This document shows, piece by piece, positions 1 to 37,257 of a stretch of DNA of 37,257 nucleotides (its first letter is position 1; the number at the start of each line of letters is the position of its first letter). Both the position numbers and the translations under genes were made by a program. The stretch comes from an uncultured Flavobacteriales bacterium (GTDB lineage: Bacteria; Bacteroidota; Bacteroidia; Flavobacteriales_G; Salibacteraceae), in the NCBI GenBank assembly GCA_913062955.1, contig CAJXZP010000040.1:1-37257 (forward strand), in the 5' to 3' direction. A model generated the notes under the pieces. It made no database searches. It was not told the origin of the DNA and saw only the letters and a program-made list of their open reading frames with translations.

Positions 1-2123
1 ATATGAGTAAAAACGCGAATGATCATGATGGTGGAATGGATGGTGAGAAACTGAATGTTTCCGCGAATTATGGGAAATCAATTGGTAAAAATGGTGGGTT
101 TATTAATTTCACGGGTTCTGTAGCGCTAAGAAAATCGGCTTCCAGAGCGAAAGACTATACAGGCAACATTTTTCAAGCCTTTCACGGTGCAGAGAGAGTA
201 TTTGCTGCAGGTGGTGGAAATGTAAGTAATATGGGGTTAGCAGATTATCAAGCTGCGGGTTCGGGGTTGTCTTACCTTTCGGATGGTGATAAACAGGTTC
301 TTGCAGACGCGTCTGCGGGTACTTCAGGAGGTGATTCTACCATTCAATCTATTTTGGGTCAACAAGCGAGTGATGATGAATTAGGGGCTAGAGGAATGAC
401 TCGTAAAGATTTTAGATTTAGAGTAGGACAATCCAAATTGAGAGAAGGAAAATTCTTTGGGAATTTTTCTTTACCTATTGGTGAAAAAGCATCGGTTTAC
501 GCTTTTGGAGGTATGTCTTATCGTCAAGGGTTGGCGGCTGGTTTTTACAGACGTCCGGCTCAAACAGATGGTCGTGCAAATACCCCAGCATTTCCAAATG
601 GGTTCTTACCAGAAATTGGTTCGGATATCACGGATCAATCTTTTGCCTTCGGTATTAAAGGGGAATCCAATGGGTGGAATATCGATTTCTCTAACACTTT
701 TGGACGAAATCAATTTGCCTACACCGTGTATAACTCAAGTAATGGTACCATGGGATTAGCCACTCCTCGTGAGTTTGATGCGGGAGCAAATACCTTTACC
801 CAAAATACATCTAATTTGGATTTTAGTAAGTTTTATAAAGAAACTTTACATGGAATGAATATTGCTTTCGGTGCGGAGTATCGAGTGGAGAACTTTGCTA
901 TTTCAGCAGGTGAGGAATCTTCTTATTCGAGTTATGATGTAAACGGGAACTTGGTGACTTCAACAACTCCAGATTCTTTAAAAGTTAAAAATAATTTTTA
1001 TGGAAATAATTTAGGTGGAAGCTCTCAAGTGTTTGCTGGGTTTAATCCTAGAAACGTAATTAGTAAAAACCGGAATAGTGTAGCGGGTTATTTAGATATT
1101 GAATTAGATGTAACCAAAAAGTGGATTGTTAATGGCGCATTACGTATGGAGAGTTATTCCGATTTTGGGGAAACGGTAAATTATAAATTAGCGACTCGAT
1201 ATAAAATTGCGAATGCACTTTCTATTCGTGGAGCATTTAATACGGGGTTTAGAGCACCTTCTTTGCATCAGAAGTTTTTTAGTAGAAGCTCAACTATTTT
1301 TGATGAAAATGGCAATGTGCAAGAAGTCGGAACTTTTGCGAATAATAGTCGTACCGCTGATTTATTAGGGATTCCAGAATTAAAACAAGAAACGTCTACG
1401 GATTTTAGTTTTGGTATTGGAGGTAAAATTTCTAATGCTAATTTATCCTATACAGTGGATGTTTATCAGGTGGATATTAAAGATAGAATCGTGTATACAG
1501 GAGGATTTACACCCGGGGATGATCCAGAGTTACAAGCTATTTTTGATGCGGCAGGAGTTACCAAAGCTGCTTTCTTTGCCAATGCGATTGATACCCGCTC
1601 TACCGGATTAGATATTGTTATTTCTCATCGTAAACCGATTAATAAAATGATGCTGAAATCTAATTTCTCCGCTACTTTTTCTAAAACAGAGCAAGTAGGA
1701 GAGGTGAAAACAAGCGATAAATTGGCTTTGAAATCAGACACCTATTTTGGACCACGTGAAAAATTATTTTTGGAAGAAGCACGTCCACGAATGAAGTTTA
1801 ACTTGACGGAAATTTTAGATTTAAATAAATTAAGCTTTATGTTACGTTTCGTTTATTTTGGTGAGGTGACCGATCCAGATTCACATTCGGATGTAGAAGG
1901 CTTAACGGTTTATGGAGGTAAATTAATTACAGATTTATCTATTGGATATAAAGCTTCCGAAAGTTTATCCATTACCGTGGGTGCCAACAATATTTTAGAT
2001 GTTTATCCAGATGATAATAGAGTGAACTCCACTTCTGGTGATCAGTTTGTATACTCAAGACGAACCTCCCAGTTTGGCTATTCTGGTAGATATGTATTTG
2101 CGAGATTAAACTTAAAGTTATAA
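1..2123 (+). CDS. TonB-dependent receptor, C-terminal beta-barrel part (5' truncated by window edge)
   Basis: The reading frame is open from the window edge, and the 706 residues seen start inside the protein. Alternating short hydrophobic strands and loops rich in G, N, S and aromatic residues, plus phrases such as GFRAPSLHQKFF and DVYQVDIKDRIVYTGGF, are typical of the barrel of TonB-dependent receptors in Bacteroidota. The C-terminal strand ends in ARLNLKL, as expected for an outer-membrane barrel. The N-terminal signal, any carboxypeptidase-like domain and the plug are outside the window, so the first ATG seen (base 3) is not the start. Such receptors import large ligands (siderophores, vitamins, glycans, peptides) with TonB/ExbBD energy. 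No SusD partner follows, so the substrate cannot be inferred. A good terminator follows 30 bp after the stop. Confidence 0.88.
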   Translation, partial: MSKNANDHDGGMDGEKLNVSANYGKSIGKNGGFINFTGSVALRKSASRAKDYTGNIFQAFHGAERVFAAGGGNVSNMGLADYQAAGSGLSYLSDGDKQVLADASAGTSGGDSTIQSILGQQASDDELGARGMTRKDFRFRVGQSKLREGKFFGNFSLPIGEKASVYAFGGMSYRQGLAAGFYRRPAQTDGRANTPAFPNGFLPEIGSDITDQSFAFGIKGESNGWNIDFSNTFGRNQFAYTVYNSSNGTMGLATPREFDAGANTFTQNTSNLDFSKFYKETLHGMNIAFGAEYRVENFAISAGEESSYSSYDVNGNLVTSTTPDSLKVKNNFYGNNLGGSSQVFAGFNPRNVISKNRNSVAGYLDIELDVTKKWIVNGALRMESYSDFGETVNYKLATRYKIANALSIRGAFNTGFRAPSLHQKFFSRSSTIFDENGNVQEVGTFANNSRTADLLGIPELKQETSTDFSFGIGGKISNANLSYTVDVYQVDIKDRIVYTGGFTPGDDPELQAIFDAAGVTKAAFFANAIDTRSTGLDIVISHRKPINKMMLKSNFSATFSKTEQVGEVKTSDKLALKSDTYFGPREKLFLEEARPRMKFNLTEILDLNKLSFMLRFVYFGEVTDPDSHSDVEGLTVYGGKLITDLSIGYKASESLSITVGANNILDVYPDDNRVNSTSGDQFVYSRRTSQFGYSGRYVFARLNLKL

Positions 2124-2153
2124 GATATTCTAGATTAAATAAGTGAAAATAAA

Positions 2154-2187
2154 AGTCCTTACAGGTTGTCCTGTAGGGGCTTTTTTT
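2154..2187 (+). terminator. Rho-independent terminator of the TonB receptor gene
   Basis: A 12-bp stem (AGTCCTTACAGG with CCTGTAGGGGCT, with two G-T wobbles) around the loop TTGT, followed by seven T. It lies 30 bp after the receptor stop codon. Confidence 0.88.
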
Positions 2188-2307
2188 ATGGGGGAGTTTA
2201 TTATTTGATATGTTTTTGGTGTAGGTGTAAAAGTCAAATTAACGGATTTAAATTCGTTTGGGTAAGTACTTAAATTTAATTTCAGTCTCGTTCATTTTGG
2301 TATAATA

Positions 2308-2521
2308 AAGCGGACTGAACGGAGTCGGATTGTTCTCTTTCAAAACTTTGCTACGCTCGTTTTGTTGGTTGCTACATTGTTGGCCGAATCGGGGATACTC
2401 CCTTTGGTCGTGATCCCGATCGTAGTTAAAATCTCACAAAGAAAAAGAAGCTTACTCGCTATGCTCGTAATCTCTTTTTTTATTTTCTCTCATTTGCCTT
2501 GAGCTACGCTCAGATCAAATG
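2308..2521. repeat. Cluster of small hairpins with shared GCTACGCTC core in a gene-free stretch
   Basis: There is no plausible gene between the receptor terminator and tmRNA (about 340 bp). The stretch contains a run of short imperfect palindromes. At 2341-2364 arms CAAAAC/GTTTTG enclose GCTACGCTC. At 2452-2470 arms TTAC/GTAA enclose GCTATGCTC. At 2491-2521 outer arms CATTTG/CAAATG and inner arms TGAGC/GCTCA enclose TAC. A further hairpin at 2388-2420 pairs ATCGGGGAT with ATCCCGAT. Around 2315-2328 the text CTGAACGGAGTCGG resembles the REP-like motif CTGAGCGGAGTCGAA. Function is unknown: repeated intergenic elements or a structured RNA are both possible. Confidence 0.45.
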
Positions 2522-2530
2522 TTCGGGCAT

Positions 2531-2555
2531 AAAAAAAGGTCCATTCTGGACCTTC
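2531..2555 (-). terminator. Terminator of tmRNA
   Basis: Read on the minus strand, the stem AAGGTCCA / TGGACCTT with a 3-nt loop is followed by seven T. It begins about 10 nt after the tmRNA CCA end. Confidence 0.88.
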
Positions 2556-2563
2556 TTTTTCTT

Positions 2564-2960
2564 TGGTGGAGTCGGAGGGATTCGAACCCTCGTCCAAACA
2601 AGCAAACATTAATCTTTCTACAAGTTTAGTTTATGATTGGTTTTCGAAATCAAGATGGCCACAAACAGCCCACTTAAAACTTAGCTTCATTAATCTTGAA
2701 CCAGCACAGAAGCCGTACTAATCCTTACCTAACTTTATCAATACCATATTGTAACAAACCGCTAGACAAGGTTTGTTACTAGGCATCCCGTTTTCCTACC
2801 TAGTAGTGAAAATGAAGTATAATTCACTTGGTGAATTATGCAGCAAGAGCGTAATTGTTTTCGCCTGTTAAAAAAATGCGGTATTGAATTAAAGAGCTAT
2901 ACCCCAAAGCTCTACTTGCTTAAATAACGGTTGACCTCGCTGTCAAAACCAGTCGACCCC
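2564..2960 (-). ncRNA. ssrA: tmRNA (transfer-messenger RNA)
   Basis: This RNA rescues stalled ribosomes and tags the unfinished protein for proteolysis, working with SmpB. On the minus strand the 5' end GGGGTCGACTGG pairs with the 3' end CGACTCC-ACCA as a 7-bp acceptor stem with one G-U pair. The T-arm GGTTCGAATCCC is intact and the CCA is encoded. The mRNA-like part encodes GENNYALAA followed by TAA, the tag form usual in Flavobacteriia. The length is 397 nt, as expected for a one-piece tmRNA. A -7 box TACTTTTG lies about 10 nt before the 5' end and a terminator follows. Confidence 0.97.
2836..2865 (-). other. tmRNA tag-peptide reading frame (GENNYALAA)
   Basis: Nine codons and a TAA stop inside ssrA, read GGC GAA AAC AAT TAC GCT CTT GCT GCA TAA. 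The terminal ALAA is the protease-recognition end. A hairpin (AATTCAC/GTGAATT) follows immediately downstream. Confidence 0.95.
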
Positions 2961-2970
2961 GATATCACTA

Positions 2971-2978
2971 CAAAAGTA
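2971..2978 (-). promoter_or_regulatory. -7 box of the ssrA promoter
   Basis: TACTTTTG on the minus strand fits the Bacteroidota consensus TAnnTTTG and ends 10 nt before the tmRNA 5' end. No clear TTTG -33 element was seen. Confidence 0.65.
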
Positions 2979-3023
2979 ATCACTTTAACTCATTTTTGGG
3001 TGTATTTTTCATGAAGGAAATTT

Positions 3024-3031
3024 TATATTTG
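3024..3031 (+). promoter_or_regulatory. -7 box upstream of the dehydrogenase gene
   Basis: TATATTTG fits TAnnTTTG exactly and lies 25 nt before the ATG at 3057. It is divergent from the ssrA promoter. Confidence 0.55.
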
Positions 3032-3056
3032 GACACATCCAAAAATCCCGTTTATA

Positions 3057-4262
3057 ATGATAAAACTAAGTGTAATTAGAGAAGGTAAAAACCCACCAGA
3101 TATGCGTGTACCTTTAACTCCAAAGCAATGTGTAGAAATTCAACATAATCTACCTGATTTAGAGTTAACTGTACAGAAGTCGAGTGTGCGTACTTTCCCT
3201 AATTCTAGCTATTCTGATTTGGGTGTTGTTTTGAAAGATGAGGTGGTAGATGCCGATGTTTTAATTGGGGTAAAAGAAGTGCCCATGGATATGTTGGTAG
3301 AGAATAAAACCTATTTTTTCTTTTCACATACCACCAAAGAACAACCGTATAACCGTACATTATTGCAGACCTTGTTGAAAAAAAATATTCGTATGATTGA
3401 CTACGAAGGTTTAACCAATGAAGACGGGGCGCGTATTATTGGGTTTGGATATTTTGCGGGTGTAGTTGGAGCCTATAATGGGATCAAGGCGTGGGGAAAG
3501 CGTCACAAATCATTTGATTTATGCTCGGCCTTGGAATTACATAGTTTGTCTGAAATGGGTAAAGAATTGCAAAAAGCAAAATTGCCGAATATCAAAATAG
3601 TTTTAACGGGAGCCGGTAGAGTGGCATCGGGTGTAAATGATGTGTTGGAGATGATGGGAGTCAAAAAAGTAAGTCCAGAGAATTACTTGACAGAATCCTA
3701 TAACGAAATCATATATACGCAATTAAATGTAGAGGATTACAATAAACGTAAAGATGGTAAAGAAATGCCTAGAAAGGACTTCTATTCCAACTTTAGAGAA
3801 TACGAATCTAACTTTATGCGTTTTGCGAAAGTAACGGATCTATATATTGCGGGGCATTTTTACGCAGAAGACTCGCCCTTTATTTTTACGAGAGAGGATG
3901 CGAAATCACCCGAGTTTAGAATTAAGGTCATTGCCGACATTAGTTGCGATATTGATGGTCCTGTAGCCAGTACATTAAGGCCATCTACCATCGCTGATCC
4001 AATGTATGGCTACCATGCGGCTACAGAATCGGAGGTTGCTTTTGATCAAGAAGATGCCATTACCGTTATGGCGGTTGATAATTTACCGTGTGAGTTTCCA
4101 ACGGCTGCTTCTGAAGGATTTGGAAATGATATGCTGAATAAAATTTTGCCCCAATTGTTTAATAACGATAAAGGTGATATTTTGAAACGAGCGACCATTT
4201 GTGAAAACGGAAAACTAACCGATAAGTATGCCTATTTGCAAGATTTTGTGGATGGTAAGTAG
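3057..4262 (+). CDS. Saccharopine dehydrogenase / alanine dehydrogenase-family NAD(P)-dependent oxidoreductase
   Basis: A 401-aa soluble enzyme. The N-terminal RVPLTPKQ motif (about residues 18-25) is the AlaDH/PNT-type substrate-domain signature. DYEGLTNEDGARIIGFGYFAGVVGAYNG (about 115-142) resembles fungal Lys1-type saccharopine dehydrogenase. IVLTGAGRVASGVNDVLEMMGV (about 181-202) is the Rossmann nucleotide-binding turn. ADISCDIDGPVASTL and STIADPMYGY follow in the second half. Lys1 enzymes interconvert saccharopine with lysine and 2-oxoglutarate. Family membership is clear, but whether this protein acts on saccharopine, lysine or another amino acid cannot be decided from sequence. It is monocistronic, divergent from ssrA, and its stop is one base from the stop of the convergent next gene. 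Confidence 0.8.
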   Translation: MIKLSVIREGKNPPDMRVPLTPKQCVEIQHNLPDLELTVQKSSVRTFPNSSYSDLGVVLKDEVVDADVLIGVKEVPMDMLVENKTYFFFSHTTKEQPYNRTLLQTLLKKNIRMIDYEGLTNEDGARIIGFGYFAGVVGAYNGIKAWGKRHKSFDLCSALELHSLSEMGKELQKAKLPNIKIVLTGAGRVASGVNDVLEMMGVKKVSPENYLTESYNEIIYTQLNVEDYNKRKDGKEMPRKDFYSNFREYESNFMRFAKVTDLYIAGHFYAEDSPFIFTREDAKSPEFRIKVIADISCDIDGPVASTLRPSTIADPMYGYHAATESEVAFDQEDAITVMAVDNLPCEFPTAASEGFGNDMLNKILPQLFNNDKGDILKRATICENGKLTDKYAYLQDFVDGK

Positions 4263-4263
4263 G

Positions 4264-4974
4264 TTAGAGATCTACTCGTTGTTCTTCAAAACGAATGTAA
4301 AAAAGTGGGGTAATTTTACCGGCTTCAATTTCTTTATCGATATACGGAAATAACTCGGGCCAAAAACTTTGGTTGGGATAACTATCTATTTGGCCTAGTA
4401 AAAAGAAGTAGGCGGAATTAAAGGCATTTCCTGTTTTTGAATAAGTCGGATATCCATTTGTTTTTACGTGATGCATGAAACTTTCAAAAAGTGTTTCATC
4501 TGTCTTAATATCACTATTAGGGTCCTTTTGCTGACGTATGTAATTTTCATTCGCAATAGAGTCGATACAGTTCCTGAAATTGGTGTCAATGGATGCTAAA
4601 TGAATTGCTTGTAAAGAATCTTGTTTGAGTAGGAGATCTTGATAGCTTTTTGAATTGTAATAGGGGGTAAGATGGTCTACCGTAATATAATTTGGATCCC
4701 ATCCTTTGGTGAATCCTTTTTCTAAATAATAAGAAATTTTATCATAGTTACCCGTACTATAAACGGTCATGGCGATGGATATGTAAATGCCAGGATCAAA
4801 ATCAATAAGGGATAAAGCGGAATCGTAATATATTATTGCGGAGTCATATTGGTTTTGGGCGGAATGAGTTCTTGCGCTAGTGACTAGTTCGTTATAGGTG
4901 CGGTATTTTTCTATTTGCGAAAAGCCAGTAAAGTTCGCCCCTATTAGAAATAGGGTTAATATGTATTTTGTCAT
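4264..4974 (-). CDS. Secreted TPR-like protein of unknown function
   Basis: 236 aa with a cleavable Sec signal (MTKYILTLFLIGANFTGFSQ, cut likely after FSQ). No lipobox cysteine is present. Residues about 25-110 look like tetratricopeptide helices (TARTHSAQNQYDSAIIYYDSAL, then YSTGNYDKISYYLEKGF), with the spacing of a TPR pair. The C-terminal half has no motif I recognise. The product probably sits in the periplasm or the outer part of the envelope. It converges with the dehydrogenase gene, with a one-base gap and no obvious shared terminator. Confidence 0.6.
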   Translation of the reverse strand: MTKYILTLFLIGANFTGFSQIEKYRTYNELVTSARTHSAQNQYDSAIIYYDSALSLIDFDPGIYISIAMTVYSTGNYDKISYYLEKGFTKGWDPNYITVDHLTPYYNSKSYQDLLLKQDSLQAIHLASIDTNFRNCIDSIANENYIRQQKDPNSDIKTDETLFESFMHHVKTNGYPTYSKTGNAFNSAYFFLLGQIDSYPNQSFWPELFPYIDKEIEAGKITPLFYIRFEEQRVDL

Positions 4975-5022
4975 AAATAGGAAATGAATGGATTAAGGAA
5001 ACTGAATTTTGATGACCGTATT

Positions 5023-5583
5023 TTAATTCGGGTAACGAAAACAATCTATAGTATGATCATTTACCAGGCCACTCGCTTGCATGTGAGCATACATGATGGT
5101 ACTGCCACAAAACTTGAATCCACGCTTTTTTAGGTCTTTACTTAAAGCATCACTTTCTTTGGTGGTTGCAGGAACCTCGCTACTCTGTTTCCAATGATTA
5201 ACAATGGGGGTATTATTTACAAACTGCCAGATATAGGTATCAAAGGAGCCAAATTCTTTTTGAACTTCTAGGAATAGTTTGGCGTTTGTAACCGCACCAT
5301 TTATTTTGAGTTTATTCCGAATTACTCCGGGATCCAGTAGAATACTATCAATTTGTAGAGAGGTGAATTGGGCGACTTTCTCTACCTCAAAATTGGCGAA
5401 TGCTTTTCTATACCCTTCTCTACGTTTTAAAATGGTGGCCCAGCTTAATCCTGCTTGCGCACCTTCTAGTATTAAAAACTCAAAATGGACTTTATCGTCA
5501 TGTACGGGAACTCCCCATTCTGTATCGTGATATTCCTGGTAAGCCTCAAACTGGTTAGTGGCCCATTGGCATCTCCTTTTCAT
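5023..5583 (-). CDS. tag: DNA-3-methyladenine glycosylase I
   Basis: A 186-aa base-excision repair enzyme that removes 3-methyladenine from alkylated DNA. Zinc ligands expected from E. coli Tag are all present: Cys5 and His19 at the N-terminus (RRCQW...YHDTEWG) and His177 and Cys181 near the end (NDHTIDCFRY). The core motifs LILEGAQAGLSWATILKRREGYR and KLKINGAVTNAKLF match the helix-hairpin-helix glycosylase fold. Length equals the family norm. The near-consensus box TACCTTTT lies only 4 nt before the ATG, so the mRNA may be leaderless. Confidence 0.95.
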   Translation of the reverse strand: MKRRCQWATNQFEAYQEYHDTEWGVPVHDDKVHFEFLILEGAQAGLSWATILKRREGYRKAFANFEVEKVAQFTSLQIDSILLDPGVIRNKLKINGAVTNAKLFLEVQKEFGSFDTYIWQFVNNTPIVNHWKQSSEVPATTKESDALSKDLKKRGFKFCGSTIMYAHMQASGLVNDHTIDCFRYPN

Positions 5584-5620
5584 GGAGAAAAGGTACGGAT
5601 TTCAAATTATTGGAAAAAGA

Positions 5621-5667
5621 AATAGCCGTCCATTAACCAAAAAAAAATTTTGTAGCGGACGGCTATT
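5621..5667 (-). terminator. Terminator of rpoD
   Basis: Arms AATAGCCGTCC and GGACGGCTATT are perfectly complementary over 11 bp, with a 25-nt loop that itself carries an A/T run. It lies 15 bp after the rpoD stop; in the minus direction T-rich sequence follows. Confidence 0.75.
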
Positions 5668-5681
5668 CCCCAATTTATTAT

Positions 5682-6551
5682 TTATCCTAAATAAGGACGC
5701 AATTGGTGACTGCGGGAGGATGTTTTTAATCTTCTGATTGCCTTTTCCTTGATTTGGCGAACACGTTCTCGTGTTAATCCATACATACCGCCAATTTCTT
5801 CTAAGGTATGTGCCGTTCTGGACTCTAAACCAAAGTATAAACTCAATACATCCGACTCTCGTTTGGCAAGAGTGGAAAGGGAACGTTTAATTTCTTGTTT
5901 TAATGATTCTGTTATTAATTTTTGATCTGGATTGGCCTCATCATTTTCTTGATACAAATCGTACATGCTACGGTCATCTCCGCCATCGCCAACCAGGGGT
6001 GCGTCCATGGATACATGACGTTGGTTATTTCGCAAAGAGCTTTTTACGTCCTTTATCGAAATATCCATGATTTCTGAAATCTCAAAAGCGGTAGGAGCAC
6101 GCTCCATATCTTGTTCTAATTTTGAAAATACCTGATTGATTTTGGATATAGTACCAATTTTGTTTAACGGTAAACGTACAATACGTGATTGTTCTGCTAA
6201 TGCCTGAAGAATAGATTGACGAATCCACCATACCGCGTAAGAGATAAATTTAAATCCACGAGTTTCATCAAATTTCTTTGCGGCTTTAATGAGTCCTAAA
6301 TTACCTTCATTAATTAAATCAGGCAATGTTAATCCTTGGTTTTGGTATTGTTTAGCTACAGAAACAACAAAGCGTAAATTTGCTCTAGTCATTTTGTCTA
6401 GGGCTTCTTTATCCCCCGCTCTAATAAGTTGTGCGAGTTCTACTTCTTCCTCCGCTGTAATTAAGCTTAACCTTCCAATTTCTTGAAGGTATTTCTCCAA
6501 AGAGGCCGTTTCACGATTCGTGATTTGTTTCGTTATACGTAATTGTCTCAT
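5682..6551 (-). CDS. rpoD: Primary RNA polymerase sigma factor (sigma-70, Bacteroidota short form)
   Basis: 289 aa, the compact primary sigma usual in Bacteroidota, without the long region 1.1 or non-conserved region. Region 1.2 is [24 protein letters not shown]. Region 2 contains [37 protein letters not shown] (about 85-120), including the -10 recognition helix. Region 3 is around [23 protein letters not shown]. Region 4.2 is [27 protein letters not shown] (about 245-272). It directs RNA polymerase to the TAnnTTTG/TTTG promoters seen across this window. It lies just downstream of the pnp terminator and has its own terminator, so it is probably transcribed alone. Confidence 0.96.
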
Positions 6552-6651
6552 AACTTGGTATTTTAAGTTTTTCTCAATTCGGGCAAGAAGTTGATTGAAA
6601 CGGTATCAAGCTGTAAACCCTATATACCATTAACTAATCATGTATACGAAA

Positions 6652-6689
6652 AAAGCCACCAAGAGGTTTGGTGGCTTTCAAAAAAAAAT
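6652..6689 (-). terminator. Terminator of pnp
   Basis: A 10-bp stem AAAGCCACCA/TGGTGGCTTT with a 7-nt loop. Read on the minus strand it is preceded by a long A/T run and followed by T; the flanking runs make it potentially bidirectional. Confidence 0.85.
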
Positions 6690-6704
6690 ATATAAAAGTG
6701 ATAA

Positions 6705-8819
6705 CTACACTTTTTCAGGCTTCTCTAGCAGTACTTTACGAGATAGTCTTAGCTTTCCTGTTTTTGGATCTAAACCAATTAGTTTTACTTCAATTTCTTG
6801 ACCTACTTCTAAATGATCTTCTGCTTTGTCTACTCTGTCCCATGCAATTTCAGAAATATGTAGTAAGCCATCTTTTCCAGGAATAATTTCAACGAATGCA
6901 CCATATGCAGCCACCGCTTTTACTTTTCCTTTGTAGATCTCACCTACTTCTGGTACCGCTACAATTCCTTTAATACGAGCCATTGCTGCATTTAAAGAAT
7001 TTACGTTACTTGCAAATACTTCAACAACACCTTGGTTATTGATCTCTTCAATAACGATAGTCGTTTCCGTTTCCGCTTGGATTTCTTGAATGATTTTTCC
7101 TCCAGGGCCTATAATTGCTCCAATCATATCTTTCGGAATAGTGATGGATTCAATACGAGGGGCATTTGGTTTTAACTCTTCGTTTCCTGAAGTTAACGTT
7201 TTTGCCATCTCATCCGCAATGTATAAACGACCTGCTTTGGCTTGTTCTAAAGCTTTCTTAAGAACTTCCATTTTTAAACCGTCTACTTTGATGTCCATTT
7301 GACATGCTGTGATTCCATCAGCAGTACCGGTAATCTTAAAGTCCATATCACCTAAAGCATCTTCATCACCTAGGATATCTGAAAGAACTGCCCAGTTATC
7401 ATCCGATCCGTAAATAAGACCCATAGCGATTCCTGAAACAGGTTTCTTCATTTTTACACCGGCATCCATTAATGCAAGAGAACCTGCACATACAGTAGCC
7501 ATGGAAGAAGAACCATTCGATTCTAAAATATCAGAAACAACTCTAATTGTATACGGGAAATTATCGGGTAACATTGGTAATAAAGCTCTTAAAGCTAAGT
7601 TACCATGACCAATTTCTCTTCTACTTACACTTCTAATAGGACGAGCTTCTCCGGTAGAGAATGGTGGGAAGTTATAGTGCAACATGAATTTTTGAGAGCC
7701 TTTCATAAAAGCACCATCAATATTTTGAGCATCTAACTTAGTACCTAAAGTAACCGAAGTTAACGATTGTGTTTCCCCACGAGTAAATACCGCAGAACCA
7801 TGAGTTCCTGGTAAATATCCTACTTCACTCCAAATGTCACGAACATCTGTAGTGGCACGGCCATCTAAACGAGTTCCTTTTTCAAGAACTACGTTACGAA
7901 CCGCTTTCTTCATTACTGTTTTGAAGTATTGGTTGATCATGAAGTTGTTGTCTGAAACAAACTCTTCCCCTAATCCTTCTTTGATTTCATCTTTGATTGC
8001 CTTAAATGCCGCAGATCTTTCTTCTTTAGCAGAAGCTACAGAAGCAATCGCATATAATTTATCGTACGCTTTCGCTTCGATATCTTTTAGCAAATCTTCA
8101 TCTGATTTTTCGTGGCAATAATCTCTTTTTACTGCCGCTTTCTCTACTTGAGCAGCTAAAGCAACTTGAGCTTCACATTGAACTTTGATCGACTCATGTG
8201 CAGCAGCAATAGCTTCGATCATTTCATCTTCCGAAATTTCTTTCATCTCACCTTCAACCATCATGATGTTTTCTGCAGTACCTGCAACCATCATATCGAT
8301 ATCCGCTTTTTCTAACTCAACATTTGTTGGGTTAATCACCATTTTGCCATCTATTCTAGCTACTCTACATTCGGATACAGGACCCGCAAATGGAATATCA
8401 GAAACTGCAAGTGCAGCGGATGCTGCCAAACATGCTAAAGCATCTGGCATAGTTTTTAAATCAGAAGATATTAATTGTACAAATACTTGCGTATTCGCAT
8501 GGAAATCTGAAGGGAATAATGGGCGTAAGGCACGGTCAATTAAACGAGCTGTTAAAATCTCACTTTCTGATGGACGCGCTTCTCTTTTGAAAAATCCACC
8601 AGGAAAACTTCCTGTAGCTGGATATTTTTCACGATATTCTACCGTTAAAGGTAAAAAGTCCATATCATCTTTTGCTTCTTTGTCACTTACTACAGTGGCT
8701 AAAAGCATGGTGTCACCTTGACGTAAAACAACAGAACCATCTGCTTGTTTTGCTAGTTTACCTGTTTCTAAAACGATTTCTTGTCCGGCCGTTTTAAACC
8801 TTTGTTCAATAACTTTCAT
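6705..8819 (-). CDS. pnp: Polyribonucleotide nucleotidyltransferase (PNPase)
   Basis: A 704-aa 3'-to-5' phosphorolytic exoribonuclease for mRNA decay. The order is RNase PH domain 1 (about 10-140, with [13 protein letters not shown] and [28 protein letters not shown]), an all-helical linker, RNase PH domain 2 (about 315-480, with [35 protein letters not shown] and [19 protein letters not shown]), a KH domain with the loop IIGPGG (about residue 571), and an S1 domain from about 630 ([20 protein letters not shown]). The [10 protein letters not shown] segment carries acidic residues typical of the active site. It follows rpsO on the minus strand, the common rpsO-pnp order, but a strong terminator lies between them. 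Confidence 0.98.
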
Positions 8820-8927
8820 AGTGTATCTAATTGCGGGCTCTAACCCAGTGTTTATAATAGCACGCCCAATATAGGCGATTTTTGTATGCGTAATGTAAAT
8901 CGAATTCTCCGAGCGAAAAATTGAAGT

Positions 8928-8965
8928 AAAAAAAAAGGCAATTGAAAATCAACCGCCTTTTTTTT
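8928..8965 (-). terminator. Terminator/attenuator after rpsO
   Basis: A 15-bp stem with two G-T wobbles (AAAAAAGGCGGTTGA pairing with TCAATTGCCTTTTTT) and a T run, starting right at the rpsO stop. It separates rpsO from pnp. Confidence 0.85.
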
Positions 8966-8970
8966 AATTT

Positions 8971-9240
8971 TTACTTTCTTAATCCAAGCTCTTTTACAAT
9001 TGCTCTGTAACGAAGAACGTCAATTTTAATTAAGTAATCTAAAAGACTTCGTCTTTTACCTACTAAATTCATTAACGCTCTTTGCGTGTTGTAATCTTTT
9101 CTGTTTTTTTTCAAATGCCCAGTTAGGTGAGCAATTCTGAATGTGAAGATTGCGATTTGAGCTTCAGATGAACCAGTGTTTGCTTCTGATCCTCCATGCT
9201 TGGTAAAAAATTCTTTTTTCTTTTCAGCTGATAAATACAT
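8971..9240 (-). CDS. rpsO: 30S ribosomal protein S15
   Basis: 89 aa, the standard length. The family motifs NTGSSEAQIAIFTFRIAHLTGHLKKNRKDYNTQRALMNLVGKRRSLLDYL and YRAIVKELGLRK are complete. S15 is an early 16S rRNA-binding protein of the small subunit. It has its own -7 box 47 bp upstream and a terminator directly downstream. Confidence 0.98.
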   Translation of the reverse strand: MYLSAEKKKEFFTKHGGSEANTGSSEAQIAIFTFRIAHLTGHLKKNRKDYNTQRALMNLVGKRRSLLDYLIKIDVLRYRAIVKELGLRK

Positions 9241-9287
9241 TCCAATATTGTTTTTAATGATTTTTATGTATCGAAAAATTCGAGCGG

Positions 9288-9295
9288 CAAATATA
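9288..9295 (-). promoter_or_regulatory. -7 box of the rpsO promoter
   Basis: TATATTTG on the minus strand, 47 nt before the rpsO ATG and after the accD stop. A short inverted repeat (AGCAT/GTGCT) sits just upstream. Confidence 0.55.
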
Positions 9296-9323
9296 GCACT
9301 ATTAATGCTATAGTTGACCGATT

Positions 9324-10169
9324 CTAGTTTTTAAATAATCTTAGAATTTGTGTCAGTTTTGTTTTTAAATGTCTACGATCTACAATGAAGTCGAGAAATC
9401 CTTTTTCCAATAGGAATTCAGAGGTTTGAAAGCCTTCTGGTAAATCTCGTCCAATGGTTTCTTTAATAATCCGAGGACCCGCAAAACCAATTAATGCATT
9501 CGGCTCGGCTATATTAATGTCGCCCAACATCGCAAAAGAAGCAGTAATACCTCCAGTAGTTGGATCTGTTAATAAAGAAATATAGGGTAATTTGGCTTGA
9601 GCCAGTAAAGATAACTTAGCAGATGTTTTTGCCATTTGCATTAACGAAAAAGCCGCCTCCATCATTCGGGCACCTCCAGATTTAGAGATAATCATGAATG
9701 GATATTTGTTTTCTATGGCATAATCAATTGCTCTCGCAATTTTTTCACCTACTACAGAACCCATAGAACCACCAATGAAATTAAAATCCATAGCGGCAAC
9801 GACCAAGTCCTCTCCATTCACCTGCCCATGAGCGGTTCGAATAGCATCCTTTAAACCTGTTTTCTTTTGAGCCGCTTTGTAACGATCCTTATACGATTTA
9901 GTATCTGTAAACTTTAAGGGGTCTCCAGATTGTAAATCCTTATTTAATTCTTCGTATTCGTTTTTGTCAAAAAGGATATTGAAATATTCTTCCGAACCAA
10001 TACGTTTATGGTAATCATCGGCAGGTACCACGTAGTTGTTTGCTTTCAACTCGTTTGTTTCCACTACGTTTCCAGATGGGCTTTTAAACCAAAGTCCGTC
10101 AGGAGTTTCTTTTTTCTCTTTCGTGGGGGTTGTTATTCCCTGTTTCATTCGTTTAAACCAACTGCTCAT
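9324..10169 (-). CDS. accD: Acetyl-CoA carboxylase carboxyltransferase, beta subunit
   Basis: 281 aa. With AccA it transfers the carboxyl group from biotin-carrier protein to acetyl-CoA, making malonyl-CoA for fatty acids. Family motifs are complete: [96 protein letters not shown] and [18 protein letters not shown]. The N-terminal zinc ribbon is present by alignment, but its four cysteines are replaced: the CPxC positions read SPSG (30-33) and VPAD (48-51). From memory, other Flavobacteriia also lack them. It lies 32 bp downstream of fbaB, probably in one operon. Confidence 0.96.
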
Positions 10170-10201
10170 ACGTTTTCAATTTAGTTAAACAATTAAAGGT
10201 G

Positions 10202-11263
10202 TTAGGCGATGGTTACATCGTCACATAAATAAACATCTTGTACCGACTGAATGATTTTAATACCCTCATCCATTGGTTTCTGGAAAGCTTTACGACCCAA
10301 AATTAAACCAGAACCACCAGCTCTTTTGTTAATTACCGCGGTTTCTACCGCTTCAGCCATGTCACTTGCTCCACCTGAAGCACCACCCGAATTAATTAAC
10401 CCACGTAATCCCATATAGGTGTTAGCCAATTGGTAACGACATAAATCAATGGGATGATCCGTAGTCATTTTTGTGTAAACATCCGGGTGTGTTTTACCTA
10501 CCTTAATGGCGTTAAAACCACCGTTGTTTGTGGGTAATTTTTGCTTAATGATATCCGCACCAATAGTTACTCCAATATGATTAGCCTGACCTGTTAGATC
10601 CGCAGCAGTATGGTAATCTGTACCGTCTGATTTGAATCCGGGGTTTCTTAAATAACACCATAAGATAGTCGCCATTCCTAGTTCGTGGGCTCTTTCAAAG
10701 GCCGCAGCTACTTCTTGAATTTGACGTTCTGATTCTTCCGAACCGAAATAGATGGTTGCTCCAATTGCAGTAGCTCCCATATTCCAAGCACGATCTACAG
10801 AACCAAACATGATTTGGTTGAAAGTACTTGGGTAAGTCATCAATTCGTTATGATTTATTTTTACAATAAACGGAATTTTATGCGCGTATTTTCTCGCTTG
10901 AGAAGCTAAAACATCAAACGTAGAAGCAACCGCATTACAGCCTGCGTTAACCGCTAATTCTACAATGTTTTTGGGATCAAAATATATTGGGTTTGGAGCA
11001 AATGAAGCTGCTGCCGAATGTTCCAAACCTTGATCTACCGGTAAAATGGATACATAACCAGTTCCAGCTAGTCTTCCATGTCCGTATAAAGCTTGTAAAC
11101 TTCTTAATACTTGAGGACTACGATCTGAATCACCAAAAGAGGTAGATACAAAATCAGGATTAGGTAAGTGTAAATGTTCTTTAGGAATAGCGGTGGCGAC
11201 ATGATTCAATAATGAATCTGCTTTGTCTCCTAATAATTGACCAATCTTATTAATGTCAGACAT
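10202..11263 (-). CDS. fbaB: Class I fructose-bisphosphate aldolase (DhnA/FbaB type)
   Basis: 353 aa when started at the ATG at 11263 ([12 protein letters not shown]). A 13-codon extension from a TTG at 11302 is in frame, but that TTG is part of the -7 box TAGATTTG, so it cannot be translated. Motifs of the bacterial/archaeal Schiff-base aldolases include [47 protein letters not shown] and [10 protein letters not shown], where the Schiff-base lysine is expected. [25 protein letters not shown] closes the phosphate-binding end. It works in glycolysis and gluconeogenesis, cleaving or forming fructose-1,6-bisphosphate. accD follows after 32 bp. Confidence 0.94.
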
Positions 11264-11299
11264 ATTTAAATGTTTTGAATTTCTGAATTTTATAATCCG

Positions 11300-11307
11300 C
11301 AAATCTA
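11300..11307 (-). promoter_or_regulatory. -7 box of the fbaB promoter
   Basis: TAGATTTG on the minus strand, 36 nt before the chosen fbaB ATG. It fits TAnnTTTG, and its TTG is the false start of the longest fbaB reading frame. Confidence 0.65.
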
Positions 11308-11343
11308 AGGAAATATTAGACTGAAATGATGTTTTTTTTGAAA

Positions 11344-13770
11344 TTAGAATGGATATCCAATACCTAGATTGAACACCGAGTTATTTATGCTTTGGGTGGC
11401 ATTTTTTGTATTGCTCCCTATCCATCGCTCTGAAACGATTCTGCCCGGATCATAGATCTTAAATCCCCAATCAAAACGGACCAGTAAAAAGCCGAAATTT
11501 AGTCGGATTCCAGGGCCCGCAGCCAAAGCCAATTCCGTAAGAAATCTGGATACCTCAAAATTGGCATTTGGACGATTCTCGTCATCTGGATGTAATAACC
11601 AAATATTTCCCGCATCTGCAAATAGCGCACCTTCCATAGATTTTACAATGGTAAAACGATATTCTGCACTGATTTGAATTTTGATATCCGCTACTTGATC
11701 TACTCCTTTTTTTGAAGTGGAGTCATTATTCAACGAACCCGGTCCTAGTGTTCTGGCTCGCCATCCTCTATTATCGTTTGCGCCACCCCCATAAAAACTT
11801 CGGTCATAGGGGAGGGCTTCTGAATTCCCATACGGAACACCCACTCCTGCCAATACTTTGAAAGCCATGGATTGGATACGATTAATCCTACGGGTTAAAT
11901 GCCAATCATTTTGAACTTTGACAAATTGGGCATAACGAACATTACCAACCGTGTAATACGGTGCCCCTTCCTCCGTTCCGGGTGCGACTTGATCAAACAC
12001 CCGTAAAAGGTTTCCTGCCAATTCAAATTGGGCTCGGTTCAATGAATAGGATTTTTGTTGGATGGTAGTTCGGTTGGTCCAAGTTTCAATAAAACGAGCT
12101 CCCGCAATAAACTGGTTGCTGTAGGTTGCATCCAGTAAGGGGTTATTTAAATCATTTAATCGTTGCTGAAATGCAATGGATTTATCAATGTTAATGTAAC
12201 TTATATCTATCGGGTAAAATAAATACTCGTTGGTGTTACGCTTTTTTCGGGTAAAGAAATAACCCAAGGATACATTCATTAACCTTCGTTCAAAATCGGG
12301 CCGATTCTGGTAATTGATAATAAAGTTTAGACTCGTTTTAGGACGGTTAAATTTTTTAAGGATCTTTGTCCGTAGCTTGTAAGGCAGTTTTAATTCTTGA
12401 AATATTAAGGATGCTTCCCCACCATATTCTACGGTATTAATTAATCCCGAATTTGTTTCGTTTGGATCTTCGGAGTTGGTCTGTTGGGCTTCAACCCCCC
12501 CTTTAAATCGAATCTTTAATTCCTCCGCACCTCCAAAAACATTCCGGTGTAAATAATTGAGGTAACCGGAAAAACCTAAATTACTAGAAGAGTTAGTGCC
12601 TTCCAATTCTGTACCTACTGACTGAGATGGCATGGGAGTCATCAGAATGTTACAGTTTAAAACAGTAGAATCTAAAAGGTCTGGAATAAACCCAATATTG
12701 ATATAGCTAAAGTTGTTTAAACCCGAAATACGTGAATACGTTCTTTGTTCTGCACGTTGGGTATAGGTGTCTCCATTTTCAAAAAATAGTTTGTTTACAA
12801 AAGTATGTGGGTTGTATTTTAACCGGGATAAATTCATGTAAATGAGGTTCTCAAAATGGATAGAATCTTCTGGGTTATCTTTATAGTTGGGATCAAAACT
12901 GGTATTTAAGGTAATGTTACCAATGGTGTATTTTTTGTGTTTGCTAACAACTACCGAATCGAGGGTTGGATTTAGTAACGAAGGGTTTTTAATAATGGTT
13001 TTAATATTTACCACATTTCCATTTAGATTACTATCTACTTCGTAAGCGACATATTCTTTGGAAAAATAGAAATAACCTTGGTTACGCATTGCCGTGGTAA
13101 ACCGAACACGTTCTTTATCAATTTCTTCAGTGTTATAGGGCGTGCCAGCATGTAGTTTAGAATGTTTATTGGCTTCTTTAATAGCCTCCGAAAGTGTGGG
13201 GTCATCAATAACCAATGCAATGGTATTAAGCGTAAACTGCGGTCCCTCTTTGACCGTGTAAATAACGGTGACCTTGGTGCTGTCAGAATTGTATTTGTAT
13301 GCAGTGAAAATTTCGTTTCTGAAAAAACCTTTGTTAAACAATGCCTTTTCAAACTGTGTGGCCGTTTGTTGTGCCGCGTCTTTACTAAATATGACAGGAG
13401 CTTCTCCTGAATCTTTAATTTGTTGCCCTAATACAGGTTTAAATTCCTTAGGTTTTTTACCCTTTGCAATTCTTCGTTGGTTCTTTAAAGTAATCCGCGC
13501 ACGTTTCTTTTCGTTTTTAACCGCCAAGTTACTATCGTTGAAGGATAGGTATTGCTGCATCTTTACTTTTACTGCCCAGAGTGCTTTTTTATTTTGTCGT
13601 TGACGTATAAATGGATAAAGTTCGTCTTGTTCGGCCACATTAGTTGAGATTCTAATTTTATTGGCTCGTAAATACACTTTCCCAGGAGGTATGTGTTTAC
13701 TGGGACTACACGCAGCAATTAGGAAGCCTAAAACGACAAAAACATATATATTCTTAATTAGCGACTTCAA
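11344..13770 (-). CDS. Omp85-superfamily (TamA/BamA-like) outer-membrane assembly lipoprotein
   Basis: About 808 aa from a TTG at 13770. The longer frame to 13839 begins upstream of the predicted transcription start and overlaps the divergent gene. The N-terminus [20 protein letters not shown] is a lipoprotein signal with lipobox LIAAC (Cys21). POTRA-like stretches follow ([50 protein letters not shown]). The C-terminal barrel has [22 protein letters not shown], close to the conserved Omp85 loop-6 region, then [22 protein letters not shown] and [24 protein letters not shown]. Proteins of this class insert or export outer-membrane and surface proteins. The divergent methyltransferase neighbour is a common Bacteroidota arrangement. 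Confidence 0.88.
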
Positions 13771-13783
13771 TGCGACAGATTGG

Positions 13784-13799
13784 TATTTTTGCAAATCTA
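13784..13799. promoter_or_regulatory. Two opposed -7 boxes for the divergent Omp85 and methyltransferase genes
   Basis: Plus strand TATTTTTG at 13784-13791 abuts minus strand TAGATTTG at 13799-13792, so the two boxes face each other with no gap. Both fit TAnnTTTG. Predicted starts would give leaders of about 24 nt to the ATG at 13822 and about 15 nt to the TTG at 13770. Confidence 0.6.
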
Positions 13800-13821
13800 T
13801 AAATATACGGGTCAAGAGGAA

Positions 13822-14559
13822 ATGATAACTAAGAATCAAATAAAATATATCAAAGATTTATCGCAAAAATCTTTTCGTACACAGGAAAAGAAGTTTGTGG
13901 TTGAAGGAGAAAAGCTGCTAATTGAATTATTGCAAAGTGAAGTGACCATAGATACTATTTATGCGCTTCCAACTTGGGCAGATGCGAATCCGAATGTGGC
14001 GGTAACGATAATTAGCGAGAAGGAACTAAGTCGCATATCGCAATTAAAGTCACCTAATAAGGTGTTGGCTGTGGTATATACCTTTGAGGATGAAATTGGG
14101 GATGACCTTTCAAACGGACTCACCTTGTTTTTGGATCGAATTAATGATCCGGGGAACTTTGGAACCATTATTCGTATGGCCGATTGGTTTGGAGTGAATA
14201 AAATTGTTTGTACTTCGAAATCTGTAGATGTATATAATTCGAAAGTGATCCAAAGTAGTATGGGGTCTGTGTATAGAATTCCGGTGTTTTATGTGGAACC
14301 CGATACCTTCTTTAGCCAATACAAATCCCAGTTTCCAGAAAATGCCATTATTGGTGCCGCTATGGACGGAGAAACTTTAGCGGAAGTTAACTTACCCGAA
14401 AACGGACTTTTAGTTATGGGAAGTGAATCTCATGGAATTAGTGAGGAAATCGAATCCCATGTAACCAAATCTGTCACTATTCCTAATTTAGGACAGGCCG
14501 AGTCATTAAATGTGGCGGTGGCTACCGGAATTATTCTGTGGGAGTGGAGGAGAGGTTAA
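13822..14559 (+). CDS. TrmH/SpoU-family RNA 2'-O-methyltransferase
   Basis: 245 aa from the ATG at 13822, which has GAGGA just upstream; the in-frame TTG at 13780 precedes the promoter. An N-terminal substrate-binding domain (IKYIKDLSQKSFRTQEKKFVVEGEKLLIELL) leads to the knotted SPOUT domain with three motifs: LFLDRINDPGNFGTIIRMADWFG, LLVMGSESHGIS and IPNLGQAESLNVAVATGIILWEW. It uses S-adenosylmethionine to methylate a ribose in rRNA or tRNA. The exact target cannot be told from sequence. It converges with porT, with six bases between the stops. Confidence 0.92.
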   Translation: MITKNQIKYIKDLSQKSFRTQEKKFVVEGEKLLIELLQSEVTIDTIYALPTWADANPNVAVTIISEKELSRISQLKSPNKVLAVVYTFEDEIGDDLSNGLTLFLDRINDPGNFGTIIRMADWFGVNKIVCTSKSVDVYNSKVIQSSMGSVYRIPVFYVEPDTFFSQYKSQFPENAIIGAAMDGETLAEVNLPENGLLVMGSESHGISEEIESHVTKSVTIPNLGQAESLNVAVATGIILWEWRRG

Positions 14560-14565
14560 TCTTGA

Positions 14566-15279
14566 TTATCCTTCAAATAATAAACTAACGGTAAACATAC
14601 CGGGTTTAATTTCTTGGATCGGTTTTGCCCAAAACGAACCATCGTTGATGAAAGCATCGTTTAAGCCATGGCTGTATTTAAACTCCAGAGCAAATTTGAA
14701 ATACTCCAAAAACAAATCGGTACCTATCCCAAATTCGGCAAAATAATTTTGACGACTAATTTTCAGAACTTGTTTGGAAATTGCCACCTCATTATTCACA
14801 TCAAATTGGGAGGATAAGTCTAACCCAAAACTACCACCTGCTACCAAGTACGTTGCAAAATTATTGTATCGTTTGGATCGGAACTTGACTAAAAATGGAA
14901 ATAAGACGTAGGTAGATTCAATTATTCGAGTGTCGGTAACGTTTTTTGGGTTCCCTTCAAAAACGTAATTTAAGTTTCGTTGTGCAAATGATAAAGTAGG
15001 TAAAAAACGGAGCGTAAAATGATCATTGAAACGCATGGAACCCAAGAAACCAATGTTGAATCCAGTTTGGTTTGCCGTAGTTAATGAGATTAACGAGTCA
15101 TAGGTAGTTAGGTCATATTTCATTCTAAAACCACTGGTATTGACCGCTAATAAAAATCCAAAATGGAATTTGGATTGCTCAAAATAGGGCAGGTTGGGGT
15201 TCTTCTGTTTGAACTTCTTTTGTGCAAAAAGTCCAGATCCAATACCTACCAAAAATGCTATGATGAGAAGTTTCTTCAT
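14566..15279 (-). CDS. porT: PorT-family outer-membrane protein of the type IX secretion system
   Basis: 237 aa with a Sec signal peptide (MKKLLIIAFLVGIGSGLFAQ). The mature part is an eight-strand-like small barrel: HFGFLLAVNTSGFRMKYDL, GFNIGFLGSMRFNDHFTLRFLPTLSFAQRNLNYVFEG, ESTYVLFPFLVKFRSKRYNNFATYLVAGGSFGLDLSSQ, FAEFGIGTDLFLEYFKFALEFKYSHGLND. The position directly after ubiE is the conserved Bacteroidota location of porT, and the two likely share a transcript (31 bp gap). PorT is needed for T9SS function. Three genes in this window encode proteins with T9SS sorting domains, so a functional system is likely. Confidence 0.85.
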   Translation of the reverse strand: MKKLLIIAFLVGIGSGLFAQKKFKQKNPNLPYFEQSKFHFGFLLAVNTSGFRMKYDLTTYDSLISLTTANQTGFNIGFLGSMRFNDHFTLRFLPTLSFAQRNLNYVFEGNPKNVTDTRIIESTYVLFPFLVKFRSKRYNNFATYLVAGGSFGLDLSSQFDVNNEVAISKQVLKISRQNYFAEFGIGTDLFLEYFKFALEFKYSHGLNDAFINDGSFWAKPIQEIKPGMFTVSLLFEG

Positions 15280-15310
15280 TCTAAAATGGGAGAACGTAGT
15301 TTCAGTTTAT

Positions 15311-16039
15311 TTATTTCGAAGCAACATATAAAGTTGCTGTACCCAGTGTAAGTGGGGTAAATGAAGCGTCTTTGAATCCTACCTTAGTTAAAATATCAGC
15401 AAATTCTTGACCTTGGGCAAAATGGGTAACGGATTCCGGCAAGTATGTATATGCTCGGGCATCTTTGGAAACTAATTTACCTACTGCCGGAAGAACTCTT
15501 TTGAAATAGATATTATACAACTGCTTTATTGGAAATGAGGAGGGTTGAGAAATTTCGATAATCGCTACCTGACCTCCAGGTTTTAATACACGAAGCATTT
15601 CGCCTAGACCAACTTCAAGATGGGCGAAATTACGAACTCCAAAGCCAACGGTTATGGCATCAAAAGACTGATCTTTAAATGGTAAAGCTTCACTGTCTGC
15701 TTTTACCATTTCGATTAGATTCTCCAGTTTCCTGTGGCGGATTTTTTTACGACCCACATTCAGCATTTCTTCAGATATGTCCAAACCAACAATGCGATCT
15801 GGATTTAAACTAGTTGCTTCCAAGGCAAAATCGCCTGTTCCTGTTGCGACATCCAAAATAGATTTTGGATTTTTTTTGCCTATTATTTTGATGGCTTTCC
15901 TTCTCCAGGTAATATCGATACCCATAGAAAGTAAATGATTTAAGAAATCGTACTTGGGAGCAATGTTGTCAAACATTTCCTCAACTTGGTCTTTCTTAGC
16001 CGTTTGATTGTTATACGGAGTGATTTTATCGTGCTTCAC
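15311..16039 (-). CDS. ubiE: Demethylmenaquinone methyltransferase
   Basis: 242 aa from the GTG at 16039 (VKHDKITPYNNQ), the usual N-terminus of the family. The longer frame starts at a TTG that belongs to the -7 box TATTTTTG. Motifs: MFDNIAPKYDFLNHLLSMGIDITWRRKAI, SAM-binding LDVATGTGDFALEA, VGLDISEEMLNVGRKK, VGFGVRNFAHLEVGLGEMLRVLKPGGQVAIIEIS and LPAVGKLVSKDARAYTYLPESV. It performs the last step of menaquinone synthesis; Bacteroidota mostly use menaquinone, so the MenG role is the likely one. porT follows in the same direction. Confidence 0.95.
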   Translation of the reverse strand: MKHDKITPYNNQTAKKDQVEEMFDNIAPKYDFLNHLLSMGIDITWRRKAIKIIGKKNPKSILDVATGTGDFALEATSLNPDRIVGLDISEEMLNVGRKKIRHRKLENLIEMVKADSEALPFKDQSFDAITVGFGVRNFAHLEVGLGEMLRVLKPGGQVAIIEISQPSSFPIKQLYNIYFKRVLPAVGKLVSKDARAYTYLPESVTHFAQGQEFADILTKVGFKDASFTPLTLGTATLYVASK

Positions 16040-16057
16040 GCTCAAAAAATTAGTTGG

Positions 16058-16065
16058 CAAAAATA
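16058..16065 (-). promoter_or_regulatory. -7 box of the ubiE-porT promoter
   Basis: TATTTTTG on the minus strand, 18 nt before the GTG start of ubiE; an exact match to TAnnTTTG. Confidence 0.6.
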
Positions 16066-16144
16066 AGGGTTTTGAGGATAGGGTAATCCAAATTAGACCT
16101 CAATATTTAGTTGGTGTAAGTAAAGATGAATAAGGCCATTTCAA

Positions 16145-16405
16145 CTACCTCTTTTCCTTACCGGCATGCTTTTTATTTTTTTTTGGAACCTCCTGCAATC
16201 CATGTCCACCCCAAGGGTGACAGGTGCTTATTCGTTTCAGTCCAAGCCAAGTTCCTTTTAGAGGGCCCCACTCTTGAATAGCTTCAATGGTGTAATGCGA
16301 ACACGTTGGGTGATATCTACAATTTGATCCTAAGAAGGGAGAAATAGCTAACTGGTAGAATTTCACCAATCCAATCAGGATCATATTGAAGAATTTCGTG
16401 ATCAT
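16145..16405 (-). CDS. yidD: Membrane protein insertion efficiency factor YidD
   Basis: 86 aa. An N-terminal amphipathic/hydrophobic stretch (MILIGLVKFYQLAISPFLG) is followed by the family core NCRYHPTCSHYTIEAIQEWGPLKGTWLGLKRISTCHPWGGHG with its conserved cysteines. YidD assists YidC/Sec-dependent insertion of inner-membrane proteins. Its start overlaps the dcd stop by 4 bases (ATGA), which indicates translational coupling. The lysine-rich tail KKNKKHAGKEKR is ordinary. Confidence 0.93.
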   Translation of the reverse strand: MITKFFNMILIGLVKFYQLAISPFLGSNCRYHPTCSHYTIEAIQEWGPLKGTWLGLKRISTCHPWGGHGLQEVPKKNKKHAGKEKR

Positions 16406-16923
16406 TTAAAATCTTTGTACAATAAACTGGGTTGGATGCCTTTGTTGTTTTGGTATTTACCCGATTTATATAAATCATACTCGCCTTCAATACTATGATA
16501 GAAAATTTGACAAATTTCTACGTTAGGATAAATACGAATGGGTTGCACACAAAAGATTTCTAAGGTCCAAAACCCGTTAAAACCAACATCGCCAAAACCG
16601 GCTGTTACATGAATAAATAACCCTAATCGACCAATAGAAGATCGGCCCTCTAACATAGGGACGAATTTGTTGGTGGAGGTATGCTCGTTTGTTCTTCCTA
16701 AATACAATTTATGAGGCTCGAGTAATAATCCTTCTTCAGGAATCGTTAAACGAGTGGTTGGATTTGGCGTTTTCATATCCAATACATCATTATCGTAAGT
16801 CAATAACTCTTCAAATAAGCTTAAGTTGTAGCTGTTTGGGTTGAGCTGACTTTCGTTATAAGGTTCAATTTGAATACCACCGGTACCTATTTGTTTTTTT
16901 ATTTCTTTTCCTGATAGAATCAT
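16402..16923 (-). CDS. dcd: dCTP deaminase
   Basis: 173 aa. It deaminates dCTP to dUTP as a step toward dTTP. Recognisable parts are MILSGKEIKKQI, the N-terminal strand NPNSYNLSL, EGRSSIGRLGLFIHVTAGFGDVGFNGFWTLEI (substrate-binding and catalytic core) and the C-terminal YQNNKGIQPSLLYKDF. It is somewhat shorter than the E. coli enzyme but covers the whole fold. It is first in a two-gene unit with yidD, with a -7 box TAGATTTG 39 nt before the ATG. Confidence 0.93.
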   Translation of the reverse strand: MILSGKEIKKQIGTGGIQIEPYNESQLNPNSYNLSLFEELLTYDNDVLDMKTPNPTTRLTIPEEGLLLEPHKLYLGRTNEHTSTNKFVPMLEGRSSIGRLGLFIHVTAGFGDVGFNGFWTLEIFCVQPIRIYPNVEICQIFYHSIEGEYDLYKSGKYQNNKGIQPSLLYKDFK

Positions 16924-16962
16924 AATAGTAATCTCTTTGACAACCTATGGGTTGAGAAGCTG

Positions 16963-16970
16963 CAAATCTA
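16963..16970 (-). promoter_or_regulatory. -7 box of the dcd-yidD promoter
   Basis: TAGATTTG on the minus strand, 39 nt before dcd. It overlaps by five bases the 23-nt direct repeat shared with the 3' end of the nuclease-like gene. Confidence 0.55.
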
Positions 16971-16988
16971 CATAAATGGGTAGATGAT
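16966..16988. repeat. Direct repeat copy A (23 nt), downstream of the LamG gene
   Basis: Identical over 23 nt to 18529-18551. On the minus strand it can still be read as part of HLPIYVDLQLLNP followed by TAG, resembling the C-terminus of the nuclease-like protein (HLPIYVDVLLK). The two copies flank the LamG gene. Confidence 0.85.
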
Positions 16989-17083
16989 TGGGTGATCCCC
17001 AAGTATATATTCTGGATATAAAATTAATTTACAGGTGGAGTAGAAAAGGGACTTGTTTTATTGTTAAGTGAAAGGAAATGAAA

Positions 17084-17135
17084 AAAAACACGAAACGACT
17101 TTGATTTAACAAAGCTGTTTCCTGCTTTTTTTTAA
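17084..17135 (-). terminator. Probable terminator of the LamG gene
   Basis: An imperfect long stem (GAAAC...CTTTG arms with mismatches, loop TTAAAT) flanked by A and T runs, starting about 10 bp after the stop codon. Confidence 0.6.
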
Positions 17136-17144
17136 TGCAACTTC

Positions 17145-18239
17145 TTATTGAAGAATGATTTTTGTTGTTTCTTTCAAAATATGGTTATCATCATAAATTT
17201 GCAGGAAGTAGATTCCTTTACCGGTCCAAGTGCTCAAATCAATTTCATATTGAACTGAATTAATTTCCGTTTCAAATACGGATTGGCCAATTGAGTTTAC
17301 AATTGTTATGGATCCTCCAACGCTATTTTCTCTAGAGTCAATAAATAGATGATCCTTGGCTGGGTTTGGATATACTTTTATTTCATTTGATTTAAAATGA
17401 GAGGTACTACTCATTATAGAAGAACCGGTTTCAATAATTATAGTCTGTGCAGAAGAATTAGAACGTCCGGCACCATTTTTTCCTATTTCATAATATAAAG
17501 ATGCTACCTCAGTTAGGTTTAGAGCGGAATTGTAAATTCTGAAATCATCCAGAGCCCCTTTAAGAAATACTCCTTGACCATTAAAATATCTACTTCCTAA
17601 GCTTACTATTGAAGTTGATGGTATGTTAGGGAATTGACCATGGTCATTACCATAATTGGTAATTAAAGAAGGTAATTGAGAGTTGTCTAAATAAATGATT
17701 GTACTATTAGTGTTATATACAATTACAAAATGATGCCAGTCATTATCAAATAGGAAGCATCTGTCATTTGGATTCTCATGAGATGAAATGTTGTAAATAC
17801 TTAAGGAAGACCTATTACCTGTTGTTATTAATTCGTCCGTGTTATAACCGGTAACGTTTTCACCAATAAAAATATTGGTTCCATTGGTCGTTGATGTTGT
17901 TGGTACTTTTGCTATTCCAAAAATTGCTTGAGGGGTATCAATAGGTGTTTTAACCCAAAAGGAAATACTGACAGATCCCGTGAGTTGATTAAAAGAGGAG
18001 GCATGATTACTTAAATCAATAAAGTCACTTTGCCCATTGAATTGATAGGCTCCTGTAGATAGTCCAAATCTATCTATTGTTAAGGTGGCGCCTGAGACGG
18101 TGCCATGGTTGCCATTGCCACTTTGGTCATTTGCATTCCCTGTAAAAGGGTAATGACAAACAAGGTTTGCTGTAGGTACTTGGGCATAAGTATTTATTGC
18201 TATCGCAATAAATACCATCAAAAAATTCCATTTTTTCAT
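17145..18239 (-). CDS. Secreted LamG-domain protein with type IX secretion sorting domain
   Basis: 364 aa from the ATG at 18239, which begins a good signal peptide (MKKWNFLMVFIAIAINTYAQ). Residues about 24-245 form a concanavalin-like LamG/laminin-G domain (LVCHYPFTGNANDQSGNGNHGTV, GAYQFNGQSDFIDL, SVSISFWVK, WHHFVIVYN, LDDFRIYNSALNLTEVASLY). Such domains often bind glycans or surfaces. The last about 75 residues are a type A T9SS sorting domain (IKVYPNPAKDHLFID ... GKGIYFLQIYDDNHILKETTKIILQ), so the protein is probably exported by T9SS and released or anchored at the cell surface. No catalytic domain was seen. Direct repeats flank the gene, suggesting it was inserted here. Confidence 0.82.
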   Translation of the reverse strand: MKKWNFLMVFIAIAINTYAQVPTANLVCHYPFTGNANDQSGNGNHGTVSGATLTIDRFGLSTGAYQFNGQSDFIDLSNHASSFNQLTGSVSISFWVKTPIDTPQAIFGIAKVPTTSTTNGTNIFIGENVTGYNTDELITTGNRSSLSIYNISSHENPNDRCFLFDNDWHHFVIVYNTNSTIIYLDNSQLPSLITNYGNDHGQFPNIPSTSIVSLGSRYFNGQGVFLKGALDDFRIYNSALNLTEVASLYYEIGKNGAGRSNSSAQTIIIETGSSIMSSTSHFKSNEIKVYPNPAKDHLFIDSRENSVGGSITIVNSIGQSVFETEINSVQYEIDLSTWTGKGIYFLQIYDDNHILKETTKIILQ

Positions 18240-18513
18240 GGTGTAAAAGTTTAAGATTAAAAAAAAGTTAATTGCATACAATGATAGTGTATTGGATTTA
18301 AAATTAGGCTTAGGAGATGGGATTTAAATGTTAAATTAAATTAAATCAAGCATATGGAGTGTAGAAAGGTAAAAAGAGAAGAACTAAATTAAAGAGGGAA
18401 TTGAATGTTCATCGGTTGCTTTAAGATCCATTAGAATACAGGAATACGTTTGAATTAACCGAAATTGGTGTATTCAGAATTACGATGAATTATCAACGGA
18501 GTTTTAGGCGTGT

Positions 18514-19587
18514 TTACTTTAGTAAAACATCTACATAAATGGGTAGATGATCGCTATAACCACCCATGTATTTAAATCCTAGAAAAGTACGGTAGGGTGT
18601 CCATCCCGGATATTTGGTTTCTTTGGTCATTAAAAACGGAGGTCTAAATATAAACGGACCTTCCATTATTTGCAAATCACTTGCTCCTTGAAATAAGGAT
18701 TTAGTCACCATAAATTGATCCAATACTCCCCAAGCTCCTTGATATTTGTGGGTACCGTGATTTCCACGGATGGGACTCATTAAATTGTATAAAGTAGTGG
18801 TGTCTTTGAAAGTGCTATCTGCTGTTGCGTTTAGTACATCATGAATACTTTCATTATCGGGTTCATCATTAAAATCGCCCATTAATAATACATTGGCTTG
18901 GGGTTCTGCTTGCATAATGGAATCAACATAACCTCGAACCACTCGTGCGGCCATTTTTCGTTTAGGGTCCGATTTCATTTGGCCACCATACCGAGAAGGC
19001 CAGTGATTCACAAAAATGTGTAATCGTGCGTTATTTGAAGTCCGGATGGTGGTGTATAAGATATCTCTGGTGGGACGTTGGTCCTTCCCTAAAAATACGT
19101 TTATATACTGTACGGTATCAATAGTGATCTTATCGCCACGGTATAAAAGAGCAACATCAATACCCCGTTTATCGGGCGATTCCTTATGCAGAATTTGATA
19201 GTTGTTTGGTTTTAGTAGCGTTTTCTTCACCAAATCATCCAGTACTTTACGGTTTTCTACCTCGCATAAACCAATAATTTCCACGCCTTCCCAACCACCT
19301 ACAGATAAAATGGTTTTACCCAAATTATTCGACTTTTCGTAATATTTATAACTGCTCCAATGGTGGTCGCCTTCCGGTAAAAACGATTCATCATTTTTTA
19401 AGGTGTCATCGTAAATATCAAATAGATTTTCCAAGTTGTAAAACATCACCCTAATGGAGGAGTTGCCTCTAAACGAATCGTCAAAGCCATCAAATAACAC
19501 CTCCGATTTTTGAGCTACCGTATCTGTCTGTGCATAGGACTGGACGAGTGCAAAACTGAGTAGAATGGATAATAATAAGTGCTTCAT
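18514..19587 (-). CDS. Secreted endonuclease/exonuclease/phosphatase-family protein
   Basis: 357 aa with a Sec signal peptide (MKHLLLSILLSFALVQSYAQ). The EEP fold motifs are in order: RVMFYNLENLFD (Asn of motif 1), IGLCEVENRKVLDDL (metal-binding Glu), KRGIDVALLYRG, LHIFVNHWPSRYGG, VLLMGDFNDEP (DxN), WGVLDQFMVT and GGYSDHLPIYVDV (catalytic His). All catalytic residues appear kept. Members cleave DNA, RNA or phosphoesters; the substrate cannot be stated, but export suggests nutrient scavenging or extracellular DNA degradation. A -7 box TACATTTG lies 12 nt before the ATG. A 23-nt piece of its 3' end is repeated beyond the LamG gene. Confidence 0.87.
   Translation of the reverse strand: MKHLLLSILLSFALVQSYAQTDTVAQKSEVLFDGFDDSFRGNSSIRVMFYNLENLFDIYDDTLKNDESFLPEGDHHWSSYKYYEKSNNLGKTILSVGGWEGVEIIGLCEVENRKVLDDLVKKTLLKPNNYQILHKESPDKRGIDVALLYRGDKITIDTVQYINVFLGKDQRPTRDILYTTIRTSNNARLHIFVNHWPSRYGGQMKSDPKRKMAARVVRGYVDSIMQAEPQANVLLMGDFNDEPDNESIHDVLNATADSTFKDTTTLYNLMSPIRGNHGTHKYQGAWGVLDQFMVTKSLFQGASDLQIMEGPFIFRPPFLMTKETKYPGWTPYRTFLGFKYMGGYSDHLPIYVDVLLK
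18529..18551. repeat. Direct repeat copy B (23 nt), inside the 3' end of the nuclease-like gene
   Basis: Identical to 16966-16988. In the gene it encodes DHLPIYVD of the last catalytic motif, 13-37 bases before the end of the CDS. Confidence 0.85.
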
Positions 19588-19599
19588 AATTTAGTGTCA

Positions 19600-19607
19600 C
19601 AAATGTA
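19600..19607 (-). promoter_or_regulatory. -7 box of the nuclease-like gene
   Basis: TACATTTG on the minus strand, 12 nt before the ATG at 19587; an exact TAnnTTTG match. Confidence 0.6.
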
Positions 19608-19860
19608 AAGGAAATTTGAGTGGAAGACCGATAATAGGGTTCGAAGTGGATATGGCGGATTATTTGTGCCGCGTTCATGGAGAGACGAATGGTTTGAGAT
19701 TGTTAGCGCATGACGTTTCTGTTGCAAAAGGCTAGAAATGGGATGGTCTAAAAGAGTAATCTAGTGGTTTATTCAGGTCCATTAGAATTAGAACACAAGT
19801 GTTAGTTTTTTTTTTGTTCTATTGTCTTGAATACTAATCACGTCCGTTCTCCCCTGCAAC
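19608..19860. other. Gene-free stretch, nothing recognised
   Basis: No convincing reading frame, RNA or repeat was seen here, apart from a run of ten T near 19806-19815. It lies between the nuclease-like gene promoter and the hexamer array. Confidence 0.5.
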
Positions 19861-20004
19861 AGTCACAGTCACAGTCATTGTCTTAGTCACAGTCATTGTC
19901 TTAGTCACAGTCATTGTCTTAGTCATAGTCATAGTCATTGTCTTAGTCTTAGTCATTGTCTTAGTCATAGTCATAGTCATTGTCACAGTCATAGTCAAAC
20001 TCAC
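19861..20004. repeat. Hexamer microsatellite, 24 units
   Basis: Twenty-four consecutive 6-nt units of the form (A/T)GTC(A/T)(C/T/A): AGTCAC, AGTCAT, TGTCTT, AGTCTT and close variants (the last unit is ACTCAC). An 18-nt higher-order unit AGTCAC-AGTCAT-TGTCTT repeats three times near the start. It is non-coding and ends 16 nt before the TTTG -33 element of the YtrA-like operon. Related GACTAA hexamers occur after the first propeller gene near 33212. Confidence 0.95.
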
Positions 20005-20020
20005 AGAATGTTAATCGGGA

Positions 20021-20051
20021 TTTGGTGGCTTGATAAATTAAACTACATTTG
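20021..20051 (+). promoter_or_regulatory. Promoter of the YtrA-like ABC operon
   Basis: -33 TTTG at 20021-20024, a 19-nt spacer, and -7 TACATTTG at 20044-20051. This is a textbook Bacteroidota promoter, the best in the window. Confidence 0.85.
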
Positions 20052-20052
20052 C

Positions 20053-20076
20053 AGTGTACTAACACTCTAATACACT
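20053..20076 (+). promoter_or_regulatory. YtrA-type GntR operator
   Basis: AGTGTA, 12 nt, TACACT: an inverted repeat starting two bases after the -7 box, over the expected transcription start. Known YtrA operators in Bacillus are AGTGTA/TACACT half-sites with a similar spacer. The GntR gene at the end of the same operon (21723-22094) is of the YtrA subfamily, so autorepression is the natural reading. Confidence 0.75.
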
Positions 20077-20087
20077 TAGGAATGATA

Positions 20088-20948
20088 ATGATTGATAATT
20101 TAACTTATGGATATTCCAAACAACAGACCCTGTTGGAGAATATTACATTGAAACTTGAGCCGGGTTCTGTATACGGACTATTAGGTAAAAATGGAGTCGG
20201 TAAATCTACTTTATTACATCTCATGGCAGGATTACTAAATCCCAATAAAGGGGAAGCTAATTGGAAGGGAAATAATGTATTTGATAGAAAAGTAGAAACC
20301 CTTTCTCAAATATATATGGTTCCGGAAGAATTTGAACTTCCCAATTTAAGCGGGGCTAAGTTTCTGGATCAATATGCTCCGTTTTACCCCTGTTTCGATT
20401 TCGATAATTTTATGGCTAATTTGGAAGGCTTTGATTTGCAAATGCCGAAAAATTTGAAAAAACAATCCATGGGAGAGAAGAAGAAATTTCTTATTTCGTT
20501 TGCGATTGCCACCCGATGTGCTGTTATACTTATGGATGAGCCTACGAATGGATTGGATATTCCGGCTAAAAGTGCGTTCAGAAAAATGGTAGCTTCTTCG
20601 GTTACCGAAAAAAGTTTGTTTGTTATTTCTACCCATCAAGTACGCGATTTAGAACAGGTAATTGATCATGTATTAATTCTAGATTCTAAAAAAGTCATAT
20701 TCAATCATTCCATCTTTACTATTCAGGATCAACTAAGTGTTTGGAAACAAGATGGCGATTTTAAAGGAGATAGTTTTTACCAAACCAAAACCATGGGGAG
20801 TTCATTTAATTTGATTCCTAAAATCACTTCCACTTCAGAAAGTGACACCATAGATTTTGAATTTCTGTTTAATGCCGTCATGGCAAACCCAACTGTAATA
20901 AATAACCATTTAAAAACACCTAGTACCCATGGAAATACAATGGAATAG
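20088..20948 (+). CDS. ABC transporter ATP-binding protein (YtrB/EcsA-like)
   Basis: 286 aa from the ATG at 20088, six bases after AGGA. An ATG at 20082 is also possible, while the TTG at 20049 lies in the -7 box and is excluded. Walker A GLLGKNGVGKSTLLHL, signature variant QSMGEKKKFLISFAIA, Walker B CAVILMDEPTNGLD and the switch histidine STHQ are all present. It powers the permease encoded next, whose start overlaps this gene by 20 bases. The C-terminal about 80 residues are unique. YtrA-type operons in Firmicutes respond to cell-wall stress; the substrate here is unknown. Confidence 0.92.
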   Translation: MIDNLTYGYSKQQTLLENITLKLEPGSVYGLLGKNGVGKSTLLHLMAGLLNPNKGEANWKGNNVFDRKVETLSQIYMVPEEFELPNLSGAKFLDQYAPFYPCFDFDNFMANLEGFDLQMPKNLKKQSMGEKKKFLISFAIATRCAVILMDEPTNGLDIPAKSAFRKMVASSVTEKSLFVISTHQVRDLEQVIDHVLILDSKKVIFNHSIFTIQDQLSVWKQDGDFKGDSFYQTKTMGSSFNLIPKITSTSESDTIDFEFLFNAVMANPTVINNHLKTPSTHGNTME

Positions 20949-21720
20949 ACTATCCGCACTAGCCAAAATAAGGCTTAATCAGAGATTTCGTTCAAGCAGT
21001 GTTTGGATTTTAGGCTTCTTACTTATTTGTACTATTATTTTGTTCGGAGCCCTATTGGATTTCGGGTCAAAAAATAATCCACAGAAGATATTGACCACAT
21101 TCCATAACTTTTTTCTTATTGCCATCGTAATGGCGGGAGTCGCTAAGTGGGCTTCCCATTCATTTATGGAATTAAGGTCACCAAAGCAGATTTATTCTGG
21201 ATTTATGTTACCCGCATCTAATTTGGAGAAATGGTTTTTTGAGGTGGTATATAGTTTACCCATTTGGACTGGGATTTCGGTGGTTGTTTATTTGATCTAT
21301 GCCCAAGGAATTAATTATTTATTATCCGAAATTGTAGGGTTTGAATTTGAAGGATATAAAATAGCTAATTTAACCCAGGAATTAAGAGCTGGGAATTTTG
21401 GATTCTTGAAGAACCTTCTTTTAATTCAATCTATTTGTTTATTAGGTTCCACTTTTTTTAAAAAGAGAGTAATGGTAAAAACTCTTTTAATTTCGACCCT
21501 GATATACGGTATGGGGTTGATTCTAATTTCCATAATAATGGAATCCCTTTACGGTGAGGTGTCCTTCTTGTACTTTACCGAGGCCATTGGGTATATCCTT
21601 AAGAATAACAATTTGAGGATGAACTCTTTTCCAATATTTGCGTTCATGATTACTGGAATTCTATTTCCAGCTGTACTGTATTATTGGGCGTTTGTACGCG
21701 TGAAAAAAATGCATTTATAG
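20929..21720 (+). CDS. ABC-2-like membrane permease of the YtrA-type operon
   Basis: 263 aa with about six hydrophobic segments, including SSVWILGFLLICTIILFGALL, FHNFFLIAIVMAGVAKWA, LPIWTGISVVVYLIYAQG, FLKNLLLIQSICLLGSTFF, TLLISTLIYGMGLILISII and FPIFAFMITGILFPAVLYYW. There is no ATPase domain. The 20-base overlap with the ATPase gene and the two-base gap to the GntR gene show a tight operon. It probably forms the membrane part of an efflux or envelope-stress transporter with the ATPase. Confidence 0.8.
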   Translation: MEIQWNRLSALAKIRLNQRFRSSSVWILGFLLICTIILFGALLDFGSKNNPQKILTTFHNFFLIAIVMAGVAKWASHSFMELRSPKQIYSGFMLPASNLEKWFFEVVYSLPIWTGISVVVYLIYAQGINYLLSEIVGFEFEGYKIANLTQELRAGNFGFLKNLLLIQSICLLGSTFFKKRVMVKTLLISTLIYGMGLILISIIMESLYGEVSFLYFTEAIGYILKNNNLRMNSFPIFAFMITGILFPAVLYYWAFVRVKKMHL

Positions 21721-21722
21721 GT

Positions 21723-22094
21723 ATGGATTTTAAAAATAATCAATCGATATATTTACAAATCACCCATTATTTTCACCAGGGTATTCTGAAAGAGGAATGG
21801 AAGGCAAATGACAAAATACCATCGGTTAGAGCTTTGGCTGTGGATTTTGAAGTCAACCCAAATACCGTGATGCGCTCTTATACTAAGTTGCAAGAACAAG
21901 GCGTGATTTACAATAAGAGAGGACTCGGTAATTTTATTTCGGAAGGTGCAAAGCAAGTGGTAGCTAAACAGATGCGCGAAGATTTTTTGCAATCAGATCT
22001 CCCGGAATTCTTCCAAACGATGAGTGTTTTAGGCATAGAGGTGAAAGACTTGGAAGTCTATTATTCTCAGTGGAAAGGTGAAAAAGAGGTGTAG
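21723..22094 (+). CDS. GntR-family transcriptional regulator, YtrA subfamily
   Basis: 123 aa from the ATG at 21723 (MDFKNNQSIYLQITHYFHQGIL). A winged helix covers about residues 10-75 with the GntR signature KIPSVRALAVDFEVNPNTVMRSYTKLQEQGVIYNKRGLGNFI. A short C-terminal dimer helix region of about 45 aa with no ligand domain marks the YtrA subfamily. It is last in the ABC operon and most likely binds the AGTGTA/TACACT operator at 20053-20076. Confidence 0.92.
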   Translation: MDFKNNQSIYLQITHYFHQGILKEEWKANDKIPSVRALAVDFEVNPNTVMRSYTKLQEQGVIYNKRGLGNFISEGAKQVVAKQMREDFLQSDLPEFFQTMSVLGIEVKDLEVYYSQWKGEKEV

Positions 22095-22149
22095 GTGCTA
22101 TGGGAGGTTAATAGGGAAATAATTGTAATTAATAAATAATGTGTTCCCA

Positions 22150-22187
22150 ACTCCTAGCTTCTGTCTTCTCGCTTAATTATACCTTTG
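22150..22187 (+). promoter_or_regulatory. Pyrimidine-rich leader and -7 box of mnmE
   Basis: A C/T-rich run with CTTCTCGCTTA leads to the -7 box TACCTTTG at 22180-22187, only six nt before the ATG. A very similar run precedes the aldo/keto reductase gene (29948-29997), and a looser one precedes trhO (36895-36937). Confidence 0.6.
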
Positions 22188-22193
22188 CCACCT

Positions 22194-23576
22194 ATGAATT
22201 ACGTGCCAGATACCATTTGTGCTTTATCTACTCCAAACGGAATAGGAGCCATTGCTATGATTCGTTTATCCGGAGCTGAATCTTTTGTGATTATGCAAAA
22301 GCTGTTCAAAAAGGATTTAAGCGTGAAAGACTCTCATACCGCTCATTTTGGTTTGATTAAAGAAGGTGAAAAACTAGTGGATGAGGTAGTAGCCGTTATT
22401 TATAAGAATCCTAAATCGTTTACCGGTGAGGATATGGTAGAGATATCTTGTCATGCTTCGCCATTTATTGTGCAAGAAATTTTACGACTGTTATTAAAAA
22501 ATGGATGTCGAATGGCTCGTGAAGGAGAGTTTTCTCTTCGTGCTTATTTAAATGGAAAAGTAGATTTAAGTCAGGCGGAAGCTATTGCCGATTTGATTGC
22601 TTCCGAAAACAAGGCATCTCACGAAATGGCGATGAATCAAATGCGTGGTGGATTCGCCAAAGTCATTAATGGTTTACGGGAGGAATTGATTCATTTTGCC
22701 TCGATGATCGAGTTAGAACTCGATTTTGGAGAAGAGGATGTAGAGTTTGCCGACCGGACGGAATTGGTAGTCTTAGTGGACCGAATTCTTAAAGAAATAA
22801 GACGTCTATCGGGGTCGTTTGCCTTGGGTAATGTATTGAAAAATGGCGTGCCGGTTTCAATTGTGGGGGAGCCTAATGTAGGGAAATCCACGTTGTTGAA
22901 TCAATTCTTAAACGAGGACCGCGCCATTGTATCCAACATTGCCGGAACCACACGCGATGTGATTGAAGATACCGTTACCTATAACGGGATTGAGTTTCGG
23001 TTTATTGATACCGCTGGTATTCGTGATACCACCGATGAAATTGAAAGTATTGGCATTGAAAAAGCCTTTGAAAAAGTGAAACAAGCATCCATCATTTTGT
23101 ATATGATTGATGCCGCTCATACCGATTTAAGTTACGCTAGGTCTGAATTAGGTAAAGTACGTGCGGTAATGGGGAAAGATAAAGAACTCATTGTAGTGAT
23201 CAATAAAGTAGATACGGTTGAAAAAGTAGATGTTCCACAATTTCAAACTGCTTTAGGCCATGATCAAATAGTGTTGATGGCGGCTAAAGAGGCTAGGGGA
23301 ATTGAAGAATTGAAAGATATTTTGGTGCAGTTTGTACAGAAACAAGGAAACGTTACTGGCCAAGTAATTGTGAGTAATGCCCGTCATTTTGATGCCCTAA
23401 ATTCAGCCGATGAATCGTTGGAACGAGTGAAATATTCTTTGAATAACGATATCCCTACGGATTTAGTCGCTATGGATATTCGCCAATGTTTACACTACTT
23501 AGGAGATATTACTGGGAATATCAATACCGAGGATTTATTAGATTCTATTTTTAGTAATTTCTGTATCGGGAAATAG
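22194..23576 (+). CDS. mnmE: tRNA modification GTPase MnmE
   Basis: 460 aa from the ATG at 22194; an in-frame TTG at 22185 is part of the -7 box. The N-terminal tetrahydrofolate-binding domain begins DTICALSTPNGIGAIAMIRLSG. The G domain has G1 GEPNVGKST (residue 225 on), G2 GTTRD, G3 DTAGIRDTTDEIESIGIE and G4 NKVD. The C-terminal CIGK is the conserved end with the functional cysteine. With MnmG it builds the 5-carboxymethylaminomethyl group on U34 of tRNAs. The gene is apparently monocistronic, with a REP-like hairpin directly after the stop. Confidence 0.97.
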   Translation: MNYVPDTICALSTPNGIGAIAMIRLSGAESFVIMQKLFKKDLSVKDSHTAHFGLIKEGEKLVDEVVAVIYKNPKSFTGEDMVEISCHASPFIVQEILRLLLKNGCRMAREGEFSLRAYLNGKVDLSQAEAIADLIASENKASHEMAMNQMRGGFAKVINGLREELIHFASMIELELDFGEEDVEFADRTELVVLVDRILKEIRRLSGSFALGNVLKNGVPVSIVGEPNVGKSTLLNQFLNEDRAIVSNIAGTTRDVIEDTVTYNGIEFRFIDTAGIRDTTDEIESIGIEKAFEKVKQASIILYMIDAAHTDLSYARSELGKVRAVMGKDKELIVVINKVDTVEKVDVPQFQTALGHDQIVLMAAKEARGIEELKDILVQFVQKQGNVTGQVIVSNARHFDALNSADESLERVKYSLNNDIPTDLVAMDIRQCLHYLGDITGNINTEDLLDSIFSNFCIGK

Positions 23577-23577
23577 G

Positions 23578-23622
23578 TGGCCCCTTCGAGACGCTTCCCC
23601 GTTGTGGAAGTGTCAGGGACCT
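23578..23622. repeat. REP-like element 1
   Basis: CCCCTTCGAG ... TCAGGGACC flanking an 8-bp hairpin (ACGCTTCC/GGAAGTGT, loop 7). It starts right after the mnmE stop. It shares outer motifs with 24054-24103 but has a different hairpin stem. Confidence 0.75.
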
Positions 23623-23691
23623 TGGATTGCTTCTGGTAATTGGAAAGAATTCAAATAGGGTTAGAAATTATGTTTGGTAGAATATAGATTT

Positions 23692-24045
23692 ATGGAAATA
23701 GCTAGTTTAATAGGGAGTTACCTAATTGAAGGGATAAACCAAGACGAAGAAGAAACTACATATGAAGGTAGTTTAACGCTATCGCTCCGTTCAGATGGAG
23801 GTTTAAATGCGGCCTGGCTCATTAAACCAGACCAGTTACAGTATGGTGTTGGTTTCTTTAAAAATGAAATGCTGGTTTTCAATTTCGATTATGTAGGAGA
23901 AAATGATGTCGTATTCCGAGGTGTAGTTGCATATAACTGTTCAAAAATGGATGTCCTAACCGGAATATGGTCAGAAGAAGCGGGTAATTCAAAATATGTA
24001 GGTGTTGAAACCGCTCGTATAATTAGATCTGGCTTTTTAGATTAG
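23692..24045 (+). CDS. Hypothetical protein
   Basis: 117 aa from the ATG at 23692 (MEIASLIGSYLIEGINQDE); a frame start at 23674 is less likely. I do not recognise the family. Alternating short hydrophobic strands (YEGSLTLSLRSDGGLNAAWLI, QYGVGFFKNEMLVFNFDY, VVFRGVVAYNC, LTGIWSEEAG) suggest a small all-beta, calycin-like fold. There is no signal peptide or membrane segment, so it is probably cytoplasmic. It stands alone between two REP-like elements; its stop is one base from the left 12-nt inverted repeat of the accessory island. Confidence 0.6.
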   Translation: MEIASLIGSYLIEGINQDEEETTYEGSLTLSLRSDGGLNAAWLIKPDQLQYGVGFFKNEMLVFNFDYVGENDVVFRGVVAYNCSKMDVLTGIWSEEAGNSKYVGVETARIIRSGFLD

Positions 24046-24046
24046 T

Positions 24047-24132
24047 AACCGGCCCTTCGCCCTTCGAGACGATAGGTCTCCGACCTATCCCTCAGGGACC
24101 TCAGGCCCTTAAAACAAAATCCTCAGGGACCT
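24047..24132. repeat. REP-like element 2, with left island inverted repeat and an extra half element
   Basis: AACCGGCCCTTC (24047-24058) is the inverse of 27410-27421. CCTTCGAGAC follows, then a perfect 8-bp hairpin GATAGGTC/GACCTATC (loop TCC), then CCTCAGGGACCT. A second CCTCAGGGACCT at 24121-24132 stands alone and abuts the broken DUF1524 gene. Confidence 0.8.
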
Positions 24133-25153
24133 TTGGTTGTTCCTTCGAAATATACTAACCAACTAACGAACGGTTTTTTACCCTTGAGGATCCTGATTCT
24201 TGCTGCCAAGAAAGAATTAACTCAAGTATGTAAACAAGGAAATGTAACAATAGATGATGTTTTTAGATATTACTCGCCTGTTTTTAGAGGTAGAAATAAA
24301 GATAAGAGTAAAGAGGTTGGTTTAAGAAAATTTTATTCTGAGAACAATTATGAAAAACTTAAAAATGAGAGTTTAATAACTGAAATGTTACAGTTAGCTA
24401 ATTTCTGGAGATATCTCGATGTGGGTGTGCTCCCTGACAATGACATTAATTATGTAGTTTCAGAAGAAGCTAAAAAGCAAATTCATTGTTTAAATTGTTA
24501 TCCTAATGATTTTTGGAAATATGCGAAGTGTTTTCTTCTTACAAAATAATAATAGGGAGTCTTTTGATCATGATTTTGTTGCTTTTCTAAAAGAATTATT
24601 TACTGAATTCATTCATAAGCCTACGGTTAATGCGATTAAAGATGATATATATGCGACATGTATTTCGATAATTGATAACAACACCTTAAGGTATAAAATT
24701 CAATGGAACGAGGAATAGTTGAGAAAGGATTTTGATAACTATTCGTCTTCAAGAATCTTTAGAGGCCTACTTTTATTGGATGCGTATCTTAAACCGGCTC
24801 AAGAAAATCTGATTAGATCAACTTTTGATATTGAACATATTTTTCCAAAAAAATGGCAAAACACAAACTATAATGGTTGGAGTATTGAAGATGCTAGTAA
24901 TTATTTAGATCGTTTGGGTAATAAAATTGTTTTTGAAAAGAAATTAAATATCCAAGCAGGTAATGGGTATTTTGGAATTGAAAAACAGAAACATGCTTTA
25001 TCAGGTATTGCCAGTGTGATTGATTTAGGTAGCTATGAAAAGGATGATTGGCTAAAAGAAGATATTGAGTTAAGAGAAATTGAATTGAAAAATAATATTA
25101 TTTCTTTTTTGAAAACGGAGTTATCAATACCAAATGATTTGATTGTAGGCTAG
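24133..25153 (+). pseudogene. Broken DUF1524 (HNH, GmrSD-like) nuclease gene
   Basis: Three pieces read as one protein. The first runs from 24133 to 24547. A frameshift at about 24530-24545 moves the reading to the frame ending at 24718. An in-frame TAG at 24716-24718 interrupts that frame, and it continues to 25153. The last piece has the HNH-like DIEHIFPKKWQ and NYLDRLGNKIVFEKKLN typical of DUF1524, the C-terminal nuclease domain of GmrSD/DUF262-type defence proteins. The usual N-terminal DUF262 (ParB-like NTPase) part is missing: the reading begins directly at a REP-like half element. The intact ancestor was probably a type IV restriction-like or phage-defence protein. Two or three independent lesions argue against a sequencing error. 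Confidence 0.75.
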
Positions 25154-25169
25154 GGTAGTTCTTCAAACA

Positions 25170-25214
25170 CCATCTTTAGCTTTGTTTACATTTATTCAAC
25201 AAAGCTAAAGATGG
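25170..25214. repeat. Long perfect hairpin after the DUF1524 remnant
   Basis: A 17-bp perfect inverted repeat (CCATCTTTAGCTTTGTT and its complement) with an 11-nt loop, without a T tract. It starts 17 bp after the remnant's stop; a terminator-like or mobile-element remnant. Confidence 0.6.
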
Positions 25215-25519
25215 AAAGATAAGGCTAGTTGATCCTCCATAATATTACTAACATATTATCAACCGCATAGATATGTCCAGTTTATTAACTAAAAAACTGG
25301 ACATTTTCACTGCCTTTTGGGAAGATGTAATAGGTGAAAAGCATTGATTATATAGTAGATAGGGTTGAGATGTAAATTAGAGGGTAGGAATTCACCTATT
25401 TAGATTTTACGACATCGCTGAATACATAAAAAGTAGAATTTAAAGAAAGAGGGCCAAGAAGTTGATTAGTCAAGTTTTTTGAGCGATAAACATGACATAT
25501 CAGAACCTTTAGCTAAAAC
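25215..25519. other. Gene-free stretch with one hairpin, before hipB
   Basis: No gene was found. At 25274-25303 arms TGTCCAGTTT/AAACTGGACA are perfectly complementary over 10 bp with a 10-nt loop, followed by TTTT. It may be a weak terminator or a protein-binding palindrome. Confidence 0.5.
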
Positions 25520-25577
25520 ATAACGTTTCAATAAAGAAACATAATAGCCTATATTTGTATCATTAAAGAAACGTTAT
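25520..25577 (+). promoter_or_regulatory. hipBA promoter and operator pair
   Basis: The 10-nt palindromic arms ATAACGTTTC (25520-25529) and GAAACGTTAT (25568-25577) lie 38 nt apart; a third half-site GAAAC lies at 25536-25540. The -7 box TATATTTG (25550-25557) lies between them. A TTTC at 25526-25529 stands 20 nt upstream, in place of the -33. The right arm overlaps the hipB ATG. HipB binding here would block both promoter and start. Confidence 0.75.
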
Positions 25578-25887
25578 GGCAAATAGGAGTCCTGTGATAT
25601 TCCCAAAAGGAAAACGAATTTTAACCGATTTAGGAGAGAATATTAAGATGGCACGTTTAAGAAGAAAACTAAGCAGTGCTCAAGTTGCCGAGCGTGCGGG
25701 TATAGGTCGCTCTACTTTAGTGAAAATAGAAAAGGGTTACCCGGGTGTGGGTATTGGTCATTTTTTAAATGTGCTTCGTGTTTTAGGTTTGGAGCAAGAC
25801 TTTTTAATGTTGGCAAAAGATGATGAACTAGGCAGAAAACTACAGGATGCCAACTTAACAACCAAAAAACGCGCGCCAAAAAAGTAA
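25576..25887 (+). CDS. hipB: HipB-like antitoxin, XRE-family regulator
   Basis: 103 aa. An XRE helix-turn-helix covers about residues 17-75 (LGENIKMARLRRKLSSAQVAERAGIGRSTLVKIEKGYPGVGIGHFLNVLRVLGL). A short basic tail (NLTTKKRAPKK) follows. It would neutralise the HipA kinase and repress the operon. hipA starts 6 nt after the stop. This is the intact core of the accessory island. Confidence 0.88.
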   Translation: MANRSPVIFPKGKRILTDLGENIKMARLRRKLSSAQVAERAGIGRSTLVKIEKGYPGVGIGHFLNVLRVLGLEQDFLMLAKDDELGRKLQDANLTTKKRAPKK

Positions 25888-25893
25888 AAGAGA

Positions 25894-27174
25894 ATGGCCA
25901 AAGTAAAACGTAAAAGAGAAGTATTTGTTTATGCCGATTGGCAAAATATAACCACCCCTCAATTAATGGGTGTGTTAAATGTGGAGTTGTTGCGGGGTAA
26001 AGAAATTTTCTCATTCGAATATAACAAGGAGTGGCTCAAGTCTAAGCATGCACAAATACTAGACCCAGACCTTCAGCTATATCCAGGTAAGCAATTTTTG
26101 AACGATGGAACAAAGACAAACTTTGGTCTTTTCTTAGACTCGTCTCCCGACCGATGGGGAAGAGTGTTAATGCGTAGAAGAGAAGCCGCACAAGCGAGGG
26201 TAGAAAAAAGGATGGAAAACACCATGTTTGAAACTGATTATTTATTAGGTGTTTTTGATGGCCATAGAATGGGGGCCTTAAGATTCAAGTTAGAGGAGGC
26301 GGGACCATTTTTAAACGACAACAAAAACTTGGCAAGCCCGCCATGGACCTCCATTCGTGAGCTGGAACAAATAAGTCTTCGCTTAGAACAGGATGATGTT
26401 TCAACTAACCCAGAATACTTGAAATGGTTGAATATGTTAGTCGCTCCAGGGTCTTCACTTGGGGGTGCCCGTCCTAAAGCGAGTGTGGTAGACAACGACA
26501 ACAATCAATGGATTGCTAAATTTCCAAGCAAGAATGATGATACTGATATGGGTGGCTGGGAATTGGTGGTTCATAAACTAGCCCAAAAAGCAGGAATAGA
26601 TATGGCCGAGGCTAAGGCACAAAAATTCTCGTCTAAAAATCACACTTTTTTAACGAAACGTTTTGATAGAAAACAAGATGGCACGCGTATTCATTTTGCT
26701 TCTGCAATGACCCTTTTAGGATACACCGATGGACAAGATTATACCGAAGGAGTTAGCTATTTAGAGTTGGCAGAGTTTATTACCAATCAAAGCGTTTCTG
26801 TACAAGAAGACTTAGCGCAACTATGGAGAAGAATAGTTTTTAGCATTTGTGTTTCTAATGTAGATGATCACTTGCGAAATCATGGTTTTATATTAACCTC
26901 TACCGGGTGGAGATTGTCTCCGGCCTATGATATAAATCCAGTTGAATTTGGTACAGGCCTGAAGCTGAACATTTCGGAAAACGATAACGCTTTAGATATA
27001 GATCTTGCATTAGAAGTAATCCCCTACTTTAGAATTAAAAAAGAAAAGGCAGAAGTAATTATTAAGGAAGTGAAAACGGCTGTTAGCCATTGGAAAGAAG
27101 TGGCAAAAATCACCGGCCTATCTAACAAGGAAATAGAATTAAAAGCGAGTGCATTTCAAATTGCTTTAACATAA
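25894..27174 (+). CDS. hipA: HipA-family serine/threonine kinase toxin
   Basis: 426 aa, full length. Order: N-terminal subdomain with FSFEYNKEWL; NFGLFLDSSPDRWGR; the autophosphorylation loop VAPGSSLGGARPKA (about residue 187 on); ATP-binding region WIAKFPSKNDDTDMGGWELVVHKLA; catalytic SNVDDHLRNHGF; and metal-binding SPAYDINP. All kinase motifs are kept, so the protein looks active. Known HipA toxins phosphorylate aminoacyl-tRNA synthetases (glutamyl-tRNA synthetase in E. coli) and cause growth arrest; the target here is unknown. A type I restriction gene once followed directly, seven bases after its stop. Confidence 0.9.
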   Translation: MAKVKRKREVFVYADWQNITTPQLMGVLNVELLRGKEIFSFEYNKEWLKSKHAQILDPDLQLYPGKQFLNDGTKTNFGLFLDSSPDRWGRVLMRRREAAQARVEKRMENTMFETDYLLGVFDGHRMGALRFKLEEAGPFLNDNKNLASPPWTSIRELEQISLRLEQDDVSTNPEYLKWLNMLVAPGSSLGGARPKASVVDNDNNQWIAKFPSKNDDTDMGGWELVVHKLAQKAGIDMAEAKAQKFSSKNHTFLTKRFDRKQDGTRIHFASAMTLLGYTDGQDYTEGVSYLELAEFITNQSVSVQEDLAQLWRRIVFSICVSNVDDHLRNHGFILTSTGWRLSPAYDINPVEFGTGLKLNISENDNALDIDLALEVIPYFRIKKEKAEVIIKEVKTAVSHWKEVAKITGLSNKEIELKASAFQIALT

Positions 27175-27180
27175 TAACCT

Positions 27181-27403
27181 ATGAAATTTACTGAATCCCA
27201 ACTTGAACAAGCATTTATAGATCTTTTAGTAAAAGAAGGTTATCCACATGTATTAGGTAACAACCTTTCAAGGTTGGCCGAAGAGGTGTATTAAAGTGGA
27301 TTTAATTATTCTCTTGGCCGAAAATTGGTAACCGCCCATGGATAGAGATGAGGTGTACCTAAAGATTTTTGAGCAAGCAGAGAATTTTAAGACGAATAGG
27401 TGA
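27181..27403 (+). pseudogene. Collapsed type I restriction hsdR remnant (both ends, middle deleted)
   Basis: The first 37 codons (27181-27294, MKFTESQLEQAFIDLLVKEGYPHVLG...) match the usual N-terminus of HsdR. About 45 bases after its stop, another frame (27338-27403) reads MDRDEVYLKIFEQAENFKTNR, which is the usual C-terminal end of HsdR. The whole nuclease-helicase middle (roughly 900 codons in the family) is gone. No hsdM or hsdS is seen in this window. Confidence 0.72.
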
Positions 27404-27409
27404 TTTCTT

Positions 27410-27421
27410 GAAGGGCCGGTT
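27410..27421. repeat. Right 12-nt inverted repeat of the accessory island
   Basis: GAAGGGCCGGTT, the exact inverse complement of 24047-24058. It lies directly after the hsdR remnant. Confidence 0.75.
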
Positions 27422-27464
27422 CTAATAAACCCTAAATCTCTGAAAGCAGAGAGTATGACCTGGT

Positions 27465-27641
27465 AGATAATTTTGAAACCATCAAAATATTACCCGCCAC
27501 ATTAGATTACCCTTATTTGAAGATAAACGCAAATCAAAGAGCGCTAAAGACCTTTTTTATTGTAAAGGTAAAGATGCCTCCGCCACCGGTGAAATGACCA
27601 ATGATTGCTTTGTAGTGTATAAGGGGAGTGTTAAAAGGTAG
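27465..27641 (+). pseudogene. DUF4357-domain gene remnant
   Basis: Two frames join around 27510. The first reads NFETIKILPATLDYPYL. The second reads LFEDKRKSKSAKDLFYCKGK followed by DASATGEMTNDCFVVYKGS and ends at TAG 27639-27641. The CKGK-DASATG...FVV-KGS pattern is the DUF4357 domain, often attached to GIY-YIG nucleases and found near restriction-modification genes. The rest of the gene is missing. Confidence 0.65.
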
Positions 27642-27811
27642 GATTTCCCTAGGGTAAAAAGCAGGTGGTTTTACTCTTTAAAAATAGGGCTATGTTGTTT
27701 ATCCTTACAATTGCAAATTTATAGATGGGTAGGTTTAACTCTTTGAAAGCGTTCAGTTTACTTAGATAAAACCCCTTTGGGAATCCGTGGAAAATATAAT
27801 ACATAGAAAAC

Positions 27812-28591
27812 ATGAAAAAAATCACTTTGCTAATGGGGATAACCTTTCTTTTAGGTGCCTGCGGGATGCAATTCAATAAAACAAGTGAATTAGATTCTCT
27901 TTTAGATTTTGGAACCGTAAAGGAACCGAAGAAGGATAGTTCATCCACTACCCATATCAAAGACCCTATTAAGAGTGTGACGAGTACGCATTACGGAATT
28001 GATATTTCCCATTTTCAAGGAGATTTAATGAAAATGTATACTTCTAAAGGAGGGATGAGTTACGTGATATGTAAAGCTACTCAAGGTAATTATTTTGTGG
28101 ATCCTGATTTTAGAAGCAATTGGAATGAGATTCGAGAGCATGGGCTGATTAGAGGAGCTTATCACTTTTATGATTGTAAGATTGACCCCGAAGTTCAAGC
28201 TCTATTTTTTGCTACCCACGCATCGGATATCAATTCCACGGATATTGCACCTATTTTAGATATTGAGCAAGGAAGTATGACAAAGGCTGTTTCGGGTGCA
28301 CAAATGGAGACCGATATTTTAGTTTTTCTAAAAACGGTAGAGAAAAAATTTGACCGAAAGCCCATTCTGTATACCGATTATGCTTTTGCGCAAGAATACC
28401 TTAAAAACCCAGAGTTTGCGAATTATGATTTGTGGCTTGCGGAGTACTCTGGAAATACCCAGCCAAGGGTTCCTGATTTGTGGAAAGAGAAAGGCTATAA
28501 AATATGGCAAAAAAGTTCTTCCTATCATCTGGAGTCCGAAAGGGTAGATTTGGATATATATGAAGGGATATTGAGCCAATTAATTAAATAA
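27812..28591 (+). CDS. Glycoside hydrolase family 25 lysozyme, lipoprotein
   Basis: 259 aa. A lipoprotein signal with lipobox LLGACG (Cys17) is followed by a short linker. The GH25 domain spans about residues 53-257: YGIDISHFQGD, YVICKATQGNYFVDPDFRSNWNEIREHGLIRGAYHFYD, catalytic APILDIEQGS (DxE), KPILYTD, DLWLAEYSG and KIWQKSSSYHLE...VDLDIYEG. GH25 enzymes cleave the MurNAc-GlcNAc bond of peptidoglycan. Membrane anchoring suggests a role in wall turnover or in digesting other bacteria. The next gene begins 16 bp downstream in the same direction, so the two may be cotranscribed. Confidence 0.92.
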   Translation: MKKITLLMGITFLLGACGMQFNKTSELDSLLDFGTVKEPKKDSSSTTHIKDPIKSVTSTHYGIDISHFQGDLMKMYTSKGGMSYVICKATQGNYFVDPDFRSNWNEIREHGLIRGAYHFYDCKIDPEVQALFFATHASDINSTDIAPILDIEQGSMTKAVSGAQMETDILVFLKTVEKKFDRKPILYTDYAFAQEYLKNPEFANYDLWLAEYSGNTQPRVPDLWKEKGYKIWQKSSSYHLESERVDLDIYEGILSQLIK

Positions 28592-28607
28592 CCTAATCTC
28601 AATACAC

Positions 28608-29846
28608 ATGAATTTATCAAAAAAATTACCATTAATAATTACTGTAATTCTTATTGGTCTTTCTCTTTTTAGCGTATTTGAGGAAAGGGCACTATTTTTT
28701 GTAAGTGATGTATATAAAAAAAATGTCAGCTTTTTGGCGTTAACCACCGAGATAAAGTTGGTGATGGCCGGGTTAAGTTCTATGAACATCCCATTTATAG
28801 CGGGGTATACTTCTGATTTAAATGTCACCATAGAAAAGGTTCAAGAATTTCTTCTGCTTACAAATGTCATTTCATTTTTGCAGGTAATATTGATTTCCAT
28901 TAGTAAAAGTTGGATATTAAAAATCATTACTCTGGTACTTTTCGGTTTGTGTTTTCTTAAAAAAACGAAAGTAATAAGCTCTAAAATATTACTGTTATCC
29001 TTGGCGTTAAATCCAGGGCTCATCCTATTTTCGGTAGGGGTACAACAATTATCTCAGGAAGCCTCGATAGACTATGGTGGGAAATATCTGGAAAAATTAA
29101 AGGCCTCGGTACATGCGGGTAAGTTGGAGAATGCGAAATTAATGAAGCAACATGCGAGTGATCTGGCGAAAATTCATAATGGTCAAAAAGGAATTCAAAT
29201 ACTAAACGAATTCAAGGAAGCTATTTCGTATGATTTTAAAAAAGTTAAATCAGACATTAAAGGGGCAAATGCCAATATTCGACTTCTAATTCATGAGGGA
29301 GGCCATGAGTTGACCACTAAATTATTTGGCTTTGGTTCCATGATTATTTTTAATATGGTGATTCTTCCCATTGGCTATGTTTTGCTCATTTATATTTTGT
29401 TTAATTCTTTATTTAAAACCAAGGAAATGGAGTTGGCTGAAAACCCTTTGGCGGCCATTAAAAATGGCGCGTCCAATGTGAATAAACCTACTTTTAAAGG
29501 GAAGTTGAACAATCTATTTAAAACGTACTTGGAAGAGTTCCATTCCATTCCCAAGACCGTGGATCAGTCTTCGGTTTTTCAAAATGGAATATCAAATATA
29601 GAGGAGCTAGAAGGCAAAATAGTTTCGAAGGCGAAGGCTGTGGATCATGAAAAAGAGGATACATTGAAGTCAGAGGAAACCAAAGAACTAGCTACATTAA
29701 AAGAAGAGGCAGAGGACAAAATAAGTCAAGTAAAAACGAGCATTAAAGAAGAAGTTAATCCAATAAAACACACGGTAAATCATCCTGAAAATGGCGAAAG
29801 TACGCCCTCGATAAAGAAGAATAAACCTCAGGTACTTTCCATTTAA
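28608..29846 (+). CDS. Membrane protein with a long charged C-terminal tail, unknown function
   Basis: 412 aa. Hydrophobic segments lie at about 8-28 (PLIITVILIGLSLFSVF), 85-125 (VISFLQVILISIS, ILKIITLVLFGLCFL), 128-150 (ILLLSLALNPGLILFSVGVQ) and 240-270 (MIIFNMVILPIGYVLLIYILFNSLF). Between the last two is a helical soluble part (YLEKLKASVHAGKLENAKLMKQHASDLAKIHNGQKG). The last about 110 residues are Lys/Glu-rich and probably coiled (SEETKELATLKEEAEDKISQVKTSIKEEV). I do not recognise the family. It lies 16 bp after the GH25 lysozyme, so a wall-related role is possible but not shown. Confidence 0.7.
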   Translation: MNLSKKLPLIITVILIGLSLFSVFEERALFFVSDVYKKNVSFLALTTEIKLVMAGLSSMNIPFIAGYTSDLNVTIEKVQEFLLLTNVISFLQVILISISKSWILKIITLVLFGLCFLKKTKVISSKILLLSLALNPGLILFSVGVQQLSQEASIDYGGKYLEKLKASVHAGKLENAKLMKQHASDLAKIHNGQKGIQILNEFKEAISYDFKKVKSDIKGANANIRLLIHEGGHELTTKLFGFGSMIIFNMVILPIGYVLLIYILFNSLFKTKEMELAENPLAAIKNGASNVNKPTFKGKLNNLFKTYLEEFHSIPKTVDQSSVFQNGISNIEELEGKIVSKAKAVDHEKEDTLKSEETKELATLKEEAEDKISQVKTSIKEEVNPIKHTVNHPENGESTPSIKKNKPQVLSI

Positions 29847-29894
29847 TAATAGAACCATTCAAAAACTGCCTATTCGTAGGGTAACTTAGGTTGC

Positions 29895-29914
29895 CTAGGG
29901 TGAGTGGAGTCGAA
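29895..29914. repeat. Degenerate REP-like element
   Basis: TAGGGTGAGTGGAGTCGAAC resembles the inverse of the CCTTCGA...CTCAGGG motifs at 23578 and 24054. It lies upstream of the aldo/keto reductase gene. Confidence 0.4.
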
Positions 29915-29947
29915 CTAATTCCAAGGCCCGATTCCCCTAAAAAAAAA

Positions 29948-29997
29948 TCTTTTCTCCTATCTTCCGTCTTCCAACTTCTCGCTTAGTGATACCTTCG
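29948..29997 (+). promoter_or_regulatory. Pyrimidine-rich leader and -7 box of the aldo/keto reductase gene
   Basis: A C/T run of degenerate heptamers (TCTTCCG, TCTTCCA, ACTTCTC) and then GCTTAGTGA lead to TACCTTCG at 29990-29997, six nt before the ATG. Over the last 23 nt it differs from the mnmE leader at only four positions. Confidence 0.55.
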
Positions 29998-30003
29998 TTT
30001 CTC

Positions 30004-30966
30004 ATGACCATAAATAAAGCACTTCAAATAGGCATGGGTACAGCCGCTATCGGGCGCCCCGAATACATCAACATTCGCCAAGGCAACAAACCCCCATTCA
30101 CCATCGAATCATTCCGTGCTTCCGGACTAGAAATGCTCGATGAAGCCTACCATCAAGGAATTCGTTATTTCGATACCGCACCCGGTTACGGAATGGCCGA
30201 ACAATTACTCCTCGATTGGATCACGGAAAGAGCGTACTCGGATGTGGAAGTAGCTACAAAATGGGGATATACCTATGTCGCTAATTTTGACCCGCAGGCA
30301 ACGGTGCATGAAGTCAAAGAGCACAGTTTGAAAAAACTTAATGCGCAGTGGGCACAATCCCAAAAATTACGCCCCAGTTTATCCACCTACCAGATTCATT
30401 CGGCCACTTTCGAATCAGGGATTTTACAGAATACAGCGGCTTTAAATCGATTAGGGGAACTAAAACAAGAGTTTGGTTTACGTATTGGGATTACCACCAC
30501 AGGTGCTAATCAAGAGGAGGTGCTAAAAACTGCGATGAATATCGCGTACGAAAAAGAATTGTTGTTTGATGTTTACCAGGTCACCTACAACGTTTTAGAT
30601 CAGAGCTTGGCTGAAGTAGTACAACAATTAAACTCCCAAAACAAAAGGGTGGTCATCAAAGAAGCCATGGCCAATGGGCGTGTGTTTTCCAACGCCAATT
30701 TCCCACATTATGAAAACTTATACCACCTGATGCCACAACTAGCCGAGAAATATTCGGTAGGCATAGATGCCATTGCTATTCGGTTTTGTTTAGATTCCAT
30801 CCATCCATTTATGGTGTTAAGTGGAGCGTCTCAAAAACACCATATGATAGCTAATCTCCAAGCTTCCAATTTTCAACTTACCCTAGAAGAACTAGATCAA
30901 TTAAGGAACTTATCCGTGTCCCCATCATCGTATTGGCAAGAAAGACAAACGTTAGGGTGGAATTAA
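30004..30966 (+). CDS. Aldo/keto reductase
   Basis: 320 aa from the ATG at 30004; the frame is open from 29986, but that lies in the promoter region. The fold is a TIM barrel using NADPH. Motifs: MGTAAIGRP, YFDTAPGYGMAEQLLLDWI (catalytic Asp and Tyr), VATKWGY (catalytic Lys), STYQIHSAT (catalytic His), YQVTYNVLDQ, VVIKEAMANGRVF and the cofactor-binding end MVLSGASQKHHMIANLQA. All four active-site residues are kept. The substrate is unknown. No partner genes are nearby. Confidence 0.92.
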   Translation: MTINKALQIGMGTAAIGRPEYINIRQGNKPPFTIESFRASGLEMLDEAYHQGIRYFDTAPGYGMAEQLLLDWITERAYSDVEVATKWGYTYVANFDPQATVHEVKEHSLKKLNAQWAQSQKLRPSLSTYQIHSATFESGILQNTAALNRLGELKQEFGLRIGITTTGANQEEVLKTAMNIAYEKELLFDVYQVTYNVLDQSLAEVVQQLNSQNKRVVIKEAMANGRVFSNANFPHYENLYHLMPQLAEKYSVGIDAIAIRFCLDSIHPFMVLSGASQKHHMIANLQASNFQLTLEELDQLRNLSVSPSSYWQERQTLGWN

Positions 30967-31039
30967 TTGGGGGTGTTTAGAGGAGTCCAATACCTCCAAA
31001 TGTGCTATAATTTAAGTTTTCCTATGGACCGAAGTCGTG

Positions 31040-31047
31040 TATATTTG
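31040..31047 (+). promoter_or_regulatory. -7 box upstream of the first AraC gene
   Basis: TATATTTG, an exact TAnnTTTG match. It lies only four bases before an in-frame ATC (31052) that stands where an ATG would be expected. Confidence 0.55.
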
Positions 31048-31111
31048 ACCCATCAAAAATAAAATCCCCATATACAAAATAGGTGAGGCAGATCACTCCC
31101 ATTATATTGAG

Positions 31112-31915
31112 GTGTTGGAGTTGCAAGAGCGGAATAGCTACGATACTTCCAAACCTCATAAACACGAATACATAGAGATTTTCTTATTTTCCAAAGGAGG
31201 AGGAACCCATGCCATTGATTTTAAAGAATACCCCATTGGCGATTCATCCGTACATTTTGTGTTTCCCAACCAAATTCATAAGGTAAAGCGTGAATTAGAT
31301 ACGCATGGCCATGTGGTATTGATATCTAAAGAGTATTTCTCGGATCTGGACTATGAGTTATATGTACAGTTTTTTCATGCCTTTTATTTGCAACCTACGT
31401 TGAATCTGTCGGTAGTGGATTTTGGGCAGGTTTTTGGGGTTTTGGATCCAATGAAAAACGAGTTGCAATCATGCCACCTGTTTTACCAATCTATCGTAAA
31501 AGATTACCTACATGTGCTGATCAAACTCTTTATGCGTCAAAGGTTAAATTCCAATTCCATTCGAGGTGTAAATAACAAGGATTTTAAATTATACATGGAT
31601 TTGGTTTTTTTAGTAGAAAATCAGTTTATCCATCATTTCCCAGTATCCTATTTCAACGAGACTTTACAAGTATCCTTACGGAAACTTAATACGGTGTGTC
31701 AAAAATTCCACTCGACTACTTGTTCAGGTGTCGTACATGACCGAATTGTGCTAGAGGCTAAAAAGCTTTTAGTACATACGGATAAATCCGTAAAAGAGGT
31801 CATGTTTGCTTTAAACTATAAGGATGCCGCCTATTTTAACCGGTTCTTTAAAAATAAAACAGGCTATACACCATCTGAGTATAAATCGAAAAATGTAGAT
31901 AAGTACCACAAATAG
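31112..31915 (+). CDS. AraC-family transcriptional regulator (start uncertain)
   Basis: 267 aa from a GTG at 31112. An N-terminal cupin-like sensor (PHKHEYIEIFLFSKGGGTHAIDFKEYPIGDSSVHFVFPNQIH) is followed by a C-terminal double helix-turn-helix (about 175-262: SLRKLNTVCQKFHSTTCSGVVHDRIVLEAKKLLVHTDKSVKEVMFALNYKDAAYFNRFFKNKTGYTPSEYK). The frame is open 21 codons further upstream and resembles the N-terminus of the paralogue at 35453-36337, but its first codon is ATC (31052). The secreted propeller gene begins 60 bp after the stop and is a likely target. Confidence 0.85.
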   Translation: MLELQERNSYDTSKPHKHEYIEIFLFSKGGGTHAIDFKEYPIGDSSVHFVFPNQIHKVKRELDTHGHVVLISKEYFSDLDYELYVQFFHAFYLQPTLNLSVVDFGQVFGVLDPMKNELQSCHLFYQSIVKDYLHVLIKLFMRQRLNSNSIRGVNNKDFKLYMDLVFLVENQFIHHFPVSYFNETLQVSLRKLNTVCQKFHSTTCSGVVHDRIVLEAKKLLVHTDKSVKEVMFALNYKDAAYFNRFFKNKTGYTPSEYKSKNVDKYHK

Positions 31916-31928
31916 GCGGGTTTGTCTC

Positions 31929-31959
31929 TTGACATCATTAACGAGGTAGGTGAGCTTTG
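31929..31959 (+). promoter_or_regulatory. Promoter of propeller gene 1
   Basis: TTG at 31929-31931, 20 nt, then GAGCTTTG at 31952-31959 (one mismatch to TAnnTTTG). The same pair with the same spacing recurs exactly 1642 bp downstream. Confidence 0.65.
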
Positions 31960-31975
31960 TGGGAAATCTAAAACT

Positions 31976-33211
31976 ATGAAAAAAACATTTATTTTAACCC
32001 TAGGGATTTGCTTAGCCTCCATAGGATATTGCCAAGTGTGGCAACCAGTTGAAGCTGGAACGACCTTAAAATTAAACTCGGTTTCTTTTGGCTCCCAACT
32101 CGTAGGTTACATTGGAGCGAACGACAGTACTTTATTAAAGACCATGGATGGTGGACAAAATTGGACGGTTCATCCCACTACAGGATTTCGGTTTTCTACC
32201 CGATTGCCCAATATTACGCATGTTGAATTTGTGACTGCCGATACCGGTTTTGCCATGTTGGGCTTAGCGCCTTTTGATGGGTATATGTATAAAACAATAG
32301 ATGGCGGGAGTCATTGGACTCCCGAAGTCGTAAGTATGTGCTCTCCTATTTTTACGTATCATTTTGATAGCGAAAATGCATACATCATTGGGTCTAGTTG
32401 TTTTGGAGGTAAAACGATCAATAAAAAAGTAAATGGGGTAATACAACCCAATACGACCTATTTATCATGGGGCAACGAATATTTGAGAACCATTTCTTTT
32501 TACGATACACTGTACGGTATTGCGGCTGGCGATAGTGGTACGGTACACCGAACGTTTAATGGTGGGGTGTCGTGGGATACTGTAACCACTTTTTCGGACG
32601 AAATTATTTGGGACCTACAATTTGTCAATGACAGTACTATTTATGGGGTCGTAGATTCTTTGTCAAATACCTTAATGTTCAGTACCGATTCGGGGGCTAC
32701 TTGGAGTCATCATTCGCAAGCACTGACATTTATTTCCCCTAAATTTAAGGCGTTAACAGGAATGCAGAATGAAGGTGTAATTGCAGTGGGGTCAGCAGTT
32801 CAGGCCCAGATTGGTTTTATTACTTGGGGCAGTGAATCTTCCTTTTTGTGGGATGTGCAAACCGCTCCACAGATTTTAAATAATGTAACGGCTGTGAATG
32901 ATACCCTGGCTTTTGCGGTAGGCGATAGTGGTTTAATCATGGCTAACTGGGGCATAGTTAATGGAGTGGATTCCCCAGAGTTGAAATTGGAGATTCGGGT
33001 TTACCCAAACCCTGCAAGTCATCAAATTTCAGTGCAATCGGAGCAAGGGGAGATTCAACGAGTTACGATATTCGACTTATTGGGGCGCACAGTACAACGG
33101 GTGACGTATGATTTTGAGCAAATTCAGGTAAACCAACTCCCACCAGGACTCTATCAAGTAATGGTAGAAACAAAGGGGAGCCGTGAGGTGGTTAGCGTAG
33201 TGATTGAGTAG
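31976..33211 (+). CDS. Secreted YCF48/BNR-repeat beta-propeller with T9SS sorting domain, copy 1
   Basis: 411 aa from the ATG at 31976, which opens a signal peptide (MKKTFILTLGICLASIGYCQ). Repeats of the BNR/YCF48 kind follow: SVSFGSQLVGYIGAND-STLLKTMDGGQNWTV, FVTADTGFAML-MYKTIDGGSHWT, YGIAAGDSGTVHRTFNGGVSWDTV, TLMFSTDSGATWSH and LAFAVGDSGLIMAN. The last about 75 residues are a T9SS sorting domain (LEIRVYPNPASHQISVQ ... LPPGLYQVMVETKGSREVVSVVIE). It is probably a surface or released binding protein; no enzyme motif was seen. It is a clear paralogue of 33618-34853. Confidence 0.85.
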   Translation: MKKTFILTLGICLASIGYCQVWQPVEAGTTLKLNSVSFGSQLVGYIGANDSTLLKTMDGGQNWTVHPTTGFRFSTRLPNITHVEFVTADTGFAMLGLAPFDGYMYKTIDGGSHWTPEVVSMCSPIFTYHFDSENAYIIGSSCFGGKTINKKVNGVIQPNTTYLSWGNEYLRTISFYDTLYGIAAGDSGTVHRTFNGGVSWDTVTTFSDEIIWDLQFVNDSTIYGVVDSLSNTLMFSTDSGATWSHHSQALTFISPKFKALTGMQNEGVIAVGSAVQAQIGFITWGSESSFLWDVQTAPQILNNVTAVNDTLAFAVGDSGLIMANWGIVNGVDSPELKLEIRVYPNPASHQISVQSEQGEIQRVTIFDLLGRTVQRVTYDFEQIQVNQLPPGLYQVMVETKGSREVVSVVIE

Positions 33212-33225
33212 GACTAAGACTAAGA

Positions 33226-33254
33226 CTTGGGGGAGTAGTTAATGTTCCCCCAAG
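33226..33254. terminator. Hairpin after propeller copy 1
   Basis: A 9-bp perfect stem CTTGGGGGA/TCCCCCAAG around an 11-nt loop, 14 bp after the stop. No T tract follows. A homologous hairpin follows copy 2. Confidence 0.55.
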
Positions 33255-33258
33255 CCTT

Positions 33259-33479
33259 CATCAACCATGTTAATATACCCCATTTTATCTGGTTCTAACA
33301 CTACGTACAAAATAAAATCCCGTTCCATTTCGAGACCGAAAAACAAGAGCCATGGTAGAGAAGGGTAACTGTGCTGAATAACAGAATTGTACTAACGTAT
33401 AAAGCCTTATCTCGGGTTCGGGTAAATGAGTAAGAACGGTCGTGTTTTCTTTAATACAAAAGGATGATGAGAGATTAAG
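33259..33479. other. Gene-free stretch between the two propeller units
   Basis: No gene was seen. A 13-nt AAAATAAAATCCC (33309-33321) also occurs near the start of the AraC gene (31057-31069), so a heavily eroded AraC copy may have stood here. That is weak evidence in A-rich sequence. Confidence 0.3.
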
Positions 33480-33557
33480 TTAGGTGATATTAAAATGAAA
33501 ATGGCTAATTGTTATCTGAGTGAAAAGTGAGAATATGCAGATAAGTACCACAAGTAG
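33480..33557 (+). pseudogene. Decayed 3' end of a duplicated AraC gene
   Basis: 33503-33557 aligns with the last about 54 bases of the AraC gene (31862-31915). Both have GGCTA, then ATCTGAGT, then GATAAGTACCACAA(A/G)TAG. The copy has a one-base indel and internal stops, so it is not coding. It marks the left edge of the second duplication unit. Confidence 0.75.
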
Positions 33558-33570
33558 ACGGTTTCGTCTC

Positions 33571-33601
33571 TTGACACCAAGACCTAGGTAGGTGAGCTTT
33601 G
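33571..33601 (+). promoter_or_regulatory. Promoter of propeller gene 2
   Basis: TTG at 33571-33573, 20 nt, then GAGCTTTG at 33594-33601, the same geometry as copy 1. The distance to the ATG is also identical. Confidence 0.65.
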
Positions 33602-33617
33602 TGGAAAATCTAAAACT

Positions 33618-34853
33618 ATGAAGAAATCACTTATGTTAACGGTAGGAATTTGCTTAGCTTCTCTAAGTTATGCCCAAGTGTGGCAACCTATTGATGCAGG
33701 AACGACTTTAAAACTAAACTCGGTGTCTTTTGGTTCCGAACTCGTGGGCTACATTGGAGCGAACGACAGTACTTTATTTAAAACCACAGATGGTGGAGAA
33801 AATTGGACGGTTCAACCCACGCAAGGAATTCAATTTACGGCACAATTATCTAATATTACGCAAGTCGATTTTGTGAGTTCAGATACGGGCTTTGCAATGG
33901 TTGGTGAGGCTATATATGCTGGTAATATGTATAAAACAGTAGATGGGGGCAGTAATTGGACCTTGGAGTTTTCTAGCATGTGTTCGCCTATTGCTTTTTA
34001 TAATTTTGATAGTGAAAATTCATTTTTGGTCGGCTCAAGCTGTTTCGGAGGGAAAACCATAGACCAAAAAGAAAATGGCGTTTGGGGGAGTAATTCCGTT
34101 TACTTATCGTGGCAGAATGATTATTTACGAACGATTACATTTTACGATAGTCAATATGGTATGGCTGCTGGCGATAGCGGTACAGTACATCGTACTTTTG
34201 ATGGGGGGCAAACTTGGGATACCATTCATACTTTTACAGATCAAATTATCTGGGATTTACATTTTGTCAATGACTCTGTCATTTTGGGAGTGGTTGATTC
34301 CTTACAAGTTTCCATGATGATTAGTACCGATTCGGGAAGCACATGGGCTCCAGAATTAAATTCATTGAGTTTTCAATATCCCCATTTAAAGTCAATCATC
34401 GGAATGAAAAATGGAGGTGTAATTGCGGTGGGTTCTAGTTTGCAGCCTGTAACTGGTGTTGTTTTATTGGGTGACGAAGATTTACAATCATGGGGTACAA
34501 TCCCTACCTCAGAAGTTCTTAACTCGGTAGCAGCTGTAAATGATTCCATTGCATTTGCAGTAGGAAATAATGGATTGGTTATGTCTAATAGAGATATTAT
34601 TAATAGTGTTCCAGTTCTTGATCAAGATGTTCAAATATGGGTATATCCAAATCCTGTAAACTCTTATTTTACAGTTCGTGCAGCATCTAGTACGATTCAA
34701 AAAGTGGTTTTATATGATGTGTTGGGTCGACCCGTTTTAGAGGTTTTGCAAAATTTTGATCAAATTGATGTAAGCCATTTGGCCCCTGGTTTATATCAAA
34801 TGGTGGTAGAAGCAGAGGGGAATCGAAAAGTAATGTCTCTAATAGTAGAGTAG
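33618..34853 (+). CDS. Secreted YCF48/BNR-repeat beta-propeller with T9SS sorting domain, copy 2
   Basis: 411 aa, the same length as copy 1. It has the same layout: signal peptide MKKSLMLTVGICLASLSYAQ, repeats such as SVSFGSELVGYIGAND-STLFKTTDGGENWTV and YGMAAGDSGTVHRTFDGGQTWDTI, and a sorting domain VQIWVYPNPVNSYFTVRA ... LAPGLYQMVVEAEGNRKVMSLIVE. The two copies agree well over most of their length by eye. They differ most in the region before the sorting domain and in its first half. This copy lacks an intact AraC gene directly upstream. Confidence 0.85.
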   Translation: MKKSLMLTVGICLASLSYAQVWQPIDAGTTLKLNSVSFGSELVGYIGANDSTLFKTTDGGENWTVQPTQGIQFTAQLSNITQVDFVSSDTGFAMVGEAIYAGNMYKTVDGGSNWTLEFSSMCSPIAFYNFDSENSFLVGSSCFGGKTIDQKENGVWGSNSVYLSWQNDYLRTITFYDSQYGMAAGDSGTVHRTFDGGQTWDTIHTFTDQIIWDLHFVNDSVILGVVDSLQVSMMISTDSGSTWAPELNSLSFQYPHLKSIIGMKNGGVIAVGSSLQPVTGVVLLGDEDLQSWGTIPTSEVLNSVAAVNDSIAFAVGNNGLVMSNRDIINSVPVLDQDVQIWVYPNPVNSYFTVRAASSTIQKVVLYDVLGRPVLEVLQNFDQIDVSHLAPGLYQMVVEAEGNRKVMSLIVE

Positions 34854-34863
34854 GGAAAATAAT

Positions 34864-34886
34864 TGGGGAGTAGTTAATGCTCCCCA
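34864..34886. terminator. Hairpin after propeller copy 2
   Basis: A 7-bp stem TGGGGAG/CTCCCCA with a 9-nt loop TAGTTAATG, homologous to the copy 1 hairpin. Stem length changed on both arms together (five G and five C in copy 1, four and four here), so the structure has been kept. Confidence 0.6.
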
Positions 34887-34920
34887 TACCTTACATGATC
34901 CATTTTATCGGTAAATATGT

Positions 34921-35202
34921 TTAAGAATTCAAGTTTAATATTCGTATGACCTCCACTGTATTGACCAAATCGGCACGGTAGTATATGTGGTACTCTTCCA
35001 TTTGCAATACACGATACCCATCCCGAGTATTTTCTATAGATTTTCCAATAGTGAAATTATTCGCAATTTTTCTTAGTTGAGAGATGAGGTGCGTGTATAA
35101 TTCATCGGCTTCTTTTATAGAACCTGTGGTTAACGCTTGCTTCCAATGGAGCTCTAAATCGGAAATGGCCATCTCGCTTATTAATAGTTTGGATTTACTC
35201 AT
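34921..35202 (-). CDS. ParE/RelE-family toxin
   Basis: 93 aa. Matches the RelE/ParE pattern: LLISEMAISDLELHWKQALTTGSIKEADELYTHLISQLRKIAN, then GKSIENTRDGYRVLQMEEYHIYYR and VEVIRILN at the C-terminal strand. ParE proteins poison DNA gyrase; RelE proteins cleave mRNA. The helical N-terminus and the GYRVLQ...HIYYR strand favour ParE. It overlaps the upstream antitoxin gene by 8 bases. Confidence 0.82.
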   Translation of the reverse strand: MSKSKLLISEMAISDLELHWKQALTTGSIKEADELYTHLISQLRKIANNFTIGKSIENTRDGYRVLQMEEYHIYYRADLVNTVEVIRILNLNS

Positions 35203-35419
35203 GCTCTTTTTGATGCAATTGTTGCAAATGATTTTTTGGATTGAAATTGGCTAAAACAGAACTGTTTTCTCCCGCAATTAGTTTTTGTATCAGAATGGTA
35301 TTTAACCGTGTTTCTTCTTCTCCAAATTTCAATAAGGTTTTCAAGAGCTCCTTATTGATAGAATTTTCTTTCAATGACGGCAGCTGTCTGTTTGGTGTGC
35401 GTTCTTCTTCCTTTTTCAT
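35195..35419 (-). CDS. ParD-like antitoxin, N-terminus possibly altered
   Basis: 74 aa. The C-terminal part FGEEETRLNTILIQKLIAGENSSVLANFNPKNHLQQLHQKEHE follows the toxin-binding tail of ParD antitoxins (EEE...GE.S..V.NF.P..HL..LH.K). The region ENSINKELLKTLLK could be the second helix of a ribbon-helix-helix. The beta strand and first helix expected before it are not convincing (MKKEEERTPNRQLPSLK). The frame stays open upstream to the stop of the AraC gene (35453-35455), so the antitoxin may start at a non-ATG codon or be truncated. Confidence 0.7.
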   Translation of the reverse strand: MKKEEERTPNRQLPSLKENSINKELLKTLLKFGEEETRLNTILIQKLIAGENSSVLANFNPKNHLQQLHQKEHE

Positions 35420-35452
35420 TGCTTCACGAATAAATTTAGTGCTTTCAAAAAA

Positions 35453-36337
35453 CTAACGTAAATAAAACTGTTTAAACTGACTGGGTGTTTTCCCTGTTTG
35501 GGTTTTAAACCATCGGGAAAAATACGGATAATCCTTAAAACCCAATTCAAAAGCCGTAGGTGTTAGTTCGCTATCTGGGTGTACTAACATCCGTTTTGCT
35601 TCCAATAATACCCGTGCGTTTATTAATTGAGAAGTGGTTTTCCCGACCGCATTTTTACAAATGCGGTTTAAATGTTTGGAGGTCATATTCATTTTTTGTG
35701 CATATACGTTGGGTAGTTTTTCAAGTTTAAAATCGGTATCGATAAAGCGTTCCAATTGATTAAGCTTGGAAAGATAACTAGGGGAAAGCCCTGTTTTATC
35801 GGAGGGAGAATGGGTTAGTTGTTCCGAAATTTCAATGTAAAATACATCGATTAAACTGCAAACTTTCTCCGCTTTAGAAATGGATGGTATAGGATGCTCA
35901 GATAGTAGTACCCTAAATGTGTCTACTGTTTTTTCTGTTTGTTGGACATTTAATTGTAAAAAGGGTGGAAAGCGTAGGGAGTGAAAAATTGGAAAGTCGG
36001 TAATGCTTTTTCTCGCAAATTGACTGTCGTAGAATTCTCTAGAATGAAAAAAAATATAACCTTCAATATCATCCGATAGTTCCCAGCTATGGGTTTGGCC
36101 GGGATGTAAAAAAAACAAAGCCCCTGGTCTAATGGGGTACGATTTAAAATCAACTTCATGGATGCCATGCCCATGGGTAAAACACACCGAAAGGTAAAAA
36201 TTGTGTTTGTGTGGGGTCGTTACCGTAGTGTGATTACATTTTAAATGCTGCGAAAATGTATTGGCATAAAAGGATTCCTCACCCGAAGTGTTTTGAAACT
36301 GTTCGATATTTAAAATAGGATACTCTTTATCTGGCAT
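35453..36337 (-). CDS. AraC-family transcriptional regulator
   Basis: 294 aa. It has the same layout as the AraC gene at 31112: a cupin-like sensor (TPHKHNFYLSVCFTHGHGIHEVDFKSYPIRPGALFFLHPGQTHSWEL) and a C-terminal double helix-turn-helix (YAQKMNMTSKHLNRICKNAVGKTTSQLINARVLLEAKRMLVHPDSELTPTAFELGFKDYPYFSRWFKTQTGKTPSQFKQF). It reads away from the DUF983 gene and toward the ParDE-like pair. A -7 box TACTTTTG ends 7 nt before the ATG. Targets are unknown. Confidence 0.93.
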   Translation of the reverse strand: MPDKEYPILNIEQFQNTSGEESFYANTFSQHLKCNHTTVTTPHKHNFYLSVCFTHGHGIHEVDFKSYPIRPGALFFLHPGQTHSWELSDDIEGYIFFHSREFYDSQFARKSITDFPIFHSLRFPPFLQLNVQQTEKTVDTFRVLLSEHPIPSISKAEKVCSLIDVFYIEISEQLTHSPSDKTGLSPSYLSKLNQLERFIDTDFKLEKLPNVYAQKMNMTSKHLNRICKNAVGKTTSQLINARVLLEAKRMLVHPDSELTPTAFELGFKDYPYFSRWFKTQTGKTPSQFKQFYLR

Positions 36338-36344
36338 AATGTCT

Positions 36345-36352
36345 CAAAAGTA
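36345..36352 (-). promoter_or_regulatory. -7 box of the second AraC gene
   Basis: TACTTTTG on the minus strand, ending 7 nt before the ATG at 36337; this suggests a very short leader. Confidence 0.6.
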
Positions 36353-36398
36353 CAAATAGGAGTGTCATGTGTGCAACGATTTATTGGATATTACTGAA

Positions 36399-36406
36399 TA
36401 CCTTTG
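36399..36406 (+). promoter_or_regulatory. -7 box of the DUF983 gene
   Basis: TACCTTTG, 19 nt before the ATG at 36426; an exact match to TAnnTTTG. Confidence 0.6.
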
Positions 36407-36425
36407 CGTTTTAAAATCCATCGGA

Positions 36426-36788
36426 ATGAATTTTGTGCAAAAAGTAATAGCGGCCAAATGTCCTATTTGTGAACAGGAAAAGGTTTTTGAATCCTCTGGG
36501 AATATTTTAGTGTTGAAGGCACCCAAAATGAATGAGGCTTGTGGGAATTGCGGGCACAAGTATGAAACGGAACCCGGATTCTTTTTCGGGGCTATGTTTG
36601 TTAGCTACGGTATGATTGTAGCAGAATTGGGTGCGTTGTATTTTGTTGTTCAGTATTTTGTATCCAATTTAGAAGCCCTGATTGCGATCATGTTTGGAGC
36701 CATAATATTGACCAGTTTTACCAACTTCAAATACTCCCGATTAATATGGATGCATATGTTGACAAGTACAGATAAACAAATAGACTAG
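36426..36788 (+). CDS. DUF983 membrane protein
   Basis: 120 aa from the ATG at 36426; the open frame from 36369 precedes the -7 box. The N-terminus has two CxxC pairs, CPIC (11-14) and CGNC (37-40), which form a zinc-ribbon pattern; EPGFFFGAMFVSYGM follows. Two membrane segments come next (about 49-78 and 82-102). This is the DUF983 layout, common in Bacteroidota; the function is not known. Confidence 0.87.
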   Translation: MNFVQKVIAAKCPICEQEKVFESSGNILVLKAPKMNEACGNCGHKYETEPGFFFGAMFVSYGMIVAELGALYFVVQYFVSNLEALIAIMFGAIILTSFTNFKYSRLIWMHMLTSTDKQID

Positions 36789-36894
36789 GGATAAAATTAT
36801 CCCCTTCTTCTTCCAATTGTTTTTTGTGCAAAATCGCCTGGAAGGAATTTCTCAAAATAAAAATTATTGAAACGCCTCTCTCAGGTCTTCTAAC

Positions 36895-36937
36895 TAGGGG
36901 CTCTCAACTTCTAATTCCTATCTTTTCACTACTTTTG
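36895..36937 (+). promoter_or_regulatory. Pyrimidine-rich leader and -7 box of trhO
   Basis: A C/T-rich run (CTCAACTTCTAATTCCTATC) leads to TACTTTTG at 36930-36937, like the mnmE and aldo/keto reductase leaders. Here the ATG is 41 nt downstream. Confidence 0.5.
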
Positions 36938-36978
36938 CAACTTCAATTTATACCATAATCGCAAAATTTATTTATAGC

Positions 36979-37257
36979 ATGCAACTGTATAATAAGTTAA
37001 GCGCTGAGGAGCGTTCCCAACTCATTGATGAGGCGGGTAAAGACCGATTAACGATATCGTTTTATACGTATCACCACATAGGAAATCCGCAGGTGCTGCG
37101 AGATCATCTTTTTATTACATGGAATGACCTAGATGTTTTGGGACGTATTTACGTAGCCCGGGAAGGAATTAATGCGCAATTGTCGTTACCGGCTGATCGT
37201 TTTAATAAATTCAAGGAACATTTAGATTCTATTTCATTTTTGAATGGGATTCGATTG
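36979..37257 (+). CDS. trhO: tRNA uridine-34 hydroxylase / UPF0176 rhodanese-family protein, N-terminal part (3' truncated by window edge)
   Basis: 93 codons from the ATG at 36979 to the window end, too far along and too close to the edge for the full gene. The start MQLYNKLSAEERSQLIDEAG and the ferredoxin-like N-terminal domain (LTISFYTYHHIGNPQVLRDHLFITWNDLDVLGRIYVAREGINAQLSLPADRFNKFKEHL) match TrhO (YceA). TrhO makes 5-hydroxyuridine at tRNA position 34 using oxygen. The catalytic rhodanese domain lies beyond the window. Confidence 0.88.
   Translation, partial: MQLYNKLSAEERSQLIDEAGKDRLTISFYTYHHIGNPQVLRDHLFITWNDLDVLGRIYVAREGINAQLSLPADRFNKFKEHLDSISFLNGIRL

Follow-up and report, generated by a model that had tools for sequence, protein, structure and literature searches.

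Organisation of the locus

The DNA analysed here, referred to as the window, is the 37,257 nt stretch 1-37,257, forward strand, of contig CAJXZP010000040.1 from an uncultured Flavobacteriales bacterium (GCA_913062955.1). Two YCF48-type propellers of 411 amino acids, each with a T9SS tail, are encoded in tandem at 31976-33211 and 33618-34853, behind a single AraC gene. The sole other genome of the genus found to have the AraC-propeller pair, G001, carries it in one copy. The features of the locus are as follows.

31040..31047, + strand: -7 box-like element of AraC1, TATATTTG, common to G001 in an alignment of upstream regions
31049..31915, + strand: AraC1, AraC-family regulator (Pfam); open frame 31049-31912 plus stop
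31737..32191, + strand: less-diverged tract (AraC tail, promoter, codons 1-72), with its copy at 33378-33833 (third-position identity)
31920..31929, + strand: operator-like element ahead of P1, aligned with AATTGTACAT/AATTGTATAT in three further modules
31952..31959, + strand: -7 box-like element of propeller 1, GAGCTTTG, picked by eye
31976..33211, + strand: propeller 1 (P1), 411 aa, YCF48-type, with a T9SS type A sorting tail and a likely signal peptide (Pfam, TIGR04183)
33226..33254, + strand: hairpin 3' of P1, without a T-run (fold z -3.66)
33378..33557, + strand: AraC remnant, 3' part only, frameshifted (local alignment, simulation)
33562..33571, + strand: expected operator-like place before propeller 2, at an offset of 1642 from P1; P2 has no row in the element alignment
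33594..33601, + strand: -7 box-like element of propeller 2 (sequence comparison of promoters)
33618..34853, + strand: propeller 2 (P2), 411 aa, domains as in P1 (Pfam, TIGR04183, AlphaFold2, Foldseek)
34864..34886, + strand: hairpin 3' of P2 (fold z -2.75)

The propellers and the adjoining AraC

Both propellers exceed the PF14870 (PSII_BNR) cut-off of 27 bits, with 44.3 and 41.4 bits, and in keeping with T9SS type A cargo both have a C-terminal sorting domain above the cut-offs of PF18962 and TIGR04183 (42.7 bits in P1 and 41.0 in the other propeller, cut-off 23); in P1 the Pfam E-values are 1.8e-11 for PSII_BNR and 3.1e-11 for Por_Secre_tail. The C-terminal sorting region has ten further matches elsewhere in the source genome. 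At the other end of the protein a signal peptide is rated likely in P1, and the P2 model starts with a helix at residues 2-17, at low confidence, followed by Q20. The AlphaFold2 model of P2 has a pLDDT of 85 and a pTM of 0.72 (an earlier model from two sequences, pLDDT 34, was discarded) and its best Foldseek matches are YCF48 chains, with a target TM of 0.67-0.76 and 15-18% identity among the best 12 matches. With VIA-align this model matches best to a seven-bladed propeller of designed sequence (Z 29.2); WD40 proteins, tied at Z 28-29, make up most of the best 50 matches listed, which include no YCF48 chain.

The PSII_BNR profile in both proteins and the predicted fold of P2 place P1 and P2 as YCF48-type propellers. 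The P2 model resembles the YCF48/HCF136 photosystem II assembly factor (PF14870, NF010237; PDB 2xbg, 5ojr) in its fold, whereas P1 and P2 differ from this factor in carrying a T9SS tail, and scores of 42.1 and 49.7 bits with NF010237, the curated full-length YCF48 model with a cut-off of 326, reject them as YCF48 orthologues. No enzyme domain was found in the propellers. Unlike YCF48, propellers of the P1/P2 type occur outside photosynthetic organisms.

AraC1 has the domains expected of an AraC-family regulator, a C-terminal HTH (HTH_18, 9e-18, 64.8 bits against a cut-off of 33.6; HTH_AraC, 30.6 bits against 26.6) and an N-terminal cupin-like domain (AraC_binding, 3.5e-5, 24.0 bits against 21.1), and is 59% identical to the AraC of G001. 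It lacks an intact start, as its frame has no ATG, GTG or TTG before the GTG at 31112 and its relatives start ~20 residues earlier; the regulator may therefore be weak or dead in the source genome, and a base error in the assembly could underlie the missing start.

Conservation of the AraC-propeller pair

An AraC gene lies directly upstream of a propeller in six genomes from four families and in one named MAG. The clade of propellers has 12 rows, of which G142, where the contig ends inside the gene, and L067, with ~250 bp upstream, fall outside the count; a same-strand upstream AraC is present in seven of the ten that are testable (P1, G001, G089, G232, G191, G282 and L065), the others being P2 with its remnant, and L045 and L066 with no AraC. 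For propellers that the tree places outside this clade the count is 0/7. Two weak AraC-profile matches close to other propellers, in L079 (28 bits, 3.2 kb away) and L130 (36 bits, within an ORF of great length), were left out of the module AraCs. The profiles were built from module members, which score high by construction, and the AraCs of G232, G191, G282 and L065 were each detected by an AraC profile that did not contain them. The genes that flank the pair on the outside differ among the loci, as judged from ORF lists.

The module AraCs lie on one side of a tree branch (support 68/40), with none of 500 label shuffles as low, and are joined by the nearest outside AraC, that of G003 (92/94), which has no propeller adjoining. 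The AU test rejects a tree that groups the nine module propellers as one clade (p 0.0002), because L045, L066 and L067 fall among them. The pairing looks real and conserved and supports a dedicated regulator/surface-protein module.

The initial annotation had proposed such a pair as a module that multiplies. The pair does recur in other genomes of the class, but multiplication was not borne out, with two copies in this assembly and a single propeller match each in G001, G089, G191, G232 and G282 (thresholds 1e-25 or 1e-40; the L065 genome was outside this search). Searching the genome contigs with P2 alone gave no match. The class and phylum searches scored 4 candidates per genome, so that absence from them is weak, and most loci from the genome search carry a 1.5 kb flank. 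The AraC gene that had been noted in inverted orientation at 35453 is indeed present, but it is not a third member of the module: it lies outside the module AraCs in the tree and belongs to a conserved block, its relative in G001, ~14 kb away from the module there, showing an identical ParE-AraC-DUF983 order.

A candidate operator

Across modules a AATTGTACAT-like element keeps a constant distance to the -7 box, and the block at this element outscores all 5000 mononucleotide shuffles. The motif AATTGTAYAT occurs once each in loci L017 (12.0 kb), L043 (4.3 kb) and L065 (11.2 kb), exactly at the operator-like place, and is absent from the loci of G282 and G191; in the window the element, GTTTGTCTCT, departs strongly from the consensus. 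The -7 anchors were picked by visual inspection, and that of P1, GAGCTTTG, deviates at its first base from the -7 consensus TAnnTTTG as given in PMC9723704.

The tandem repeat and the AraC remnant

The repeat runs for 300 nt at 84% identity (31890-32189 and 33532-33831), with a spacing of 1642 and no indel, and covers the AraC tail, the promoter and the 5' coding end of the propeller. Counting from the AraC stop codon itself up to the ATG of the propeller, 54 of 63 bases are identical between the copies, the TTG-to--7 spacing is equal in the two promoters, and P1 and P2 align gap-free with 58.6% amino acid identity. The initial annotation, which had described this repeat and would have abandoned it for want of noncoding similarity, is upheld on these points and also on the trailing hairpins, although these have a spacing of their own, 1635 rather than 1642. 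None of 200 shuffles is as stable as the hairpin after P1 and 2 of 200 are as stable as that after P2.

Within 2 mismatches the hairpin pattern is confined in G000 to the two places after P1 and P2 and is absent from G001 and G002, and no third copy of the promoter region was found in the assembly, which is 95.76% complete (next match E 0.175); a dispersed repeat is thereby ruled out. At Rfam gathering thresholds no known RNA was found in the promoter region, the matches in the window being a tmRNA and an S15 leader elsewhere, and the 5' leaders of P1 and P2 fold no better than shuffles. A phage origin was also rejected, with 0 tblastn matches in 50,697 phage records and no PHROG at 0.01.

The frameshifted AraC remnant, previously given as ~54 bases at 33503-33557, is real but begins at 33378, where it matches AraC from 31737, and is thus ~3 times longer than first reported. 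Upstream of 31890, 103 of 148 aligned bases are identical, in an alignment whose gaps were chosen to fit, and there is no codon-position bias; when 33503 onward is removed 0/500 dinucleotide shuffles reach the score in each of two scoring schemes. Truncation and frameshift of the AraC copy therefore stand, whilst its erosion from a whole gene, as had been suggested, is matched equally well by later copying of the AraC tail and promoter, since the remnant has diverged less than the remaining duplicated sequence. The spacer at 33273-33377 shows weak similarity to AraC at 31000-31736 (3/200 mononucleotide shuffles as high) and to 30970-31110 (0/200).

History of the duplication

At 58.6% amino acid identity and a dS of 1.48 the duplication is old, judged by divergence. 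Trees of the whole gene place it later than the split from G001, with P1 and P2 as sisters and the alternative topologies at AU p 0.015 and 0.003; codons 241-411 decide this topology, codons 1-72 or 73-240 alone leaving it undecided. The duplication is itself an ordinary evolutionary event. Third positions of P1 and P2 are identical in 51/72 of codons 1-72 as opposed to 153/339 of codons 73-411 (Fisher 8.5e-5), a contrast that is not seen against G001. The low-divergence segment has p 0.02 when third positions are used and p 0.077 with same-residue codons, and one G001 control is likewise uneven (p 0.0015, codons 98-328). As codons 1-72 are far less diverged at third positions, the tract of AraC tail, promoter and 5' end was probably homogenised after the duplication.

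It would seem doubtful, if still a serious contender, that a full unit was duplicated and a working second AraC later lost its 5' part and frame, with selection acting on the promoter, the signal peptide and the first blade, rather than gene conversion, keeping the 5' end alike. The frameshifts in the remnant and the sister relation of P1 and P2 across the whole gene agree with this, the weak AraC-side similarity of the spacer hints at more AraC sequence, and the retention of the noncoding hairpins makes selection on short noncoding parts plausible. Yet the remnant (103/148) has diverged less than third positions in codons 73-411 (153/339; Fisher 7e-7) and resembles those of codons 1-72 (51/72), and relative to G001 codons 1-60 show no special conservation, with 55% of residues identical against 51% overall. 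Two old independent genes, alike in the coding region only, would account for the high overall divergence (dS 1.48) but can hardly be reconciled with the 54/63 noncoding identity, the hairpins, the remnant and the sister relation, and we give this reading almost no credence. A frozen gene order, in which AraC and propellers are neighbours with no functional link, is improbable: L045 and L066 without an AraC neighbour and the missing AraC1 start codon speak for it, but the pair is kept in four families and the named MAG despite differing outer flanks, and the operator-like element keeps its spacing.

A probable working of the module

The explanation that we favour, and consider probable as a whole, is that a dedicated AraC gene and a secreted YCF48-type propeller gene make up a two-gene module conserved in Bacteroidia, and that in this lineage a tandem duplication later than the split from G001 copied the propeller together with the preceding AraC tail and promoter. 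P1 and P2 would then have diverged, with the AraC tail, promoter, signal peptide and first blade probably homogenised once more. AraC1 may bind the candidate AATTGTACAT-like site a few bases past the AraC stop, adjoining the -33 region, and turn on both propellers through the retained promoters; as a single AraC could act in trans on the two promoters, a second would be unneeded and could be left as a tail only. Exported by way of Sec and T9SS, the propellers would reach the cell surface, most likely to serve there as binding proteins. In this picture the repeat, the remnant, the conserved pair, the predicted fold, the sorting tail and the constant spacing of the element rest on observation, whereas regulation, the part of the operator, display on the surface and binding are inferred, as are the sensing and switching put forward in the initial annotation. 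It is a still more speculative thought, and a long shot, that the locus is a cassette for surface display whose front stays constant while its body changes: a dedicated AraC would travel with a T9SS propeller, its operator lying directly past the AraC stop codon, and after duplication recombination would keep operator, promoter, signal peptide and first blade alike as the remainder of the propeller diverges, so that one AraC commands more than one binder.

Relation to known systems

The arrangement is reminiscent of the AraC-YSIRK (TIGR04094) antigen pairs of streptococci, where an AraC-type gene adjoins the gene of a surface-exported protein that it is proposed to activate. Those pairs are described as divergent, with an LPXTG cell-wall anchor and a YSIRK signal, whereas here the genes share a strand and encode a T9SS tail and a YCF48 propeller; AraC1 is not a TIGR04094 member (32.3 bits against a cut-off of 200). 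In Streptococcus pyogenes the AraC-type gene of Spy1337-R28, next to a surface-protein gene, is presented as a proposed activator (PMC7098570). The analogy points to local control of surface proteins by AraC regulators having arisen in phyla unrelated to each other.

New here is the conserved position of an AraC directly upstream of the propeller, with a AATTGTACAT-like element whose spacing to the -7 box is constant. In the titles and abstract starts of the papers listed, with many subscription papers beyond coverage, we found neither a description of an AraC and YCF48/T9SS propeller pair, nor a functional record of this propeller subfamily, nor a role assigned to secreted YCF48-type propellers with T9SS tails. 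The conserved dedicated regulator and candidate operator offer a handle on these proteins, as the signal of the AraC would tell when, and probably why, the propeller is shown.

The tandem propeller genes and the AraC remnant

The features of the duplicated region are as follows:

31049-31915 (+), AraC1, AraC-family gene, open frame
31976-33211 (+), P1, propeller gene of 411 codons, behind AraC1 and in tandem with P2
33618-34853 (+), P2, propeller gene of 411 codons, downstream of P1
3' of P1 and 3' of P2, one hairpin each, without a T-run

Both P1 and P2 have PSII_BNR/YCF48 and Por_Secre_tail domains above curated cut-offs. From 17 aligned rows AlphaFold2 gave a good model of P2 (pLDDT 85, pTM 0.72), and in a Foldseek search of solved structures with this model YCF48 chains came out on top (best E 6e-14, TM 0.75 to target); a second structure comparison, covering residues about 17-329, is headed by a designed seven-bladed propeller (Z 29.2), most other rows being WD40 propellers with tied Z, and the protein beyond these residues is the sorting tail. 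The hairpin pattern, at up to two mismatches, has no further site in the window's own genome and none in G001 or G002, two genomes of the same genus.

The 300 bases starting at 31890 are repeated at 33532 with 84% identity, and of the 63 bases that run from the AraC stop codon, itself counted, up to the propeller ATG, 54 match between the copies. Local alignment extends the AraC similarity upstream, with small gaps, to 31737/33378; before 31890 AraC1 and the remnant in front of P2 are identical at 103 of 148 aligned bases, evenly across codon positions (34/49, 33/48 and 36/51), and even without 33503 onward the remnant scores above 500/500 dinucleotide shuffles. The tandem repeat and the AraC remnant of the initial annotation are both real, but the remnant is about 180 bases long rather than 54, since the similarity reaches 33378 and survives the removal of 33503 onward.

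Age and history of the duplication

P1 and P2 share 58.6% of residues, with dS 1.48 and dN 0.30 (Nei-Gojobori), and against the one propeller that G001 has, each shows about 51% identity. When the whole gene was used, topology tests that included four outgroup propellers preferred the grouping of P1 with P2 (AU p 0.015 and 0.003 for the alternatives); they did the same for codons 241-411 alone (p 0.028 and 0.014), and gave no decision for codons 1-72 (p 0.089 and 0.089) or 73-240 (p 0.40 and 0.17). Because of this preference and the high divergence of the two sequences, the duplication is most likely lineage-specific but old.

Third codon positions of P1 and P2 agree at 51/72 in codons 1-72 and at 153/339 afterwards (Fisher 8.5e-5), with no comparable step in P1 or P2 against G001 (p 0.29 and 0.36). 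In simulations of 300 trials each, the observed score was reached once by a remnant with 55% of its bases changed, like the later third positions, and 193 times by one with 40% changed. On the strength of this step and these simulations the AraC tail, promoter and 5' coding end were probably homogenised after duplication; that selection kept the three alike is possible. A segment test for uneven divergence between P1 and P2 gave p 0.02 and a stricter one, on residue-keeping codons only, p 0.077, and unevenness also shows in one G001 control, at codons 98-328 (p 0.0015). If homogenisation did occur, the second AraC need never have been a complete gene. The duplication is itself an ordinary event.

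The inverted AraC and other features of the window

The inverted AraC gene at 35453, which the initial annotation had as a third of its type, is a neighbour of the module and not a copy of it, as it falls outside the module AraC group in the tree and its setting is kept in G001, where ParE, AraC and DUF983 genes have the same order and orientation as in the window. Its G001 relative (54% identity) stands in this ParE-AraC-DUF983 arrangement at 2801213-2803046, and the module of that genome is about 14 kb away. The ParE-type toxin gene is at 34921-35419 (-), and a 74-codon ORF overlapping its start is likely its antitoxin.

A GmrSD_C domain fragment (PF07510, 3.3e-12) at 24133-25153, behind a separate ORF without a Pfam match, is probably a broken GmrSD/DUF262-type restriction gene, and is adjoined by HipBA (25576-27174). 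The window also has a 412-aa protein at 28608-29846, membrane-bound in appearance by eye and without a Pfam match at 0.01, and, from Rfam, a tmRNA gene at 2564-2960 (-) and a Flavobacteria-type S15 leader at 9238-9295 (-).

The AraC/propeller pair in other genomes

With P2 as query, propeller matches at 1e-30 were found in 4 of 149 relatives, the window's own genome among them; profile searches matched 5 of 42 genomes order-wide and, at 1e-25, 20 of 395 class-wide, again including the window's genome, and a phylum sample of 395 genomes gave no match at 1e-40 beyond that genome. The propeller is patchy within families (3/8 genomes of f29, 1/9 of f11, 1/10 of f5), and none was found in G002.

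An AraC profile built from three modules, that is from AraC genes directly upstream of a propeller with a T9SS tail, placed an AraC in this position in G232, G191 and G282, and a separate scan did so in L065, a locus of a Flavobacteriales MAG (JABXHO010000027.1). In the 12-row propeller clade, with G142 and L067 left out of the count, 7 of the 10 testable propellers have a same-strand upstream AraC (P1, G001, G089, G232, G191, G282 and L065), the others being P2 with its remnant and L045 and L066 with no AraC; of seven propellers that the tree places outside the clade none has one. The pair occurs in families f1, f5, f11 and f29, and in the MAG.

A single clade of module propellers excluding those without AraC was rejected (AU p 0.0002), which suggests, from the sequence tree, that the AraC neighbour is sometimes lost. 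The module AraCs cluster in their tree with weak exclusive support (68/40), and an AraC of G003, with no adjoining propeller, groups with them (92/94). This closest AraC lies at 4843-5748 (-) of the G003 locus (L039, 2266-5748); one gene away on the same strand is a 682-aa protein whose end resembles a T9SS tail by eye.

A candidate operator and the start of AraC1

The flavobacterial -7 box is described as TAnnTTTG at positions -12 to -5 (PMC9723704). Seven upstream regions, P2 left out and P1 and G001 being related rows, were anchored on a -7 box picked by eye, and have a common block about 30 bases before it that was matched by none of 5000 mononucleotide shuffles. The word is AATTGTACAT in G232 and L065 or AATTGTATAT in G089, exactly 32 bases before the -7 box and unique to that site within these three loci, and is absent from those of G282 and G191; in the window the same block reads GTTTGTCTCT (P1) and TTTCGTCTCT (P2). 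In L065 and G089 the element follows the AraC stop by five bases; in G232 it does so by about 60, and there (L043, 1337-1400) the module AraC stops early and about 50 extra bases separate its stop from the operator-like element. Its position would suit an activator touching polymerase at the -33 region.

A TGA at 31046 precedes the open frame of AraC1, in which CCC ATC AAA AAT AAA are the sole codons ahead of IPIY; the G001 and G089 AraCs have an ATG immediately before VPIY/IPIH. TATATTTG, common to the AraC1 and G001 upstream regions, is nine bases nearer the IPIY/VPIY motif in the window than in G001, so that by its position and the -12 to -5 rule the AraC1 transcript would start at ATC. Either AraC1 starts at GTG 31112 with about 20 residues missing, or the gene is failing, or there is an assembly error.

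The AraC/propeller pair is, we infer, regulated like the AraC-YSIRK antigen pairs described in PMC7098570, although AraC1 is not a member of the AraC-YSIRK regulator family. It is this conserved pair, with its candidate operator, that is the useful result here.
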